Shown piece by piece: positions 1 through 64,000 of a stretch of 64,000 bases of DNA. A program made the position numbers and the translations under genes. Below the pieces are notes generated by a model that did not search any database, was not told the DNA's origin, and saw only the letters and a program-made list of their open reading frames with translations. Numbering within the stretch: the stretch's first letter is position 1; each line of letters starts with the position of its first letter. The stretch is taken from assembly GCF_014218355.1 (NCBI RefSeq), contig NZ_AP023368.1, positions 1,306,001-1,370,000 on the forward strand. Reading direction: 5' to 3'. This DNA comes from Anaerocolumna chitinilytica (GTDB lineage: Bacteria; Bacillota; Clostridia; Lachnospirales; Lachnospiraceae).

Positions 1-2
1 GT

Positions 3-164
3 CAGGTTATCGTTTATGAACATCTTGACAGATTTGAAGAAGCATATAAATTAATCAAAGAATACCGAAAAGAATACCCGGAGGACGAAGAAGCGAAGAA
101 AGAAGAAATATTCTTAAACAGCCGGCTTGCCGATAGGGTAACTATTCCCAAAACAGATCAATAA
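3..164 (+). CDS. C-terminal fragment of an unidentified protein
   Basis: An open frame enters from the left edge and ends with TAA at 162-164, giving the last 53 codons of a gene. The visible part is highly charged and helical (HLDRFEEAYKLIKEYRKEYP), which resembles the end of a tetratricopeptide-type repeat protein. No catalytic motif is visible. It stops 19 bases before hflX, so the two are probably co-transcribed. Identity cannot be fixed from this fragment. Confidence 0.5.
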   Translation, partial: QVIVYEHLDRFEEAYKLIKEYRKEYPEDEEAKKEEIFLNSRLADRVTIPKTDQ

Positions 165-183
165 AGGAGATATCATTAAAGGC

Positions 184-1434
184 ATGGGTGAATTATATGA
201 AATAAAAGAACAGGAAGAGCGACTGATATTAGTCGGAGTAGAAACCGGTCCTGGAGACGACACCAAAGACTCCTTAGAAGAACTAAAGGAGCTTGCAGCT
301 ACTGCGGGAGCAGCTACTCTTGAGATGGTAATTCAAAACAGAGAAAGTGTCCATCCCGGTACTTATATAGGTAAAGGTAAGATAGACGAAGTGAGGGAAC
401 TGGCAGAGAGCCTTGGAGCTACCGGTGTGGTATGTGATGATGAATTGTCACCGGCACAGCTTAAGAATCTGGAGGATGCCCTTAAGATGAAAGTTATGGA
501 TCGGACAATGCTGATACTCGATATCTTTGCTCAGCATGCAGTAACAAAAGAAGGTAAGATTCAGGTTGAGCTGGCACAGTTAAAGTACCGCTCCACACGA
601 CTTATAGGTATGAGAAATTCTCTATCCCGTTTGGGAGGCGGTATTGGAACCAGAGGTCCAGGTGAAAAAAAACTGGAGGTAGACAGACGATTAATCAGAG
701 ACAGGATTTCACAGTTAAACAGAGAGCTTGCCGAGGTAAAACAAGTCAGAGAGACAACCAGGGAATTACGAAATAAAAATGCTATTCCGGTAGTTGCTAT
801 CGTGGGTTATACCAATGCCGGAAAATCCACACTGTTAAATCATTTGACCGGTGCAGGGGTATTAGAAGAAGATAAACTTTTTGCTACATTAGACCCTACA
901 ACAAGAAATGTAGTATTACCCGGGGGTGAGCAGATCCTATTAACGGACACGGTAGGCTTTATAAGAAAACTTCCCCATCATCTGATAGATGCTTTCCGCA
1001 GTACGCTGGAAGAGGCTAAATATGCAGATATTATACTACATGTGGTGGACAGTTCCAATCCTTCCGCTTATAAGCATATGCATGTTGTATATGAAACTTT
1101 AAAGAGTCTCGGTATTAAGGAAAAACCGATTATTACATTGTTTAATAAGCAGGATCTAATTATTTCAGATAACATTATTAAAGATTTTAAAGCAGAAAGG
1201 ACACTGAAGATTTCTGCAAAAGCCGATATGGGATTAGAAGAACTTCTAAATATTACAGAAGAACTTCTTAGAGAGCGTAAGGTGTTAATCGAAAAAGTAT
1301 TTTCCTATCAGGATGCCGGGAAAATCCAGATGATTCGTAAATATGGACAGCTTCTATGTGAAGACTACAGAGAGGATGGCATCTATATAAAAGCTTATGT
1401 ACCGAAGGAGGTACATGGAAAATTAATGATTTAA
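184..1434 (+). CDS. hflX: Ribosome-associated GTPase HflX
   Basis: HflX is a GTPase that binds the 50S subunit and splits stalled or stress-inactivated ribosomes. The 416-residue protein has the family layout: an N-terminal HflX domain (about 15-190) with the glycine-rich GGGIGTRGPGEKKLE segment, then a G domain with G1 GYTNAGKST (about 208-216), the Thr of ATLDPTTR as G2, G3 DTVGF and G4 NKQD, and a short C-terminal domain. An AAGGAG motif lies about 13 bases before the ATG, slightly far but usable. It follows the partial gene closely. Length and motifs are normal and nothing looks broken. Confidence 0.95.
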   Translation: MGELYEIKEQEERLILVGVETGPGDDTKDSLEELKELAATAGAATLEMVIQNRESVHPGTYIGKGKIDEVRELAESLGATGVVCDDELSPAQLKNLEDALKMKVMDRTMLILDIFAQHAVTKEGKIQVELAQLKYRSTRLIGMRNSLSRLGGGIGTRGPGEKKLEVDRRLIRDRISQLNRELAEVKQVRETTRELRNKNAIPVVAIVGYTNAGKSTLLNHLTGAGVLEEDKLFATLDPTTRNVVLPGGEQILLTDTVGFIRKLPHHLIDAFRSTLEEAKYADIILHVVDSSNPSAYKHMHVVYETLKSLGIKEKPIITLFNKQDLIISDNIIKDFKAERTLKISAKADMGLEELLNITEELLRERKVLIEKVFSYQDAGKIQMIRKYGQLLCEDYREDGIYIKAYVPKEVHGKLMI

Positions 1435-1570
1435 TTGTTTAAACTGCTAAAATATTATAAGTAATTTGAGTAACAAAAGCAATTGCAGGAGATATGAAAT
1501 AATTGAATAACGCATAAAAAAAGTGTCTGATATCGTCGAAAGATATAGGTAAAAGGCACTATACGAAAAT

Positions 1571-1613
1571 ACTATATATAGTTTAGGTATTATAATTAAA
1601 TAATATATATAGT
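1571..1613. promoter_or_regulatory. Pair of NrdR-box-like palindromes upstream of nrdD
   Basis: ACTATATATAGT at 1571-1582 and the similar ATATATATAGTA near 1603-1614 match the NrdR-box core (CWATATAWWG type), with cores 31 bp apart, about three helical turns and the usual spacing. NrdR is the ATP/dATP-sensing repressor of ribonucleotide reductase genes. The boxes end just upstream of a -35 element. The same bases also form an AT-only inverted repeat followed by seven Ts, so they could instead be, or also be, the hflX terminator. Confidence 0.55.
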
Positions 1614-1622
1614 ATTTTTTTA

Positions 1623-1651
1623 TTGACTAGAAAAGATTAATTTGCTATCAT
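1623..1651 (+). promoter_or_regulatory. Sigma-A-type promoter of nrdD
   Basis: TTGACT at 1623-1628 and TATCAT at 1646-1651 are separated by 17 bases. The promoter lies directly downstream of the two NrdR-like boxes and would give a leader of about 315 nt before nrdD. Confidence 0.55.
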
Positions 1652-1659
1652 TTAACTAA

Positions 1660-1975
1660 CGGTCAGTGAGCCTAGTTAAAACGGCCAGAACCCTATGGGC
1701 AGAGATTTGACACCAGGGGAACGGATGATCAGTGGTACATAACAATTGAAAATTAGCTTTTAAGAATCGGACTACGTGATACTGTATTGACAGCAGAGGC
1801 AAAGGGGCTAAAAGCTGTTTAATAGTATCACGTTGTAGTCTATATAGGAAGCTGTTTTGAAATGAAATTGTATGGTTTAAGAAAGAGGGGAGAAAGATAA
1901 AACTTTCTAAGGAAGATTTATTTTTCACATTCCTTGAATTGTAAGCGTGTTAAAGTACGCAGATGGGAGCTAATT
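1660..1975 (+). promoter_or_regulatory. Long structured 5' leader of nrdD
   Basis: No convincing gene lies here. The leader contains a strong hairpin: GACTAC plus GTGATACT (1770-1783) pairs with AGTATCAC plus GTAGTC (1824-1840) across a 3-nt bulge, with a second small stem (ACAGC/GCTGT) inside its loop. The upstream part is G/C-rich with further short complementary segments. It does not match a riboswitch consensus I recognise (no B12 box, no THF or purine core). A regulatory RNA for the reductase is possible but unproven. Confidence 0.4.
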
Positions 1976-4360
1976 ATGATTCAGGTAGTAAAACGAGATG
2001 GCGAGATAGCCGACTTTAATCTTTCCAAGATTTCTGCTGCAATTGAAAAAGCATTTAAGGCAACTGATAAGTTTTATACGGGGGATATTATTAATTTACT
2101 GACGTTAAGAGTGACGGCGGATTTCCAGCAGAAGGTACAAGATGAGAAGATATCGGTTGAAGATGTTCAGGACAGTGTGGAGCATGTGCTGGAGCAGACA
2201 GGCTATACCGATGTGGCAAAGGCTTATATTCTATACCGTAAAAACCGTGAAAAGATTCGTAATATGAAATCCACAATCTTGGATTATAAGGAGATAGTTA
2301 ATAGTTATGTAAAAGAAGAAGATTGGAGAGTAAAAGAGAATTCCACTGTTACTTATTCTGTGGGAGGACTGATACTTCACAATTCCGGCTCAGTTACTGC
2401 AAATTACTGGCTGTCTGAAATCTATGATGAAGAGATTGCGGCAGCTCATAGAAATGCTGATATTCATCTGCATGATTTATCCATGCTGACAGGCTATTGT
2501 GCCGGATGGTCCTTAAAACAGCTTATTAAAGAAGGTCTAGGGGGAATTCCCGGGAAGATTACTTCCTCTCCTGCTAGCCATCTCTCCACCCTCTGTAACC
2601 AGATGGTGAATTTTTTGGGAATTATGCAGAATGAATGGGCTGGTGCGCAAGCCTTTTCCTCCTTTGATACCTATCTTGCACCTTTTGTTAAAATAGACAA
2701 TCTTTCTTATAAAGAAGTAAAGCAATGCATACAGTCCTTTATTTATGGCGTTAATACTCCCAGCCGTTGGGGTACCCAGGCTCCTTTCTCCAATATTACT
2801 CTGGATTGGACCGTACCGGCGGATTTAGCAGAGCTTCCCTGTATTGTTGGCGGAAAAGAGACGGACTTCTGCTATAAAGACTGTAAAGAAGAGATGGATA
2901 TGGTGAACAAAGCTTTCATTGAGATTATGATTGAAGGTGATGCCAACGGAAGAGGCTTCCAGTATCCGATTCCTACTTATTCCATTACCAGGGATTTTGA
3001 TTGGTCCGACACGGAGAATAACCGCCTGTTATTTGAGATGACAGCGAAATACGGAACTCCTTATTTCTCTAACTATATAAACAGTGATATGGAACCCAGC
3101 GATGTACGTTCCATGTGCTGCAGATTACGTCTTGATCTTAGAGAGCTTAGAAAGAAAACCGGTGGTTTTTTTGGCTCCGGTGAAAGTACCGGTTCCATCG
3201 GGGTTGTAACCATTAATATGCCTCGTATTGCTTATCTGGCTGATTCCGAGGAAGATTTCTTTGCACGCCTTGACAGGATGATGGATATATCCGCTCGCTC
3301 CCTACATGTAAAACGCCAGGTAATCACGAAGTTGTTAAATGAAGGTCTGTATCCTTATACAAAGAGATATCTTGGAACCTTTGACAATCATTTTTCTACG
3401 ATTGGTCTGTTGGGAATGAATGAGGTCGGATTGAATGCAAAATGGCTGGGAAAAGATATGGTCAGCAGAGAAACCCAGGAATTTAGTATAAAGGTACTAA
3501 ACCATATGAGAGAACGCCTGTCCGATTATCAGGAGGAGTACGGCAATCTCTTTAATCTGGAGGCAACCCCTGCAGAATCTACCAGCTATCGTCTGGCAAA
3601 GCATGACAAAAAACATTATTCAGATATCAAGACTGCAGGTAAAGCAGGAGATACACCTTACTACACCAACAGCTCCCATCTTCCTGTAGGATTTACAGAA
3701 GATGTCTTTGAAGCTTTGGATATTCAAGATGAGCTTCAGACACTTTATACATCCGGAACTGTATTCCATGCATTTCTAGGTGAGAAGCTCCCTGATTGGC
3801 AGGCAGCGGCGAAGCTGGTAAAGACCATCGCGGAGAATTATAAGCTTCCCTATTATACCCTCTCTCCTACTTATTCTATCTGTAAGGATCATGGTTATTT
3901 GAGCGGAGAGCAGTACACCTGTCCTCACTGCGGCCAGAATGCAGAAGTTTACTCCCGTATCACAGGTTATTATAGGCCTGTTCAGAACTGGAATGAAGGA
4001 AAATCTCAGGAATACAAGAATCGTAAAGTTTATGAAATGAGCAAGGCAGGAAAGATAACAGGTATTCGCGCAGTAATTAACAGCAGTAAAATAACAGAAG
4101 AGGAAGTAGCAGTCTCTCAAGAAAAGAAAGCGCTGCTTTTTACCACCAAGACCTGCCCTAACTGTAAGATTGCGAAAGAATATTTAAAGGATTATCCTGT
4201 AAAGATAGTAGATGCAGAGGAAAATGCCGACCTTGCAAATAGATATGGAATTATGCAGGCACCTACCTTGGTAATACTGGATGAAGGTAAAGTTAGAAAA
4301 TATGTTAATGCCTCTAATATCAAAAGATTTACAGATGATGTTGCAGTAAATAATAAATAG
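1976..4360 (+). CDS. nrdD: Anaerobic (class III) ribonucleoside-triphosphate reductase with C-terminal redox domain
   Basis: NrdD reduces ribonucleoside triphosphates to deoxynucleotides using a glycyl radical and works only without oxygen. The ATG at 1976 is chosen because GGGAG precedes it; the longer frame starts from a TTG without a site. An N-terminal ATP-cone domain (about 1-95, starting MIQVVKRDGEIADF) is followed by the reductase barrel, the C-terminal Zn cluster (CPHC and upstream Cys) and the radical loop SRITGYYRPVQNW. The last 85 residues form a glutaredoxin/thioredoxin-like domain with CPNC and a cis-Pro motif (APTLVIL), a built-in or tethered reductant. The activase gene nrdG is not next to it. 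Confidence 0.93.
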   Translation: MIQVVKRDGEIADFNLSKISAAIEKAFKATDKFYTGDIINLLTLRVTADFQQKVQDEKISVEDVQDSVEHVLEQTGYTDVAKAYILYRKNREKIRNMKSTILDYKEIVNSYVKEEDWRVKENSTVTYSVGGLILHNSGSVTANYWLSEIYDEEIAAAHRNADIHLHDLSMLTGYCAGWSLKQLIKEGLGGIPGKITSSPASHLSTLCNQMVNFLGIMQNEWAGAQAFSSFDTYLAPFVKIDNLSYKEVKQCIQSFIYGVNTPSRWGTQAPFSNITLDWTVPADLAELPCIVGGKETDFCYKDCKEEMDMVNKAFIEIMIEGDANGRGFQYPIPTYSITRDFDWSDTENNRLLFEMTAKYGTPYFSNYINSDMEPSDVRSMCCRLRLDLRELRKKTGGFFGSGESTGSIGVVTINMPRIAYLADSEEDFFARLDRMMDISARSLHVKRQVITKLLNEGLYPYTKRYLGTFDNHFSTIGLLGMNEVGLNAKWLGKDMVSRETQEFSIKVLNHMRERLSDYQEEYGNLFNLEATPAESTSYRLAKHDKKHYSDIKTAGKAGDTPYYTNSSHLPVGFTEDVFEALDIQDELQTLYTSGTVFHAFLGEKLPDWQAAAKLVKTIAENYKLPYYTLSPTYSICKDHGYLSGEQYTCPHCGQNAEVYSRITGYYRPVQNWNEGKSQEYKNRKVYEMSKAGKITGIRAVINSSKITEEEVAVSQEKKALLFTTKTCPNCKIAKEYLKDYPVKIVDAEENADLANRYGIMQAPTLVILDEGKVRKYVNASNIKRFTDDVAVNNK

Positions 4361-4368
4361 CAGTAAAC

Positions 4369-4422
4369 CCGGTATTGATAATTATTAGAAAAGGGTTAAT
4401 AATTATTGATACCGGATTTTTT
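4369..4422 (+). terminator. Intrinsic terminator after nrdD
   Basis: CCGGTATT at 4369-4376 begins a long, nearly perfect stem that closes with ATACCGG at 4409-4415 and is followed by a T-rich tract. Confidence 0.8.
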
Positions 4423-4498
4423 ATTTTTTGTTATCCTTAACGTTTCCCCTTCATTTCGAGAATATTGTGCCGCAGAGGGCGGTGGAATTGAGGTAAGT

Positions 4499-5347
4499 AT
4501 GAGTCAGGCAGATTATATTTTTATCAATACATGTAAAGAAATATTACAAGATGGAATCAGTACCAAAGGTGAAGCAGTCCGTGCCAGATGGGAAGACGGA
4601 GAAGAAGCTTATACCATTAAGAAATTCGGTATAGTTAACCGCTATGATTTATCGGAGGAATTTCCGGCCATCACACTTAGAAGGACAGCAATCAAAAGCT
4701 GCATCGATGAACTTTTATGGATCTGGCAGAAAAAGTCCAGTAATATAAAGGAGCTGAACAGTCATATCTGGGATAGTTGGGCGGATGATAAGGGGTCTAT
4801 CGGAAAAGCCTACGGGTACCAGCTGGGCGTGAAGCATCAATATAAGGAAGGCATGATGGATCAGGTAGACAGGCTGCTATATGATCTGAAAACAAATCCT
4901 TTCAGCAGGAGAATGATAACGAATCTATATGTTCACCAGGACCTTTATGAGATGAATCTCTATCCCTGCGCTTACAGTGTTACGCTTAATGTTACGAAAG
5001 ATCAGATTAACGGTAAGCTTAAACTGAATGCAATTCTTAACCAACGATCACAGGATGTTCTGGTAGCAAACAATTGGAATGTCTGCCAGTATGCAGTACT
5101 TATACATATGCTGGCGCAGGTATCAGATATGCTTCCGGGTGAGCTGATTCACGTAATTGCGGATGCCCATATCTATGACAGGCATATCCCGCTGGTGGAA
5201 GAATTAATAAACAGACCCGTGCATGAGGCACCAAAATTTATAATCAACACAGATATCAGGAATTTTTATGAGTTTACACCAAGCGACTTTGAATTGAAAG
5301 ATTATATAACCGGACCGCAGATAATGGATATACCTGTGGCAATATAG
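4499..5347 (+). CDS. thyA: Thymidylate synthase
   Basis: ThyA methylates dUMP to dTMP with methylene-tetrahydrofolate, producing dihydrofolate for the next gene to recycle. The ATG at 4499 is used because GAGGTAA precedes it; the upstream extension reads as low-quality sequence. The 282-residue protein has the catalytic Cys in LYPCAYS, the dUMP-binding NQRSQDVLVANNWN region and the C-terminal DAHIYDRH motif. The usual GxPFN after RSxD is replaced by ANNWN, so it belongs to a divergent branch found in Clostridia. It pairs with folA 56 bases downstream and follows nrdD, a logical deoxynucleotide supply group. Confidence 0.9.
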   Translation: MSQADYIFINTCKEILQDGISTKGEAVRARWEDGEEAYTIKKFGIVNRYDLSEEFPAITLRRTAIKSCIDELLWIWQKKSSNIKELNSHIWDSWADDKGSIGKAYGYQLGVKHQYKEGMMDQVDRLLYDLKTNPFSRRMITNLYVHQDLYEMNLYPCAYSVTLNVTKDQINGKLKLNAILNQRSQDVLVANNWNVCQYAVLIHMLAQVSDMLPGELIHVIADAHIYDRHIPLVEELINRPVHEAPKFIINTDIRNFYEFTPSDFELKDYITGPQIMDIPVAI

Positions 5348-5403
5348 AATGATAAATTTATACGGCACCTGAATAGAAGGTGTGCCGTAATATGGAGGTT
5401 ACA

Positions 5404-5895
5404 ATGAATTTAATTGTTGCAGTAGATAAAAACTGGGCGATAGGTTACCAGAATAATATGCTAATCAGTATCCCTGAGGATATGCGTTTTTTTAGGGATG
5501 AGACTACCGGTAAAGCAGTCATTATGGGACGTAAGACTATGGAGACCTTTCAGGGAGGTAAGCCTTTAAAGAACCGGCTGAATGTCGTAATAACCACAAA
5601 AGATATTCAGATAAATGATGCTATTGTAGTTCACAGCATAGAAGAAGCTTTGGAAGCAGTAAAGGAATATAAATCAGAAGATGTTTATGTAATAGGTGGT
5701 GAGAGTATTTACAACCAGATGATTGATTACTGCGATACCGCTCATGTTACAAAGATTGATTATGCCTACCATGCAGATACGTATTTTCCGAATCTGGATG
5801 AGAGGAAGGACTGGAAGATTGTTGCGGAATCAGAAGAGCGTACGTATTATGACATTGAATATGCTTTCTATAAATATATGAAAGTAAGGCAATAG
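5404..5895 (+). CDS. folA: Dihydrofolate reductase
   Basis: Reduces dihydrofolate to tetrahydrofolate with NADPH. The ATG at 5404 has GGAGG 6 bases upstream; the longer frame has no site. The 163-residue protein is of standard length and shows the N-terminal NLIVAVDKNWAIGYQNNML, the adenine-binding MGRKTMETF motif and the VIGGESIYNQM loop. It lies directly behind thyA, whose reaction makes its substrate, so the two are likely one operon. Confidence 0.93.
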   Translation: MNLIVAVDKNWAIGYQNNMLISIPEDMRFFRDETTGKAVIMGRKTMETFQGGKPLKNRLNVVITTKDIQINDAIVVHSIEEALEAVKEYKSEDVYVIGGESIYNQMIDYCDTAHVTKIDYAYHADTYFPNLDERKDWKIVAESEERTYYDIEYAFYKYMKVRQ

Positions 5896-5930
5896 GTTGA
5901 TTTGGGGGTGTAATTTGGGAGCCGGAAGAG

Positions 5931-5958
5931 TTGCAATCTGCAGTGAAAGTGGTATAAT
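5931..5958 (+). promoter_or_regulatory. Promoter of degV
   Basis: TTGCAA (5931-5936) and TATAAT (5953-5958) are separated by 16 bases, placing a start about 60 bases before degV. Confidence 0.5.
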
Positions 5959-6022
5959 TTGCATAAAGTAGTAATAATAACTACATGATATGATATCAAA
6001 TATAGAAAGAAGCCAGATTGTT

Positions 6023-6916
6023 ATGTTAAAATTGATTGTAGACAGTACCTGCGATCTGCCGGAGGAATATTTAGAAGAAAACGATATCCTGGTATTGCCC
6101 CTTAAGATTTTGTTAGAAGAGAAGGAATATTTGGATGGTGAGACAATTCGTTTAGAGGAAGTTTACACTGCTATGAAGAGAGGTATTATGCCAATGACCT
6201 CTCAGCCTGCCCCGGAAACAATATTTAATATCTTTAAGAACTACGCAGTAAAGGGACAGGAATTCATCTATCTAGCTTTTTCTTCCGCTATGTCCGGTAC
6301 CTTTCAGCTAGCGGCAACTATTCTAGATGAAATAAAAGAAGAGCACCCCGCTCTTAATATGGCGGTTGTGGATTCTATGGGCGGCTCCACTGCAACCGGT
6401 CTAATTGTAATACAAACCATTGAATTTATGAAAAAATGTAATGATGAATTTAATAAAGTCTTAGAGTATATGAAGCTCCTGACTAGCTGTATTGAACATA
6501 TCTTTACAATTTCCGATTTGAATTGGCTAATAAAAGGCGGCCGTATTGGTAAGACTCAAGGAATGATAGGAAATATCCTTGGTATAAATCCCATATTGGA
6601 TGTAAATGATGGGCGGATGGAAGTAATACGAAAAACCAGAGGAAGAAAAAAAGCCTTTGCAATGGTGGTTGATTTACTGGAAGAGAGAGCCGGTAAGAAT
6701 AAGGACCAGATTATCGGAATCAGCCATGCTGATGATAAAGCAGCAGCGGATGAATTAGTCTCTTTAATAAGAGAAAGACTTGGATTTTCACGATTTATAA
6801 TTAATAAAATAGGTGGTGTACTAGGAAGCCATCTTGGAATCGGTGGTGTTGGGGTGTTCTTCTTTCGCCAGGAAGCACCATTGCAGGTTCCTGAGATAAC
6901 CTGGAAGGAAAGTTAA
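6023..6916 (+). CDS. DegV family fatty-acid-binding protein
   Basis: DegV (FakB-like) proteins bind a fatty acid and, with a FakA kinase, present it for phosphorylation; many clostridial copies have no assigned partner. The family start MLKLIVDSTCDLPEEY places the ATG at 6023; an upstream in-frame ATG at 5990 lacks a better site. The 297-residue protein has the N-terminal D-S-T-C-D motif, the SSAMSGTFQ ligand-binding loop and GGRIGKTQG near the middle. It is monocistronic, with its own promoter, and precedes ilvE. Specific ligand unknown. Confidence 0.85.
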   Translation: MLKLIVDSTCDLPEEYLEENDILVLPLKILLEEKEYLDGETIRLEEVYTAMKRGIMPMTSQPAPETIFNIFKNYAVKGQEFIYLAFSSAMSGTFQLAATILDEIKEEHPALNMAVVDSMGGSTATGLIVIQTIEFMKKCNDEFNKVLEYMKLLTSCIEHIFTISDLNWLIKGGRIGKTQGMIGNILGINPILDVNDGRMEVIRKTRGRKKAFAMVVDLLEERAGKNKDQIIGISHADDKAAADELVSLIRERLGFSRFIINKIGGVLGSHLGIGGVGVFFFRQEAPLQVPEITWKES

Positions 6917-6934
6917 AAATTCTCTCAAAAACAC

Positions 6935-6963
6935 TTGAAAAACCTCTTCCGAAAGGCTAATAT
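6935..6963 (+). promoter_or_regulatory. Promoter of ilvE
   Basis: TTGAAA (6935-6940), a 17-base spacer and TAATAT (6958-6963) lie 85 bases before ilvE. Confidence 0.5.
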
Positions 6964-7047
6964 AGTTGCTATACAAAAAAATGATTCAGTTGCTGTAATT
7001 ACTTTTACATAGGAATCAAAAATAGGAAAAGGAAAGAGGTATGCATC

Positions 7048-8115
7048 ATGTTAAATATCAGATATGAAAAAACATTAACCCCCAAGGAACTGCCAACCCA
7101 GGATAATCCTCTAAAGTTCGGAACCATTTTTACGGATCACATGTTCGTGATGGATTACGAGACGCGTAAAGGATGGCATGATGCGCGAATTATACCCTAT
7201 CAACCTATTAGTCTGGAGCCTTCTGCCATGGTATTCCATTATGGGCAGGAAATGTTTGAAGGATTAAAAGCTTATAAAGCAGAGGATGGAAGAGTATTAT
7301 TGTTCCGTCCGGAGAAAAATATTGAAAGAGCCAATAATACCAATCGAAGAATCTGTATACCGGAAATACCTGAGGAAGACTTTCTGCAGGCTATAAAGGA
7401 AGTTGTGAAAACGGATGAGGCATGGATTCCTACCAAGCCAGGTACTTCTCTCTATATCAGACCTTTTATTATTGCAACAGACCCTTTCTTAGGCGTAAGA
7501 CCCTCTGATACGTACAAATTTCTTATTATTCTAAGTCCTGTTGGAGCTTATTACCCGGAGGGACTGAACCCGGTTAAGATCTGGATTGAAGATGAGTTTG
7601 TCAGAGCTGTGAAGGGGGGAATTGGGGAAGCAAAGACCGGTGCCAATTATGTTGCTTCTTTAAAATCCCAGGTAAAGGCTCATGAAGAGGGATATTCCCA
7701 GGTATTATGGCTGGATGGTGTTCATAGAAAATATATTGAAGAAGTAGGTGCTATGAATATTTTCTTTAAGATCGACGGTAGAATTGTAACGCCTGCCTTA
7801 AACGGAAGTATCCTCCCTGGTGTTACAAGGGATTCTGTTATCAGTCTCTGCAAGAAATGGGGCCTTCCAGTTGAAGAGAGAAGAATTGATATTGCAGAGA
7901 TTAAGAAAGCTTTTGATGACGGAACCTTAGAAGAGGTATTCGGAAGCGGTACAGCTGCTGTTATATCTCCCGTAGGACAGTTAAGGTGGGAGAATAATAT
8001 TATGCAGGTAAAGGATGGCGGAATCGGTGAATACAGCCAGAAGATTTATGATACCATTACCGGAATTCAATTAGGTAAATTAGAGGATACCCTGCATTGG
8101 ACAGTTGAAGTTTAA
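7048..8115 (+). CDS. ilvE: Branched-chain amino acid aminotransferase (class IV PLP fold)
   Basis: Transfers amino groups between glutamate and the keto acids of leucine, isoleucine and valine. The 355-residue length and the motifs fit the larger (type II) bacterial/eukaryotic-like BCAT group: YGQEMFEGLKAY near the N terminus, the PLP-lysine segment GEAKTGANY, and the C-terminal EVFGSGTAAVISPVG that binds the cofactor phosphate. AGGAAAGAGG precedes the ATG. It has its own promoter and terminator, so it is a single-gene unit. Confidence 0.93.
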   Translation: MLNIRYEKTLTPKELPTQDNPLKFGTIFTDHMFVMDYETRKGWHDARIIPYQPISLEPSAMVFHYGQEMFEGLKAYKAEDGRVLLFRPEKNIERANNTNRRICIPEIPEEDFLQAIKEVVKTDEAWIPTKPGTSLYIRPFIIATDPFLGVRPSDTYKFLIILSPVGAYYPEGLNPVKIWIEDEFVRAVKGGIGEAKTGANYVASLKSQVKAHEEGYSQVLWLDGVHRKYIEEVGAMNIFFKIDGRIVTPALNGSILPGVTRDSVISLCKKWGLPVEERRIDIAEIKKAFDDGTLEEVFGSGTAAVISPVGQLRWENNIMQVKDGGIGEYSQKIYDTITGIQLGKLEDTLHWTVEV

Positions 8116-8132
8116 GAGATTAGAACAGCATA

Positions 8133-8187
8133 AGGGTTGTTGTAAAAAAGCTTGAAGCTTGGCTTATTTTCAACAATCCTGTTTTTA
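8133..8187 (+). terminator. Intrinsic terminator after ilvE
   Basis: AGGGTTGTTG (8133-8142) pairs with CAACAATCCT (8171-8180), with an AAGCTT/AAGCTT inner stem, followed by GTTTTTATT. Confidence 0.75.
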
Positions 8188-8280
8188 TTATAGGAACTTT
8201 GAATAGATTCTATAATAGGGTTTATGGCGGTAAAGCACCTTCATTTATCCAAGGAATATTAAAACATAAGGGAGGTTCCT

Positions 8281-8970
8281 ATGAATGAATTAGCAGTATC
8301 GCTGCAGGACATTAACACGCTTTCTATCATAACAAGGCTGACACTAGCCATACTTTTTGGCGGTGTCATTGGTTATGAGAGAGGAAGAAAGAGGAGACCT
8401 GCAGGCTTTCGAACACATATCCTTGTATGCATCGGCTCCGCCCTCGTTATGATAACCAGTCAGTATATGATGGAAGTCAGGCATTACAGTACAGACCCCA
8501 GCAGACTCGGGGCACAAGTCATCAGTGGTATCGGTTTTTTGGGTGCAGGTACCATATTAATAACTCTTAAGCAGCAGGTAAAGGGACTTACAACAGCAGC
8601 CGGTTTATGGGCTTCCGCCTGTATGGGTCTTGCTCTTGGAATTGGTTTTTACGAAGGAGCTATCATTGCCTGTGTATTCATTTATATCTGTAATACCATA
8701 TTACACCGCTTTGACGTATATTCTATGTCCAGAACAAAGCTGGTAGAGGTATATGTGCAGGTTACAACGGTGAATGCAATAAGTAAAGTGTTTGAGACGA
8801 TTCGACTTAATAATATGAATATTTCTGATGTGGAAATCAGTAAGACCAGAAATGTAGAAGATTCCGTTGGATTGTTTATCACTATAAAACAACAGGAAAA
8901 GCACGACCATGAGAAAGTCCTTCTATTGCTTAGCGGACTGGAGGATGTTATTACCGTGGATGAAATATAA
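8281..8970 (+). CDS. MgtC/SapB family inner-membrane protein
   Basis: MgtC-type proteins are membrane proteins linked to Mg2+ limitation and ATP homeostasis. The 229-residue protein has four or five hydrophobic helices in the first 140 residues and the family signatures GYERGRKRRPAGFRTH, with the charged loop after TM1, and ISGIGFLGAGTI. The C-terminal 80 residues are soluble and ACT-like (EVYVQVTTVNAISKVFETIR), as in longer family members. AGGGAGG precedes the ATG. Its substrate cannot be told from sequence. Confidence 0.88.
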   Translation: MNELAVSLQDINTLSIITRLTLAILFGGVIGYERGRKRRPAGFRTHILVCIGSALVMITSQYMMEVRHYSTDPSRLGAQVISGIGFLGAGTILITLKQQVKGLTTAAGLWASACMGLALGIGFYEGAIIACVFIYICNTILHRFDVYSMSRTKLVEVYVQVTTVNAISKVFETIRLNNMNISDVEISKTRNVEDSVGLFITIKQQEKHDHEKVLLLLSGLEDVITVDEI

Positions 8971-8985
8971 TCTGTTATCGAAGGG

Positions 8986-9552
8986 ATGGTGAAGAGGATG
9001 GAAAAACTCTATAGGATTTTTGTAGCAATCGATTTCTCACAGAGGGATAAAGAGACCTTATATCAATTTGCAATGAAAGTGAAGGAAAACTCGGTAAAAG
9101 GAAATTTTACACAAAAGGATAATCTTCACCTGACCCTTGCGTTTATTGGGGAAACCAGAAAGATAAAAGAAGCGGAAGAGGCCTTACAGATAGGAGTAAA
9201 AAATAGTTTGGTACCTCCATTTACGATAGAGACCAAAAAGCTTGGACGCTTTCAAAACAAGGGAGGAGATATCCTTTGGGTAGGGCTTACGGAATCACCG
9301 GAATTAATAAAGCTTAATGAAGAAATTACAAAAAGCTTAAGAGCAGAAGGTTTCTTCATAGAAGAGCAAAAGTTCAAAGCTCATCTTACGATAGGAAGAG
9401 GTGTGGTATTACAAAAGGAAGTTACACCGGAAGTACTTTCTTCTTATCTTCCTAAGCTAAGCTTGCCGGTAAATAGTGTTCATCTGATGAAGTCAGAGAG
9501 AATTGCCGGCAAGCTAAAGTACAGTAGCCTGTGGGAAGAAAATCTTTCTTAA
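8986..9552 (+). CDS. thpR: RNA 2',3'-cyclic phosphodiesterase (2H family, ThpR/LigT)
   Basis: 2H phosphoesterases open 2',3'-cyclic phosphates on RNA and can ligate 2'-5' ends in vitro. The two catalytic His-x-Thr-x motifs are plain: HLTLAFIGE (about residue 47) and HLTIGRG (about residue 131), in a protein of normal size (about 185 residues). The start could be the ATG at 8986 or, four codons on, the ATG at 8998, which begins the typical MEKLYRIFVAID; I cannot separate them. It starts 15 bases after the mgtC-like gene and runs into the convergent gene, overlapping it by 4 bases. Confidence 0.9.
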   Translation: MVKRMEKLYRIFVAIDFSQRDKETLYQFAMKVKENSVKGNFTQKDNLHLTLAFIGETRKIKEAEEALQIGVKNSLVPPFTIETKKLGRFQNKGGDILWVGLTESPELIKLNEEITKSLRAEGFFIEEQKFKAHLTIGRGVVLQKEVTPEVLSSYLPKLSLPVNSVHLMKSERIAGKLKYSSLWEENLS

Positions 9553-10109
9553 GCCTCTTCAAACAGCTTCTTATAGCTGTATTCTAACAGTCGGTGGTAA
9601 TGACCGTGTCCATGTTCAAAATGAAAGCAGTAAAAATAGGGATCAAAGACTTTGTCTTCAAAGGAAATGACATATTCAAATTCGGGATTCTCGACTTCCC
9701 TTACCGTGTATTCTTTGCCGGAATCGGTGAAAACATTAAGTACTTTCTCCAGATTAAAAGCATGTGTACTTACAAGGGATATCAATTCTTTTAAAAAGAC
9801 AGAAGAAGAACAGCAGTCATTGATATAAGACACACCTTCCGGAGACACAAGAAAACGGAACCGGCGGCCTTCGTGGGTTATAGAAAGGGGAATATGGTTT
9901 TCCCTTCCATAGGTTATGAAATCATTTAATTCCCTTTCTGTTTCTTCCGGGCTTTCATAAGCTTTTCCTAATAAATAATGAATTAAATCCTGTTCGTAGT
10001 AGATTCCAAAGCTCTCGCCTTTTGTGAATCCAAGCTTTAAGATTCCTTCTGAAACAGTGGAGGATACATTGTCTAGCAGTGCTTTATAATAATTATCTGA
10101 ATTAATCAT
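9549..10109 (-). CDS. Conserved hypothetical protein (possibly DUF3877 type)
   Basis: A 186-residue soluble protein with no signal peptide or membrane helix. It has an acidic, aromatic-rich C terminus including the histidine-rich run HFEHGHGHYHR, which could bind metal. The overall look matches small uncharacterised proteins common in Lachnospiraceae (I think of DUF3877, not certain). It is convergent with thpR, overlapping by 4 bases, and lies downstream of the AraC/GH39 regulator on the same strand with a 136-base gap. No function is claimed. Confidence 0.65.
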   Translation of the reverse strand: MINSDNYYKALLDNVSSTVSEGILKLGFTKGESFGIYYEQDLIHYLLGKAYESPEETERELNDFITYGRENHIPLSITHEGRRFRFLVSPEGVSYINDCCSSSVFLKELISLVSTHAFNLEKVLNVFTDSGKEYTVREVENPEFEYVISFEDKVFDPYFYCFHFEHGHGHYHRLLEYSYKKLFEEA

Positions 10110-10245
10110 AGATGCCTCTTATTTTCTGTTATTTCTTATAAATTACATGAGTTTTAAATTGCCGTCCCACCTAGATAGACTGACTTTTGATTCCAATATA
10201 TAAGTTAAATTCACGTAAGTATTCTATAATACCTATTATTAAATG

Positions 10246-12771
10246 TCAACGGTAAACAGAAGGGCTGTATTCCACTTTTTTAATATGAATCAGACGTATT
10301 TCATGTGGTAGAAGCAGTGCAAACTGTGCCATGGTATTATTCGTAACCGTTACCTGTTCTTTCATTATTCTAGGCATGGATCGGCCTTTTAACGTTATAT
10401 ATTCTTCTTCCGTAGTAAGCGGTACTGCTCCCATACGTACCCACTCGTCAAAAGCACTTCCGCTTTCTCTGTTAACCACATGGTGGGTAACGGTATATTC
10501 TGCATTTTCTACATGGGTCAAAGTCAAATGGATGTCCAGGGAAGAAGGATTTACAAAAGCATTATAACGTTCTGTAAAAGTAACATTAAACAGTACGCCC
10601 TGAGCATAAAGAGGAGAAACATGGTGGTAATTATAAAGAAGGATGGAGTAATCACCCTTGCCATTTGTAGTTATAAAATACCCTTCCCCTCTGTCTACCA
10701 GAATGTCCATCAATTTATTTAAGAAAGTAAACGCATGGTAAGCAGGTTTCTTGATTCCGTGGCAGGTATATAATCCCAGTTCTCCATGAAACTCATCATT
10801 GTCCATGGGCATTTCCTCCAGGATATCCGTAAGACACCAGTTGCCGAAGCTTTCAACTTCGTCATAGTTCTCCAGTATGTTTTTTACGATATAAGCCGAA
10901 CGGTAACAGGTATCATTCAACCAATCAGAGTGGGAGGAGGTGGAAGCCCATTCTGTTATATATATAGGAAGCTTTGGATAGGCTGCAATACTATTCTTAA
11001 AGCCTTCTATACTATGAGCCATATAATCCGGGTCATCAGAGAGGATTATCGCATCCTTATCGCTGTTTTCCGTATGACTCTTACCAAGTATGACAAAGGT
11101 TCCGATGGAGGAGGTTTTAACCGGATAACAGTGGATATTATAAAAGTCAGGATAACAATCGTGCTGTTTACAGTATTCTAAAAAATCATAGAATTCAGAA
11201 TTGCTAAAGTCTAAGGAGCCGTAAGAAGGATTACCAAAGGAAAGCAAAGGGTCGCACTCTTTGACACAATTTCTGGTTATTCGGTAAAGATCATAGGCAA
11301 TTTCGTTGTTTTCAAAAGAAAAGATATAGGATAAGAAAGGGACGTTCCAAAAGGAAAACATCCAGGATCTGACCTCACTGGAGCCGTAGCGCTTTAGCAG
11401 ATGCTTGGTGAATTCAGTAATAAGGTAGACCCATTTCTTATAATCCTTAGGCTTACTTAATATGACAGGATTATAGAAAAGTGTCCTGTCTGTGTCATCT
11501 GCAAGTTGTTTTGGCATAAAGGAAAATTGAATCAGTGGTTTTAAGCCGAGAGACAAAAGAAAATCCAGTACTTCATCGACATAAGTAAAAACCAAATAGG
11601 GATTACCGTTTCTATCTTCGTTATATAACATCATACTATCATCTAGGATGCCGTGGAATTTGATGTATTGAAAGCCCACTTCTTTTTGCAGCTCCTGTAA
11701 ATTATCTCTGACATTCTTATACATAAGCTCTTTTGCTCTTCCGACGCTGGTAAAGGTTTTAAATGAATGATGAAGAAACTGTTTTTTTATAGTAGTATTA
11801 ATGCTGTGTACGATTAATCTTGTAGGATATTTTTCCGATGGGAGATCATTTTTAGATTCTTTATCAAGATATTCTCCCAGCTTGCTTAAGAAATCCTGCT
11901 GTTTTAAAAGAAGCATGGAAGGCTGAAGGGATTTGGAGCCATTGTCTGAGACCGCGGGTTCCTTTTGCTCCTTTTTATATTGCTTGGGAAGTACTCCATA
12001 TTCTTTTTTAAATAAACTTACAAAATATCGGCTGTTGGAAAAGCCGTTGTTTACAGCTATTTGTTCAATGGTAAGGTCGGTATGGAGCAGGTCTGAGACA
12101 GCATGACGCAGACGAATGCCTGATAAATAGTTAAATAAACTGATTCCCATGTTTTTTTCAAAAAAGTGTGACAGGTAGGAGGCAGATAGATATTCTCTTT
12201 TAGCAATGGCCTCAAGAGTTATATTCTCAGTATAATTATCATTTAAATATTGAATAATTCCTTTCAGTCTTTTCAGATTCTTTGAATTCTTTTCCGTAGT
12301 ATTGGTCTTTAAACTTCTAAAATTATAAATCAGCTCATATAAGATATTATAGGACAAGGGAATGATAAGCAGACTTTTATGCTCTGTCACATTATAGCTT
12401 GCATGTACAAGCTTGGCGATTAATTTTTTTAATTTAAGATACTTATTCCTTGAGTGGTAAAGTACGGAGTTACATTCGAAATAGGTGTTTTCATCGACCC
12501 ACCGTTCAAAAAAACTTTGTTTTATCTGAAGAACGGCAGCAACCGTATTGCTGCTCTTAATTTCGTGGAATTGATTGCTGTTAATAAGAATAATATCATC
12601 TTCTTTGAGCTTGAAAGACCCTTCCTCAAACATAACTGTCAAACTACCGCTCAATATCAGATAGATTTCAAGGCTGCTGTGCCAGTGCCTGGACATATCC
12701 TCCATATTCTGAATGCTGATTTTAATCGGCATTTCATTGCTGTAATCGATTATTTCGTGCTTTGATACCAT
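10246..12771 (-). CDS. AraC-family regulator fused to a GH39-like module
   Basis: A transcription factor with a built-in carbohydrate-related domain. In the 841-residue protein, residues about 10-100 form a cupin-like sensor with HWHSSLEIYLILSG. Residues about 165-268 are the two-helix-turn-helix AraC DNA-binding domain (ITLEAIAKREYLSASYLSHFF, then TIEQIAVNNGFSNSRYF). Residues about 310-800 resemble glycoside hydrolase family 39 (beta-xylosidase). The nucleophile motif YITEWAST is present, but the acid/base position, normally WNEP, reads FWNVPF, so the module may sense rather than cleave a glycan. It diverges from the opp-type transporter and is its likely regulator. Confidence 0.85.
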   Translation of the reverse strand: MVSKHEIIDYSNEMPIKISIQNMEDMSRHWHSSLEIYLILSGSLTVMFEEGSFKLKEDDIILINSNQFHEIKSSNTVAAVLQIKQSFFERWVDENTYFECNSVLYHSRNKYLKLKKLIAKLVHASYNVTEHKSLLIIPLSYNILYELIYNFRSLKTNTTEKNSKNLKRLKGIIQYLNDNYTENITLEAIAKREYLSASYLSHFFEKNMGISLFNYLSGIRLRHAVSDLLHTDLTIEQIAVNNGFSNSRYFVSLFKKEYGVLPKQYKKEQKEPAVSDNGSKSLQPSMLLLKQQDFLSKLGEYLDKESKNDLPSEKYPTRLIVHSINTTIKKQFLHHSFKTFTSVGRAKELMYKNVRDNLQELQKEVGFQYIKFHGILDDSMMLYNEDRNGNPYLVFTYVDEVLDFLLSLGLKPLIQFSFMPKQLADDTDRTLFYNPVILSKPKDYKKWVYLITEFTKHLLKRYGSSEVRSWMFSFWNVPFLSYIFSFENNEIAYDLYRITRNCVKECDPLLSFGNPSYGSLDFSNSEFYDFLEYCKQHDCYPDFYNIHCYPVKTSSIGTFVILGKSHTENSDKDAIILSDDPDYMAHSIEGFKNSIAAYPKLPIYITEWASTSSHSDWLNDTCYRSAYIVKNILENYDEVESFGNWCLTDILEEMPMDNDEFHGELGLYTCHGIKKPAYHAFTFLNKLMDILVDRGEGYFITTNGKGDYSILLYNYHHVSPLYAQGVLFNVTFTERYNAFVNPSSLDIHLTLTHVENAEYTVTHHVVNRESGSAFDEWVRMGAVPLTTEEEYITLKGRSMPRIMKEQVTVTNNTMAQFALLLPHEIRLIHIKKVEYSPSVYR

Positions 12772-13176
12772 AACATACTCCTCTCGAAACTGTTGTGATA
12801 CTTTAGAAAAAACGTTTCATTTTAACATATTACCATTTTAATGCGAAAAAATGCATGATTTGTACACAACTGATGCAAAAAATATAAGCAAGCAATGCAA
12901 TAAGCGCATATAAAGACACATTGTTTTGCATATGGAATAAAATTTATATAAATCACACAAAAATATGTGCAATATTGCTTATTTAGGTAATAATATATAA
13001 ATTCAAATTCCAAATAAAGCTAAATCATGTATAAAATATATACAAATAAATAGAAATTAGCATGGTTTTATTCTACAACATATATTATCATATGTAAATA
13101 GAAACGTTATTTTACATAAAAAGCTCGTTTTTAACCAAAGTGGTTATTGCGATAAAAAAAACAGGAGGGAAGCATT
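12772..13176. promoter_or_regulatory. AT-rich divergent control region between the AraC/GH39 gene and the ABC operon
   Basis: No gene is supported here. The 405 bases hold the two divergent promoters. AACGTTTC at about 12812-12819 and its inverse GAAACGTT at about 13102-13109 form a distant inverted pair that could be AraC-type half-sites or a looped operator. Several TGCAA/TTGCA motifs are also repeated (12850-13000). A good AGGAGGGAAGC site precedes the transporter's first gene. Confidence 0.35.
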
Positions 13177-15075
13177 ATGAAAAAGAATGTAAAGAGATTT
13201 ATGTCGCTACTTCTTACCACGGTCATGGTATTAAGCATGCTGACAGCTTGTAAATCCAAATCAGATGAAACAAGCACAAAAGATACACCGACACCTACTG
13301 CAACGGTAGAAGCAACAGCAACACCGGAAGCAACAGCAACACCTACGGAGGAAGTAAAACCCGGTGGTGAATTACCCAGAACTGAAACCTTATATTATGG
13401 CGGTCTGCAATGGGGTGCAGTTAACGGATGGAATCCTCTTTCCGATGATATGAACAACGCATTGGCAATTACACAGTCCGGTAGCGGTTCACGTACTCCT
13501 ATGTTTGAAACACTCTATATGTACAATATGCTTGATGATTCCATGACTCCATTATTAGCTGATGGCGATTATAAATGGAATGATGCGAAAACAGAAATAA
13601 CCGTTAAGATCAAGAGCGCTGCAAAGTGGAGCGATGGAACACCAGTTACAGCTGATGACGTTGCTTATACTTTTGACACAGATGTTAAAATTAAGAACGG
13701 ACAGGGCGTTGGCCTTGCACCTTATATTGAAAGCGTAACAGCAGTAGATCCCTCTACCGTATTAATTAAAGCTAAACTTGATGATAAGGGCAAAGCAGTT
13801 AATCCCCTTTTGGTTGTAGCTTACCTGGGCCAGACTTATGTTATTCAGAAAGCTTGGATTCAGAAGGTAGAAGCTCGCTGCAATAATGATCCTGCTGCTA
13901 TTAAGAAGGATGCCGGCGAAGATGTTGTATGGTCCGGTCCTTACCACAATTTCTATAATGACGATCAGAAAGTTGTTTTAGTTCGTGATGATAATTACTG
14001 GGGCCAGGATGCTTCCATGTGGGGAAAACTTCCTTCACCTAAGTACTTATGCCATACTATTTATGCTGATAACCCTGCTACCGAAGTAGCACTTAAAGCA
14101 GGTGAAGTTGATGTTGACCAGCAGTTTATTCCCAATGTTCAGGATCTGTGGGAGAAAGATGGCCTTCCTATCTCTACCTACCTTCAGGATGCACCTTATG
14201 GTATTTGTGTAAATATGCCTACTGCTTGGTATAACATGGATAACAAATTACTTCAGAATGTTAACATCAGAAAAGCAATTGCTATGGCAGTTGACTATGA
14301 TGCGATTAATGCAAATGCTATGACAGGCCAGTCACCCAGCTTTAAGGATGTTCCTCGTTCTGTTATGAATCCTACTGATGGTGAGCAGGCTAAATATGAC
14401 CATGATGCAGTAAAAGATCTCCAGTGGACAGGAAATGATATTGAAGGCGCTAAGAAGTTATTGGATGCTGCCGGTATCGTAGACAAAGACGGAGATGGAA
14501 TCCGTGAATTAGACGGAAAGAAACTTTCCTTCGTTGCAGCTTGCCCCGATGGATGGACTGACTGGCAGGCAGCTATTGAAATCGTAGCAGCAGCTGGTAA
14601 GAACATTGGTATTGATATTACTACACAGTATCCTCAGGCTGACGTATTCCAGTCAACTGTAACTTCTAAGAAACAGACAGATTACGATATCTTCATGATG
14701 TGGACGGATTCCGCAGGTCCTACACAGCCTTGGGGACGTTTAAGAATGTTAACAAGTTCCGAATTCAACGGTAATGACAATAACTGGGCCGGTAACTGGG
14801 GACATTACAGCAACAAACGTATGGATGAGCTGATTAAGTTAATCCCTGGCGCAGATCCTGATAAGCAGAAAGAATATTATACAGAAGCTGTTAAGATTTA
14901 TCTGACAGATGTTCCTTCTTTCTCCTTAATGTACAGACCTGACCAGTTCCATGTTGTAAATGAATCCGTATGGACCGGTTATCCCGAAAAAGACGATGGC
15001 AATAACATACCTCCGTTAGTACTTTTAAATGGTTACAGTATTGCTGGTCTTTATAAAATTGATCTGGTTAAGTAG
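13177..15075 (+). CDS. Extracellular solute-binding lipoprotein, family 5 (peptide/oligosaccharide type)
   Basis: Captures the transported oligomer outside the membrane and delivers it to the permease encoded downstream. A lipoprotein signal is clear: MKKNVKRF, a hydrophobic stretch, then LTAC with Cys at about residue 25, followed by a Thr/Ala/Pro/Glu-rich linker. The rest (about 75-632) is SBP_bac_5: the typical [18 protein letters not shown] motif and a C-terminal [10 protein letters not shown] segment. Family 5 proteins bind peptides or, in plant-polymer degraders, cello/xylo-oligosaccharides. The GH39-type regulator next door favours a sugar ligand here, by inference. Confidence 0.88.
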
Positions 15076-15092
15076 TACCTGAATACAAACGG

Positions 15093-15127
15093 TCAGCCAT
15101 GTTTCGGAAGATCCGGAACATGGCTGA
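15093..15127 (+). terminator. Stem-loop between binding-protein and permease genes
   Basis: TCAGCCATGTTTCGG (15093-15107) pairs almost perfectly with CCGGAACATGGCTGA (15113-15127), without a T-run. Such hairpins usually stabilise the upstream message and lower downstream expression, giving excess binding protein. It is more likely an RNA-processing/attenuation element than a full terminator. Confidence 0.6.
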
Positions 15128-15146
15128 TAGATTATGGAGGTAATCA

Positions 15147-16151
15147 ATGAAAGGCTATCGTAAATATTTCGGCAAAAAGATTATATGGTTCCTCATTACG
15201 TTCGTTGCTGCTATCCTGCTTAATTTCATTCTTCCAAGGCTAATGCCAGGAGATCCTGTTGCAGCCATTACGGCTAAATCGGCTCAGGGTATGACAGATG
15301 CATCTGCGGCAAAAGAAATATATAACCATTACGCTGAACAGTTTGGTACCAACAAACCTATGTATGTTCAGTTTTTCACATATTGTAAAAATGCGGTTAG
15401 AGGTGATTTTGGACTTTCCTTTAGCCAATATCCTCGTAAAGTATCTGATATTATAGGCTCCGCACTTCCTTGGACTCTAGCTTTGCAATTTCCGGCAATT
15501 ATTGTAGGCTGGATAATCGGAAATGTTTTAGGAGCATTAGCGGCTTATATCCGCAAGGGATTTGACAGGGTTTTAATGCCTGTTACGTTGTTTTTCAGCA
15601 GTCTTCCAGCATTTGGACTTGCAGTAATTCTAATGATTATATTTGCTATCAAATTAAAAGTTGCACCTATTTCCGGCGGATATGGATATGATCTGATTCC
15701 TCAGTTTAGCTGGCAATTTGTGAGCTCAGTAATAGCCCATTACCAATTACCTTTCTGGTCCATTGTACTTATTTCTATCGGCGGCCAGGCTATAGGTATG
15801 CGTTCTATGTCAATTTATGAATTAAATGCCGATTATGTGAAATACAGCCGCTTCCTTGGTATAAAGGACAGAAAGATCGTAGGATACGTATTTCGTAATG
15901 CCATGCTTCCCCAGATTACTGGACTTGCACTTTCTATCGGTACTATGGTAGGTGGTGCCTTGGTTTCCGAAGTTATCTTTAGTTATCCGGGACTTGGTTC
16001 TACAATATTGAAGGCTGTATCAAATTCTGATTATCCGCTTTTATCAGCAACTACTCTGATCATTACTATCATGGTATTGCTGGCAAGCTTTATTGTTGAT
16101 ATTGTTTATGGATTTATTGATCCCCGTGTAAAAGCGGCTCAATTTGATTAA
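15147..16151 (+). CDS. ABC transporter permease, OppB/DppB type
   Basis: One half of the membrane channel of the oligomer importer. The 334-residue protein has six predicted helices, a first helix right at the N terminus ([21 protein letters not shown]), and the conserved N-terminal PGDPVAAI motif of OppB proteins. The cytoplasmic EAA loop is present ([23 protein letters not shown]). GGAGG precedes the ATG. It is followed 14 bases later by its partner permease. Confidence 0.92.
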
Positions 16152-16165
16152 GGGAGGTAGACAGG

Positions 16166-17416
16166 ATGAAAAATACGTTAAAACAGGTGTTCCACTCCCC
16201 TAAATTTGTTGTTGGGTTTGTAATCTTTGCGTTTATGCTTCTGACAATTATTATTTACCCTATCATTTCTCCGGGAGATCCCCTGCAGATGATAAGCAAA
16301 GGAAGCTTTTTAAAACCTGGAATATACTTCTCTGTATATGATAGTATTAATACAGAATCTAAAACCATAGATTTACCTGATGCCAATGCAAAGCGCCTTA
16401 CCAATAAATTAAGTGATACGGATAAAGTATCCATGGTTCAGTGGCTTACAGCGGTGGGAGTGCCTGCAGAGGATATTGATATGCAGGATTCCAGCAGCCT
16501 GATAAAACTTTGGCAGGAAAAATATGATCCCACTGCGAAACCCGAAGGTATGACTATGGCGCAGCGTAATTTCTATAAGAGACTTGACAAGAGTCTTGAT
16601 AATGCGTTAAATGAACAGCCATTAGTAGTTTCTGCACAGAATACAGAGACCCAGTCTCTGGATGAAATTAAGAAGATTTCTGATACCGATTATGTAAATC
16701 TGAGTGATGTTCCAAATGTAAAAGTATTACCGTTAGGTACGGATAACTTTGGTGATGATGTACTGAAGAAGCTGGTATCAGCAACAAGAACCTCATTAAT
16801 AATCGGATTGATAGCCGGTTCCATTGCGACCTTAATTGGTCTGACCCTTGGCTTATTGGCCGGATATCTTGGCGGGGTAATTGATGATTTTATTATGTTT
16901 ATCACAAACCTTTTTACAGTAATTCCTTCCTTTGTACTCTTAATATTAATATCCTATAGTATCGGGCAGGATAAACGAGGTGCCTCTACAGTAGCTATTG
17001 TAATCGGTATAACTTCCTGGGTATGGACTACCAGGTCCGTAAGATCGCAGGTTATCTCTCTTCGTAACAGAGATCACGTTAATCTAAGCAAGCTTTCGGG
17101 ACATAGCCTTTTTAGTATTATAACCAAGGATATTCTACCTTACATAGCTTCCTATGTAGTAATGGCATTCATATTACAGATATCTTCAGCAATCCTGGCA
17201 GAAGCTTCACTTTCCATGATTGGTTTAGGCCCTAAAACTGCTGATGTTTCCACTCTGGGGTTAATGATGGATTGGGCAATGTCTTACTCCGCTCATCTTA
17301 ATGGTGCTTGGTGGGCATATTTCCCTGTAATATTAGTTATTGCTTTGATATCATTTTCACTGAATTTGATGAATACTGGTCTCGATCAGGTGTTCAACCC
17401 CACTTTAAGAGATTAG
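16166..17416 (+). CDS. ABC transporter permease, OppC type, with enlarged periplasmic loop
   Basis: Second channel subunit. The C-terminal half (about 195-416) is a normal BPD_transp_1 domain with [20 protein letters not shown] and the loop [22 protein letters not shown]. At 416 residues it is about 100 longer than usual because a polar insertion of roughly residues 45-180 lies between the first helix and the GTD motif. That insertion probably sits outside the membrane and may contact the binding protein. Frame and ribosome site (GGGAGG) are intact. Confidence 0.88.
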
Positions 17417-17426
17417 GAGGTCCGCT

Positions 17427-18434
17427 ATGGGAAAGACAATTCTGGAGGTTAGAGACCTCAAGACAAAATATATTACAAGATTCGGGGAAGATGTTTATGC
17501 TGTTGACGGGGTATCCTTAAAGATTGAAGAAGGAAAATCCCTTGGTATTGCAGGTGAATCAGGTTGTGGAAAATCCACCTTGGCATTAAGTCTTATGGGA
17601 TATTACTTCCCCCCGCTTCATTACATCAGCGGCGATATTATTGTAGAAGGCAATAATATCTCTAAGATGAATCCGGATGATATACGAAGAAACATATTGG
17701 GAACGGAAATTGCTTATATACCTCAGGCTGCCATGAATGCATTAAACCCCACTCAGAAGATTATTCGTTTTATCGAAGACGTTATACATGTTCATGAACC
17801 GAAGAAGACGAAGCAAGAAATTTATGAGATGGCAAAAGCTAGATTTGAAGAGCTTGGGCTTCCCTCCTCCGTTCTTGAAAAACATGCGGTTGAGTTATCC
17901 GGTGGTATGAAACAGAGGACTGTAATTGCTATATCTACCATTCTTTCACCAAAGGTATTAATCGCTGATGAGCCTTCCAGTGCTCTTGACGTAACCAGTC
18001 AGAAGATGGTTATTAAGATGTTAAAGAATCTCATGGAGAAGGGATATATTAAATCCATGATATTTATAACCCATGAGTTGCCGTTGTTATATAATGTAAC
18101 AGATGACATTATGGTAATGTATGCCGGACAGATTGTTGAAAAAGGCTTGGCCAAAGAAATGGTATTTGATCCTATTCATCCCTATTCCAAAGGACTTATG
18201 GGTTCTATTATTGTTCCGGAAGCAGGAAGCCGCGATGTAAAACTTACAGCTATTCCTGGAACTCCGCCCAACTTAAAGAGGCCTCCTTCGGGTTGCCGTT
18301 TTGCCGAGAGATGTAAATATGCCACAACTGAATGCCGTGCAACCACCATTGATTCTAAAGATTTTGGAGAAGGACGCAGCTACCGTTGCATTTATGATGT
18401 CCAGAAGCTGAGGGAGGTGTATGGCAATGAGTGA
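17427..18434 (+). CDS. ABC transporter ATP-binding protein, OppD type
   Basis: ATPase powering the importer. It has Walker [10 protein letters not shown] (about 44-52), signature ELSGGMKQR, Walker [13 protein letters not shown], and the C-terminal oligopeptide-transporter extension with four cysteines (GCRFAERC...C...C) that binds an Fe-S cluster or zinc. 335 residues is standard. AGGAGG precedes the ATG at 10 bases from the permease stop. It overlaps the start region of the next ATPase gene. Confidence 0.93.
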
Positions 18435-19260
18435 AAAGGCGAGAGAGAATAAGGTTCAAAAGAATTTATGTTTAAGCGGAAAAGGTGTCACCAAAGTATT
18501 TGGTTATGGAAACAAGAAAACAGTTGCTGTAGACCATGTAGATTTTGAATTTCATGAAGGAGAATTAATTTCAATTGTTGGGGAATCCGGAAGCGGTAAG
18601 ACTACTCTTAGTAAGTTACTTCTGGGTCTTAACAATGAAACAGAAGGCGAGATCTTTTTTCAAGGAAAACCGCGAGATATCGGCAGCCGAAAGAAGAAAA
18701 AAGAATACTGGAAGGATATCCAGGCAATTTTTCAAGATCCCTTTTCTTCCTATAATATTTTTTCTAAAATAGATACGGTTCTTATTGATTGCATCAATAT
18801 GCGTGGCGGAAGAAATTATCCGATGGAAAAGAAGATTGAGATGATGACAGAAGCCTGCAGCTTTGTAAATCTGAAATTCGCTGAGCTTACGAATAAATAT
18901 CCCTTCGAGCTTTCCGGAGGGCAGATGCAGCGCCTTATGATTGCTCGTATCTTTTTATTAAAACCTAAGATTTTGCTTGCAGATGAGCCGACTTCCATGA
19001 TTGATGCCTGTTCACGTGCTACAATCTTGGATATGTTGCTGCATCTTAGAGATGAAACGGGTATGACAATTATATTCATTACCCACGACATCGGCCTTGC
19101 TTATTATATATCAGATAGTGTTTATATTATGGAGCACGGTAAGTTCGTTGAAAGAGGTACTGCAGATGATGTGATTCTTCATTCCAAGGCAGATTATACA
19201 AAACGTCTAATAAGTGATGTGCCCAAGATATATGAAGAATGGGATTTGTCTACTGTATAA
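18427..19260 (+). CDS. ABC transporter ATP-binding protein, OppF type
   Basis: Second ATPase subunit. Walker [10 protein letters not shown], signature ELSGGQMQR and Walker [13 protein letters not shown] are present. The third ATG (18427) is best spaced behind GGGAGG; the ATG at 18421 is only 3 bases from that site. At about 277 residues it lacks the usual C-terminal oligo-HPY cysteine extension, which the OppD partner carries. The start lies inside the OppD gene, so translation is coupled. It is the last gene of the operon. Confidence 0.9.
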
Positions 19261-19277
19261 ATATTAATAATTACAAT

Positions 19278-19331
19278 AAGAGGCTGCGGTGCAAGTGGGA
19301 AGAAGATTGTACCGGGCCTCTTGTTGTATTT
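19278..19331 (+). terminator. Terminator of the ABC transporter operon
   Basis: AAGAGGC (19278-19284) pairs with GCCTCTT (19316-19322), with an inner CGGT/ACCG pair, followed by a T/G-rich tract. Confidence 0.6.
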
Positions 19332-19418
19332 AAAATATAAGAAAAAATAAAAATGCATCGTATTTTTCCTGTTACTCCTGCATATATTGAATTAATCTTT
19401 GGTATAAAAGTGTGAAAA

Positions 19419-20312
19419 ATGGAAAGCTATAAGTATAATCAGATAAAAGTATATCCGGCACAGATGGGAACTCAGAACTTTGGAAAACTTCAGGTTGATG
19501 TAACCTCAGAGCAGGGGTTTCGCCCGATTCCGGGTGCCAAAGTCAGAATTACTTATACCGGTAATCCCGATTCCGTCGTAGAGGAATTGACTACGGATAG
19601 TCAAGGCAGAACACCCCAGGTTGACTTGCCGGCACCTTCACTTGATTACAGCCTCGATGCAACTTCCGATGCACAGCCATACTCAGAATATAACATTACC
19701 GTTTCTTCGGAAGGTTTTGATAATGTAGATGTAGATGGCTCACAAATATTGCCGGATGTTACAGCTATTCAACCTATAAGTTTAAGAGCCCAGCCGGGAA
19801 ATCAGTTATATGTCATACCTCCTCATACTCTTTATGGTGATTATCCACCTAAAATAGCAGAATCTGAAATAAAGCCTACCAGTGAAAGCGGCGAAATAGT
19901 TCTACCAAGAGTAGTTGTTCCGGAATTTGTAATAGTACATGACGGCCCTCCTACTGATACCAGTGCAGAAAATCACTACGTACGATACAGGGATTATGTA
20001 AAAAATGTGGCTTCCAGTGAAATATATGCTACATGGCCTGCTTCTACCATAACAGCAAATATACTAGCTATTATGTCTTTTACTCTAAACCGTGTATATA
20101 CAGAGTGGTATAGAAATAAAGGATATAATTTCACGATAACATCCTCTACTGCATTTGATCATAAGTGGATGAACGGAAGGAATATATATGATACAATCTC
20201 CGCAGCTGTTGATCAGGTATTTAATAATTACTTATCCAGACCGAATGTAGTTCAGCCTATCCTGACCCAGTATTGTGATGGAAGGAATGTAACTTGTCCT
20301 GGCTGGATGACC
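19419..20312 (+). pseudogene. sleC: 5' part of a SleC-like spore cortex-lytic gene, interrupted by the prophage
   Basis: SleC-type proteins degrade the cortex peptidoglycan of clostridial spores during germination. The visible 298 codons contain an N-terminal beta-rich prodomain-like part and then a SpoIID/SleC-like core (IMSFTLNRVYTEWYRNKGY, AFDHKWMNGRNIYDTI, QYCDGRNVTCPGWM). The homologous reading ends at 20312. Beyond it the frame runs 41 phage-encoded codons to a stop at 20438. The missing C terminus, with a PG_binding_1 domain, is at 63718-64000 in the same frame. No strong ribosome site precedes the ATG, so the start is tentative. It may be a paralogue of the main sleC. Confidence 0.82.
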
Positions 20313-20334
20313 ATATTACAACAGGGTATATACA
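20290..20334. other. attL of the prophage
   Basis: The chromosomal half-site (about 20290-20309) joins the phage half-site (20310-20334). TGACC at 20308-20312 is shared with attR (63718-63722). The phage arm contains CCATATT and GGGTATATACA (20324-20334), whose inverse TGTATATACCC stands at 63693-63703 in attR. Confidence 0.85.
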
Positions 20335-20369
20335 ATAAAAAACCTTTATATTCCGCGGTTTGCGGATGC

Positions 20370-21830
20370 TTACGAGTAGTAAAAGTAAACATCCAGCAGA
20401 CCTTCTTCTTTGTTAAATATTATTTTTTCTATAACTGACTTAATAGCTTTGTTTTTTGTTATATTATCAATATTGTTATTATGTATGATATCATTTACGC
20501 TGCGTATTCTTGAGAGCATATCAGGCTTTGTATCTTCTGTATATCTTGCCTTATCTGCATCTATCTGAGCTTGTATGGACTCCTGTTCTTTCTGAATCAG
20601 TGTTTTGTTCTGCTTGTACTCCTCTAGAGTATCTACTCCATTCAAATAAGCATTTTTTACTCGTTTTTCTTTCTCAATGAGTTTAAGTAATTGTTGCTCA
20701 AGTAATAGATACTCCGGGATCTCCTCACGCTTGCGTATGACTGAGTATTCCACATCTCCAGTTGTAATTACTTTAGTTAAGGTATCGAAAATAAAGGGAA
20801 GAAGCTTACTTTCAGATATACTATTACAGTATTTACATTTACCTTTTGCATATCCGTTACAGGAAAAATGCATATATTGAGAATGTTTTACTTTTGAAGC
20901 AATCATGCTGCGACCACAGTGGGCACATTTTACTACCCCGGATAGCCAATGTTTATATTCAGATTCTGGCCGTGCGTTCTTTGGTATGTACTCCTTTGTA
21001 AATCGTTGCATCGCCTGTTCGAAAAGATCCTCAGAAATTATGGGTACATGTTCGCCTTTTTCAATTATCCATTCAGATTTATCTTTAGCTTTTTTAGTCT
21101 CACTTTCAGTACGGTTCCAGGGACTATATCCCGCATATGTAGGGTTCTGAATTATATATTCTATAGATCGTCTTTCAAAGTCTCCACCAGATTTTGTTTT
21201 ATATCCTAGAGAATTCATGTACTTGGCAATCTGATAAAAAGTATAACCTTCATAAACATACTTCTGAAATATGAGTTTTATTAGTTCAGCTTCTTCAGGA
21301 ATAATAACTGGAGGTTCTCCAGAGTGAAGAACTTTATATCCGAGAGGTGGACTTGCCTGGTATCCGCCACGTAGAGCATTTTCGCTCATACCTCTAAAGA
21401 CTTCACCAGATAAGCGAATGGAGTAGTATTCGTCCATCCACTCGATAATTCTCTCAATTAACGATCCAAACGGGCCATCAATAAGCGGCTCTGATATACT
21501 TACAACATCAACATTATTTTTCTTTAGTAAAGACTTATAGACAATACTTTCTTCTTGGTTACGTGCAAAACGAGAAAACTTCCATACGAGAATAACATCT
21601 ATCGGTTGATCCTTCGATTTGGCCAAAGCTATCATTTGCTGAAACTTAGGACGCTTGTCTGCTTTTTTTCCGGATATACCCCCCTCGATAAATATAAACT
21701 CTTCAGGTACAGACATATCATTTTTTGATGCATACTCAAGAAGTAGTCTTTTTTGCGCATCAGGAGAAAGCTCCTCCTGTTTATCCGTAGAAACACGGAT
21801 ATAGAGTGCTGCTATTTGTAGCTTTCGCAT
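20370..21830 (-). CDS. Large serine recombinase (phage integrase)
   Basis: Catalyses attP x attB integration and, with a directionality factor, excision. The start at 21830 gives MRKLQIAALYIRVSTDKQ; the upstream extension from a TTG is unlikely. Residues about 5-150 form the resolvase catalytic domain with the nucleophilic Ser in YIRVST and the Arg-rich KFSRFARN loop. About 170-270 is the recombinase domain (GGYQASPPLGYKV). A zinc ribbon follows (CAHCGRS...CNGYAKGKCKYC), then a coiled coil rich in Glu/Lys/Gln (about 370-430). The 486-residue length is typical. Its 3' end is 58 bases from the attL core. No directionality factor is recognisable. Confidence 0.93.
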   Translation of the reverse strand: MRKLQIAALYIRVSTDKQEELSPDAQKRLLLEYASKNDMSVPEEFIFIEGGISGKKADKRPKFQQMIALAKSKDQPIDVILVWKFSRFARNQEESIVYKSLLKKNNVDVVSISEPLIDGPFGSLIERIIEWMDEYYSIRLSGEVFRGMSENALRGGYQASPPLGYKVLHSGEPPVIIPEEAELIKLIFQKYVYEGYTFYQIAKYMNSLGYKTKSGGDFERRSIEYIIQNPTYAGYSPWNRTESETKKAKDKSEWIIEKGEHVPIISEDLFEQAMQRFTKEYIPKNARPESEYKHWLSGVVKCAHCGRSMIASKVKHSQYMHFSCNGYAKGKCKYCNSISESKLLPFIFDTLTKVITTGDVEYSVIRKREEIPEYLLLEQQLLKLIEKEKRVKNAYLNGVDTLEEYKQNKTLIQKEQESIQAQIDADKARYTEDTKPDMLSRIRSVNDIIHNNNIDNITKNKAIKSVIEKIIFNKEEGLLDVYFYYS

Positions 21831-21912
21831 ATTTTCTCTCAGCTCCTTATCATATTTAATCTTATGATAGTCAGGGTAAAAAAATACCCCGGTTGCCAAA
21901 CCAGAGCGTATG

Positions 21913-21949
21913 TTCGGTATTGTTTAAGACATACCGAATATGATATAAT
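21913..21949 (+). promoter_or_regulatory. Palindrome and promoter upstream of the integrase
   Basis: TTCGGTAT (21913-21920) and its inverse ATACCGAA (21931-21938) flank a 10-base spacer and overlap a plus-strand promoter: TTGTTT (21920-21925), 18 bases, TATAAT (21944-21949). The palindrome is also in the upstream region of the minus-strand integrase gene and could be an operator for either direction. Confidence 0.5.
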
Positions 21950-21955
21950 ATGCTT

Positions 21956-22028
21956 GTCGAGGGCACATATATCAGTTAATCTGGTTAAGTGCAAACCGTT
22001 TCTGCTGGTAACAGAAGCGGTTTTTTTT
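21956..22028 (+). ncRNA. Candidate short RNA ending at a strong terminator
   Basis: The promoter ending at 21949 and the terminator at 21994-22028 define a transcript of about 73 nt with no convincing gene. It lies divergently upstream of the integrase and could be a regulatory RNA or a leader whose gene was lost. The only support is this promoter-terminator arrangement. Confidence 0.35.
21994..22028 (+). terminator. Intrinsic terminator
   Basis: AACCGTTTCTG (21994-22004) pairs with CAGAAGCGGTT (22012-22022) and runs into eight Ts. Confidence 0.85.
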
Positions 22029-22093
22029 ATTTGGTTTATCAACTAAAAAGATAGTTGTAAAATACGCATTATGTAAGAATTTTCAAATTTGGG

Positions 22094-22122
22094 TTGAAAA
22101 ATACGAACAAACGTTCTATAAT
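22094..22122 (+). promoter_or_regulatory. LexA-box promoter of the 34-codon gene
   Basis: TTGAAA (22094-22099) and TATAAT (22117-22122) are spaced by 17 bases. CGAACAAACGTTCT at 22104-22117 lies in the spacer and fits the Gram-positive SOS box CGAACRNRYGTTYC at 13 of 14 positions. LexA bound here would block the promoter until DNA damage. Confidence 0.75.
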
Positions 22123-22167
22123 ATGAATCAGCTACTTTGGTGATTGCATATTTTGGAGGGCGTACAT

Positions 22168-22272
22168 ATGGAGGAAAATTATCGAGAACTAATTACTGAA
22201 TTGATTGAAAAAATAACAGATGTAAAGCTTTTGAAACATATTTATATATTTATTCAATCAATATCTAGCTAG
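22168..22272 (+). CDS. SOS-controlled small protein (34 aa)
   Basis: ATG at 22168 follows TTGGAGGG at good spacing and the frame ends at 22272, giving a 34-residue acidic N-terminal, hydrophobic C-terminal helix (MEENYRELITELIEKITDVK then LLKHIYIFIQSISS). It is transcribed from the LexA-box promoter and converges on the repressor gene with a shared terminator. Position and control suggest an induction factor, for example an antirepressor or a recombination directionality factor. That is inference; the sequence has no recognised domain. Confidence 0.65.
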   Translation: MEENYRELITELIEKITDVKLLKHIYIFIQSISS

Positions 22273-22295
22273 GCTTTATGCCTAGCTTTCTTTAT
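22267..22295. terminator. Bidirectional terminator between the SOS gene and the repressor gene
   Basis: AGCTAGGC (22267-22274) pairs with GCCTAGCT (22280-22287) and is followed by a T-rich run; it overlaps the ends of both convergent genes. Confidence 0.7.
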
Positions 22296-22668
22296 TTTCT
22301 TCAGCCATTAACAATGCCATTTTCTCAAGTACTTTCCAGTCTTCTTCTTTTAATTTACTAAGCATATGTACAAATTTTTTCATAAACTCATTATTATTAT
22401 TTGGATTTAAAACAGCACCGGTCCAAGCTGCAAGTTCATCATCTCTGCTCATTTCTATAATAGGATTGCCGATACCAGATCGAAGCCATTCTTCGTTAAC
22501 ATTAAATTCTCTACACACATCCTGAATTACCCTATCAGTAACATTTATTCTACCAACCTCTATACTTCCTAAATTAGCTCGGCTTATAGATATAGCATCT
22601 GAAAACTGCTCCTGAGTCAAATTCAAATAATCTTTTCTCAATGTTTTAATTCTCTTATTTACATCCAA
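22282..22668 (-). CDS. Phage repressor, XRE family, without a peptidase domain
   Basis: The CI-like lysogeny regulator. The first 65 residues form an HTH_3 domain (NLTQEQFSDAISISRANLGSIE; recognition helix SRANLGSIE) ending in the usual NVNEEWLRSGIGNP. The remaining 60 residues are helical and acidic. At 128 residues it is too short for an S24 self-cleaving domain, so induction by RecA-stimulated cleavage is not expected. It diverges from the early operon across a region of palindromic CACA/TGTG sites and converges with the LexA-controlled small gene. Confidence 0.88.
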   Translation of the reverse strand: MDVNKRIKTLRKDYLNLTQEQFSDAISISRANLGSIEVGRINVTDRVIQDVCREFNVNEEWLRSGIGNPIIEMSRDDELAAWTGAVLNPNNNNEFMKKFVHMLSKLKEEDWKVLEKMALLMAEENKES

Positions 22669-22690
22669 GAAACAATCACCTCCTATCTAG

Positions 22691-22768
22691 TAAATAATAG
22701 CACAATTAAAAATGTGTGTCAATCACAAAATAATGCTTGACAATGATATAGAAGCACATTATAATGTG
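22691..22768. promoter_or_regulatory. Divergent lysogeny/early promoters with operators
   Basis: The rightward early promoter is TTGACA (22737-22742), 17 bases, TATAAT (22760-22765), near consensus. The palindrome CACATTATAATGTG (22755-22768) covers its -10. On the minus strand TTGACA, 17 bases and TATTAT serve the repressor gene. Related CACAAT and ATGTGTG half-sites lie between. This is the expected repressor switch. Confidence 0.8.
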
Positions 22769-22796
22769 ATTAGAACACAGGAAAGGAGAAACCCAT

Positions 22797-22943
22797 ATGA
22801 GTGAAACAGAAAAGAAAATACTCGAGACATTCCGTAGGGTAATACCTAACCTAAATGACATTCAAAAAGCAAGACTGCTTGGGATTGGGGAAGGAATGGA
22901 AATTAAGGCAGAGCAACAAGAAAGAGAAAGACAAACCGCCTAG
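22797..22943 (+). CDS. Small early phage protein
   Basis: 48 residues, starting MSETEKKILETFRRVIPNLN and ending in a Glu/Arg/Gln-rich tail. GAAAGGAG precedes the ATG. It is the first gene of the rightward early transcript, the usual place of a cro-like or antirepressor-type product. Similar short acidic helical proteins are common at this position in clostridial phages, but no function is known to me. A small hairpin (CCTAGTTAATGGCTAGG) follows the stop. Confidence 0.7.
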   Translation: MSETEKKILETFRRVIPNLNDIQKARLLGIGEGMEIKAEQQERERQTA

Positions 22944-23032
22944 TTAATGGCTAGGCGGTACCCTAAATTATTACTTAAAAGCTCGCAACATGTACAACCA
23001 GTACAACATAAACTTTACTGGAGGTGATAGTT

Positions 23033-23203
23033 ATTAAGGATGAAATAAAGGTGAGGATTTTTCTTAAGCTTGAAGATAATTATGTGAATTGGGAAGAGCT
23101 CGAGAAAGAAAAACAAATGGAATTCGGCCAGGCTCTTAATGACAGATCACTACGGGCTATTGGGTACGAACCTGTAAGAATAACACCTGATAAAACCGCT
23201 TAA
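23033..23203 (+). CDS. Small early phage protein, probable ATT start
   Basis: A 57-codon frame ending at 23203 (…AIGYEPVRITPDKTA). A strong GGAGGTGA at 23020-23027 points to a start about 8 bases later, where the in-frame codon is ATT (23033). The only alternative, GTG at 23024, lies inside the ribosome site. The protein is mostly charged helix with no known domain. The stop overlaps the sequence leading to the next ribosome site, so the small early genes form one message. Confidence 0.6.
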   Translation: MKDEIKVRIFLKLEDNYVNWEELEKEKQMEFGQALNDRSLRAIGYEPVRITPDKTA

Positions 23204-23229
23204 GCGGTCAGGAAAGGAGGGACAAGCAT

Positions 23230-23409
23230 ATGAGCTATGCAGTAGAAGCAAAGATTTTTAATAGCGGTCAAATAGTAGCCAGAGTCAGACCGGCTAGAAC
23301 GGATGACATGGAAGGCTGCACAGAGACCAGAACCTGTGATGTTTGGATAGATCTCTTTGATGATTTAAGCGAAGCTGAAGGATTCAAAAAATCCTATACT
23401 AGAGCTTAA
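23230..23409 (+). CDS. Small early phage protein
   Basis: 59 residues (MSYAVEAKIFNSGQIVARVR at the start), with AAAGGAGG ahead of the ATG. The sequence suggests a small alpha/beta fold with two cysteines (EGCTETRTCD). No family recognised. It sits between two other short early genes in the same orientation with short gaps. Confidence 0.65.
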   Translation: MSYAVEAKIFNSGQIVARVRPARTDDMEGCTETRTCDVWIDLFDDLSEAEGFKKSYTRA

Positions 23410-23424
23410 GGAGGCAGAGCGTTT

Positions 23425-23583
23425 ATGAACTATGAAGCCATTACTATACAGGACTGTTTGGATAACTATTTTATGAAGAATGTTGCTGCAGTTATTAACG
23501 ATGGACAAGTTATTGAATTTGTAAAAGAGAATGAAAAAAAGCTTTCCGATACTGCGAATATCAGAAAGCCAAATAGAAAATAA
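23425..23583 (+). CDS. Small early phage protein
   Basis: 52 residues, GGAGG before the ATG, 15 bases after the previous stop. It is predicted helical with a basic C terminus (RKPNRK). No domain recognised. Retention of a good ribosome site and uninterrupted frame support a real gene. Confidence 0.6.
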   Translation: MNYEAITIQDCLDNYFMKNVAAVINDGQVIEFVKENEKKLSDTANIRKPNRK

Positions 23584-23625
23584 ACTATAGTGCTATTGTA
23601 GCACGGAATAAGGAGAATTTGCAAT

Positions 23626-24000
23626 ATGGCAAGAGGATTTGTTAGAAAAATAGATGACCTGGGAAGAATCGTAATCCCGATTGAATTGAGAAGATCTGCA
23701 GAAATTATGAATAGAGATGCCTTAGATATGTATCTTGTAAACGGGACAATGACATTATCAAAAGGGAAAGGCCGTAAACTGGACAAGCTTGGAAGATATA
23801 CAATTCCAATGGAGGTCAGACGTACACAGAGTTGGGACATTGGACAAGCACTTGACATTTACATGGAAGGTAAAGAAGTCTGCATTCGGAGATACGGCTG
23901 CGAATGGTGCGATGAGACAGAGGATTTAATAGAGGTTAATGGTCATAAACTATGCCATGCTTGCGCTGAAAAAGTTGGTGCTGCAATTATAGAGGCTTGA
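23626..24000 (+). CDS. Tandem AbrB/SpoVT-domain protein with a C-terminal zinc ribbon
   Basis: A likely DNA-binding regulator. Two swapped-hairpin AbrB domains lie head to tail: residues 4-44 (VRKIDDLGRIVIPIELRR) and 47-86 (GRKLDKLGRYTIPMEVRR). A C4 zinc ribbon follows (CEWC about 91-94, CHAC about 110-113). AbrB proteins normally dimerise to build this fold, so a fused pair could act as an internal pseudo-dimer. It is transcribed with the early genes (AAGGAG site) and may act on host transition-state/sporulation promoters or on phage genes; both are inference. Confidence 0.8.
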   Translation: MARGFVRKIDDLGRIVIPIELRRSAEIMNRDALDMYLVNGTMTLSKGKGRKLDKLGRYTIPMEVRRTQSWDIGQALDIYMEGKEVCIRRYGCEWCDETEDLIEVNGHKLCHACAEKVGAAIIEA

Positions 24001-24102
24001 TTGAAGAGTGTCAGAGAGTAACTCAAAAACCTACATACATAGCTGAGTCAGGATTAAAAGTCAATCTGGACTTGGCACCGTTTTAAGAAAGGAAAAAAGA
24101 CT

Positions 24103-24570
24103 ATGGAAAAAATCAATTTAGAAGACTTTGCTGGTGGTGCGCTTGCTGAAAAGATCAATCAGGCATTGCGTGAGGTTACGGAGAATGTACAGGACCCGAA
24201 TACCAAGGCAACCGCAAAAAGAAAAATCACCTGTACATTTACCTTTAGTCCAAGTGAACAGAGGGACCTTGTCGCAACTAGTATTGATGTGAAATCAACT
24301 TTAGCTCCTTCAATGGGTATTGCTACTGCTTTTGTCATGGGTAAGGACATCACAACGAATGAAGTTGATTACAGGGAGTACAGCAAGCAGGTAAAGGGCC
24401 AGATGAATATCCAAGATATAAAGACTGAATCCGAACAGGCTCATGAGTTTACTGGTTCAGATAGACAGAAAAAAGGATATGACCAGTCAACTGGAGAATT
24501 CTTTGATACGGAAGAACCTGAAGTTTTAGAGCCTAATAACAAGGTGGTAGACCTCAGGGCTGCCAGATAA
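24103..24570 (+). CDS. Phage early protein, replication-terminator-like annotation family
   Basis: 155 residues, soluble, with an N-terminal helical part (MEKINLEDFAGGALAEKINQ) and a central beta part (TCTFTFSPSEQRDLVATSID). It resembles a protein widespread in Firmicute prophages that is often labelled 'replication terminator protein' without direct evidence. It immediately precedes the next gene of the same early block. I assign no biochemical role. Confidence 0.6.
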   Translation: MEKINLEDFAGGALAEKINQALREVTENVQDPNTKATAKRKITCTFTFSPSEQRDLVATSIDVKSTLAPSMGIATAFVMGKDITTNEVDYREYSKQVKGQMNIQDIKTESEQAHEFTGSDRQKKGYDQSTGEFFDTEEPEVLEPNNKVVDLRAAR

Positions 24571-24604
24571 ACAAATATTACATTATTATATGGAGGATAA
24601 GAAC

Positions 24605-25345
24605 ATGGAATATGGTAATTTAAAAGATGCATTGCAGTACTTAGTAGGTTTAGGGGAAGAAGGTTCAAAGCCTGAAGTTGTTGAGATTAATGGAAAAACC
24701 TACTGCACGAAGAACCTTACCAGATATGATAAGGAAGAAATGGCAGAACCTTTAAAGGCAGCTTCCTTGACTGCTATGGTTGATTATATCAAGAATAAAT
24801 ATTCTGAATTCAAGGGAGATATGATTTTACAGATTGTCGGTCCTGAAGAAGTCAGACTGATATCTGGTCTTACTAAGGAAAGAAACAGGGAATGCCTGTT
24901 TAAATCCGGTATTAACCCTAACGGTTTCCGTTTTGATAATTACTATGATCAGGAAGATTTCATTATCAACCTGCAGTCAGGTTTCCAGAAGAATGATGAT
25001 CTTGTTCTAATCCTGCAGGTGGCCGGTAATGTAGAAAACAATGCCACTGCCAGTTATGGAGACGATGGTGTGTCTCAGAAGACAACTATCAAGAAAGGAA
25101 TAGCGTCCAAGGTGGATGTGATTGTTCCTAATCCGGTATTATTAGCTCCTTATCGTACCTTCTTGGAAGTACAGCAACCTCTCAGTGCTTTCATTTTCCG
25201 TATTGGCGAAGGAAGAGGCGGTGAACCTGTTTTCAAGCTTGTAGGAGCTGACGGCGGCATGTGGAAGTATGATGCAGTGAAAGAAATTAAATCATACCTT
25301 CTGGAAGAGTTGGAAGAGTTCCCGAATATCACAATTATCGGATAA
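24605..25345 (+). CDS. Conserved phage early protein of unknown function
   Basis: 246 residues from the ATG at 24605, which has GGAGG 8 bases upstream; the ATG at 24590 lies before that site. The conserved-looking core includes FRFDNYYDQEDFIINLQSGF, a DDGVSQKTTIKKG segment and PNPVLLAPYRTFLEVQQPLS. It is widespread in clostridial prophages between the regulatory and replication genes. It could be a DNA-interacting or modification-related protein, but no catalytic motif is visible. Confidence 0.6.
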   Translation: MEYGNLKDALQYLVGLGEEGSKPEVVEINGKTYCTKNLTRYDKEEMAEPLKAASLTAMVDYIKNKYSEFKGDMILQIVGPEEVRLISGLTKERNRECLFKSGINPNGFRFDNYYDQEDFIINLQSGFQKNDDLVLILQVAGNVENNATASYGDDGVSQKTTIKKGIASKVDVIVPNPVLLAPYRTFLEVQQPLSAFIFRIGEGRGGEPVFKLVGADGGMWKYDAVKEIKSYLLEELEEFPNITIIG

Positions 25346-25444
25346 TTTACCACAGTACCTCCCATTATAACATATCACAATGATGTAATGGCATGACATA
25401 GACCTCCTGGTATCCAATGACTGGGTACCAGGGAAAGGATAGGT

Positions 25445-25789
25445 ATGAAAAACAGTAGAGAAAAAGGTGCCAGGGGCGAACGTGAACTTGCGAATAAATT
25501 AAAAGAATACGACTATAAGGCGCGCAGAGGGCAGCAATATAGTGGTATAGAATGAGATGACGTTGTCGGCCTTCCTGGTATACATATTGAATGCAAAAGG
25601 GTAGAGAAATTAAACCTATATGATGCGATAGACCAGTCAAAGCAAGATAGTATGTGCGAAGATTTACCATACGATTATGATTTGCCGGCAGTATTCCACC
25701 GTAGGAATAATAAAGAATGGCTTGTTACAATGCCTCTTAAATATTGGATGGAATTATATGAGATGGCTGAAAAGAATAAACCAAAATAG
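25445..25789 (+). pseudogene. Holliday-junction-resolvase-like PD-(D/E)XK nuclease with in-frame TGA
   Basis: Read as one frame, 114 codons give a small phage resolvase-like nuclease: GARGERELANKLKEYDYKAR with the catalytic Glu near the N terminus, then DDVVGLPGIHIECKR carrying the D-x(n)-E-x-K core. Codon 37 is TGA (25553-25555) where Gly (GGA) is expected, just before the active site. The rest is open and conserved to the stop at 25789. This is a single-base nonsense mutation or, less likely, read-through. GGATAGG precedes the ATG. Confidence 0.75.
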
Positions 25790-25807
25790 GAAGATAGGTG
25801 GCTTACC

Positions 25808-26737
25808 ATGGGGAGACCTCCAAAGCAAGGGCTAGACTACTTTCCGAAAGATGTTGACTATTACGAAGATTTCAAAATCATGGATTTGCTGAATACGTAT
25901 GGACCCTTAGGGCAGACAATCTACGATATTGTAGTATCCATGGTGTATCACGAAGGCTATTACCTGGAAGTGCCTCTGGATAAGCTGGTGAGTAAAATCA
26001 TCCGGATTATTGGGAACCGGTGGATTAAAGACAAAAACCTTGTGTTACAAGTTATTCATTATTGCGCGGATATAGGACTTTTCCATAATGACCTCCTGAT
26101 GCAAAATGTTATAACCTCTATAGGAATTCAGCGACGCTATCAAGAAGTGACTGTTAGGAACAAGGTTCAAAAAGAAAAATACTGGTTGATTGATAAAAAT
26201 GGTCAACCTGTATTAAATGCACCTATAACGCAGGTTTCTGTAACAGAAACTCAAATTAATGTAACAGAAACCGAGGTTACTGCATCGGATATTCAACAAA
26301 AGGAAAGTAAAGAAAATAATAATATATATATGTCTATTGTAGACTACCTGAATCAGAAATGCGGTACTAAATATCAAAACACCGCCATAGAGACTATACA
26401 GCTCATCCTTGATAAGTTAAGCAGAGGTTTTAACTATGAGGATTTTATAAAGGTTATTGATATAAAAGCTGCTGAATGGCTTGGTGATGATAAAATGCAG
26501 AAATTTCTCCGGCCTTCCACTCTTTTCGGTAAGAACTTTGAAAGCTATCTGAATCAAAAGGCAGCAGCACCAAAGGAGCAGCACACTAAAAAAAGCAGCA
26601 ATAAGCCTGCAGCTAATAGATTTAATCAGTTCCCACAAAGAGATTACTCAATGGAAGATTACTCCACTATGGAGCAGAAATTATTGGGAAGGAGTAAAAG
26701 TAATGAATGTAGAGGACCAGGAATGCAAGGACTGTAA
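25808..26737 (+). CDS. Phage replication initiator, DnaD-like (DUF4373 / Phg_2220_C type)
   Basis: Probably opens the phage origin and recruits host helicase. The 309-residue protein has an N-terminal winged-helix DUF4373 domain (DYFPKDVDYYEDFKIMDLLN, residues about 8-120), a Thr/Glu-rich linker (about 140-170) and a C-terminal conserved phage domain (YLNQKCGTKYQNTAIETIQL, LRPSTLFGKNFESYLNQ, about 178-256). No DnaC-like loader follows, so host loader proteins are presumably used. AGATAGG precedes the ATG; the 3' end overlaps the next small gene. Confidence 0.85.
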   Translation: MGRPPKQGLDYFPKDVDYYEDFKIMDLLNTYGPLGQTIYDIVVSMVYHEGYYLEVPLDKLVSKIIRIIGNRWIKDKNLVLQVIHYCADIGLFHNDLLMQNVITSIGIQRRYQEVTVRNKVQKEKYWLIDKNGQPVLNAPITQVSVTETQINVTETEVTASDIQQKESKENNNIYMSIVDYLNQKCGTKYQNTAIETIQLILDKLSRGFNYEDFIKVIDIKAAEWLGDDKMQKFLRPSTLFGKNFESYLNQKAAAPKEQHTKKSSNKPAANRFNQFPQRDYSMEDYSTMEQKLLGRSKSNECRGPGMQGL

Positions 26738-26846
26738 ATATAGAAAATTATCATTGTTTGATGAGCCCTGTAAGAGTTGTCACTGGGAAGGTGGAGAGGT
26801 TGGATATACTTACTGGGAATCGGCAGATGTTCATGAAATAGTGTAG
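26703..26846 (+). CDS. Small zinc-knuckle phage protein
   Basis: 47 residues with two CxxC pairs (CKDC near residue 8, CKSC near residue 23), a likely single zinc site. GGAAGGAG lies before the ATG. The gene begins inside the end of the replication gene, so translation is probably coupled. It ends 14 bases before the tRNA-like RNA on the other strand. Function unknown. Confidence 0.7.
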   Translation: MNVEDQECKDCKYRKLSLFDEPCKSCHWEGGEVGYTYWESADVHEIV

Positions 26847-26859
26847 GAATGTGAGTAAA

Positions 26860-27083
26860 ATAATCAGCTTAGGAAGACCCTTGCTCTACCTAGCTGAGCT
26901 ATATCACTAACCAAAGAAGATACTAAAACATAAATAACTGCTCCAATAAACTTCATAAGCACCACTTCCTTTTCTAGTAAACAAAATGAAATATAGTACG
27001 CAACGGACAAAAGTAAAATATTATTGGTTATTATGTGATAGTTGGATTTGAACCAACGACCAAGGTTTTCCTAAACTGATTAT
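26860..27083 (-). ncRNA. Circularly permuted tRNA-like RNA (224 nt)
   Basis: On the minus strand the 3' half of a tRNA precedes its 5' half. The T arm is GTTGG-TTCAAAT-CCAAC (27057 down to 27041), followed by acceptor TATCAC. After about 127 nt come GTGATA, TA, the D arm GCTC-AGCTAGGTA-GAGC and anticodon stem AGGGT, which pairs with ACCTT next to the T arm. The anticodon arm is open and extended by a helix of 16 pairs whose ends are the RNA's 5' and 3' ends. tRNA invariants U8, A14, G15, G18, G19, A21, U33, C48, U54, U55, C56 and A58 are present. A promoter would start transcription at the first stem base. If the halves were joined at the loop, the anticodon could be UCC. Confidence 0.7.
26864..26956 (-). 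CDS. Candidate 30-aa peptide encoded across the tRNA-like 5' half
   Basis: Inside the loop of the permuted RNA an AAGGAAG site precedes ATG at 26956. The frame (MKFIGAVIYVLVSSLVSDIA at the start) continues through the acceptor, D arm and anticodon stem to TGA at 26864-26866. The N-terminal 16 residues form a possible membrane helix. Translation would unfold the tRNA-like domain, so peptide synthesis and folding would exclude each other. It may also be a chance frame. Confidence 0.35.
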   Translation of the reverse strand: MKFIGAVIYVLVSSLVSDIAQLGRARVFLS

Positions 27084-27089
27084 ATTAAT

Positions 27090-27117
27090 ATTATAGCATG
27101 ATTTGTAAATAAAACAA
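27090..27117 (-). promoter_or_regulatory. Promoter of the permuted tRNA-like RNA
   Basis: On the minus strand TTGTTT (27117-27112), 16 bases and TATAAT (27095-27090) with an extended TGC motif just before the -10. The predicted start, 6-7 bases on, is 27083-27084, the first base of the terminal stem. Confidence 0.65.
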
Positions 27118-27175
27118 TTAATTGGCATAAAAGAAAGGATAAAAGTTCCGGCCGGACAAAGGGTTATAAGTGAGT

Positions 27176-27478
27176 TTATTTCTTAAATAAATCACTTAAT
27201 GAACCAAAAAGATCATATATGCCAGATAATAAACGTGCTGCTTTCTTTGATGACCTAACAGACTTTCCAGATAATCTACTTAAACCATATGTAGCATTGG
27301 AAATAATACAGCCTATAATACCAGAAATAATTAAACTTATAATCAGAGTCCTGGTAACAGGGTACAGCCAAATAGCCTTAATTAATTCACTGAATGAATG
27401 GAATATGCTTTCAAAGATTAATCGATTAAGGTCAATTGCAAAATTTTTAAGTGTTTCATTTATTATACTATCGTTCAC
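27176..27478 (-). CDS. Small membrane protein next to the tRNA-like RNA
   Basis: 100 residues from a GTG at 27478 with AAGGAGG 6 bases upstream. One strong transmembrane helix lies near residues 44-64 (TLIISLIISGIIGCIISNAT), with an amphipathic helix before it and a Lys/Ser/Arg-rich stretch after it (SVRSSKKAARLLSG). It runs against the surrounding phage genes and its stop is about 80 bases before the RNA promoter on the same strand, so the two may be one accessory unit. A second, antisense frame of equal length has no ribosome site. Confidence 0.6.
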   Translation of the reverse strand: MNDSIINETLKNFAIDLNRLIFESIFHSFSELIKAIWLYPVTRTLIISLIISGIIGCIISNATYGLSRLSGKSVRSSKKAARLLSGIYDLFGSLSDLFKK

Positions 27479-27655
27479 TTTACGCCTCCTTGTACACTTA
27501 ATAATAGCAGATAATGGTTAATAATGGAAGTTAAAATATGATTAAATCTTTCTTAGGTAGGAATAAACAAGTACAGCTGCCAGGTGGAAGATGAAAAGAA
27601 GGACCCGCCGGATAAGAGAAGAAAATGGAATAAGGGATAAAGGAGGTAATACATA

Positions 27656-28117
27656 ATGCCTAAATATGCAGAAACAACTTCAGTACCAGTTGTAAAGACA
27701 AAGGCTGATATAGAAGAGATAATTCAAAAATATGGAGCCGATCAGTTTGTATCCGGATACCAGGGAAATAGAGCAGCTATTGGATTCACATTAAATGATC
27801 GACAGGTTAGATTTATCATAGAGTTACCGGACAAGTCAGAAAATAGGTTCCTTTATACACCTGGTAAGAACATGCGACGGACAGATGAGGCTGCTTTGAA
27901 GGAATGGGAACAAGCCTGCAGGCAGAAGTGGAGAGCTTTGTATCTGGTGATTAAGGCTAAACTGGAGGCAGTAGAATCCGGAATAAGCTGCTTCGAGGAT
28001 GAATTTTTGGCAAATATCGTCCTTCCTGATGGTTCCCTGGTAGGTAATTTCATGAGGCCGCAGATAGAGCAGGTATACAGTTCCGGGAATATGCCGGCAT
28101 TATTGCCAATGATGTAA
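27656..28117 (+). CDS. Conserved phage protein of unknown function
   Basis: 153 residues; AAGGAGGT precedes the ATG at ideal spacing. The protein is soluble, with a conserved-looking VSGYQGNRAAIGFTLNDRQV segment and a helical WEQACRQKWRALYLVIKAKL stretch. Comparable proteins occur in many actinobacterial and clostridial phages near the replication genes. No catalytic motif is visible and I assign no role. Confidence 0.65.
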   Translation: MPKYAETTSVPVVKTKADIEEIIQKYGADQFVSGYQGNRAAIGFTLNDRQVRFIIELPDKSENRFLYTPGKNMRRTDEAALKEWEQACRQKWRALYLVIKAKLEAVESGISCFEDEFLANIVLPDGSLVGNFMRPQIEQVYSSGNMPALLPMM

Positions 28118-28145
28118 ATAATTGACGAACATTGACAACTGAATA

Positions 28146-28174
28146 TTGATAGTTGGTAGAAAATGGTGTATATA
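28146..28174 (+). promoter_or_regulatory. Promoter of the single-gene cassette 28200-28937
   Basis: TTGATA (28146-28151), 17 bases and TATATA (28169-28174). The -35 lies in TTGATAGTTGGTAG, whose exact inverse occurs at 28944-28957 behind the gene. Confidence 0.5.
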
Positions 28175-28199
28175 TATATTATACAAATAGGGGGGATTT

Positions 28200-28937
28200 A
28201 TGGCATTAATAAGCGGGCTAATAAATAGTAATGTATTTAATGTTTTCCTTGGAGCTATCGTTACATTTATGTTCACATATTTTTTAAATATTAAAAATCA
28301 AGGAATGAGCTATAATCAGAAAGTTGTTGATAAACGTTTTGAAGCTTATGAAGATATAGTTGATACTATATCTGAATTAGGTCATTCAATAACAGCTACT
28401 GATGTAAATACTTTACCTTCACAGTGCATATTCTTAAATGAAAAGAAAAATCTTAGGATAAGCCTTGCTATACCATATATTTTTATGACAAAAAGTGATT
28501 TGATTGAATACTCTATAAATTTACAAAAATGTTGTAGTAAAAATGTTTTGTGGATAGATAATAAAGTGTCCGCTGAATTGGACTTTATTAATGATTATCT
28601 ACTTAATATCTGGAAGATAGTTGAAGATAGAAGTGACGATGATCTGAAAATTTTAGGAATTGTATTGCATCAGGAATTGATTAATTTTTATATTAGCGTG
28701 AATAATATAATTCAGGAGGATATTTATGGTGGAAAAATAAGAAAACTTAAATCAATCAAGTATACGATTAAAGTTAACAATAGGAGATATAGACTTTTAA
28801 ATACAAGCTTGTATAAAATAGGGTTGAGCGACTTAAATAAATGGTTTGGGGATTTATATCAATGTCAAGAGTGTCATTATGTAGAATGCGGTAAGAAATG
28901 TCCATTGGCTACATATAGGTTTATAAATAAGAATTAA
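28200..28937 (+). CDS. Membrane-anchored accessory protein with C-terminal cysteine cluster
   Basis: 245 residues. An N-terminal helix (about 10-28, NVFNVFLGAIVTFMFTYFLN) anchors a soluble helical domain, and the C terminus has CQECHYVECGKKC, a likely zinc site. GGGGGG lies before the ATG. It is a monocistronic unit with its own promoter and terminator and is AT-rich compared with the phage core. The pattern fits a lysogenic conversion or superinfection-exclusion gene. No family is recognised. Confidence 0.65.
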   Translation: MALISGLINSNVFNVFLGAIVTFMFTYFLNIKNQGMSYNQKVVDKRFEAYEDIVDTISELGHSITATDVNTLPSQCIFLNEKKNLRISLAIPYIFMTKSDLIEYSINLQKCCSKNVLWIDNKVSAELDFINDYLLNIWKIVEDRSDDDLKILGIVLHQELINFYISVNNIIQEDIYGGKIRKLKSIKYTIKVNNRRYRLLNTSLYKIGLSDLNKWFGDLYQCQECHYVECGKKCPLATYRFINKN

Positions 28938-28942
28938 CTAAA

Positions 28943-28976
28943 ACTACCAACTATCAAATCAGTTGGTAGTTTTTTT
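28943..28976 (+). terminator. Intrinsic terminator
   Basis: ACTACCAACT (28943-28952) pairs with AGTTGGTAGT (28961-28970), followed by six Ts. Confidence 0.9.
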
Positions 28977-29000
28977 GTACCCAGAATTAAGGAGGAAAGC

Positions 29001-29111
29001 ATGAAAGATAAAATCAAAGGATACATAGAACTGTTGTTTCAGGCTATTTTACTTGGCGCAGGAGTAATGATTGGAATGACTATTATAACAGCTGTGGCAA
29101 AGCTCCTTTAA
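29001..29111 (+). CDS. Single-helix 36-aa membrane peptide
   Basis: AAGGAGG precedes the ATG at 29001. The peptide is MKDKIKGYIELLFQ followed by a long hydrophobic helix ending AVAKLL. It resembles the small one-helix proteins found near the ends of phage early regions. A GC-rich hairpin follows. Function unknown. Confidence 0.6.
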   Translation: MKDKIKGYIELLFQAILLGAGVMIGMTIITAVAKLL

Positions 29112-29122
29112 GACAGAGGAGT

Positions 29123-29150
29123 GGCCAGCAGGTTATCCTACTGGCCGATT
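29123..29150 (+). terminator. Stem-loop after the 36-aa gene
   Basis: GGCCAGCAGG (29123-29132) pairs with CCTACTGGCC (29137-29146) with one bulge and is followed by GATTT; a weak terminator. Confidence 0.5.
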
Positions 29151-29276
29151 TATGAAAAAAATTTATGTTAGCAAGGTGGGGAACCTTGTTTTACGCTATG
29201 GATATAGTATACCGTTCATATGTGTACGGGGTATGACCGGTTATTGAAAAGTTTGTGAACAGAAGGAGGGGGTTTA

Positions 29277-29711
29277 TTGACAGAAAAGGAATTAAGCCAG
29301 TATAAGGCTATAAAGAATGAAATAGCAGACTTGAACCGGCGCATAGCTGAAGCGAAGGAAGCTGAGATTGTACCGTTCGGGACAGTGAAGGGATCGAGCA
29401 AGTATTTTCCATATACTCCCCAGACCTTCAAGGTTGCAGGGATAGATCCTGCGGACGCCAAACAGAGGCAGGAAGAAATATCAGAGCTGTTAAGGTTGCG
29501 TGAGATTCAGAGGGATGAATTACTAAAGAAACAGGTAGAGATAGAGCAGTACATAATAGGAATTCAAGATAGTACAACTAGGACAATCTTCCGGATGTTT
29601 TACATTGATGGGCTAAGTCAGTGGGAGATAGCTAAGAAGCTAGGGTATGAAAGAAGTACCATATCTCAAAAAAAAAGACGATATTTAAATATAGTATTAT
29701 CCCAAAAATAG
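29277..29711 (+). CDS. Late-gene transcription activator, ArpU/RinA-like sigma-factor-type protein
   Basis: Phages of Firmicutes use proteins of this kind to switch on packaging and structural genes. The 144-residue protein starts at TTG (29277) behind GAAGGAGGGGG. It has a long coiled-coil N-terminal half (about 1-95), then a sigma-region-4-like HTH (MFYIDGLSQWEIAKKLGYER then STISQKKRRYL). It is the last early gene before the accessory block and packaging genes, the expected position. Confidence 0.8.
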   Translation: MTEKELSQYKAIKNEIADLNRRIAEAKEAEIVPFGTVKGSSKYFPYTPQTFKVAGIDPADAKQRQEEISELLRLREIQRDELLKKQVEIEQYIIGIQDSTTRTIFRMFYIDGLSQWEIAKKLGYERSTISQKKRRYLNIVLSQK

Positions 29712-29782
29712 TAGAATAATATTGATAAATGGTAACATTTGTATTAAACTTATTTATATATTTTAACTTTGGGGAGGCTTTT

Positions 29783-31546
29783 ATGCAAGATCTGACTGTG
29801 CGTTCAGAAAGTATACAAAGAATTTATAGTTTTTATATTAATGATAAGTTATTAGTGAATCGAAGATATCAACGAAAACTTGTTTGGACTATAGATGAGA
29901 AGGCTGCTTTCATTGATTCTATACTTAAAGAATATCCAGTGCCTTTATTTTTATTAGCGGAAGATACAAAAGAGCAAGGATCTATATTTGAGATCATCGA
30001 TGGCATGCAAAGATTGGATGCAATTACATCATTTATAGAAGGGCAGTTTTCTGTAGAAGGGAAATACTTTGATCTGGACTCTATGGCAGAGAGTAAACTA
30101 CTTTTAGATAATGGAGGACTTATACAGAAAACCCCTAAGTTAGAAAGGAATATATGTTCTAATATATTCGCATCATATGTGCTTCCATTATCTATTTATA
30201 AAAAAGAAAGTGAAGAACAAATAGATGAAATTTTCCGAAGAATAAATTCTAATGGGAAGCATCTATCAAGACAAGAAATAAGGCAGGCGGGTTCAGTGTC
30301 AAAGTTTGCTGAATTAGTAAGACTAATATCATCTGAAATCAGAGGAGATGTATCATTAGAAAATAGATTATTACTAAATGACATGAAAAAAATAAGCATA
30401 ACAAATAAAGATTTAGAGTACGGAATAAATGTTGATAATGTTTTTTGGGTAACTAATTCTATAATTAGACGTGAAAAAGTAAGAGAATCAAAGGATGAAG
30501 AAATAGTTGCAGATATTTTAGCTTATGTCTTACTGGATGAGAAACCCTTATCTAGTAGTAATGCTCTTGATGACTTTTATGGATTTAATTCTGAAAACAA
30601 AAAGAGTAAAGAGTTAGACGAAAAAATAAAAATTAGAGGTATAGATAAAATAAAATCTGAATTTTTTACAGTATACGATATAATCAAAAGTGTCGTAAAT
30701 TTTTCAAATCAAAAATTACAACAACTTATGTTTAAAGAGAAAAGCTCAGATCAAATACCTAGATATTTTCAAATAGTATTTTTAGCACTGTACCAATTGG
30801 CTGTATTTCAAAATAAAAAAGTCAGCTCAATTGCCAGATTAGCTGAAGTATTTCAGGGCATAGGTAATCATATAAGCTTAGGACAAGGAGGTGGCAATTG
30901 GAGCGCCAAGGAAAGAGAAACAAACATTGAAGGTGTTGTAGGTATATTAAATAAATGTTTTATTAAGAATTTAGAAGATCCTGCTATGTTAAAATGGAGC
31001 ACTGAGTTAGAGACAATATTAAGACAATCCACTACTGAGCAAACTTGTTTTGATTTTAAGATTGGCTTTACATCCTTATCTAAAAGAGAGTTTGTAGATA
31101 AAACTTTTGATAAAGTTGTAAAAACATTGACTGCAATGGCTAATAAAGGGAAGGGAAGTGTCGGTTATGTAATAATAGGTGTAGCTGATAAAAATATAGA
31201 TGCTGAAGAACTGGAAAAAATCACTGGTGAAAAATCTATACAATGTGGAAATTTTAAAATCACAGGAATTAATCATGATATGGAATTTTTAAATATTACT
31301 GATGATAAATATTACCAATATATAATACAAAAGTTAGATAAGCAACCTATTTCTCCTAAATACAAATCCTCAATTGGAAATTTAGTTAGGTTTATGTCAT
31401 ATGGTAATAAAAAAGTTATCATTTTTAAAATAAATGCTTTAGATGAACCTGCTTTTTATGATAATAAATATTATGAACGTAAAGGTGCAAATATCGCAGA
31501 AATTGAAATGACTCGTGTAGTGGAATTGACCAAAAGATTTCTTTAA
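29783..31546 (+). CDS. DUF262 (ParB-like nuclease fold) fused to an AlbA_2/Schlafen-type domain
   Basis: A probable anti-phage or nucleic-acid-interacting protein. ATG at 29783 with GGGGAGG is preferred to the earlier ATG at 29729. Residues about 5-190 match DUF262: RRYQRKLVWTIDEKAAFIDS, the conserved IIDGMQRL motif and the FRRINSNGKHLSRQEIR segment seen in GmrSD-type enzymes. Residues about 410-587 resemble AlbA_2 (FDFKIGFTSL, then AMANKGKGSVGYVIIGVAD, then YYERKGANIAEIE). The fusion is unusual in that DUF262 normally pairs with DUF1524. It is AT-rich and stands alone before a terminator. Confidence 0.75.
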   Translation: MQDLTVRSESIQRIYSFYINDKLLVNRRYQRKLVWTIDEKAAFIDSILKEYPVPLFLLAEDTKEQGSIFEIIDGMQRLDAITSFIEGQFSVEGKYFDLDSMAESKLLLDNGGLIQKTPKLERNICSNIFASYVLPLSIYKKESEEQIDEIFRRINSNGKHLSRQEIRQAGSVSKFAELVRLISSEIRGDVSLENRLLLNDMKKISITNKDLEYGINVDNVFWVTNSIIRREKVRESKDEEIVADILAYVLLDEKPLSSSNALDDFYGFNSENKKSKELDEKIKIRGIDKIKSEFFTVYDIIKSVVNFSNQKLQQLMFKEKSSDQIPRYFQIVFLALYQLAVFQNKKVSSIARLAEVFQGIGNHISLGQGGGNWSAKERETNIEGVVGILNKCFIKNLEDPAMLKWSTELETILRQSTTEQTCFDFKIGFTSLSKREFVDKTFDKVVKTLTAMANKGKGSVGYVIIGVADKNIDAEELEKITGEKSIQCGNFKITGINHDMEFLNITDDKYYQYIIQKLDKQPISPKYKSSIGNLVRFMSYGNKKVIIFKINALDEPAFYDNKYYERKGANIAEIEMTRVVELTKRFL

Positions 31547-31645
31547 GATGTCACACAAATCACAATATAATATGGTATATTGTTAATATGGAGGATTAAG
31601 ATAATTTTTAAAGATACTTTTTGGTAAAAAGAGTAAGTATAATTT

Positions 31646-31678
31646 AGGTACTTGAGTGTTATTTTCAAGTACCTTTTT
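31646..31678 (+). terminator. Intrinsic terminator after the DUF262 gene
   Basis: AGGTACTTGA (31646-31655) pairs with TCAAGTACCT (31665-31674), followed by Ts. Confidence 0.85.
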
Positions 31679-31710
31679 GAATGCAATAATTGAAAACGAG
31701 GTGAGCCTTG

Positions 31711-31785
31711 ATGGCATTAACAGATAAACAGAAGTTGTTTGCAGATGAATATTTGATAGACCTTAATGCTAGCAGGGCTTATTAG
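31711..31785 (+). pseudogene. Terminase small subunit remnant 1 (first 24 codons)
   Basis: ATG at 31711 behind GAGGTGAG reads MALTDKQKLFADEYLIDLNA then SRAY and a stop. This is the highly recognisable start of Terminase_2-type small subunits, whose next residues are missing. A diverged copy stands at 34262-34340, so the original gene was broken and its start duplicated around an inserted cassette. Confidence 0.75.
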
Positions 31786-31842
31786 AAAATCAATAAACTT
31801 TATTAATCAGAACATGTCTGAAACATAGTATTTGTCTTTCTG

Positions 31843-31871
31843 TTGAAAAAAATTGTAAATAGGTATATAAT
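31843..31871 (+). promoter_or_regulatory. Promoter of the deoxyribosyltransferase-like/membrane-protein operon
   Basis: TTGAAA (31843-31848), 17 bases, TATAAT (31866-31871), 26 bases before the first gene. Confidence 0.7.
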
Positions 31872-31897
31872 GGGGAAAATACCAATTAGGAGAATTT

Positions 31898-32728
31898 ATG
31901 GGAGAGATAAGGGAATCGAAAGAGAAATGCTTCGTTATTATGCCAATAAGTGATCAAGAGGGGTATCCTTCAGGGCATTTCCAAAAGGTGTATGACCAGA
32001 TATTAAAACCAGCTATAGAAGAAGCTGGGTACGTTGCATATAGAGTTGATGAGAATAAGATATGCGACCCCATAATTAACAAAATATTTGATGCTATTCA
32101 AAATTGTGAAATGGCTATATGTGATTTAAGCTCTAAAAATCCGAATGTATTATATGAATTGGGTTTGCGGCAAGCTTATGATAAACCAGTTGTTTTGCTT
32201 CAAGATACACGAACTGAAAAAATATTTGATGTTGGAGGCATAAATACTGTTTTTTATAATGATAGCAGATTATACGAAGATGTCATTGATGCAAGGAATA
32301 AAATTCGAGATGCAATAATTGCGACAAGAGATGGTCAAGGATTAGGCGGATCAATTGTTAAAGTAGTAAAAGCTGGAGTGGCTAATGTAAGTGCAGATGC
32401 CATAACACAAGATGAGAAATTACAAATAATATTAAATTCTATAAAAAATGATCTACAGCAAATAAAGGAAACTAATAGAAACATTACATTTAGAGCACAA
32501 GAGGATGAAATCTATTCCCTTTGTAGAGAGGTAATTGATTCAATAGATTTACTTACAAACAACGAATTGGCCCAAAAATATGATAGAATAATGTTCTTTG
32601 ATAAAAAAAATACAAATTTAATTGACGAAAGAACAAAAAATTTAATAACTAAGGTTGACCATTTAGTACAAAATCGTTGGGATAGAGAAATAAGAATTTT
32701 AAAAGAAAAAAATGTTATAAATGAATAG
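31898..32728 (+). CDS. TIR-like / nucleoside 2-deoxyribosyltransferase-like domain protein
   Basis: Likely a nucleotide-processing effector. Residues about 10-130 have the Rossmann-like pattern CFVIMPISDQ, GYVAYRVDEN, NCEMAICDLSSKNPNVLYELG and KPVVLLQD; the D-x-S-x-x-N-x-N-V-x-Y-E-L-G motif is diagnostic of this superfamily, which includes NAD-consuming TIR-like effectors and deoxyribosyltransferases. Residues about 150-276 are helical and may bind a partner or signal. AGGAGAA precedes the ATG. It is the first gene of a two-gene operon with a membrane protein, as in two-component defence modules. Confidence 0.65.
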   Translation: MGEIRESKEKCFVIMPISDQEGYPSGHFQKVYDQILKPAIEEAGYVAYRVDENKICDPIINKIFDAIQNCEMAICDLSSKNPNVLYELGLRQAYDKPVVLLQDTRTEKIFDVGGINTVFYNDSRLYEDVIDARNKIRDAIIATRDGQGLGGSIVKVVKAGVANVSADAITQDEKLQIILNSIKNDLQQIKETNRNITFRAQEDEIYSLCREVIDSIDLLTNNELAQKYDRIMFFDKKNTNLIDERTKNLITKVDHLVQNRWDREIRILKEKNVINE

Positions 32729-32758
32729 TGCAAACTAAAAATAATCAGAGGCGTATTA

Positions 32759-33508
32759 ATGGACGAAAAAAGCAGATTACATATTAGATATATTGTTATA
32801 ATAGCAATAATAATCACTTTAGGGTCACTTGTTTTAGCAGGTTATGATAATCAATCTTTTGTAGGACAATTTTCCTTTGCAAGTACAATTACTTCAATAG
32901 TCCTTTCTGTTGTAGCTATTTGGATGAGTATATCTGGAGAACGTACAACCAATGAAATCAAAACCAAAATAATAGATGCTACTGATAGGTTAGATAATGC
33001 AGTAATAAATGTACAGGATATTAATAAAACATTTGATAAAAGTTTTAAAGAAAAAGTGGAATCTATACAAAATATTCATACTGAATTTAGTAATGTTGTT
33101 TTGGAATTGGAAAGTGTAAAAAGTGAGGTGGTTTCAACTAAAGAGTACGTGCAAGAAGCGTTTGACTTTAATAAAATTACATTGTCTAAACAAAATACTA
33201 GTGAACAATATACTGATGATGAATATATAAGATTAGTAAAAAACATACAACTTCTTGCAAATTCACAGCCTGCTTTAGATGTTCTTAACAAATCGATTTT
33301 GTATGTTATTGAAACAAGGGAGGCGAGAGGTGTCGGTGAAGTTACTCTTGAATCATTTATTGATTTTTATCGAAAATTAATTAATGTTGATGTATTAAAT
33401 GATTTATTTAATGTTGGAATAATATGGTCAGCTGTTAAATTATTAAATATAACAGGTTTACTTGAATCACCAACAGCGGTTGAAAAAGTTAAGAAAATTT
33501 TAATATAA
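32759..33508 (+). CDS. Membrane protein with coiled coil, partner of the TIR-like gene
   Basis: 249 residues. Two N-terminal helices (about 10-28, RYIVIIAIIITLGSLVLAG, and 38-58) form a hairpin anchor. A long coiled coil follows (about 65-130, rich in Asn/Glu/Val/Lys), then a small helical C-terminal domain. It lies 30 bases after the TIR-like gene with no terminator between them and a terminator behind. It could be the membrane sensor or pore of that system. No family recognised. Confidence 0.6.
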   Translation: MDEKSRLHIRYIVIIAIIITLGSLVLAGYDNQSFVGQFSFASTITSIVLSVVAIWMSISGERTTNEIKTKIIDATDRLDNAVINVQDINKTFDKSFKEKVESIQNIHTEFSNVVLELESVKSEVVSTKEYVQEAFDFNKITLSKQNTSEQYTDDEYIRLVKNIQLLANSQPALDVLNKSILYVIETREARGVGEVTLESFIDFYRKLINVDVLNDLFNVGIIWSAVKLLNITGLLESPTAVEKVKKILI

Positions 33509-33519
33509 GTATAGTAATA

Positions 33520-33542
33520 AGCATCCTTCGGGGTGCTTTTTC
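33520..33542 (+). terminator. Intrinsic terminator
   Basis: AGCATCC-TTCG-GGGTGCT stem with a UUCG tetraloop, followed by Ts. Confidence 0.9.
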
Positions 33543-33638
33543 TCTAATTGTATTTACAGTTTTTAAGATAATATATTTCTACCACAAAAATGTGACTAAA
33601 TGCTAATATAAGAATGTGTAATGTAGGAGGAACAGCTA

Positions 33639-34223
33639 ATGACAATAATTAATGAAATAAATATAGGAGAAGCAATTATAGGCTTATTGTCCATAGTGAC
33701 TGCGTCATTGATAGCAGTATTAACAGTATATTATGAATCTAGAAAAACCGAAAAAAGGGAAAACAAGTATAAATCTGATGAGATTAGAAGAGAATTTTTA
33801 AGTAAACTTTTGACCGAATACAATATACTCTTGCAAATGTTATATGAATGGCGTAAAGAAATATTCATTTTTGAATCATCAAATTTGAGTAAAGAAGAGA
33901 ATATGAATCATTATAATCTAAGTGGCGAAATGCAAATTAAGATGTATTGTCAGAGCGATTATTTATTAAGTTATTACAATTGTTCAAAAATAATATTGGA
34001 AATAGATATAGATGTTGATGAACAAAGAGAAGTTATAGAGCAAAGGTTTACTGAAATCAATAATAAGTTGTTAGAAATTATTAAGTATAAAAATGATAAT
34101 AAGGATGAAAAAGTAAGACAATTAACTGAAGAAGCTATTGCTAAATACAACAGTATTACTAATTTATTAGGAAAGAATATTGTTACAATTACTAATAAAA
34201 TTAACTCATATCTACTAAAATAA
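33639..34223 (+). CDS. Single-helix membrane protein with coiled coil
   Basis: 194 residues; GTAGGAGG precedes the ATG. One transmembrane segment (about 12-30, AIIGLLSIVTASLIAVLTVY) is followed by a charged coiled coil (YESRKTEKRENKYKSDEIRR) and a helical soluble part. It is AT-rich and lies between the TIR-like operon and the second terminase remnant. Its topology matches other membrane-anchored accessory proteins in this prophage (28200, 32759, 35296). Function unknown. Confidence 0.6.
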   Translation: MTIINEINIGEAIIGLLSIVTASLIAVLTVYYESRKTEKRENKYKSDEIRREFLSKLLTEYNILLQMLYEWRKEIFIFESSNLSKEENMNHYNLSGEMQIKMYCQSDYLLSYYNCSKIILEIDIDVDEQREVIEQRFTEINNKLLEIIKYKNDNKDEKVRQLTEEAIAKYNSITNLLGKNIVTITNKINSYLLK

Positions 34224-34261
34224 CATTGAAGATTTTTAGTAGGATATTTTATTAATAAGTT

Positions 34262-34340
34262 GGAAACGAGGTGGGACCTGATACATAAAAAATAACAGAA
34301 GTTATTTGCAGATGAATATTTGATAGACCCTAAGGCCACC
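34262..34340 (+). pseudogene. Terminase small subunit remnant 2
   Basis: GGAAACGAGGTG followed by a degenerate start and then KLFADEYLIDPKATMATRK: the same N-terminal coding segment as remnant 1, with a 3-base deletion and loss of the start codon. The two copies share a run of about 25 identical bases around TTTGCAGATGAATATTTGAT and lie 2.57 kb apart. Confidence 0.7.
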
Positions 34341-34471
34341 ATGGCAACCAGAAAAAATTGCTATAATCTTATATTTTACAATTTAACAGTCTGTTATTAA
34401 CATATTTATGATTTATTCTTGAGAGGGATATCAGTTATTGATATTTCTCTTTTAGTGAGGAGGTGTTCGCC

Positions 34472-35035
34472 ATTAATACTGTAGAGCCAATAAGAGATAT
34501 TAACCTGATCTCAGACATTGCTGATTTCTTAAAGATAAGAAGTGAAAGGGATTTCGTAATGTTTATGTTTGGTATATATTCAGGATTGCGTATTTCAGAT
34601 ATATTGAAGTTTAGAGTACGTGATGTAAGGGATAAGCATTATCTCATGATAAGAGAACAGAAGACTAAGAAAGAAAAGAAATTTGCTATGAATGATGAAC
34701 TAATCCCTATTATTGATGAATATATAGAAGATAAAAAAGATTATGAATATTTATTTAAATCTAGGCAAGGTAAGAATGAACCTATTACCAGACAACAAGC
34801 TTACAACATTCTAAAAGAAGCTGCAGCTGCTTTTGGATTAATGGCAATTGGAACACATACGCTCCGTAAAACATTTGGCTATCATATGTACCAGCAAACA
34901 AAGGATATTGTTACTATTAAAGAAATATTGAATCACAGCGATATATCAATAACCTTGAGATATATCGGTATAAATCAAGATATAAAGGATTCCACAATGA
35001 AACGATTATCATTTAAACCTACTAAGAAAAAGTAG
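34472..35035 (+). CDS. Catalytic-core tyrosine recombinase
   Basis: 187 residues containing a complete tyrosine recombinase active site: Arg in SGLRISDIL, Lys in REQKTKKEKKF, HTLRKT, His in LNHSDISITLRYIG and the Tyr therein. The N-terminal core-binding domain is missing, as in small Firmicute phage recombinases lying near terminase genes. AGGAGGTG (34458-34465) is spaced for an ATT start at 34472; the GTG at 34463 is inside the ribosome site. It is separate from the serine integrase and may resolve multimers or mobilise the neighbouring cassette. Confidence 0.8.
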   Translation: MNTVEPIRDINLISDIADFLKIRSERDFVMFMFGIYSGLRISDILKFRVRDVRDKHYLMIREQKTKKEKKFAMNDELIPIIDEYIEDKKDYEYLFKSRQGKNEPITRQQAYNILKEAAAAFGLMAIGTHTLRKTFGYHMYQQTKDIVTIKEILNHSDISITLRYIGINQDIKDSTMKRLSFKPTKKK

Positions 35036-35048
35036 GCTTTTTATTTTT
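35018..35048 (+). terminator. Terminator overlapping the recombinase stop
   Basis: CCTACT (35018-35023) pairs with AGTAGG (35031-35036), followed by CTTTTTATTTTT. Confidence 0.75.
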
Positions 35049-35295
35049 ACCTTTTATCTATAAAAACGGAACCCCAAATAAGAATACTTATGAGTTTGAC
35101 ATATTGAGCGAGTGTTAAAGTGAATATGAAGAATTTAATGAATTATATAGAAGCAACACAAAATAATGAGTTTTACACAATATTAAGATATGACAAATTC
35201 ATGGACTGTATAATGTAAAATTATTATCCAATATTATAGATTTATGTAAAAATATAGTGTATAAAATATATATAAACTAATATAGGGGGAGAGTT
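35049..35295. other. Gene-poor, AT-rich gap
   Basis: About 250 bases. One 30-codon frame (35126-35218) has no ribosome site and looks like a remnant or chance frame. The end contains GGGGGAGAG, the ribosome site of the next gene. I see nothing else. Confidence 0.4.
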
Positions 35296-36147
35296 ATGAT
35301 AAAAAAACTTTACAAGCAATACAAACTTTACCTGGTATTATTAATCCTAATTTTAATGGCATTTTTATTATGGAAGCTTAATGGTCCGAGTGGAAATATT
35401 GGTGACTTTGGGTTGAATTTATTTACTGAGCTAATAGGTATTTTCATTACAGTAGCATTAGTAGAAAGAATAATTAGCAAACAAAAATCTAAAGAAATGA
35501 TACCTGTTAAGGCCGCTGTGTACAGAGAGATTCAAGTATTGATGTCTAGAATCATAGGGTTTTGGGCTGAAGTTTATGATTGTTCAGTACCTGGAGATAA
35601 TCCACAAAATGTAAGAGATTTACTTAATGCTGATTGTTTTCAAAAGATGCGTATAAATCTAAATATGGATAGCAATGCTAATGTATATCCTGAAACTACA
35701 TGGTGGAATTGGTTTGAAAGTAATGGAAAGGAATTTCAAGATAGATGTAACGCTATATTAAATCGTTATTTTATATATCTTGAACCCAATCTATATAAAG
35801 AACTACACTATCTTCTTAATGACAGCCTTCTGTTTGATTCTATGCGTAATACGGTAATTATTAGAAGAGTTGATGAGAGAGAAGGCATTCCAAAACCTAA
35901 GGTTTTAGAGTATTATTTATATATGCAAGAAAGTACATATAAAACATTATTGAATATTTATGATTGGTGTGAAGAAACATATAGAGAATTAACTGATTTG
36001 AATTATGAAGTTCACAAAGTTCAAATAAATTATGCAAATAAAAAATTATCTGTTCCAAAATCAATGATAGATTACAGTGAATTATTGGAGCAAACAAGTA
36101 AGTTTATAAAATGGCAAGAAGATCATAAAGTTATTGAGGAACAATAA
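35296..36147 (+). CDS. Two-helix membrane accessory protein
   Basis: 283 residues. Two N-terminal transmembrane helices (about 10-28, LYLVLLILILMAFLLW, and 40-58, LNLFTELIGIFITVALVE) are followed by a basic stretch and a helical cytoplasmic domain of about 220 residues rich in Trp/Tyr. Similar proteins appear scattered in bacterial accessory regions. GGGGGAGAG is before the ATG and a terminator follows, so it is an autonomous unit. Function unknown. Confidence 0.6.
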   Translation: MIKKLYKQYKLYLVLLILILMAFLLWKLNGPSGNIGDFGLNLFTELIGIFITVALVERIISKQKSKEMIPVKAAVYREIQVLMSRIIGFWAEVYDCSVPGDNPQNVRDLLNADCFQKMRINLNMDSNANVYPETTWWNWFESNGKEFQDRCNAILNRYFIYLEPNLYKELHYLLNDSLLFDSMRNTVIIRRVDEREGIPKPKVLEYYLYMQESTYKTLLNIYDWCEETYRELTDLNYEVHKVQINYANKKLSVPKSMIDYSELLEQTSKFIKWQEDHKVIEEQ

Positions 36148-36158
36148 TTATATAAATA

Positions 36159-36185
36159 AAGCACAGATAATGTCTGTGCTTTTTT
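36159..36185 (+). terminator. Intrinsic terminator before the packaging genes
   Basis: AAGCACAGA (36159-36167) pairs with TCTGTGCTT (36173-36181) and runs into Ts. Confidence 0.9.
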
Positions 36186-36207
36186 CAATGTTTTAATTAT
36201 ATATTAG

Positions 36208-36292
36208 GTTCTTCCAAAAATACAATAACCCTTGCGGTTCTGTCGAGCCCAGAATTCCGCTAGAGACTAATTTTTAAAATTTTAAATTGCCA
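36208..36292. other. Candidate cos/packaging recognition region
   Basis: This non-coding stretch just upstream of the terminase genes is GC-richer than its surroundings (CCCTTGCGGTTCTGTCGAGC, then CCAGAATTCCGCTAGAGAC) and lies where lambda-type phages carry cos. The Nu1/gpA-type terminase predicts a cos mechanism. The cut position cannot be read from sequence alone. Confidence 0.35.
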
Positions 36293-36325
36293 TTTCCGTT
36301 TTTATAAAGTTGGGAGGTGTTGCAC

Positions 36326-36928
36326 ATGGCAGAAAATGAGAAAGTAGATGATATATCTAAGATTACGGTATCAGCTAAAGTGTTAGGTAAAATTATCGGT
36401 GTTGGTGATCGTAGAATTCGTGGGTTAGCTGAAGAAGGGATTCTGACAAAGGTATCATCTGGCCGGTATAACTTACAAGAAAGCCTGCATAGTTATATTC
36501 TTAATTTAAGAGTAGCTAACGATGCTGCTAAGAGTCAGCAAGACTTGGAGGATGAATTAGATTATGGCTTAGAGAAGGCTATGCATGAGAGGGTTAAGCG
36601 GCATATTACAGAGCTTCATTATGCTTTGATGAAAGGTAATGTCCATAAGTCAGAAGACGTGGAAGCCGTAATGACTAACATGCTTACGAACTTTAAGACA
36701 AAGATTATGAACCTTCCTTCAAAATTAACTCCTCTTCTCGTAGATAGATCTGATAAGAAATATATACTCGAATTATTAACAAATGAGTTTTACGAAGCGT
36801 TAAATGAACTGTCTAATTACAATGCAGGTGATTTTTACAGTGATGATTATATTGATATCACTGAGGAAGGCAAGGAAGAAGAAATGATATTCGATGTTTG
36901 TGAGGATGATGAAGATGATGAAAGTTGA
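36326..36928 (+). CDS. Terminase small subunit, Nu1-like
   Basis: Binds the packaging site and recruits the large subunit. ATG at 36326 is 8 bases behind GGGAGG; GTG at 36317 overlaps it. The 200-residue protein begins with a MerR/Nu1-like winged helix (ITVSAKVLGKIIGVGDRRIRGL, about 12-60) and ends in an acidic tail that probably contacts TerL. It overlaps the large-subunit start, as in lambda. It is a different family from the broken Terminase_2 remnants upstream. Confidence 0.8.
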   Translation: MAENEKVDDISKITVSAKVLGKIIGVGDRRIRGLAEEGILTKVSSGRYNLQESLHSYILNLRVANDAAKSQQDLEDELDYGLEKAMHERVKRHITELHYALMKGNVHKSEDVEAVMTNMLTNFKTKIMNLPSKLTPLLVDRSDKKYILELLTNEFYEALNELSNYNAGDFYSDDYIDITEEGKEEEMIFDVCEDDEDDES

Positions 36929-38783
36929 TTTTAAGACCATCACACTTTTTCATAATATTGCGAAGATATTAGCACCGCCTCCACAGCTCCTTGTGAGTGA
37001 TTGGGCCGATACTTATCGTAAGCTTTCTCCTGAAGCATCTGCAGAACCAGGACAATGGCATACTAGCCGAGCGGAATTTCAGCGAGAAATAATGAATTCC
37101 GTAAATGATCCTACAATACAGGATATTGTGATCAAGTCCAGCGCACAGGTGGGCAAAACTGAGATAATACTAAATGTATGTGGATACTTCATGGATTACA
37201 ACCCTGCACCAATAATGGTACTTCAACCTACCATAGAAATGGGTGAAACCTTTTCAAAAGATAGATTGGCACCAGCAATTCGAGATTCGGATGTATTAAA
37301 GGTAAAAGTCAAGGAACCAAGAACGAAAGACAGTGATAATACCATATTACATAAAAAATTTCCTGGTGGTCATATCACTATAGCAGGAGCTAATTCACCG
37401 TCCAGTTTAGCATCTAGACCAATACAGATATTATTGTGTGATGAGATAGACAGATACCCTGATAGTGCAGGTTCTGAAGGTGATCCAGTTAAATTAGCGG
37501 AAAAAAGAACAACAACCTTCTGGAATAGAAAAAGAATTAAGGTATCGACTCCGACAGTAGCAGGACATTCTAAAATTGAAAAGGAGTTCAAACTTGGTAC
37601 GCAAGAAGAATGGTGTGTACAGTGCCCATGTTGTGGTAAATATCAGCCATATGAATTCAAAAGGATTGTCTTTGATACAGTAGAAATGCATTGCTTGTAT
37701 TGTAATGAAGGATTTTCAGAAAGAGATTGGAAAGCTCAACCGCATAAATGGATAGCGGGTAATCCGGATGTAAAGAGAAGAAGGAGTTTTCATTTAAACG
37801 AGCTGTGTTCACCGTGGAAGACATGGGAGGAAATCATTGAAGATTTTGTTAATGCAAATGAGGACTTAAAAAAGACAGGTTCTACAGAAGCATTAAAAGT
37901 TTTTATCAATACTTCATTAGGAGAGACCTGGGAAGAAAAAGGGGATGGAGCAGATGAGAATGATCTATTAAAAAGAAGAGAACCTTATACTGCAGAAATA
38001 CCGGATGGAGTGCTCGTTATCACTGCTGGTGTGGATGTGCAGGATGATCGTCTGGAATGTGAAATCGTTGGTTGGACTAGAGGGAATGAAAGTTGGGGTA
38101 TATATAAAAAAGTCATCAACAGTGATCCTCAGAAGCAAGGTGCGTGGAATGAACTTGAAGAATTGTTTGATACAGAAATGTTCTTTCAGAATGGTACCGG
38201 CCTTATGATAGCTGCCATGTGCATTGATACAGGTGGGCATCATACTAATATGACATATAAGTTTATTAAAGCAATGGCAAAGAAAAACAAAAGAATATAT
38301 GGTGTCAAAGGGTATTCCAACACTCCTGGAATACCCTTAATTTATAAAAAGACCAAGGTAGAAATTAAGAATGATAAGGGAAGAGTCATTGATTATACAG
38401 AAATATGGATATTAGGAGTTGATGCCGGTAAAGAAGATATTACAGGCTGGCTGAAGCTGACGGAACCCGGGCCTGGATATTGTCATTTTCCTGTTAATAA
38501 GGAAAGAGGATATAACCAGACTTATATGCAAGGTATTACTTCGGAGGAAAAGGTTCAGAAGCTTGTTAAGAATAAGCTTAAGATTGTTTGGGTGAAAAAG
38601 ACAGGGGTAAGAAATGAACCTCTTGACCTTAGAAATTATGCATATGCAGCGGTTGAACTTCTGAACCCAAATTGGTCAAGTCTTGAGACTAAAATTGAAA
38701 ATGGTATTAACTACATGAAGAAAAGACCTACCCAGGTAAAGAAAAGAAAGTCCGGTGTAGTAAACCGGGGAATAGAGGTGTAA
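36915..38783 (+). CDS. Terminase large subunit, lambda gpA family
   Basis: ATP-driven packaging motor and cos-cleaving nuclease. Residues after the start show the adaptor-binding region, Walker A-like KSSAQVGKTE (about 77-86), Walker B ILLCDEIDRYP (about 178-188) and the zinc-like CPCCGK...CLYC insert typical of gpA. The C-terminal nuclease part starts with VITAGVDVQDDRLECEIVGW with its acidic residues. About 622 residues, the family norm. The exact start among several clustered ATGs (36894-36918) is uncertain. The gene overlaps the small subunit's end. Confidence 0.93.
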   Translation: MMKVDFKTITLFHNIAKILAPPPQLLVSDWADTYRKLSPEASAEPGQWHTSRAEFQREIMNSVNDPTIQDIVIKSSAQVGKTEIILNVCGYFMDYNPAPIMVLQPTIEMGETFSKDRLAPAIRDSDVLKVKVKEPRTKDSDNTILHKKFPGGHITIAGANSPSSLASRPIQILLCDEIDRYPDSAGSEGDPVKLAEKRTTTFWNRKRIKVSTPTVAGHSKIEKEFKLGTQEEWCVQCPCCGKYQPYEFKRIVFDTVEMHCLYCNEGFSERDWKAQPHKWIAGNPDVKRRRSFHLNELCSPWKTWEEIIEDFVNANEDLKKTGSTEALKVFINTSLGETWEEKGDGADENDLLKRREPYTAEIPDGVLVITAGVDVQDDRLECEIVGWTRGNESWGIYKKVINSDPQKQGAWNELEELFDTEMFFQNGTGLMIAAMCIDTGGHHTNMTYKFIKAMAKKNKRIYGVKGYSNTPGIPLIYKKTKVEIKNDKGRVIDYTEIWILGVDAGKEDITGWLKLTEPGPGYCHFPVNKERGYNQTYMQGITSEEKVQKLVKNKLKIVWVKKTGVRNEPLDLRNYAYAAVELLNPNWSSLETKIENGINYMKKRPTQVKKRKSGVVNRGIEV

Positions 38784-39020
38784 ATGGACAGGAATAAAGT
38801 GAAATTGGATACATTGCGGACACGATTGGCGCAGTATTACGAAGCAGAAAGCAAGATTCTTGAAGGACAATCATATTCTTTAGGTTCCAGAAGCTTAACA
38901 AGGACAAATTTAGGAGAAGTCCAAAATATGATAAGAGAGCTGGAAGCTAAGATTAATAGTCTGGAGACAAGGGGAACTACGAAAAGGAAAGTAGCTCGGA
39001 TTATTCCTATGGATTTATAG
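38784..39020 (+). CDS. Head-tail joining protein, gpW-like
   Basis: 78 residues, starting at the base after the terminase stop. It has two helices around SYSLGSRSLTRTNLGEVQNM, the family pattern of small gpW/DUF6148-type proteins that sit between terminase and portal and help join head and tail or stabilise packaged DNA. Position between TerL and portal supports the call. Confidence 0.75.
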   Translation: MDRNKVKLDTLRTRLAQYYEAESKILEGQSYSLGSRSLTRTNLGEVQNMIRELEAKINSLETRGTTKRKVARIIPMDL

Positions 39021-39031
39021 GGGGATGTTAA

Positions 39032-40615
39032 ATGGGTATTATAGATAATTTTTATTATAACATTAATCCTGAAAAGGCATTAAAAAGGGAAACAGCTAGA
39101 TATAAAGTTGATATGCTACGGGATATGGGATTTAAAAATAGCGGATATGATGAAGGCGGTGCCAGTAAAAGAAAAAATAGTATGAAAGGGTGGCCCGCTA
39201 AAAGTAAATCTCCACAAAAAGATATTGATCTGAATCTGAATACTCTAAGACAGAGGGCAAGAAGCTTATATATGACTGCTCCAATTGCGACTTCAGCTAT
39301 TAAGACAAACCGTACAAATGTAATTGGATCCGGCCTAGTCTTAAAATCACGTATAGATCATGAAGTAATTGGGATATCTCATGAAGAAGCTGATATACTC
39401 GAAAAGCAAATTGAGAAAGAATGGGCACTCTGGTCTGAATCGAAGATGTGTGATAATAACAGGCAGCATATTTTTGTAGAACTTCAGCAGATAGCGTTAG
39501 TCTCATGGTTAATGAATGGTGATTGCATTGGGTTGATTAAATATAAAGATGCAACTCCCTACATGCCATACCAACTCAGGATTAAGCTAATTGAAGGAGA
39601 TAAGATTTCTAATCCAAATTCCTATGGATACTCCATTGACTTAAGCTTAACCAATGAAAAGAACAGTAATAGAATAGTTAATGGTATAGAAGTAGATGAT
39701 GATGGTGCGGTTATTGCTTATTATGTATCGAATTCTTATATTGATGATTATGATACGCATAAAGAGTGGACAAGAGTTGAAGCTTACGGAGAATTAACAG
39801 GAAATCCAAATGTTATTCACATATTTGAAGCGGAACGCTGTGAACAATATCGAGGCGTTCCTTTTTTAGCTCCAGTTATCGAAACACTAAAACAATTAAC
39901 CAGGTATACAGAAGCTGAAATAATGGCAGCAGTTATTAATGGGATGTTTACTGTGTTTGTAAAAACCACGGAAGGAGAGGATGATATTGACTTTGAAGGA
40001 GTGGAAGAGGAACTGGTTGATGGATTAGATAAATCCTCTTATGAATTAGGAAACGGGCTGATTAATTTTCTGAAACAAGGTGAAGACATTGAGGTTGTAG
40101 ATGCCAAAAGACCAAACATCAACTTTGATGGATTTGTAAATGCCATGACAAAATACATAGGAGCTGCACTGGAAATACCGGTGGAATTACTGACAAAGAA
40201 TTTTACAGCTTCTTATTCTGCTTCGAGAGCTGCATTACTTGAAGCTTGGAAGTCATTTCGAATGAGAAGGACATGGTTTGCGAATGGATTTTGTCAGCCA
40301 ATATATGAACTATGGCTATCAGAAGCTGTAGCAAAGGGTCGAGTTAATGCTCCGGGATTCTTCCTGGATCCGCTTATTAAAAAAGCATACTGCAGAGCGG
40401 AATGGAATGGGCCGGCACAAGGGCAATTAAATCCTGTAGTAGAAGTTCAGGCAGCGGCACTTAAGGTTGAAAAGGGTTTTTCTACGAGAGAAAAAGAAAC
40501 CATCGAAATGAACGGAGGTAATTTTGATAGTAATGTGGAACAACTTGCTCTTGAAAATCAAAAGATGAGTAAAATAATAAATTTAGATGGAGGTACTACA
40601 AACTATGAAAGTTAA
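39032..40615 (+). CDS. Portal protein, lambda gpB family
   Basis: Forms the dodecameric ring through which DNA enters. The 527-residue protein has the family's N-terminal region (LRQRARSLYMTAPIATSAIK, then VIGSGLVLKSRID) and the conserved FEAERCEQYRGVPFLAPVIE and LLTKNFTASYSASRAALLEAW motifs. GGGGGATG lies upstream. Its last codons overlap the protease start, suggesting coupled translation. Confidence 0.93.
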   Translation: MGIIDNFYYNINPEKALKRETARYKVDMLRDMGFKNSGYDEGGASKRKNSMKGWPAKSKSPQKDIDLNLNTLRQRARSLYMTAPIATSAIKTNRTNVIGSGLVLKSRIDHEVIGISHEEADILEKQIEKEWALWSESKMCDNNRQHIFVELQQIALVSWLMNGDCIGLIKYKDATPYMPYQLRIKLIEGDKISNPNSYGYSIDLSLTNEKNSNRIVNGIEVDDDGAVIAYYVSNSYIDDYDTHKEWTRVEAYGELTGNPNVIHIFEAERCEQYRGVPFLAPVIETLKQLTRYTEAEIMAAVINGMFTVFVKTTEGEDDIDFEGVEEELVDGLDKSSYELGNGLINFLKQGEDIEVVDAKRPNINFDGFVNAMTKYIGAALEIPVELLTKNFTASYSASRAALLEAWKSFRMRRTWFANGFCQPIYELWLSEAVAKGRVNAPGFFLDPLIKKAYCRAEWNGPAQGQLNPVVEVQAAALKVEKGFSTREKETIEMNGGNFDSNVEQLALENQKMSKIINLDGGTTNYES

Positions 40616-41732
40616 TATAAAAGGTACTATCGTATCGAATGACGATAAGTGGATATATGACTGGTTAGGTTATGAAGCCACATCGCCAGGGGATGTAGCT
40701 GCGGTATTAGAGGCAGCTGGAAACCAAGATATTGAGGTGGAAATCAATTCTGGTGGCGGGGATGTTATGGCAGCCTATGAAATCTATACAGCTATAAGGG
40801 CGTATAAAGGAAATGCTATTATCACTGTAATTTTTGCAGCCAGTGCAGCAACGATTATTATGGAGGCTGGAAAGAGCCAGATCACTCCTGTTGGAATTGT
40901 TATGATACATAATGCATCCAGTTGGGCACAAGGGGATTATAGGGACATGGATAAGCAATCCTCAGTCTTAAAGACGGTTGATCGCTCTATCATGAATGCT
41001 TATATCGAAAAAACTGGTCTGACAGAAGAGGAGCTGACAATTCTTATGGATGAAGAAACATGGATGACAGCACAAGAAGCAGTTGAGAAGGGGTTCATAG
41101 ATTCAGTAATGTTTCAAGATACTGTAAAAAATCAGTTTAGTAATTCAGCTTCTGGTAATATTGGTATTTTCAATAATACACCTCAATTAAGCTCAGAAAC
41201 GATTGAAAAATTAAGAAGTACACTTAAGGTACAAGTAAAAGGAAAACCATTACTTGATAATAAGCCTGATGCCATTCTGGATAAATCAGAAGAGCAGCAG
41301 GCTTTTAATATAAATAAAAATAATATTAATCAAGGAGGAACTAAAATGACCTTAGAAGAAATTCTCAACGAACATCCGGAAGTGCAAAATGAAATTAATA
41401 CTCTTCAGGTTACAGCACGACAGGAAGGGGTGACGGAGGAAAGAAACAGATTACAGGCAATTGATAATATTGCAGGTTCTGTTCCAAAAGACCTTGTGAA
41501 CAAGGCGAAGTATACCGAAACAATAACAGCTTCTGAATTGGCTCTTCAGGTTATAACTGCGAATGCAGCCAGTGGGAATAAGTATTTTAATGATGCTTTA
41601 AAAGATAATCAGGAATCCGGAGTGTCCGGCGTAAAATCAGAACCATCTGATGTAAAAGAGGAAGATGATGATGAAGAGCTGATTAACCTTATGGCGAATA
41701 CCGCTAATTCAAAAAGAAAGGCAGGTAAATAA
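40605..41732 (+). CDS. ClpP-like head maturation protease with C-terminal scaffold region
   Basis: Cleaves head proteins and its own scaffold during capsid maturation, like lambda gpC. ATG at 40605 follows GGAGG; the track of the frame begins 18 bases earlier without a site. Residues about 8-175 form a ClpP fold: NSGGGDVMAAYEIYTAIRAY, nucleophile Ser in AASAATIIMEAG, and His in MIHNASS. Residues about 247-375 form a charged, helical scaffold segment that is also made separately from an internal start at 41346. An acidic DVKEEDDDEE tract precedes the C terminus. Confidence 0.9.
   Translation: MKVNIKGTIVSNDDKWIYDWLGYEATSPGDVAAVLEAAGNQDIEVEINSGGGDVMAAYEIYTAIRAYKGNAIITVIFAASAATIIMEAGKSQITPVGIVMIHNASSWAQGDYRDMDKQSSVLKTVDRSIMNAYIEKTGLTEEELTILMDEETWMTAQEAVEKGFIDSVMFQDTVKNQFSNSASGNIGIFNNTPQLSSETIEKLRSTLKVQVKGKPLLDNKPDAILDKSEEQQAFNINKNNINQGGTKMTLEEILNEHPEVQNEINTLQVTARQEGVTEERNRLQAIDNIAGSVPKDLVNKAKYTETITASELALQVITANAASGNKYFNDALKDNQESGVSGVKSEPSDVKEEDDDEELINLMANTANSKRKAGK
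41346..41732 (+). CDS. Nested capsid scaffold protein (Nu3-like)
   Basis: An in-frame ATG at 41346 inside the protease gene is preceded by AAGGAGGAACTAAA, a perfect ribosome site that would otherwise have no reason to exist. The product is 128 residues, helical and acidic, starting MTLEEILNEHPEVQNEINTL. Same arrangement as lambda C/Nu3. Confidence 0.8.
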   Translation: MTLEEILNEHPEVQNEINTLQVTARQEGVTEERNRLQAIDNIAGSVPKDLVNKAKYTETITASELALQVITANAASGNKYFNDALKDNQESGVSGVKSEPSDVKEEDDDEELINLMANTANSKRKAGK

Positions 41733-42121
41733 TGATGGAACTTCTTAATCAGGATAGTTATGAAGTGAAGCCGGATAAGCTGATATATGACAGCAAACAT
41801 CCTATTGATGTAAAAACTATTAAATTGAAGGCTAACCAGGGGATTGTAAAGCGAGGAACAGTTATTTCGCTGGTATCCCCTACCAATGACTATATTGTTT
41901 TTGGTACAACTCTTACCTCTGGCCAGGATTCTTCAAAAGCCAACGGTATCATATCAGATGATGTGGATACAACATCAACAACGGGAGATGTAACAGCAGT
42001 TGTCTATATTTCAGGGCATTTTAACCGCAATGAGCTGATAGTAGCAGCTGGCCACGAACTGAGTTTAACCGATGAAGAAACCTTAAGAGCTGTAGGTATT
42101 TTCTTATCAAGTTCACTATAA
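41732..42121 (+). CDS. Head decoration protein, gpD-like
   Basis: Trimeric protein that binds the expanded capsid surface and stabilises it. The 129-residue protein has the beta-rich gpD/HDPD layout, with GIVKRGTVISLVSP, FGTTLTSGQDSSKANGII and VVYISGHFNRNELIV. The start overlaps the protease stop (TAATG). It is directly before the capsid gene. Confidence 0.85.
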   Translation: MMELLNQDSYEVKPDKLIYDSKHPIDVKTIKLKANQGIVKRGTVISLVSPTNDYIVFGTTLTSGQDSSKANGIISDDVDTTSTTGDVTAVVYISGHFNRNELIVAAGHELSLTDEETLRAVGIFLSSSL

Positions 42122-42140
42122 TCGAAGGAGGATTTTTTAT

Positions 42141-43205
42141 ATGTCAATTTACGATACCAGAACACTTATTAAAACAGTTAAGAAGATTTACCCGGTGCTA
42201 AACTGGTTCAGAAACCGTTACTTTCCCACATCCGATCAGGATATTTTTCCTACTAAGAAAGTTTTAATTGAATACAAGCAAGGAAACAGAAAACTCGCAC
42301 CTTTTGTAATACCAAGAAAAGGTGGAATTACAATTGATAGGGAAGGATACACTGCCAAAGAATATATACCGCCTTATATTGCACCACAGAGACCACTTAC
42401 CATTGATGATTTAAATGATAAAGGCTTTGGAGAGGACCTGTATTCTGATATGACACCGGAGCAAAGACAAGCGCAGGTACTGGGAGAAGATTTGGCAGAC
42501 CTTTCTGCTATGATTGACCGGAGAGAAGAATGGATGTGCAGGGAGTTGCTTCTGACAGGTGAAGTTATCATGAAACATTATGCTGAAAAGTATGGGGAAG
42601 GTGAACCGGTTGAGAAGGTATTAAGATACTACGATAACCAGGATGGATTTCAGAATGTCTATACACCAACTGCTCAGTGGGATGAAAGTACCGCGGACTT
42701 GTATGAAGATTTGGATGCGATGGTCTTTATGCTGACAACGGAAGGGTGTGCTGCGAAAGATTTGAATATGGCAGCAGATGTTTATGCCAGATTCATAAAT
42801 GATCCCAAGATTCAGAAACTGCTTGATAATAAGAGCATTAACATTGGTAATATAGATCCTATCGAAACTCCGGATGGGGTTGCTCATGTTGGAACGATTA
42901 TCATAAGAGGTAAGAAACTTGATATTTTCGTTTATGATGAAGTATATGAAGATGAAGATGGAGATATTGAACCTTTCATGCCTTCAGGAACGCTCTTTAT
43001 TACAGCTCCCGGTATGGGACGAATGCTGTATGGTGCTGTATCACAGATTGAACAGGAGGATAACCAATTCCATACATATCGTGGAAAGAAGATTCCGAAA
43101 TATCTCTCCGATGCAAAGAATGAAGTAAGAGAAATTCGTGTAGCTTCGGCACCTGTTCCGGTACCAAACGATAAGAAGGCTTGGGTAGTTGCCCAGGTAT
43201 TGTAG
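42141..43205 (+). CDS. Major capsid protein, lambda gpE family
   Basis: Main shell protein. The 354-residue protein belongs to Phage_cap_E: N-terminal LNWFRNRYFPTSDQDIFPTK, RPLTIDDLNDKGFGEDLYSD, and the C-terminal domain with IFVYDEVYEDEDGDIEPFMP and GTLFITAPGMGRMLYGAV. AAGGAGG is before the ATG. Length is normal. Confidence 0.95.
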   Translation: MSIYDTRTLIKTVKKIYPVLNWFRNRYFPTSDQDIFPTKKVLIEYKQGNRKLAPFVIPRKGGITIDREGYTAKEYIPPYIAPQRPLTIDDLNDKGFGEDLYSDMTPEQRQAQVLGEDLADLSAMIDRREEWMCRELLLTGEVIMKHYAEKYGEGEPVEKVLRYYDNQDGFQNVYTPTAQWDESTADLYEDLDAMVFMLTTEGCAAKDLNMAADVYARFINDPKIQKLLDNKSINIGNIDPIETPDGVAHVGTIIIRGKKLDIFVYDEVYEDEDGDIEPFMPSGTLFITAPGMGRMLYGAVSQIEQEDNQFHTYRGKKIPKYLSDAKNEVREIRVASAPVPVPNDKKAWVVAQVL

Positions 43206-43215
43206 GAGGGATTCT

Positions 43216-43548
43216 ATGATAAGAATAATTTCTGGAAGGTATGGGCCTAAACTTTTAGGCCCAGGAACTGTCCTTAATCTGGATCCGAGCAAAGAAGAAA
43301 TTCTGGTAAATAAAAAGATAGCCGAATATGTTGATGAGCTTGGTGAAGCAGATACCGATGATGGAAAAGAAGCTCCGTTTAAAACTTTTGAAGAGCTAAA
43401 AAGAATGAGGACAAAAAAAGAATTAATTGAATATGCTCAGTCAATCGGTCTGCATACTTTGGAGGAAGAGGATAAAAAAGAGGTTTTGATTGATGCCATT
43501 GCTAATTATACTGAGGAACATTTAACTGGAGGTGGCAATGGGGTTTAA
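43216..43548 (+). CDS. Head completion / head-tail connector-type protein
   Basis: 110 residues from ATG at 43216, which follows TAGGAGGG; the frame extends 27 bases upstream without a site. The C-terminal part (ELKRMRTKKELIEYAQSIGL) is a short SAP-like or HeH-like helical motif. In lambda-like gene orders this position holds FI-type or DNA-stabilisation proteins. Assignment rests mainly on position. Confidence 0.55.
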   Translation: MIRIISGRYGPKLLGPGTVLNLDPSKEEILVNKKIAEYVDELGEADTDDGKEAPFKTFEELKRMRTKKELIEYAQSIGLHTLEEEDKKEVLIDAIANYTEEHLTGGGNGV

Positions 43549-43852
43549 GGAAAGTTTAGAAGATGATCTTGACCGGGTATTCTTCAATACAAATGAGTTT
43601 GCAGATAAATATCAATGGAATAAGAAGGAGATTACAGCAGTTGTTGATGATGATTCCTTAATACGAAAATACTCCTCTGAGTTTGAAGCACTTGGGCAAG
43701 GTGGCCGGATGGTATTTGTATCCGAAAAGCAATTTACTACGCTTCCCATCATGAACGAAGTTGTTGTGTTTGATTATAATACTTATACCATTGATGAAGT
43801 TAAAACAGATGCTGGTATGCTGTGCATATTCTTACGTATGGGGCGTGGTTAA
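43538..43852 (+). CDS. Head-tail joining protein, gpFII-like
   Basis: 104 residues; the start at 43538 has GGAGGTGG upstream and overlaps the previous gene by 11 bases. It begins MGFKESLEDDLDRVFFNTNE and ends in a beta strand region (NEVVVFDYNTYTIDEVKTDA), matching the small beta proteins that cap the filled head in lambda-type phages. Position supports the role. Confidence 0.65.
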   Translation: MGFKESLEDDLDRVFFNTNEFADKYQWNKKEITAVVDDDSLIRKYSSEFEALGQGGRMVFVSEKQFTTLPIMNEVVVFDYNTYTIDEVKTDAGMLCIFLRMGRG

Positions 43853-44455
43853 GTGATTAAGATTAATACCAAAATTGATACTCCTTTCTTTGAACAGTTA
43901 AAAACAGTTTCCACAGTTAATGGGAAGAAGGACATGAGCATGGCTATTAATGATGCTCTAAGAGCCGGCATTACAACTGAAAAAAGAGAAGTAAGTCTTC
44001 GGTATAATCTAAAACAAAAAGAAATAGTAGAAAATACCAAGCTTCAGAGAGCAACATTTTCAAACTTGAAAAATGGAAAAATAACAGTTTCAAGCCGGAG
44101 GCTTACGGTTGGAACCAGTACACATTTTAGTATCACACCACGAGAGTATACATCTCAAAAGGGGATTAAGAGTACTAAGAGAAAGACAGCTACTGCAACC
44201 ATCCGGAAGAAAGGGAAAGAAAAAGTAAAACATGCCTTTATTGCGAATCCTGCAAGTATTAAGGGAGGAAATACTATGTTATGGATTAAACTTAATAATA
44301 ATGGTGGGATTGCACCGTTAAAGACAATATCTATTCCGCAGATGGTATCCAATCCCGAAGTGTATAAGCCGATGCAAAAGAACATGCAGGAAAAGTATTT
44401 AGAACGTTTCGAGCATTACAGGAACCGCACCTTAGAGAGGATGAAAGGGAAATAA
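43853..44455 (+). CDS. Minor tail / tail completion protein (gpZ-like)
   Basis: 200 residues starting with GTG at 43853, one base after the preceding gene. Very basic (many Lys/Arg/Thr), with LNNNGGIAPLKTISIPQMVS towards the C terminus and an ending helix that matches Minor_tail_Z-type proteins (NPEVYKPMQKNMQEKYLERF). Such proteins act at the head-proximal tail end. Moderately sure. Confidence 0.6.
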   Translation: MIKINTKIDTPFFEQLKTVSTVNGKKDMSMAINDALRAGITTEKREVSLRYNLKQKEIVENTKLQRATFSNLKNGKITVSSRRLTVGTSTHFSITPREYTSQKGIKSTKRKTATATIRKKGKEKVKHAFIANPASIKGGNTMLWIKLNNNGGIAPLKTISIPQMVSNPEVYKPMQKNMQEKYLERFEHYRNRTLERMKGK

Positions 44456-44456
44456 T

Positions 44457-45023
44457 ATGGCAAAAACAGTACTAAGGATTTTACATGAATATACTGAATT
44501 TATTCATCGGGAATTAGTGGATGCAGATTATAAGCTTGCGAAAGCACCTCCGTTAAATAAACAGGGAATTGAAAAGCCCTGTTTGGTTATACCTGCAGTT
44601 ACAACCGGAAATCTCCCACATGCCAATTTTTCATTATATGGAGCCGAAAATGAATTTTTTCAGGCTCCTTATATTATGATTGGATTTGATGAGAATGTTT
44701 CGGACTTTGAAAATTCCAGTACGCAGCTGCTTATTCAAACTTGTTGTTATCCATCTGAGTCATATGTGAATGATCTGCAAGATCCAAAAAATGACCTGGA
44801 TATTCCAGATAATAAGGCATATGAAGATGTGATTAATTTGCTGGAATGGTTGAAAGATAGACTGCTTTTTGTGGGAGGAGTGGGCGGAACTACAATAGAA
44901 AGGCCTGTTAAACTGGGATCGTACAATACAAAGGAACTTACTTACCCCTATAGTTTTGGGTATTTGAGCTTTCAAATCAACTCAGCTTCCCATGATATAA
45001 ACAGGAACAAAATAAATTATTAG
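44457..45023 (+). CDS. Tail terminator-like protein
   Basis: 188 residues. It starts one base after the previous gene and just precedes the sheath gene, where tail terminator proteins are encoded. Conserved-looking segments: KPCLVIPAVTTGNLPHANFS, PYIMIGFDENVSDFENSSTQ and a C-terminal YPYSFGYLSFQI. The role is inferred from position and size. Confidence 0.6.
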   Translation: MAKTVLRILHEYTEFIHRELVDADYKLAKAPPLNKQGIEKPCLVIPAVTTGNLPHANFSLYGAENEFFQAPYIMIGFDENVSDFENSSTQLLIQTCCYPSESYVNDLQDPKNDLDIPDNKAYEDVINLLEWLKDRLLFVGGVGGTTIERPVKLGSYNTKELTYPYSFGYLSFQINSASHDINRNKINY

Positions 45024-45035
45024 GAGGAAATAACA

Positions 45036-46484
45036 ATGGCAAGAGGTATTAATGCTATCCAACAGGATAGTGAGTTGTTGGATGCAGAAAAAAGCTCTCT
45101 TATACCATGCTATATCGGGTCCACCCCTTATTGGCAGGTTGATGTAGCAAATTGGGCTGATATCGCAGGGAAAGCATATATTGTCAGTAGCCTAGAAGCT
45201 GCCAGAAATACTCTAGGATATTATGAGCCGGTATCGGGAAAATGGCCTAGGGAATACAGCCTGTGTGAGGCAGTAAATGCCCATTTCGGAAACAAATTAA
45301 GTGCTGTAGGACCAATTATATTACTAGTAAATGCTGCAGAGATTGAGATATCAGAAGATTCAGTTACTCAGACTGTTGCAATTTCAAATGGTGTAGGTTC
45401 TATTAATGTTAATGGACTTGCTATCCTTAATTCCGTTGCAATTACCGGAAAAGTAAGAGGCGTTGATTATACTGCAGCTTATGATGATAATGGAAGGTAT
45501 ATCATCATTACAGATTTAAAGAAGAGCCTTGGAAATAGTACCAGTGTTACATATTCAGTCGTTTCTAATCTGAGTACTTTGGTTATGACATCTCAAACTT
45601 TTAGTGTAATAGATTATTTTGAACAAACTATTGGAGCAGTTCCATCTGTTCTTGCAGCACCTGGGTGGGAAGATGAAGCTGTGAATGGCGTAGCTGGAAC
45701 AACTGTTGCGGACAAGTTACAGGAGTGTTCAGAAGGACAGATTAATAGTCATTGGTATACACAGTCATATATTCAACTAAAATCTGCAGACCATTCAAAC
45801 GTGGCTTCAGAGAAAGCTACAAAAGGATATGACAGCCCTAAAATGAAAGTTTGCTGGCCGTATACTCGAAAAAGAGGACTGATATACAGTCTGGTGGTAG
45901 CTTTTATTGTTGCCAAGATGAAGGTTGATATTGCTAACGACAATATACCGTATGAATCTGCATCCAATGAAATACTTGATATTGAAGGCTTATGTGATAG
46001 CAACGGTAATCTAATCTTACAGAATGAAAAGGCAGCCAATTCATTAAATGAAATCGGAGTTGCCACATGTAATTTTGCTTCCGGCTCTTGGCGAACTTGG
46101 GGTGTATGCATGGCGAACTATCTGGAGAGTAATAAAAGCAATATTCTTCCGGAGTATCTAAGTGATGTAGCGGTTCAGATGAGGGATTATGTATGCAATG
46201 ATTTTCAAGTTGAAAATTTTGATTACATTGATAAGCCTATTCCTACCAGAAAAGCAAAAGAAATCGTAGATGATTACCAGGTGAAACTAAATAACCTTGT
46301 CAATAGCGGAGCATTGCTGTATGGAGTTATAACCTTTACAAGTTCTGAAAATCCAATAGGTTCACTTGCAGACGGAGAATTTGTATTTAATATTGCTGAA
46401 ACTAGCACACCTCCCGGCAAGAGTATTACAGGAAAGGTTAAGTATACAGCAGCCGGTTTAGAATCATATTTCGGGGAGGAGTAA
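45036..46484 (+). CDS. Contractile tail sheath protein
   Basis: Contracts around the tube during infection. The 482-residue protein has the family N terminus (IPCYIGSTPYWQ, VSSLEAARNTLGYY), a variable inserted domain (about 105-195) and the C-terminal conserved part with FDYIDKPIPTRKAKEIVDDY and a GVITFTSSENPIGSLADGEF strand. AGGAGG is upstream. Its presence makes the particle a myovirus. Confidence 0.9.
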   Translation: MARGINAIQQDSELLDAEKSSLIPCYIGSTPYWQVDVANWADIAGKAYIVSSLEAARNTLGYYEPVSGKWPREYSLCEAVNAHFGNKLSAVGPIILLVNAAEIEISEDSVTQTVAISNGVGSINVNGLAILNSVAITGKVRGVDYTAAYDDNGRYIIITDLKKSLGNSTSVTYSVVSNLSTLVMTSQTFSVIDYFEQTIGAVPSVLAAPGWEDEAVNGVAGTTVADKLQECSEGQINSHWYTQSYIQLKSADHSNVASEKATKGYDSPKMKVCWPYTRKRGLIYSLVVAFIVAKMKVDIANDNIPYESASNEILDIEGLCDSNGNLILQNEKAANSLNEIGVATCNFASGSWRTWGVCMANYLESNKSNILPEYLSDVAVQMRDYVCNDFQVENFDYIDKPIPTRKAKEIVDDYQVKLNNLVNSGALLYGVITFTSSENPIGSLADGEFVFNIAETSTPPGKSITGKVKYTAAGLESYFGEE

Positions 46485-46485
46485 G

Positions 46486-47013
46486 ATGAAATATTATGCA
46501 AATAAAGTCGCTGATTTATTTCCAACCATTAAAAAGAGTGGAAAATATATCGAGATTGAGGATGTAACAGCTTTTGCTACACCGGAAATATCCTTTGCAG
46601 ATGGAGAAGTCTCTGGTGCCGGTATCTTTGGGACAGTAAATATCCCGGATATCTATAATATCGAAGCAATGGAAGCCTCCATTACTGCAAAATCTTTTAG
46701 TTCAGGTGTTATAGCTGCTATTAATCCCAGTGGGGTTGATCTTAGGCTTAATTGGGCGGTAGATAATATAGGTGGTACATATGATACTTCTTATACGGCT
46801 TATACCGCTACGATAAAGGGACGGCCTAAGAATATACCAGCAGCGGAAGCGAAGAAGGGTGAGGGGCTTGAAATGACGATTAATATAGCTTGTACTTACT
46901 ATAAGCTGGTTAAAAATGGTTCTGTACTCTTTGAAATAGATCCACTTAATGGAGTTCTTATCATTAATGGTAAGGATTACTCAAAGGAATTGAATAAAGC
47001 ATTAAATAAATAG
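46486..47013 (+). CDS. Tail tube protein
   Basis: Polymerises into the inner tube under the sheath. The 175-residue protein starts 2 bases after the sheath gene with GGGGAGG upstream. It carries the FII/tail tube-like YTATIKGRPKNIPAAEAKKG and TINIACTYYKL motifs. Size and order (sheath, tube, chaperone, tape measure) fit. Confidence 0.88.
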   Translation: MKYYANKVADLFPTIKKSGKYIEIEDVTAFATPEISFADGEVSGAGIFGTVNIPDIYNIEAMEASITAKSFSSGVIAAINPSGVDLRLNWAVDNIGGTYDTSYTAYTATIKGRPKNIPAAEAKKGEGLEMTINIACTYYKLVKNGSVLFEIDPLNGVLIINGKDYSKELNKALNK

Positions 47014-47055
47014 ACTGGACAATAATCCAGTCTATCTTAATTTAGGAGGACTCAT

Positions 47056-47639
47056 ATGAATATTTATGAAGATAGCAATGAATTAAAAGCTGAGACTATT
47101 GAAGAAACAATGCAGGAGGATGCTGAAGAAGTAGGTGAAAAGGAAGAAAAAGCTGCAGGGGTATTGAAATTAACAAAGCCATATGAAATCAATGGAGAAC
47201 TTACCAAAGAAATCTCTTATGATTTGAATTTTGTGAAACCTATTCAATACATTAATTTGGTTACAAGACTCGGTAAAAAGGAGTCCATATCAGTACCGGA
47301 GCTTAACATCAACGTTCAGATCGGTTATTTTGCACTTGCATCCGGTATCCCGGTATCTGAGCTTAAGCGTATGCCAAGTACACAGGACTTTACAGCGGCT
47401 TGCTCGTTGGTGCGTAATTTTTTGCTAGGAACATCGGATATGGAGAGCGAGGAGGAATAGAGTATATAAAATTAGTAGCAGGTACTATTACAATGGATAC
47501 CTCGACTGATTATATGACTGCTTTGGACATGCCAATGGGCATATTTCTGGATTGTTATAGTACCCTTGTTTTTATTTCAGAAAAGCGAAATGAGGAAATG
47601 AGAAATAGCCTTGAAAAGAGCAAAAGAGGTGAGAAGTGA
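47056..47639 (+). CDS. Tail assembly chaperone, with -1 frameshift extension
   Basis: Phage tail chaperones coat the tape measure protein and exist as a short form (G) and a frameshifted long form (GT). The short form is 134 residues (47056-47460), with SYDLNFVKPIQYINLVTRLG and a C-terminal QDFTAACSLVRNFLL. At 47418-47424 the zero frame reads T-TTT-TTG, a canonical slippery heptamer. After a -1 slip the frame is open for 71 codons to TGA at 47637-47639 and encodes GIEYIKLVAGTITM, then ALDMPMGIFLDCYS, the recognisable T segment. The slip site lies 37 bases before the zero-frame stop. Confidence 0.85.
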
Positions 47640-49777
47640 GCGGAAAAATTCTAAATACAGTTATTTCACTTGGCGGTAAAGTGGATGGAACCCTCTTAAA
47701 AGCCTTGAATAAGACCAAGAATCAAACGCAGAACACTGCAAAATCAATGCAAAAAGCAATGGGAGAAGGGACGAAAGTAGCTGCAAAGGCTATGACAAAA
47801 TCTTTGACTTCTGTAGCTACAGGTGCTTTAAAGATTTTTGGTGCCATAAAAGCTATATCAAAATTAAAGGATTTTGCTTCTGAAACAGTAACGGCTGCAA
47901 AGGCACAGATAGAAGTTCAAACAAAACTTGCCTCTGTTCTTGAAAATGTAAAGTCAATTCAAATTAGAGGGCCTAACGCTGCAGCAGATGCAGCAAAAGT
48001 GCTTAGTAATGTAGCAGATAAGATAGAGCAGAACGGTGTAATAGGCGCAGATATTACAATGGCCGGAATGCAGCAGTTGGCTACATATCAGCTTTCAGAA
48101 AAAGAAATATCTGTTTTATCAACCGGTATGACAGATCTCCTTGCACAGCAAAAAGGATTGAATGCTTCCCAGAGTGATGGCGTTGCAATAGGAAACCTTA
48201 TTGGTAAGGCTATGATGGGTAATGTGGGGGCTCTATCTCGTGTAGGTATTACGTTTGATGAAGCTCAAGCAAAAGCTATTAAAACTGGTGATGCAACGTT
48301 AAGAGCTGCCACCATTGCACAGGTACTACAAGAAAATGTAGGTGGAGTAAATAAGGCGTTAGGAGAGACAGATCAGGGGCAGTTACTCCAGACACAGAAT
48401 ACTTTTGATGCAATTCATGAGGAAATTGGATATTTCATATTACCTTTAATGAATAAATTATTCAAAGGTATTCTGCCTTATGCTACGAAAGGATTACAAA
48501 GTTTGCAGGCAGCATCCGCAAAGTTTGGACCGGTACTTCAAGGAATCATCGATAAGGGATTTGCTAAGTTATCAGACATTCTTCCGGATGTAATGGGTAC
48601 AATATCAGACATTTTACCTATTATTACACAACTAAAAGTACCAATGGGACTCTTCATGCAGATTTTGCCGGTGATCCTGGAGTTAATCAGAAAACTATCA
48701 CCATCTGTTCAAATGCTTATAAAATCTTTAGTTCCGTTGATAAGTAAAATGATTACTATGTTGATACCTGCATTTGAGACACTTATACCTCCAATAACAG
48801 ATATTATAAGCACTTTATTGCCGGTCTTAATATCGCTTTTTAATATGTTAGCTCCAGAAATAACAAATATAATTAAGCAATTTGCTCCGTTAGTTGCCTT
48901 ACTTTTAAAAGCCCTTATGCCAGCCATAAGTGCACTCATTCCTATAGTAATGCAGGTTATTACCTCTATATTACCGGTAGTTGTACAGTTAATTAATTCG
49001 GTGTTTAGTCTTTTAACAAAGCTTGCACCAGTGATTTCTGTTGTAGCTCAGGTATTTGTATCTATATTAGGAGGGGCGTTGAATTCAATTCTTCCAATTA
49101 TTCAAGGAATAATAAGCTATTTTAACAATGTAGTAGTTACTTTAGGCTCAATTGTTGATTTCATAGTAAATATCTTTACTGGAAATTGGTCAGCAGCTTG
49201 GCAAAATGTTCAGGATATTTTTGCAGGTGTATTTAGGGGATTTGTAGGATATGCAAAGTCACCGCTAAATATAGTAATTGGACTTATAAATACAGCTATT
49301 GGAGGTATTAATGGCTTAACAGGGATAATCAACAAAATACCAGGTGTTGAGATAGGGAAAATACCACAGATACCCTACTTAGCAAAGGGAGCTACGGTAA
49401 CAAGTCCTACACTTGCAATGATTGGTGAAGGTAGGGTCCCTGAAACAGTAGTACCTCATAATAATAATCCAAGATCACGAGCATTATTAAGTGAAGCAGC
49501 AAGGGGAGTAGGTGTTAAAGAAATATCTATCCTACCGGTTATTGATAGAATAACAGAAGCTCTTTCTTACTTTAAGATGAACAATAAAAGTGCATCTATT
49601 CCTCAACAGAACAGTGACAATTCAAACAATAGCAGGGTTGTGAATTATTATTATCAGCCAGTAGTAAATGCCAAAGATGCGAAAGGTGTGAAAGAAGTAC
49701 TAGAAGACGAATTTGAGAAATTCAAAGCTTGGGTAAAGCAAATGAATGAAGAGGAAAGGAGAGAGGTCTTTGGGTAA
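47636..49777 (+). CDS. Tail tape measure protein
   Basis: Sets tail length. The 713-residue protein starts at GTG (47636) behind AAAGAGGTGAG, overlapping the chaperone's extended form. The N-terminal part is helical coiled coil (KALNKTKNQTQNTAKSMQKA). The middle (about 290-530) has long alternating hydrophobic helices (VPMGLFMQILPVILELIRKL and similar). The C-terminal region contains TSPTLAMIGEGRVPETVVPH, common to tape measure tails. It is short compared with siphophage tape measures, predicting a short tail (about 100 nm by the usual ratio). Confidence 0.9.
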   Translation: MSGKILNTVISLGGKVDGTLLKALNKTKNQTQNTAKSMQKAMGEGTKVAAKAMTKSLTSVATGALKIFGAIKAISKLKDFASETVTAAKAQIEVQTKLASVLENVKSIQIRGPNAAADAAKVLSNVADKIEQNGVIGADITMAGMQQLATYQLSEKEISVLSTGMTDLLAQQKGLNASQSDGVAIGNLIGKAMMGNVGALSRVGITFDEAQAKAIKTGDATLRAATIAQVLQENVGGVNKALGETDQGQLLQTQNTFDAIHEEIGYFILPLMNKLFKGILPYATKGLQSLQAASAKFGPVLQGIIDKGFAKLSDILPDVMGTISDILPIITQLKVPMGLFMQILPVILELIRKLSPSVQMLIKSLVPLISKMITMLIPAFETLIPPITDIISTLLPVLISLFNMLAPEITNIIKQFAPLVALLLKALMPAISALIPIVMQVITSILPVVVQLINSVFSLLTKLAPVISVVAQVFVSILGGALNSILPIIQGIISYFNNVVVTLGSIVDFIVNIFTGNWSAAWQNVQDIFAGVFRGFVGYAKSPLNIVIGLINTAIGGINGLTGIINKIPGVEIGKIPQIPYLAKGATVTSPTLAMIGEGRVPETVVPHNNNPRSRALLSEAARGVGVKEISILPVIDRITEALSYFKMNNKSASIPQQNSDNSNNSRVVNYYYQPVVNAKDAKGVKEVLEDEFEKFKAWVKQMNEEERREVFG

Positions 49778-49976
49778 TGAATATGTAGCAAGGCAAGGAG
49801 ATACCTGGGATTTAATATCCTATCGTTCCTATGGGAGTGAATATCACATTACAGAATTAGTCTTAGCGAATTATCAATATATCAATACTGTTGTATTTGA
49901 TGGTGGAGAGGTGTTAATCATACCGGAACTAGCTATAGAAAAAAGCTCCCTCCTTCCTCCTTGGAGGCTATCATGA
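49770..49976 (+). CDS. Tail protein X (LysM-like), gpX family
   Basis: 68 residues starting at TTG 49770, just behind AGGAGAGAGG. The GNEYVARQGDTWDLISYRSYG segment and GGEVLIIPEL are the LysM/gpX fold of P2-type tails. It overlaps the tape measure end and the start of the hub gene by 4 bases. Confidence 0.85.
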   Translation: MGNEYVARQGDTWDLISYRSYGSEYHITELVLANYQYINTVVFDGGEVLIIPELAIEKSSLLPPWRLS

Positions 49977-50896
49977 AGCTGTTTATAAAGGATGTAGATA
50001 TTACGGAGTCTGATCAATCTATTAGGGCTTGCAATTATATTGATTATGCTGGAGGACATGCTGATGTCCTCCAGATTACTTTTAATGATACTTTTGACCT
50101 CTGGCGAACTTGGGGATTAACAAAGAACGATAAAATCAGAGTAGTTAAGGATAACATTGATACAGGTGATATGTATATAAGCGGCATCTCGTTAAATTAT
50201 GGTATGTACAAGCTCCGAGCGTTATCAACCTCTGAAAAAGCTTTTAACGAAATTTCGACCATACGTGAGAATATCAAATTGTATGAGATATGCTCTGAAA
50301 TCAGCAAAGAAGCCGGACTGCAGTTAAGTACATACGATTTAGTAAACTATCTGTATTCCTATGTAGAGAGAATAGACAGGAAGCCGCTTGAATATTTGGA
50401 AGAGCTGTTACGAAGAGAAGGGTATATACAAAAGGTCTATAATGGGAAGCTCATTGTATATTCAGAAAAGAAAATGGAGCAGGCTCTACCTGGAATTACG
50501 ATTACAGAGGACGATTTTATAAGTTATCCCAATTTCTCAACCAGTGATGCAGATATTGTTTCCTCAATAGAGAATACCTATCAGTCAGGTAGTACAAATT
50601 TTAAGAGTAAAGTTAGTTCGAACCTCACTGGTAAGAAGCTTCGGTTTTATTTTCCTGTCAGCTCTCTTGGCGAAGGTGAAAGATTCTGTAAAGGTATGTT
50701 AAGGTATTTTAATAAGTATGAATATACAGGCAGTGGAGTAATTACGAATAAGAACATAGCAGCAGGTATTACTATTAATATTGATGGTAATTTTGCTAAT
50801 TGGAGTGGTGTTAACTTCATTTATGAAGTGAATCATGATTTGATAAATGATACTAAGGCTATTAAATTTAGGAAACCGATAGAAGGTGATTATTGA
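49973..50896 (+). CDS. Baseplate hub protein, late control gene D family
   Basis: Central hub at the tail tip (P2 gpD, T4 gp27 like). ATG at 49973 is 7 bases after GGAGG. In 307 residues it shows the family features: DLWRTWGLTKNDKIRVV, YKLRALSTSEKAFN, LEYLEELLRREGYIQKVYNG and a C-terminal beta domain. It ends with TGATG overlapping the next start. Confidence 0.85.
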   Translation: MKLFIKDVDITESDQSIRACNYIDYAGGHADVLQITFNDTFDLWRTWGLTKNDKIRVVKDNIDTGDMYISGISLNYGMYKLRALSTSEKAFNEISTIRENIKLYEICSEISKEAGLQLSTYDLVNYLYSYVERIDRKPLEYLEELLRREGYIQKVYNGKLIVYSEKKMEQALPGITITEDDFISYPNFSTSDADIVSSIENTYQSGSTNFKSKVSSNLTGKKLRFYFPVSSLGEGERFCKGMLRYFNKYEYTGSGVITNKNIAAGITINIDGNFANWSGVNFIYEVNHDLINDTKAIKFRKPIEGDY

Positions 50897-51084
50897 TGAA
50901 TAAGAGAGGAAAGATAGCAGAGATTTCGGGGGATAAGGTTAAAGTCATTTATGAGAATGAGGGGATAATGACACCTTATCTTGATGTAGCAAGGCATGTT
51001 ACTAACCTTGAGATGAATTCAATCGTCATTGTAGCCATTTATGATAATGACCTTCGTACAGGTACAGTGATAGGGGTGATTTAA
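50896..51084 (+). CDS. Short baseplate spike-type OB-fold protein
   Basis: 62 residues that look like a lone OB-fold core (RGKIAEISGDKVKVIYENEG, then VIVAIYDNDLRTGTVIGVI), as in gpV/gp5-type baseplate proteins but without the spike helix. It overlaps its neighbours by one base on both sides (TGATG and TAATG). It is probably a hub/spike adaptor. Its small size is notable. Confidence 0.6.
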   Translation: MNKRGKIAEISGDKVKVIYENEGIMTPYLDVARHVTNLEMNSIVIVAIYDNDLRTGTVIGVI

Positions 51085-51518
51085 TGAAAATTGGAACATT
51101 TGGCTCAAAAGTATTCTCTGTTAGTGATAATAAAATAAATACATTTGGTAATATATCACGATCTGCAAATTATAACACAGAAGAGCAGGAAAACGGAGGC
51201 AGTAAACCGAGACTTAAAAATAAGGCTCCGGAACTTGAATCTATGTCGTTTGAAATCTCTCTTAGATCTGATTTTTCAAATGTCAGAAGAGAGATAGACG
51301 AATGGATACAGATGAAAGGAAAAGCTTATTTCTTTATCATAGGCAAAGAGACATACGGCTTAAATAAATGGGAACTGGTAGGGGTAGAAATATCCAATCA
51401 GGAATTTGCTGCCGGTGGTATCTTAAAAAAAGCTACATTAAGTCTTAGCTTCAAAGAAAGTATCACATCCAAAAAGGCTAATACTGCCAAACAGACAAGA
51501 AATACTAAGGGTGGGTGA
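51084..51518 (+). CDS. Tail protein U (gpU) family
   Basis: 144 residues. It begins MKIGTFGSKVFSVSDNKINT and has SFEISLRSDFSNVRREIDEW plus GKAYFFIIGKETYGLNKWEL, the P2 gpU pattern. In P2 this protein completes the tail tip. Here it lies among baseplate genes; order with neighbours agrees. Confidence 0.8.
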   Translation: MKIGTFGSKVFSVSDNKINTFGNISRSANYNTEEQENGGSKPRLKNKAPELESMSFEISLRSDFSNVRREIDEWIQMKGKAYFFIIGKETYGLNKWELVGVEISNQEFAAGGILKKATLSLSFKESITSKKANTAKQTRNTKGG

Positions 51519-51522
51519 GTGA

Positions 51523-51804
51523 ATGTTTAAATGGGATAGTAACCTGTCAGAATCAGAACGTATAAAAAAGAATGTGTTGAATCTACTAAATATACGTAAA
51601 AATGAAGTGTGTTTTGATAGAGATATGGGAGTATCCGCAGACTATATTGATAAAACTGAGAATAAAATAACCTCACTAATGCTTACTGAAATACAAGAAA
51701 TGCTGTCAGAAAAAGAACCAAGAGCAGCTGTGAGTGTGGGCAATCTTATTACTTTCAATGAGAATGGGGAATATAGTTTTAAGGCGGTGATTAGCAGTGT
51801 ATGA
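51523..51804 (+). CDS. Baseplate wedge protein, gpW/gp25 family
   Basis: 93 residues. RIKKNVLNLLNIRKNEVCFD, then RDMGVSADYI and a C-terminal ITFNENGEYSFKAVISSV match the gp25-like fold that starts sheath assembly. GGGTGGGTG is before the ATG. The end overlaps the next gene by 8 bases. Confidence 0.85.
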   Translation: MFKWDSNLSESERIKKNVLNLLNIRKNEVCFDRDMGVSADYIDKTENKITSLMLTEIQEMLSEKEPRAAVSVGNLITFNENGEYSFKAVISSV

Positions 51805-52888
51805 TTTTATTAAATTTGATGAAAGTGCAGTATTGGAAGAAGCAATTGCAAAATATGAAGAGGCAACTAAGACTACGCTTTATGCAGGAGATGAAAGAAG
51901 AATATTAATAAATAGTTTTATGTATCCTGCAAAGCTTATTGCTGAAAAAGCAAATTATTTGGCAAATCAATATTTTGCTCAGACAGCCGAAATGCCTTTT
52001 TTACAGTATATTGGTGAAGGAAGGAATGTCTATATCCTTCAGGCGGAAAAATCCTTGGTCACAATGCGCTTTCGTATTGCAGCTCTACAAACATTTGATA
52101 TAGCTATACCTGCAGGAATTCGAGTTACACCAGATGGAATTCATTATTATGCAACTCAAAACGCAGGAATAATCATTCAGAACAGTTTATATACAGATAT
52201 TATATGTGAAGCAACTGTAGCTGGTAAAGGGCATAATGGTTTTATAGCCGGTACTATTAATACATTAGTTGATAATGTACTTTATATTTCCAATGTAACA
52301 AACATTGATACTAGCTCCGGAGGTTCTGAAACGGAAGATACAGAATCGTACAGGGAACGCATTTTATTAAAGCCCTTTGGCTATAACACGGCAGGAGCTG
52401 AAGAAGCCTATATCTATCATACAAAATCAGCGGACAGCAGTATAGGGAGTGTAACCGTAACGACTGAACCTGCGACAGTTATAATTACTATATTAAATAA
52501 AGATGGTACTATTCCCAGCGACCTCGTTGTTGATCGTGTTCAGAATGCCCTTAATGGTAAGGAAGTACGCCCGCTTACCGATAATGTAATTATTCAGAAA
52601 CCTACAACAGTAAGCTATGATATAAATATAAACTTTACAGTAAGCGAAGAAGATAGGTCTAATGAGAATAGTATCAAGACAAATGTGGAAGCTGCGATTA
52701 AGGCGTATGTCATATATCAAAGTTCTGAACTTGGAAAAGCTATTAATCCTGATGTTCTAAGAAAATATATCCTTAATGCCGGAGCATATACCTGTACGAT
52801 CAATTCACCAAGCTATATAGCAGTTAATAAGCAATCCATAGCACAGATTTCAGGAGAACCAGAGGTTACATATACTGGTATAGTGTAG
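51797..52888 (+). CDS. Baseplate J family protein
   Basis: Baseplate wedge component (P2 gpJ, T4 gp6 like). 363 residues from a GTG. The characteristic segments are LINSFMYPAKLIAEKANYLA, the TRFTLIA-like SLVTMRFRIAALQTFDIAIP, GGSETEDTESYRERILLKPF and GYNTAGAEEAYIYHTKSADS. The middle contains the usual beta domain. Nothing is missing. Confidence 0.9.
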   Translation: MYDFIKFDESAVLEEAIAKYEEATKTTLYAGDERRILINSFMYPAKLIAEKANYLANQYFAQTAEMPFLQYIGEGRNVYILQAEKSLVTMRFRIAALQTFDIAIPAGIRVTPDGIHYYATQNAGIIIQNSLYTDIICEATVAGKGHNGFIAGTINTLVDNVLYISNVTNIDTSSGGSETEDTESYRERILLKPFGYNTAGAEEAYIYHTKSADSSIGSVTVTTEPATVIITILNKDGTIPSDLVVDRVQNALNGKEVRPLTDNVIIQKPTTVSYDININFTVSEEDRSNENSIKTNVEAAIKAYVIYQSSELGKAINPDVLRKYILNAGAYTCTINSPSYIAVNKQSIAQISGEPEVTYTGIV

Positions 52889-52897
52889 GAGGTAAAA

Positions 52898-53458
52898 ATG
52901 CAATTAAATAAAATTAGTCTACTTGAACTATTACCTCCCTATATGCAGGATGATCAAACCGTAATAGGATTGTGTGCAGCTGCAGATGTTATTTACAAGA
53001 AGTTACATGATGAGATTTCAAAAATTAATTTTTTTGAGAACTTAGACATGCTTGGGGAAGCAGAATTGGATTACATAGCAGATGCTAATCAGATAATATG
53101 GTATAAAAAATCAGCACCCATGAGTAGTAAAATTGATTTGATAAAAAATTCTGAAAGTGTCTTTTGGAATTTAGGGACTATATCTGCAATTGAGAGCGTT
53201 ATAAAGGATACCTTAGGTGAAGCTGAAGTAATTGAGTGGTTTGATTATGAAGGTGATCCATATCATTTCAAGATTGTTAGTAAAAACCCACAGCTTCAAT
53301 CAGATGCTATTAATCAATTTAATGCAGTAATAGAACAGGTTAAAAGAAAAATTGCAATATTGGATACCATTGAAATATCTCTTACAGCAACTATGAACAC
53401 ATATTATAGTTTCAAACTAAGCACAGGTTCCTATGTTTCATTAAGACAGGAGGGTTAA
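52898..53458 (+). CDS. Tail protein I (gpI) family
   Basis: 186 residues; AGGAGG precedes the ATG. ISLLELLPPYMQDDQTVIGL, NLDMLGEAELDYIADANQII and WNLGTISAIESVIKDTLGEA match gpI-type baseplate proteins which lie between gpJ and the fibres and attach fibres to the baseplate. It ends one base before the next gene. Confidence 0.85.
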   Translation: MQLNKISLLELLPPYMQDDQTVIGLCAAADVIYKKLHDEISKINFFENLDMLGEAELDYIADANQIIWYKKSAPMSSKIDLIKNSESVFWNLGTISAIESVIKDTLGEAEVIEWFDYEGDPYHFKIVSKNPQLQSDAINQFNAVIEQVKRKIAILDTIEISLTATMNTYYSFKLSTGSYVSLRQEG

Positions 53459-53459
53459 A

Positions 53460-54068
53460 TTGAGTTTTAGTACAATACTATTCACAGAAAAAGGTCGAGC
53501 CTTGCAATCAAAAGCATTAGCAGGGATGGCCTTAAATTTTACCCGGATAGGGATGGGAGCTGGTACATTAACAGGGCAATCTCAGATTACACTTAATAAT
53601 CTAATTGATCCTAAGGTATTTATAACAATATCTCAGATAAAGAAAGCAGGTACCTATGCCACAGTTGAGGGATACTTCACAAATGCTGATGTAGGTACAG
53701 GCTTCTCTTGGAGAGAAATAGGAATTTTCGCTCAAGATCCAAACCTTGGTGAGATTCTTTATTGCTATGGAAATGCTGGTTCGTTGGCAGAATACATACC
53801 GCCCCAAACAACGGAGATAGTTGAAAAGGTAATAAGTATATCTGTGATTATTGGTGATGCTGCAAATGTTACGATAAAAACTGATCCGGCAGCTTATGCA
53901 ACGAAATTAGAACTTCTGACAAAATGGGAAATCTATATCTCAAATGTAATTCCGGAAGTCAGCCAGCGAAAGGAAAATACCTTGTACTTTAAGATTACAG
54001 ATACTATATCACAAGGTGTTAATAGTAATATAATCGTAAGCCCCAATATGGGACTTAAAATAAATTAG
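53460..54068 (+). CDS. Tail fibre / tail-collar protein (phage_tail collar N-terminal type)
   Basis: 202 residues starting at TTG 53460. The N terminus is the known collar motif (FSTILFTEKGRALQSKALAG, then FTRIGMGAGTL) and the middle has GYFTNADVGTGFSWREIGIF and YCYGNAGSLAEYIPPQTTEI. It probably anchors the receptor-binding fibres encoded behind it. It is shorter than most family members because the receptor-binding parts are encoded separately. Confidence 0.85.
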   Translation: MSFSTILFTEKGRALQSKALAGMALNFTRIGMGAGTLTGQSQITLNNLIDPKVFITISQIKKAGTYATVEGYFTNADVGTGFSWREIGIFAQDPNLGEILYCYGNAGSLAEYIPPQTTEIVEKVISISVIIGDAANVTIKTDPAAYATKLELLTKWEIYISNVIPEVSQRKENTLYFKITDTISQGVNSNIIVSPNMGLKIN

Positions 54069-54082
54069 AGGGGGAAGGATTA

Positions 54083-54916
54083 ATGGCTTTAGACAAAGTA
54101 AGAGTACAGCTCTTAGATGAAAATTCCGGTGCGGTAATAAAAGAAGTTGATGTTTTGACCAGTGCGGATGCCGTGCTTTTTTCAGATGGAGAAACATTTC
54201 AACAGAAGTTAGATGCAGGTACACTAAAAGGGCAAAAGGGTGACACAGGTGCAACCGGTGCCCAAGGAGTAAAAGGTGATACCGGAAGTACAGGTGCAGC
54301 TGGTCAAAGAGGTAGTCAATGGTTTACCGGTACTGGAGTAACCGGGACTAGTACAACAGGTACTGTGTTTTCTGGTTCTGGTGTATCTTCCGCTCTTTTA
54401 GGAGACTATTTTCTTAATTCATCGACCGGATATGTATATAATTGTACCTTGGCCGGAGCTGCATCCGTAGCAAAATGGGCTTATGTCGGTTCGATTAAGG
54501 GAATTCAGGGTGACCAAGGGCCCGCAGGCTCAGCTGGATCCACCGGAGCCCAGGGAGCTACCGGGGCAACAGGGCAAAGAGGCAGCCAGTGGTATACCGG
54601 AACCGGAGTAACCGGGACGAGTACAACAGGGACTGTATTTTCTAGTTCAGGTGTGACTTCTGCTGTTGAAAATGATATGTACTTAAACAATAGTACGGGA
54701 TATGTATATACCTGTACACTTGCCGGAACTGCATCTGTAGCAAAGTGGGTATATAGCGGATCTATAAAAGGCGCAACCGGGGCTACTGGTGCAACTGGAT
54801 CCACTGGAGCTACCGGAGCAACCGGACCTAAAGGGGATGCCGGAGACTCAGTAAGAATTGGAACAGATTATGCAACCGGCACCCAGGCAAAGCTATTCTT
54901 TAAAGTAACTAATTAA
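54083..54916 (+). CDS. Collagen-like tail fibre protein
   Basis: 277 residues. Three Gly-X-Y collagen-like runs (about 48-74, 145-168, 229-255) alternate with two nearly identical beta domains of about 70 residues (beginning QRGSQWFTGTGVTGTSTTGT and QRGSQWYTGTGVTGTSTTGT) that arose by tandem duplication. The C terminus is short (VRIGTDYATGTQAKLFFKVT). Trimeric collagen-like stalks are common in phage fibres. GGGGGAAGG is before the ATG. Confidence 0.85.
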   Translation: MALDKVRVQLLDENSGAVIKEVDVLTSADAVLFSDGETFQQKLDAGTLKGQKGDTGATGAQGVKGDTGSTGAAGQRGSQWFTGTGVTGTSTTGTVFSGSGVSSALLGDYFLNSSTGYVYNCTLAGAASVAKWAYVGSIKGIQGDQGPAGSAGSTGAQGATGATGQRGSQWYTGTGVTGTSTTGTVFSSSGVTSAVENDMYLNNSTGYVYTCTLAGTASVAKWVYSGSIKGATGATGATGSTGATGATGPKGDAGDSVRIGTDYATGTQAKLFFKVTN

Positions 54917-54928
54917 GGGGGACATCAT

Positions 54929-56176
54929 ATGGCAATTAATAAAATCGAAATACAAGATAGTGATGGAAATATCTATTATCCCCATACAGATGCCTCCGTA
55001 GTGAAAATTGGTGATAGTACCGTAGAGGATATGTTAGAGCAAATAAATATAATCCAAACGGCTGGAGGTAGTGCGACAGCAATTACATTGACTAATGTGA
55101 ATCTGGTTAATGGATTTACTATTTCTTTTCTTGTTGCTTCCAATAATAACGGGGCTACAACTACCATTAATGGAAAGAATTTATATAAGTTTGGAGGAAC
55201 GGCAGCACCTACCCTCACAGCGGGAAAGGTAGTTACAGTCTGGTATAATGGTACAAGTTTTTTTATCAAGGCTAGTGCGGAGGGGGATGCCGTTGCTGCG
55301 AACGTACTAGCAGGAAAAAAATTCAGCAATGACAGTGATACAGGAATTACCGGAACAATGACAGATAGAGGAGCAGTAACAATAACACCCGGGACAACAG
55401 ACCAGGTGATTGCAGCCGGTTATCATAATGGGTCAGGAAAAGTTGTCGGCGATGCTGATTTGATTTCAGCGAATATCAAAGCCGGAGTAAATATCTTTGG
55501 AGTTGCTGGCAATGCGAATGTTGTAGATACCAGTGCCGGAGATGCTAGTGCAGGCGATATTCTTTCCGGAAAAAAAGCATATGTTGATGGAGCATTGGTA
55601 ACCGGAAATATCCCGGTTAATCCCGGTCTTATTAGCGGAACTGGTCATATTGCCTCAGCAGGAGCAACTGTTGGAAATTATAGTCCCGATGGAATAAATC
55701 GAATATATCTTCGCCCAGGTCTTGCAAATGCAAGACAGTGTATTGATGGGGATATGTATCTAACTGCTCAAGCACCAGATTTACTACCTCAAAATATTTT
55801 GAGTGGGAAAAATATTTTAGGGATTGCTGGGGCGGCTATATCTGGTAAAAGGTTTGCAAGCGGACAAATAAATCTTAGCAGTGCTACGTTGGTACAATGC
55901 CGCTCATTTCATTATAATTATAACACTTATTACATGATACCCATTAGTAACCTCGGATTAACTTTTGTCCCTAAAATCGTAATGTTTAGAAATTCTGGTA
56001 GTTCTAGTGTTTATGTCGGTGTATATTTCAGTGAAGGTATATTTACTGACGCTGGTAATGGAATTGTTTATCAAACAGCCTTTAATAACGATTATTGCAG
56101 AGGTACAGGGGATTATTACAATGGATATATACCTGCATGGAATAACTCATTATTTGATTGGTTTGCATGGGAGTAA
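54929..56176 (+). CDS. Receptor-binding tail fibre protein
   Basis: 415 residues. The N-terminal part (MAINKIEIQDSDGNIYYPHT) resembles fibre base domains. Residues about 125-290 hold imperfect repeats of a beta motif around NVLAGKKFSNDSDTGITGTM, ANIKAGVNIFGVAGN, DILSGKKAYVDGALVTGNIP and NILSGKNILGIAGA. The C-terminal 110 residues are rich in Tyr/Asn/Phe and are the likely receptor-binding tip. It lies directly after the collagen-like gene. Confidence 0.75.
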   Translation: MAINKIEIQDSDGNIYYPHTDASVVKIGDSTVEDMLEQINIIQTAGGSATAITLTNVNLVNGFTISFLVASNNNGATTTINGKNLYKFGGTAAPTLTAGKVVTVWYNGTSFFIKASAEGDAVAANVLAGKKFSNDSDTGITGTMTDRGAVTITPGTTDQVIAAGYHNGSGKVVGDADLISANIKAGVNIFGVAGNANVVDTSAGDASAGDILSGKKAYVDGALVTGNIPVNPGLISGTGHIASAGATVGNYSPDGINRIYLRPGLANARQCIDGDMYLTAQAPDLLPQNILSGKNILGIAGAAISGKRFASGQINLSSATLVQCRSFHYNYNTYYMIPISNLGLTFVPKIVMFRNSGSSSVYVGVYFSEGIFTDAGNGIVYQTAFNNDYCRGTGDYYNGYIPAWNNSLFDWFAWE

Positions 56177-56189
56177 GGAAGGAGAAAAC

Positions 56190-56438
56190 ATGAAAACATT
56201 AGTAATTTATGATACAACAGGTAGGATAATTTATCTGGGTAGCGGGGATGTATTGGAACCTGTTGGGATTCCATTTCTTTGGCTAGAAATCCCAACAGGA
56301 AAGATTCTTAAGAGCATTGATACATCAAAGCCCATTCACACACCGATATACAAAGAGGTGCCAAAAACAGAGATTGACGATGTAAAAGAACAGCTTACAG
56401 CAGTACAGATTGCTCTTGCTGAAATGATGGGGGTGTAA
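56190..56438 (+). CDS. Small tail-fibre-associated protein
   Basis: 82 residues from ATG at 56190, with AAGGAG upstream. It has an N-terminal beta part (TLVIYDTTGRIIYLGSGDVL), then a C-terminal helix (TEIDDVKEQLTAVQIALAEM). Proteins of this form often follow fibre genes in clostridial phages and may cap or assemble fibres. Function inferred from place only. Confidence 0.55.
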   Translation: MKTLVIYDTTGRIIYLGSGDVLEPVGIPFLWLEIPTGKILKSIDTSKPIHTPIYKEVPKTEIDDVKEQLTAVQIALAEMMGV

Positions 56439-56441
56439 ATT

Positions 56442-56624
56442 ATGCCGAGTTGGAAGAAAATTATCTTTGTTAATGCCATAAAAGCCAGGATGATACAGGA
56501 AAACAGGACAGCAGAAGATATTATCACAGAGTATACTAAGTTGACCGAAACAGAGAAAATAGAAATATTAGCAAATTTATCATATGGGGGCGAAAGCTCT
56601 CTTTTCTTTATTGAGAAAGGATAA
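56442..56624 (+). CDS. Small phage protein (XkdX/CD1375-like position)
   Basis: 60 residues, starting MPSWKKIIFVNAIKARMIQE and helical throughout. It lies between fibre and holin genes, as short XkdX-type or CD1375-like proteins do. Start codon 4 bases after the previous gene. No catalytic features. Confidence 0.55.
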   Translation: MPSWKKIIFVNAIKARMIQENRTAEDIITEYTKLTETEKIEILANLSYGGESSLFFIEKG

Positions 56625-57073
56625 TGAAAATGGATGGATTAAGAGCATTTGTATTAACAATTATCGGTATAACAGGGGGATTTATAACAACATTATTCGG
56701 GGGATGGAGTACAGCATTGACTACACTAATCATTGTAATGGCGGTGGATTACATAAGTGGGCTGGCGGTTGCTGGCATCTTTAAAAAGTCACCTAAAAGT
56801 AAAACAGGAGCATTGGAAAGTAAGGCTGGATGGGCAGGATTATTCAGGAAGGGGATGACACTTTTAATCGTTTTGATTGCTTACCGGCTCGATCTGGCAG
56901 TCGGGACTACATTCATTAAAGATGCTGTGATAATTGCATACATAACGAACGAGACTGTTAGCATTACTGAAAATGCCGGTCTTATGGGAGTACCTATTCC
57001 TCCGCCTTTAAAAAAAGCTATAGACATCTTAAAACAGAAAACAGAAGAGGAGGATTCCAGTAATGGCAAATAG
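56624..57073 (+). CDS. Phage holin (TcdE/Cph1-type)
   Basis: Makes membrane holes that release the endolysin. The 149-residue protein has three or four helices (LTIIGITGGFITTLFGG, LTTLIIVMAVDYISGLAVAG, GMTLLIVLIAYRLDLAV, KDAVIIAYITNETVSI) with the family's DYISGLAVAG and NETVSITENAGLMGVPIP motifs. Charged C terminus. It starts at TAATG overlapping the previous stop and overlaps the endolysin start by 11 bases. Confidence 0.9.
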   Translation: MKMDGLRAFVLTIIGITGGFITTLFGGWSTALTTLIIVMAVDYISGLAVAGIFKKSPKSKTGALESKAGWAGLFRKGMTLLIVLIAYRLDLAVGTTFIKDAVIIAYITNETVSITENAGLMGVPIPPPLKKAIDILKQKTEEEDSSNGK

Positions 57074-57782
57074 AAAATTTATTGAGCAGATTGCAGCTGC
57101 CTCACTAAAATATTATCCTACATACAAAATCCTTCCCAGCATGACGATTGCCCAGGCTTGTTTGGAGTCCGCTTGGGGAAAGACTGGCCTTGCGAAAGAC
57201 TGTAATAATTTTTTTGGTATGAAATGGACGAGCTCCTGCGGGGTAGATTACGAAGAGTATTCTACTAAGGAGCAAAAGAAAGATGGTACATGGTACACGA
57301 TTAAGGCAAAATTTCGAAAGTATCCAGGAGTTATAGAGGGAATTAAGGGGTACTATGATTTCCTGAACTATACCAGGTATAAAAATTTAAAAGGGCAGAC
57401 AGATTATAGGGAAGCTTGCCGACTTATTCGAGAGGATGGTTGGGCTACGGACCTATCCTATACTTCCAAGCTCGTTACACTGGTTAAGGATAATGAGCTC
57501 TGGAAGTTTGATCTACAGGCAATATATCCGAAAGGACCGCTGGGAAATATTACACCAGACACTAATTTCCTGGCTATTGTTTGGCTACAGAACGGACTTA
57601 ATACATGTCTGGCTGGAGTCAAGGGTTTTGATACCTTAAAAGTTGACGGAGATTACGGAGTAAAGACCAGGGCGGCAGTACTGTTGTACTGGGACTTGTT
57701 AGGTTGGAATAAAAGCACAGGATGGAGTGTAGGAGTAAATACTAAAAAAGCACTCGTGGCTGGAAGAAAAATCGAAAAATAG
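57063..57782 (+). CDS. Endolysin: GH73 glucosaminidase with C-terminal peptidoglycan-binding domain
   Basis: Cuts the glycan backbone of the host wall at lysis. Residues about 1-150 are a GH73 N-acetylglucosaminidase domain (ILPSMTIAQACLESAWGKTG with the catalytic Glu, DCNNFFGMKW, YPGVIEGIKGYYDFLN). Residues about 165-239 resemble a peptidoglycan_binding_1 module (FLAIVWLQNGLNTCL, LKVDGDYGVKTRAAVLLYW). There is no signal peptide, so export depends on the holin. It is the last rightward late gene. Confidence 0.9.
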   Translation: MANRKFIEQIAAASLKYYPTYKILPSMTIAQACLESAWGKTGLAKDCNNFFGMKWTSSCGVDYEEYSTKEQKKDGTWYTIKAKFRKYPGVIEGIKGYYDFLNYTRYKNLKGQTDYREACRLIREDGWATDLSYTSKLVTLVKDNELWKFDLQAIYPKGPLGNITPDTNFLAIVWLQNGLNTCLAGVKGFDTLKVDGDYGVKTRAAVLLYWDLLGWNKSTGWSVGVNTKKALVAGRKIEK

Positions 57783-57829
57783 TTTAGAATCATATATTAA
57801 GAGATCCCTTTAGCAAATCTATAAAAGTC

Positions 57830-57866
57830 ATTAGGCTACTTCGATAATACACCGAAGTAGCCTAAT
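57830..57866. terminator. Bidirectional terminator after the lysis genes
   Basis: ATTAGGCTACTTCG (57830-57843) pairs perfectly with CGAAGTAGCCTAAT (57853-57866). It lies between convergent transcripts. Confidence 0.85.
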
Positions 57867-57872
57867 AATTAA

Positions 57873-58328
57873 TTAATCAACTCTAACATACCCATCATAT
57901 CCCGCTACAGATAAATCTGTTATTGCTACAAGCCAGAATTGATATTCCTCATCATAAGGAAGAGCAGGAAGATTAAACTGAGGATATTTATATGAGCTAA
58001 TATCTGTATATGTAATCATTCCCTGTTTCTTACCAACTACCAGTACACGTTGGTATTGATTTACTGCGTTATCAGAGAGAGTAACATTAAAAGTGAATTT
58101 ATTTCCGGCAGGAACTTTCCAATAACCATCGCTGGTTGTTGTATCATTTAAAATTAAGGATTGATTTGCAGATAAAGAATATGGATCTGGTATATACCTG
58201 TAAACCTTAATCCCATCTACATTCATAACCAATGTTGGTAAAGTAGCAGCAGAGACAGTTGCAGTAGGAGCTGCGAAAAGTATTACTGCTATAGCCATTG
58301 CTATAATACGTGATAAAACCTTTTTCAT
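57873..58328 (-). CDS. Secreted protein A (paralogue of 58483-58941)
   Basis: 151 residues with a Sec signal peptide (MKKVLSRIIAMAIAVILFAA, cleavage near TVSAA) and a small beta-rich mature domain (DGYWKVPAGNKFTFNVTLSD). The neighbour upstream encodes a paralogue with a nearly identical signal peptide. GAAAGGTGG precedes the ATG. It faces away from the phage late genes and has the features of a lysogenic conversion gene acting outside the cell. No family recognised. Confidence 0.7.
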   Translation of the reverse strand: MKKVLSRIIAMAIAVILFAAPTATVSAATLPTLVMNVDGIKVYRYIPDPYSLSANQSLILNDTTTSDGYWKVPAGNKFTFNVTLSDNAVNQYQRVLVVGKKQGMITYTDISSYKYPQFNLPALPYDEEYQFWLVAITDLSVAGYDGYVRVD

Positions 58329-58482
58329 AAATTATAACCACCTTTCTTTGTTAAACTGTTGTTATAGTTATGTGAAGTTTTCATATACTTAAATCCGAAT
58401 TAATTTTTAATATATAATTTAAAGTATATAAATATAGGTGTATAAATAATAAATAGTTGCCCATTTGGACACCCAATTAATA

Positions 58483-58941
58483 TTATTCAACTTTTACATA
58501 ACCCCAATACTGTGAAATTGTTATATTCGAGTAAGCTGTTGCTGTTACAAGATAACGATATCCTTCTGATTGTGGTGGTATAAGTACCGATGGGTAACCA
58601 TCATTTGTCATTTGGCTATCATAATATACCATTGTGTTTTCTCCATTGACACCAGATCGGAAAACTTTCATTTGATGATATCCTGGGTTATCTAAAAAAT
58701 ATCCTAACTTCACAGTGTAACCAGCAGGTACGTACCACCAACCATTTCCTGATGTTGTGTTTTCTAGGGTAACTGATTGTCCTGCAATTAACTTGTAAGG
58801 ATCAGGTTGAAGTTCAAATACTTTAAGATCATATTCATCATAAATTAATACAGGATTGGATGCTGCTTGAACAATTGATGGTGAAGAAAATAGTACAATA
58901 GCAATTGCCACAGCCAAAATACGTGATAAAACCTTTTTCAT
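58483..58941 (-). CDS. Secreted protein B (paralogue of 57873-58328)
   Basis: 152 residues; signal peptide MKKVLSRILAVAIAIVLFSS with cleavage near VQAA. The mature part follows the same pattern as its neighbour: Y.PDPY.L.A.QS, then NGWWYVPAGYTVKLGYFLDN, ending in WGYVKVE (VRVD in the paralogue). The signal peptides are far better conserved than the mature parts, which suggests duplication followed by divergence of the exported domain. Function unknown. Confidence 0.7.
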   Translation of the reverse strand: MKKVLSRILAVAIAIVLFSSPSIVQAASNPVLIYDEYDLKVFELQPDPYKLIAGQSVTLENTTSGNGWWYVPAGYTVKLGYFLDNPGYHQMKVFRSGVNGENTMVYYDSQMTNDGYPSVLIPPQSEGYRYLVTATAYSNITISQYWGYVKVE

Positions 58942-59138
58942 AGATAAACCACCTTTCTTTTGCGCATTATATAATTTGTAAAGTTAGGTATTAATAAGCT
59001 CTATCCGGATTAGGGGTTTTAATACATACATATATTACCATTAACTAATCTAATAGTCAATTGGTTTTGTGTCTAAATATGTAAATAATTCTTTTTATAT
59101 AGTAGAGAAGATGCTATAGGAGATATATAAATAAAAAT

Positions 59139-59170
59139 ACCCGGAGGGTTAATGATATGCTCCTCCGGGT
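59139..59170 (-). terminator. Terminator of the 59207-59716 gene
   Basis: ACCCGGAGG (59139-59147) and CCTCCGGGT (59162-59170) form the stem; on the minus strand it ends in ATTTTTATTT. The sequence TACCCGGAGGGTTA recurs at the terminator near 59855. Confidence 0.75.
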
Positions 59171-59206
59171 GTTAATCTGTTATTTATAAAATGTGATAGC
59201 TTTAAA

Positions 59207-59716
59207 TTAAAATGGTAATCCTCCATTAATCGGAATGGCAAAAGCAGAATTCACAGTATTTGAAACTTTATTTTGATAGCCACCATGAGCTACTAACCCT
59301 TGTATCGCAGTTCCATCTTGTTCCCACTTGATTACTCCATATCCACTTTTACTTATAGTATTATAGTATGTCTGGAAAGTACCTGTGCTATGTGCATTTA
59401 AGGTAAATGTTAATGTTGAGTCAGTGTTTTGATCACAATAATTCAGTAATTCTGATGTTCCTGTAATGAAACCTGTACTAGCACTATTATCATCTAATAA
59501 AATTGTTCCGTCTGAATTATAAAGTGTTATGGTGACATTTATAGGTTTATCAGTAATGTTCGAGACTGAAAAGCCGCACATTGTGCTACTACTTTGAACA
59601 TACCAAGGTATAACTGCCTTTCCGGTACTATAACTACTTGCTGAAACAATACCACTTGGACTAACTAAACATGTAACCATAACTAATGCCATAAATAAAT
59701 ACTTAAGTCTTTTCAT
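59207..59716 (-). CDS. Secreted protein C
   Basis: 169 residues with a signal peptide (MKRLKYLFMALVMVTCLVSP, cleavage near IVSAS). The mature domain is a single beta-sandwich-like region (SYSTGKAVIPWYVQSSSTMC, VTITLYNSDGTILLDDNSAS) similar in look to small extracellular phage-associated proteins. GGAGG lies upstream on the minus strand. Unrelated in sequence to the pair downstream but in the same orientation. Confidence 0.65.
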   Translation of the reverse strand: MKRLKYLFMALVMVTCLVSPSGIVSASSYSTGKAVIPWYVQSSSTMCGFSVSNITDKPINVTITLYNSDGTILLDDNSASTGFITGTSELLNYCDQNTDSTLTFTLNAHSTGTFQTYYNTISKSGYGVIKWEQDGTAIQGLVAHGGYQNKVSNTVNSAFAIPINGGLPF

Positions 59717-59854
59717 ATTATTTTCCTCCGTGTGAGATTTATCTTTTAATGCCTAAATTATAGTCCGGAGGAGTACAAAGAAACAGTCTATTAATACCAA
59801 AATTTTCATTATACAATGAAAGTTTTACATAAAATAACAAGTATATTACATAAA

Positions 59855-59889
59855 ATACCCGGAGGGTTATTAATTCACCGGGTATTTTT
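59855..59889. terminator. Bidirectional terminator
   Basis: ATACCCGG (59855-59862) pairs with CCGGGTAT (59878-59885) with T-runs on both sides; it closes the 59960-60196 gene on the minus strand. Confidence 0.65.
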
Positions 59890-59959
59890 AAAAAGGTTAT
59901 TTTGCTCCTCCTATGTAAAATAATACCTTTATTATGCCTTCCTATGAAATATTTGTAAA

Positions 59960-60196
59960 TCACCGCATAACCCATATGTGTCGGTCTAAGAGGAATGAAA
60001 GATTAAGTGTTCGTTCATTCTCCAACTGACACTGAAAGTCCATGGAATGAATTCCCGCAAAGCAAGTCTCATTTAAAAGAGTATTGGTAATTTTATGGGT
60101 AACAACAGTATGATCTTCATCTTCCAGACGGATATAATTAGGCCGGACTGTTCCATCTTTGTGAAAGTACGCTATTATGTCTACAGGTATGTTCAT
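59960..60196 (-). CDS. LexA-controlled small protein
   Basis: 78 residues starting at 60196 (MNIPVDIIAYFHKDGTVRPN), with AAAGGTGAT upstream. It has a compact beta fold (two sheets by pattern: YIRLEDEDHTVVTHKI, LSFLLDRHIWVMR). Similar short proteins occur in Lachnospiraceae genomes and prophages, function unknown to me. Its promoter carries a perfect SOS palindrome, so it should be made after DNA damage. It has its own terminator. Confidence 0.7.
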   Translation of the reverse strand: MNIPVDIIAYFHKDGTVRPNYIRLEDEDHTVVTHKITNTLLNETCFAGIHSMDFQCQLENERTLNLSFLLDRHIWVMR

Positions 60197-60228
60197 TGTT
60201 TTATCACCTTTCAAAGAATTATGAGGTC

Positions 60229-60257
60229 ATTATAACAGAACATATGTTCTGAAGCAA
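60229..60257 (-). promoter_or_regulatory. SOS promoter with perfect LexA-type palindrome
   Basis: Minus strand: TTGCTT (60257-60252), 17 bases, TATAAT (60234-60229). AGAACATATGTTCT (60237-60250), a perfect 14-bp palindrome matching GAACRNRYGTTY, fills the spacer. Confidence 0.8.
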
Positions 60258-60271
60258 GACGAAAAAACTTT

Positions 60272-60565
60272 TTAGACGCTTATTGCATTGGTGAGAGTGA
60301 TTGAATCTGAAAGTACGTATTTATCATGTTCAATAATCATGCGTATTGTTTTTTCAAAAGTATGTACATGGCATTGTAAATGATACTTCTTTACCCCGGG
60401 ATACCTATGTCGAACAATAACCATTTTAGCCCTGGGCATGTCCTTTTTTACAATCTGCCACCAGTGCCCGGTATTTTTAGAGCGGATCTCGATAACTCCA
60501 TTTATGTATGAGTAGTCGGAAAAATAACGAGTTTGAACTAAGGATAGTTCTTGTGAATTGAACAT
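60272..60565 (-). CDS. Small conserved protein upstream of the SOS gene
   Basis: 97 residues from ATG at 60565, behind GGAGG; the frame extends 12 bases further without a site. It is soluble, with many aromatic and His residues (SKNTGHWWQIVKKDMPRAKM, then VKKYHLQCHVHTFEKTIRMI). It lies upstream of the SOS promoter, so it is transcribed from elsewhere. The two small genes recur together in related genomes in my impression, but I cannot verify this. Confidence 0.6.
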   Translation of the reverse strand: MFNSQELSLVQTRYFSDYSYINGVIEIRSKNTGHWWQIVKKDMPRAKMVIVRHRYPGVKKYHLQCHVHTFEKTIRMIIEHDKYVLSDSITLTNAISV

Positions 60566-60682
60566 AAAGACCTCCATCTGATATATTCGGGAATTAATAA
60601 ATGATTAAAAATAAGGAAAATATTGTTTTTATTGGATGTTTACTGTAAAATATATACGATTAAAGTTAAATAAGGAGGGAAA

Positions 60683-61420
60683 ATGATGAGGAAAAGAATA
60701 AATGAGCATAAAGCTGGTGAAAAAAAATATAATGGAGTTTTAAAAAGAAGGGTGTTAGCTTATGAAATAAGGCACATATTGTTCGATATAATATTGTGGT
60801 TATCACCGCTAATTTATCTTACGAATCAATTAATGCTTAATAAAGATTCAAGTTTAATAATTTATGGAGCTTGTTTAACTATAATTATTATTAAAAGAGT
60901 GATATCAGGCTTTAAATCTTATAAAAATGATAAGAAAAGCAAACTTAGAGAAATTGAAATAAAATTTGTACGAGCAAAAAAATCTGAAGAAGTAAATAAA
61001 ATTAGATATGAAATAATAAATTTATTATGTTACAGTGACAAAGTAGCCGTTAAGGCAGAGATAAAATCTGGATTAGGCTATGAATTTATAATACCCTTTG
61101 TTCTCACTTGTATCATAACTTGTTTTAATATTGCAGTTGCTAACAAGGAATTTATTACATATAGTCCTATTCAATATAAAGTAGCAGAACAAAGATTAAT
61201 TACTGAAATGATTAGTAATAAAATGACCAAAGAAGAAATAAATGATAAATTTGAAAAGATGTTAGATGATTATAGAAGTCAAAGAGTAAAAGAATATTTG
61301 AGTGCTGTTAATGCACTATTCATGATTGGTATATTAGGGATTTTACTTTCATCAATTGGTTTTATAAATCAAAATAGGCTAAATAAGAGTATACTTACAT
61401 ATTTAGAAGAAGTTAAATAA
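60683..61420 (+). CDS. Polytopic membrane accessory protein
   Basis: 245 residues; AAGGAGGG precedes the ATG. Four transmembrane helices are likely (about 32-50 DIILWLSPLIYLTNQLML, 57-72 LIIYGACLTIIIIK, 133-152 YEFIIPFVLTCIITCFNIAV, 210-228 ALFMIGILGILLSSIGFI), with a charged cytosolic loop between helices 2 and 3. It is strongly AT-rich, like the ATPase gene that follows. It may belong to a membrane-acting defence or exclusion module; no family recognised. Confidence 0.6.
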   Translation: MMRKRINEHKAGEKKYNGVLKRRVLAYEIRHILFDIILWLSPLIYLTNQLMLNKDSSLIIYGACLTIIIIKRVISGFKSYKNDKKSKLREIEIKFVRAKKSEEVNKIRYEIINLLCYSDKVAVKAEIKSGLGYEFIIPFVLTCIITCFNIAVANKEFITYSPIQYKVAEQRLITEMISNKMTKEEINDKFEKMLDDYRSQRVKEYLSAVNALFMIGILGILLSSIGFINQNRLNKSILTYLEEVK

Positions 61421-61870
61421 TTATAAGGCTAATATTATCCCCCAAGACTTTACGTTACCTAGGGGATTGATTTTAGAGCGGGGATGATTGCTTGCTAAAA
61501 CATTTCTTATTATATAATATATTAGACTAATACAAAGTTACAATAGTAAAATAGAACTATTCAGCGAGAGCTGGGAAATGAAAACATCTTGTCCGTGCTA
61601 GTACTACTAAAATTAAATAAGGACCAGTAATGCTAATTAATATAAGAAAAACCTGTACTTAAGTGCAACTAAGTGTCACAGAAATATGTAAGAGCCGCCT
61701 TTATAACATGTTTCTCTGGAATACTATATTAGTTACTTATTTTGTCACGTTTATTACATTATTATTGAAATAATATATAGAATAATATGGTGAAATTAGC
61801 ATAAATATAGTTGTGTAATGACGGATTATAACTTATAATCTCTAATATTGGAAGAAATAAGGGGTGAAAT
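61421..61870. other. 450-bp AT-rich gap before the KAP ATPase gene
   Basis: No gene is supported. ATCCCCC (61437-61443) and GGGGAT (61462-61467) form a modest stem that may end the upstream transcript. CAGCGAGAGCTGGGAAATG (about 61562-61580) faintly recalls T-box or other structured leaders but lacks the conserved T-box sequence. AAATAAGGGGTG provides the ribosome site of the ATPase. Confidence 0.4.
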
Positions 61871-63637
61871 ATGAAGTCTTTATTAACTTGGATCCAAAAA
61901 TGGTATTATAAAGTTTTTTATATAGGCTGGCTTTCATTATTCATATTATTATTATTATTTTCATTTAAATGGTGTAGAGATATTTTAAAGGGCATTATTA
62001 TCTCATTTTTGGGTCAAGAAATTTTAGAGATATTATATCAAGCATTTCAATTTTTAAAACCAGCAATTAATATAATGTGGATAGTATTATCATTTATTTT
62101 GATATGTTTATATATAATGAATAATTATAAAAGAAAATTGTATATCAAAAATATTTTCAAGGAAAATATTAAAGATGATTTAGATAATGCTCTATTTAAT
62201 TATATAAATTCTATTAACATGACTGCATTTTTACTCAACGGTAATTGGGGTTCAGGGAAAAGCCATAGAATAAATGAATTTATGGAAAAAATGAATAAAT
62301 GTGGTTCTTATAGATTCTATAGAATTTCTTGCTTTGGATTAACTAATAGATCTGAAATATTAAAAGAAATAAAAAATGTATGTGAGGCTGAAGATAAAAG
62401 CATCAATAAAAAAATAGTTAATATAAGTCGAAGCTTACCAGTTATAGGTGAATTAATATATTCGTTATGTAAAAAGGATTATGAGTTAAATAATATTCAA
62501 AAACGCTCTATTTTCATTTTTGATGACTTGGAACGTATATCAGTAATAAACGAAGAAATATTTGAATCTATAGGTACAGCAAAGGAACTAATTAATATGT
62601 ATATTGCTGATAGATTTAATATAATAACAGGTCTCCTTAATGAATTAATTGAACAATATAAAATGAGAGTAATAATTATAGCAAATATTGATAAAATACC
62701 TCCAAGTATATTTCAGAATCAGTTTATAGATAAATTATCTTGTCAAAAGTTTAATTTAGAAAATAAAAACCTAAGTATTTTGAATCTGGTTCAAGCTCAG
62801 TTAGAGTCATTTAATTATACATCGAATGAACATGCTAATATAATAAAAGTAATACTCTTTAATAAAATAAATAGTTTAAGTTATATGTGGAATGAAACAA
62901 AAATAAAAAATTTAAGAAGATTAAATTATATAATTTTTTCATTTATTAGCACTGTTATTAAATATGATTTATTCGATGACGAAGACTTATGTGACAATGT
63001 TCTAATCAGTATTTTTCTGGCTCATCAAAAAAATAGAGATACTGAAAAATTCATTATAGGAGAAAATCCAATTTTATTTTACAATAAAATGGAACTTTAT
63101 TATGGTGGAAGACTAGAGGAATCCACAATAAATAATATTATGAATAAAAATGATAAAAAAAATAAATTTAGATGGTGTGGTAATGAAATATCAACAGAAT
63201 GGTTAACTGGTAATCAATCAACAGTAAACATTGAGGATTTAAGAAATAAAATTAGTTCGTTTGATAATAGTTTTAACGATGCATATTGTAATGATATAGA
63301 TTTAGCTATTCCCAAAACTCTAGAAGAAGTTGTATTATATCTGATAAAGGTAAGAGAATCCGGTATTAATAAAGTTATAGAATTATTTAAGAATGATGAG
63401 ATAATTTTTTCAAGTATTATAGATAGATATGAGGATATAGAGTATGATCTACCTAGTATTCTTAGGTTGCTGAAACCTTTGTATGATAATAAATTACTAG
63501 ATAATGTATATCTACAAGCATGCTTTTCGGATTACCTGAAGAGACTTAAAGACTTTTCTAAACTAAAAAGCGCTCATTTAGGCAATCTAGAACCCGTATT
63601 TCTAACGATTATAAATAAAAGACAAGAAACTATATGA
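61871..63637 (+). CDS. KAP-type P-loop ATPase with N-terminal membrane anchor
   Basis: 588 residues. Two N-terminal helices (about 17-36 YIGWLSLFILLLLFSF and 70-90 IMWIVLSFILICLYIMN) anchor a STAND/KAP-like ATPase: Walker A in LNGNWGSGKSHR (about 122-133), Walker B in SIFIFDDLERI (about 213-223) and a sensor-like IIANIDKIP. The C-terminal half is helical. KAP ATPases are often encoded in phage-defence loci as membrane-linked stress sensors. It is the last gene before attR, a usual site for lysogenic conversion genes. Confidence 0.75.
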   Translation: MKSLLTWIQKWYYKVFYIGWLSLFILLLLFSFKWCRDILKGIIISFLGQEILEILYQAFQFLKPAINIMWIVLSFILICLYIMNNYKRKLYIKNIFKENIKDDLDNALFNYINSINMTAFLLNGNWGSGKSHRINEFMEKMNKCGSYRFYRISCFGLTNRSEILKEIKNVCEAEDKSINKKIVNISRSLPVIGELIYSLCKKDYELNNIQKRSIFIFDDLERISVINEEIFESIGTAKELINMYIADRFNIITGLLNELIEQYKMRVIIIANIDKIPPSIFQNQFIDKLSCQKFNLENKNLSILNLVQAQLESFNYTSNEHANIIKVILFNKINSLSYMWNETKIKNLRRLNYIIFSFISTVIKYDLFDDEDLCDNVLISIFLAHQKNRDTEKFIIGENPILFYNKMELYYGGRLEESTINNIMNKNDKKNKFRWCGNEISTEWLTGNQSTVNIEDLRNKISSFDNSFNDAYCNDIDLAIPKTLEEVVLYLIKVRESGINKVIELFKNDEIIFSSIIDRYEDIEYDLPSILRLLKPLYDNKLLDNVYLQACFSDYLKRLKDFSKLKSAHLGNLEPVFLTIINKRQETI

Positions 63638-63692
63638 AGAATAATAATTATGATAGATATACATACGCTTTCTGGCTTGGCAACCTTGATTC
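63638..63692. other. Prophage right end
   Basis: Short non-coding stretch between the ATPase stop and attR. Nothing else is visible. Confidence 0.5.
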
Positions 63693-63745
63693 TGTATATA
63701 CCCTATACCAATATGGTTGACCCAATGGGGTTCTAAAGCACTGGG
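63693..63745. other. attR of the prophage
   Basis: The phage half-site (TGTATATACCC at 63693-63703, AATATGG at 63710-63716) meets the chromosomal half at the TG of TGACC (63718-63722). The chromosomal side continues in the sleC-like frame. Confidence 0.85.
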
Positions 63746-64000
63746 TGACCAAGGGCTCTCGGCTATACAGATTTTACGGAATTTCTATGGAGCAAATATA
63801 TATATTAATTCTGCCTCTGAAGTGGCTGGAGTTCCCAGTTCCTGGCCGGGCGCTAATCTTACCATAGGTTCCAGAGGAGACAGTGTCAGACAGATGCAAG
63901 ATCAGTTAAATGCCATTGCGGGAGTTTATACTTCCATTCCGGTAATCGCTGTAGATGGTGCCTTTGGGCCTCAAACACAGGCTGCGGTTACGGCATTTCA
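63718..64000 (+). pseudogene. sleC: 3' part of the SleC-like gene (continues past the window)
   Basis: From the att core the frame reads T-Q-W-G-S-K-A-L-G-D-Q-G and continues through ILRNFYGANIYINSASEVAG, the conserved GVPSSWPG motif and a PG_binding_1 domain (LTIGSRGDSVRQMQDQLNAI, VDGAFGPQTQAAVTAF) to the window edge. It has no start codon or promoter of its own here. Joined to 19419-20312 it forms one uninterrupted gene. The remaining C terminus lies outside the window. Confidence 0.85.

Follow-up and report, generated by a model that had tools for sequence, protein, structure and literature searches.

A probable orphan tRNA mimic of the bacterial Y RNA type, predicted in a prophage of Anaerocolumna chitinilytica

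A prophage of Anaerocolumna chitinilytica carries a predicted RNA that we interpret, with moderate confidence, as an orphan, Ro-less tRNA mimic of the bacterial Y RNA type. The RNA lies within the stretch of 64,000 nucleotides that was analyzed as a whole, hereafter the window, and its sequence, predicted fold and topology are presented here together with the layout that it has in common with Y-type RNAs. On the minus strand from 27083 to 26858, one strand of a foot helix is followed by a T arm, the 3' strand of an acceptor stem, an acceptor loop, the 5' strand of the acceptor stem, a D arm and the second strand of the foot helix (Table 1). An earlier note, made from the sequence alone, had placed the T arm and acceptor 3' strand ahead of the acceptor 5' strand and D arm, and this order was confirmed both by reading and by structure evaluation. 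The interpretation given in that note is partly supported by the present analysis: it was right that the RNA is tRNA-like and circularly permuted, that a promoter fits it and that it lies in a prophage. The RNA is, however, probably not a permuted tRNA but an unusual look-alike.

The two ends of the RNA were claimed to lie in a long helix, and all of its elements were found, including a foot helix, a C32-A38 mismatch and, beyond this mismatch, a remnant of the anticodon stem. The tRNA core letters U8, A14, G15-C48, G18G19, A21 and the T-loop TTCAAAT are all present by reading, as the note had stated, and the 7-bp extension that it had described on the acceptor side was likewise recovered. The acceptor-like stem consists of six pairs; a seventh would be A-A. 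The gap between the acceptor strands is indeed long, but its length was corrected from approximately 127 nt to 125 nt, counted with 7-nt strands. Within this gap, the 110-nt stretch 26915-27024 gave a z of -1.51, and the interior of the acceptor loop is therefore not clearly structured.

Table 1. Features of the predicted RNA and its immediate surroundings in the window. R1 is a model built from 20 short-loop cores.
Feature	Coordinates	Strand	Remarks
Predicted RNA	26858..27083	-	~226 nt; 3' end inferred from the stem end followed by TTT
Foot helix, 5' strand ATAATCAGTTTAGGAA	27068..27083	-	structure evaluation
Foot helix, 3' strand	26860..26875	-	16 pairs, one G-U, without internal loop
Anticodon-stem remnant, 3' strand ACCTT (positions 39-43)	27062..27066	-	5-pair stem
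Anticodon-stem remnant, 5' strand AGGGT (positions 27-31)	26877..26881	-	5-pair stem
T arm GTTGG-TTCAAAT-CCAAC	27041..27057	-	reading and structure evaluation; R1 15.3 bits, E 0.011
Acceptor-like stem, 3' strand TATCAC	27035..27040	-	6 pairs with 26902-26907
Acceptor-like stem, 5' strand GTGATA	26902..26907	-	6 pairs with 27035-27040
7-bp acceptor extension, TAACCAA	27024..27030	-	pairs with 26908-26914
7-bp acceptor extension, TTGGTTA	26908..26914	-	pairs with 27024-27030
Acceptor-loop interior, 109 nt	26915..27023	-	two predicted hairpins, the first overlapping Shine-Dalgarno-like AGGAAG
D arm GCTC-AGCTAGGTA-GAGC, preceded by U8 A9	26883..26899	-	R1 13.7 bits, E 0.032 for 26883-26939
Extended -10 promoter TGCTATAAT	27090..27098	-	perfect motif; 6 nt to 27083, the first foot-helix base
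30-codon open frame MKFIGAVIYVLVSSLVSDIAQLGRARVFLS	26864..26956	-	AGGAAG 8 nt before ATG; hydrophobic start
100-aa frame beside the RNA	27176..27478	-	on the strand of the RNA, with AAGGAGG and a GTG start; looks membrane-like by eye

The free fold of the RNA has an energy of -68.1 kcal/mol (z = -6.65), which none of 200 shuffles matched. In this free minimum, the D arm and the anticodon-stem remnant are both missing in their canonical form, and a fold forced to hold all canonical stems has an energy of -66.3 kcal/mol, 1.8 kcal/mol above it. Chance expectation was assessed with a strict scanner that demands a T stem of 5/5 pairs around TTC[AGT]A, at least 6/7 acceptor pairs, a D stem of 4/4 pairs with GG and a gap below 250. 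The scanner returned one match in the window versus 11 in 4684 dinucleotide-shuffled windows, and a foot helix of at least 12 pairs was present in none of these 11, whereas that of the window RNA has 16. ARAGORN recognized no tRNA at this position of the window, no Rfam family matched the RNA at its gathering score, and the Rfam tRNA model, for which the gathering score is 29, gave 16.3 and 14.9 bits on the two halves. Model R1 similarly detected two separate halves only, with the scores listed in Table 1. With a relaxed scanner setting, one additional match appeared in the window, on the plus strand near 5860, with a gap of 222 nt and the same arm order.

The extended -10 motif upstream of the RNA proved perfect, and six nucleotides lie between it and the first stem base. 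Minus-strand transcription from the extended -10 is a prediction from sequence. TTGTTT at 27117-27112 constitutes a weak -35 with a spacing of 16 nt. Across the window, the motif TGNTATAAT occurs 16 times on both strands where 7.75 occurrences are expected, a generic promoter scan was at chance level (5 versus 4.1), and no terminator was found. The 30-codon open frame crosses the acceptor and D arm and stops inside the foot helix, and it may be a chance product. For the 100-aa frame beside the RNA, a protein search returned the frame itself alone, and none of the 26 viral stretches that share a word with it encodes a relative.

Genes for an integrase, a repressor, a replication initiator and a terminase bear out the placement of the RNA inside a prophage, and the repressor and integrase genes lie on the same strand as the RNA. 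Prophage relatives were found through the replication initiator on two contigs, both of which diverge before the RNA locus. The same prophage also holds a defense-like cluster, with a GmrSD_N/Schlafen-AlbA_2 protein at 29729-31546 and a protein with a weak TIR-effector match at 31898-32728.

Permuted tRNA genes and permuted tmRNA had been named as the nearest comparison, but a closer class is YrlA, the tRNA-like subclass of bacterial Y RNA (Rfam RF02553), which is a published circularly permuted tRNA mimic (PMC11472068; PMC8394870). A circular permutation brings bacterial Y RNA into superposition with tRNA (PMC11472068). Its paired ends form a basal stem that is bound by Ro, and its tRNA-like domain, which comprises D, T and acceptor arms, is the module that binds PNPase (PMC8394870). 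Y RNAs of phages have been mentioned (PMC7765460), including those of mycobacteriophages and a proposal for the P100-like Listeria phage CKA15 (PMC12282133), so that a phage RNA resembling a permuted tRNA does not by itself constitute a new kind. A theta-ribozyme identity, which had been considered for the permuted class, was dropped once YrlA matched.

We compared the module layout of the window RNA with that of loci L265-L267, L152, L153, L170 and L251. Like YrlA, the window RNA has a circularly permuted tRNA module in the order T arm, closed acceptor and D arm, its 5' and 3' ends are paired as a basal stem (16 pairs in this case), its module lacks a decoding end, and it belongs to the bacteria and phages in which YrlA also occurs. 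Bacterial Y RNAs are usually described together with Ro, and the interrupted part of their basal stem, with its UUACUUC-type strand, is the Ro site. In contrast to the interrupted stem of YrlA, the foot helix of the window RNA is continuous over 16 bp, and no TTACTTC was seen by reading before its T arm. The acceptor loop of 125 nt with its 7-bp extension is also unlike YrlA, and the total length of 226 nt exceeds the 90-150 nt given for YrlA (PMC8394870). On the window RNA, the Rfam YrlA model scored 14.9 bits (E 4) against a gathering score of 69, with the D-arm side alone aligned. The TROVE profile PF05731 had no match in the host genome or in any of 299 genomes of the host family and matched one of 14 control genomes (Deinobacterium), although the profile may miss Ro-like proteins that have diverged. 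The host genome also gave no match to a Ro-like protein of the host family, in a search run without a positive control. The host rtcB gene lies approximately 1.16 Mb from the RNA, and no Y-type RNA was found in the 4.1 kb around it. Because these Ro features were tested and not found, we did not file the window RNA as a Y RNA.

The same layout was examined in viral loci. In viral contigs, 102 of the 120 listed matches to the pattern of T arm followed by D arm lie between two normal tRNAs, and some loci show a T arm, an acceptor strand, a few nucleotides, the second acceptor strand and a D arm without a normal tRNA that overlaps them according to ARAGORN. When applied to 262 viral loci among the matches listed, the scanner produced 36 rows, three of which are the window itself, and the remaining 33 represent at least 29 distinct cores, with L026 and L065 being close kin. 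The acceptor loop is at most 18 nt in 25 of the 29 distinct cores and 41, 41, 75 and 111 nt in the others; the longest belongs to L180, while L216, with its 75-nt loop, resembles tandem tRNAs and comes from a record outside the 21 that were searched for a Ro gene. Another 134 viral loci among the matches listed added at least 15 rows with loops from 5 to 115 nt, some of which, such as L355, are doubtful. All these counts are lower bounds and do not estimate frequencies. L363, which combines a 74-nt acceptor loop, GTTACTTC and a foot helix, exemplifies the long structured loops that occur within the class. The covariation that the note had named as a check was seen in the wider set of 20 short-loop cores, where it is partly built in because the scanner demands at least 6/7 acceptor pairs. 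On the minus strand of L355 near 13178, tRNA-like stretches are broken by a repeated element of approximately 30 nt, GGTTATCTnGTTTnAGATACGGACAGC.

A TROVE (Ro) gene was present in 8 of the 21 viral records that carry such an RNA, and those in which none was found may be fragmentary. TTACTTC lies no more than 40 nt ahead of the T arm at five of the eight TROVE loci versus none of the 13 others, and the foot stem appears by eye to be interrupted in many of the eight. By eye, seven phage loci (L012, L074, L152, L153, L170, L171 and L251) seem to hold, between the foot stem and the T arm, a full anticodon arm whose loop is 7 nt long, as in CCAC-CTGTTAA-GTGG of L074, such that they contain nearly an entire tRNA in permuted form; their records contain a TROVE gene. 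Listeria phage P100 gave one scanner row, which overlaps a normal tRNA. On the minus strand of P100 (L330, 24072-24623), a ROOL-like RNA (E 1.4e-16; 86 bits, gathering 99.1) lies within approximately 1 kb upstream of gp165, which has DUF2828/DUF7788 domains and not TROVE. This ROOL-like RNA may belong to the abundant RNAs that were discussed as possible Y RNAs in a P100-like phage (PMC12282133).

In the host family, R1 found a match in every one of 200 genomes, and we judged these matches to be mostly tandem tRNAs. Six of 30 listed loci show the layout and no normal tRNA, and the other 24 gave no candidate. At four loci (L265, L267, L270 and L278), the Y-type RNA comes after a gene that encodes an RtcB domain. 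All six RNAs match Rfam YrlA below its gathering score (E 8e-10 to 6e-5; 36.8-53.6 bits), as do five of seven viral loci at E <= 0.01, the exceptions being L171 and L181. The YrlA model also matched 183 of 299 family genomes at E <= 0.001, none above the cut-off, and 6 of 14 known control genomes. Six of 20 listed YrlA loci from the family genomes are Y-type by the scanner, five of which were already among the earlier candidates, which suggests that most YrlA matches in family genomes are probably tandem tRNAs. Because apparent tandem tRNAs and control genomes also give 31-39 bits, a weak YrlA score says little by itself, and gene context outweighs it.

Further arrangements were noted beside the RNAs of the host family. 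In L265 and L267, the gene order is rtcB, Y-type RNA and a protein of approximately 680 aa (P0002), the middle part of which weakly resembles the TROVE/Ro60 fold and which has TerD at its end. P0002 is possibly a divergent Ro missed by Pfam; Foldseek alone gave no match for it at E <= 0.001. L270 and L278 show a different partner arrangement, in which rtcB and the Y-type RNA are followed by an SPFH/Band 7 protein. Extra TTACTTC-type elements occur beside the Y-type RNAs of L012, L265, L266 and L267, and in L265 and L267 some have a T-arm-like hairpin with no D arm seen; these elements are perhaps other Y RNAs in tandem.

Searches for relatives of this exact RNA yielded one weak 36-nt match and no homologue in 97 other genomes, and no homologue in 14 other genomes of the genus. 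A pattern built on its D loop matched no viral contig and two genome contigs, both of which hold ordinary tRNAs. In the host genome, R1 gave 34 matches, and each of the 20 listed coincides with a normal tRNA and yields no candidate for another Y-type RNA. A MITE or other repeat was rejected, with a single full copy in the genome. In the open-access papers searched, neither the window RNA nor a phage Y RNA that is free of Ro was reported.

Other explanations of the locus were weighed against the Ro-less mimic. If tRNA-processing enzymes excised the 125-nt acceptor loop, the result would be a two-piece tRNA-like RNA whose strands are joined by the foot helix and whose one 3' end is open to CCA. 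The gene order is that of permuted tmRNA, the transcript of which is cleaved into two pieces (PMC11915505), and the window RNA also shares with permuted tmRNA (RF01849-51, RF04321) a long acceptor gap, unlike the short-loop majority of the distinct viral cores among the matches listed. However, permuted tmRNA was rejected when no tmRNA family matched 26700-27300 in Rfam at E <= 10, and the window RNA differs from it in a D arm able to form four pairs and in the absence, by reading, of G3-U70 from its acceptor. Moreover, leader and trailer are joined by the pairs of the 7-bp extension, and pairing of a leader with 3'RCCA is reported to inhibit an RNase P binding step (PMC9433436). RNase P/Z processing with CCA addition, which the note had proposed to probe, finds no support in a structure that has no anticodon arm and carries seven further pairs on its acceptor. 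We consider the two-piece RNA unlikely. The RNA could alternatively be the messenger for a small hydrophobic peptide of 30 codons. Its ends would then be locked by the long-range tRNA-shaped fold, as the 5' and 3' ends of type I toxin mRNAs are by theirs. The ATG, the AGGAAG and the hydrophobic start of the frame are consistent with this explanation, as is the position of the Shine-Dalgarno-like stretch inside a predicted hairpin, but frames of 30 codons are common by chance, this one passes through the D arm, and the interior of the loop is not clearly structured. We consider a messenger unlikely.

Tandem tRNAs give T-to-D spacings similar to that of the window RNA, and most of the listed pattern matches in viral contigs lie between two normal tRNAs. 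The locus could be a relic in which two tandem tRNA genes have each lost their outer half and the inner halves that remain pair by accident. Nevertheless, the helices of acceptor, extension and foot are all complete, with 6, 7 and 16 pairs, the combination of core and foot helix arose in none of the 4684 shuffles, and in BLAST the D half matched no host tRNA although the T arm matched short stretches. We consider such a relic unlikely. Finally, in a true permuted tRNA gene, the ends would be cut back and then joined within the anticodon loop to yield a working tRNA. Permuted tRNA transcripts of algae and archaea are circularized and then cleaved to standard tRNA (PMC10085705), and the order of halves in their genes is that of the window RNA. 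The host has RtcB, and a plausible loop of 7 nt would result from a join of ...CUUCC with AA..., but it can be drawn by reading solely if the foot helix is removed. Both the 16-bp helix and the 125-nt acceptor loop would have to go, and unlike the algal and archaeal genes, the window RNA has no anticodon arm and no splicing motif that we could see. A group I intron around the RNA was rejected, with no Rfam match at gathering score. We regard a working permuted tRNA as very improbable.

The orphan, Ro-less Y-type mimic that we favor would operate as follows. Its own promoter would drive the RNA on the strand of the repressor and integrase genes, the two ends would zip into the basal stem, and at the opposite end the T arm, sealed acceptor stem and D arm would rebuild, in circularly permuted order, the elbow of a tRNA together with its acceptor half. 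Neither charging nor decoding is expected, because the acceptor is sealed by six pairs, seven more and a loop and because an anticodon arm is absent. Proteins that recognize the tRNA elbow would be expected to bind the RNA, which may serve as a tether or decoy for such a protein, by analogy with the YrlA module and PNPase. Its partner is not a Ro protein recognizable by the Pfam TROVE profile. A bolder and unlikely reading is that this is the first Ro-free, sealed-acceptor tRNA mimic, expressed by a temperate phage in the lysogen, where it would occupy a tRNA-elbow enzyme (an anticodon nuclease, another tRNA-directed defense or PNPase) while its acceptor loop acts as a message for a membrane peptide, which would make it a tRNA decoy and an mRNA in one.

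The window RNA represents a tRNA-mimicking module separated from Ro, with the topology kept in the absence of a Ro-type stem or a recognizable Ro gene and with a predicted promoter of its own, and it lets the function of the tRNA-mimic module alone be asked. For 'permuted tRNA' calls in phages, it advises that they be compared with Y RNAs first. The tRNA-like domain of YrlA has been proposed to act as a competitive inhibitor of anticodon nuclease (PMC7790460), and the prophage RNA would provide a natural test of this proposal.
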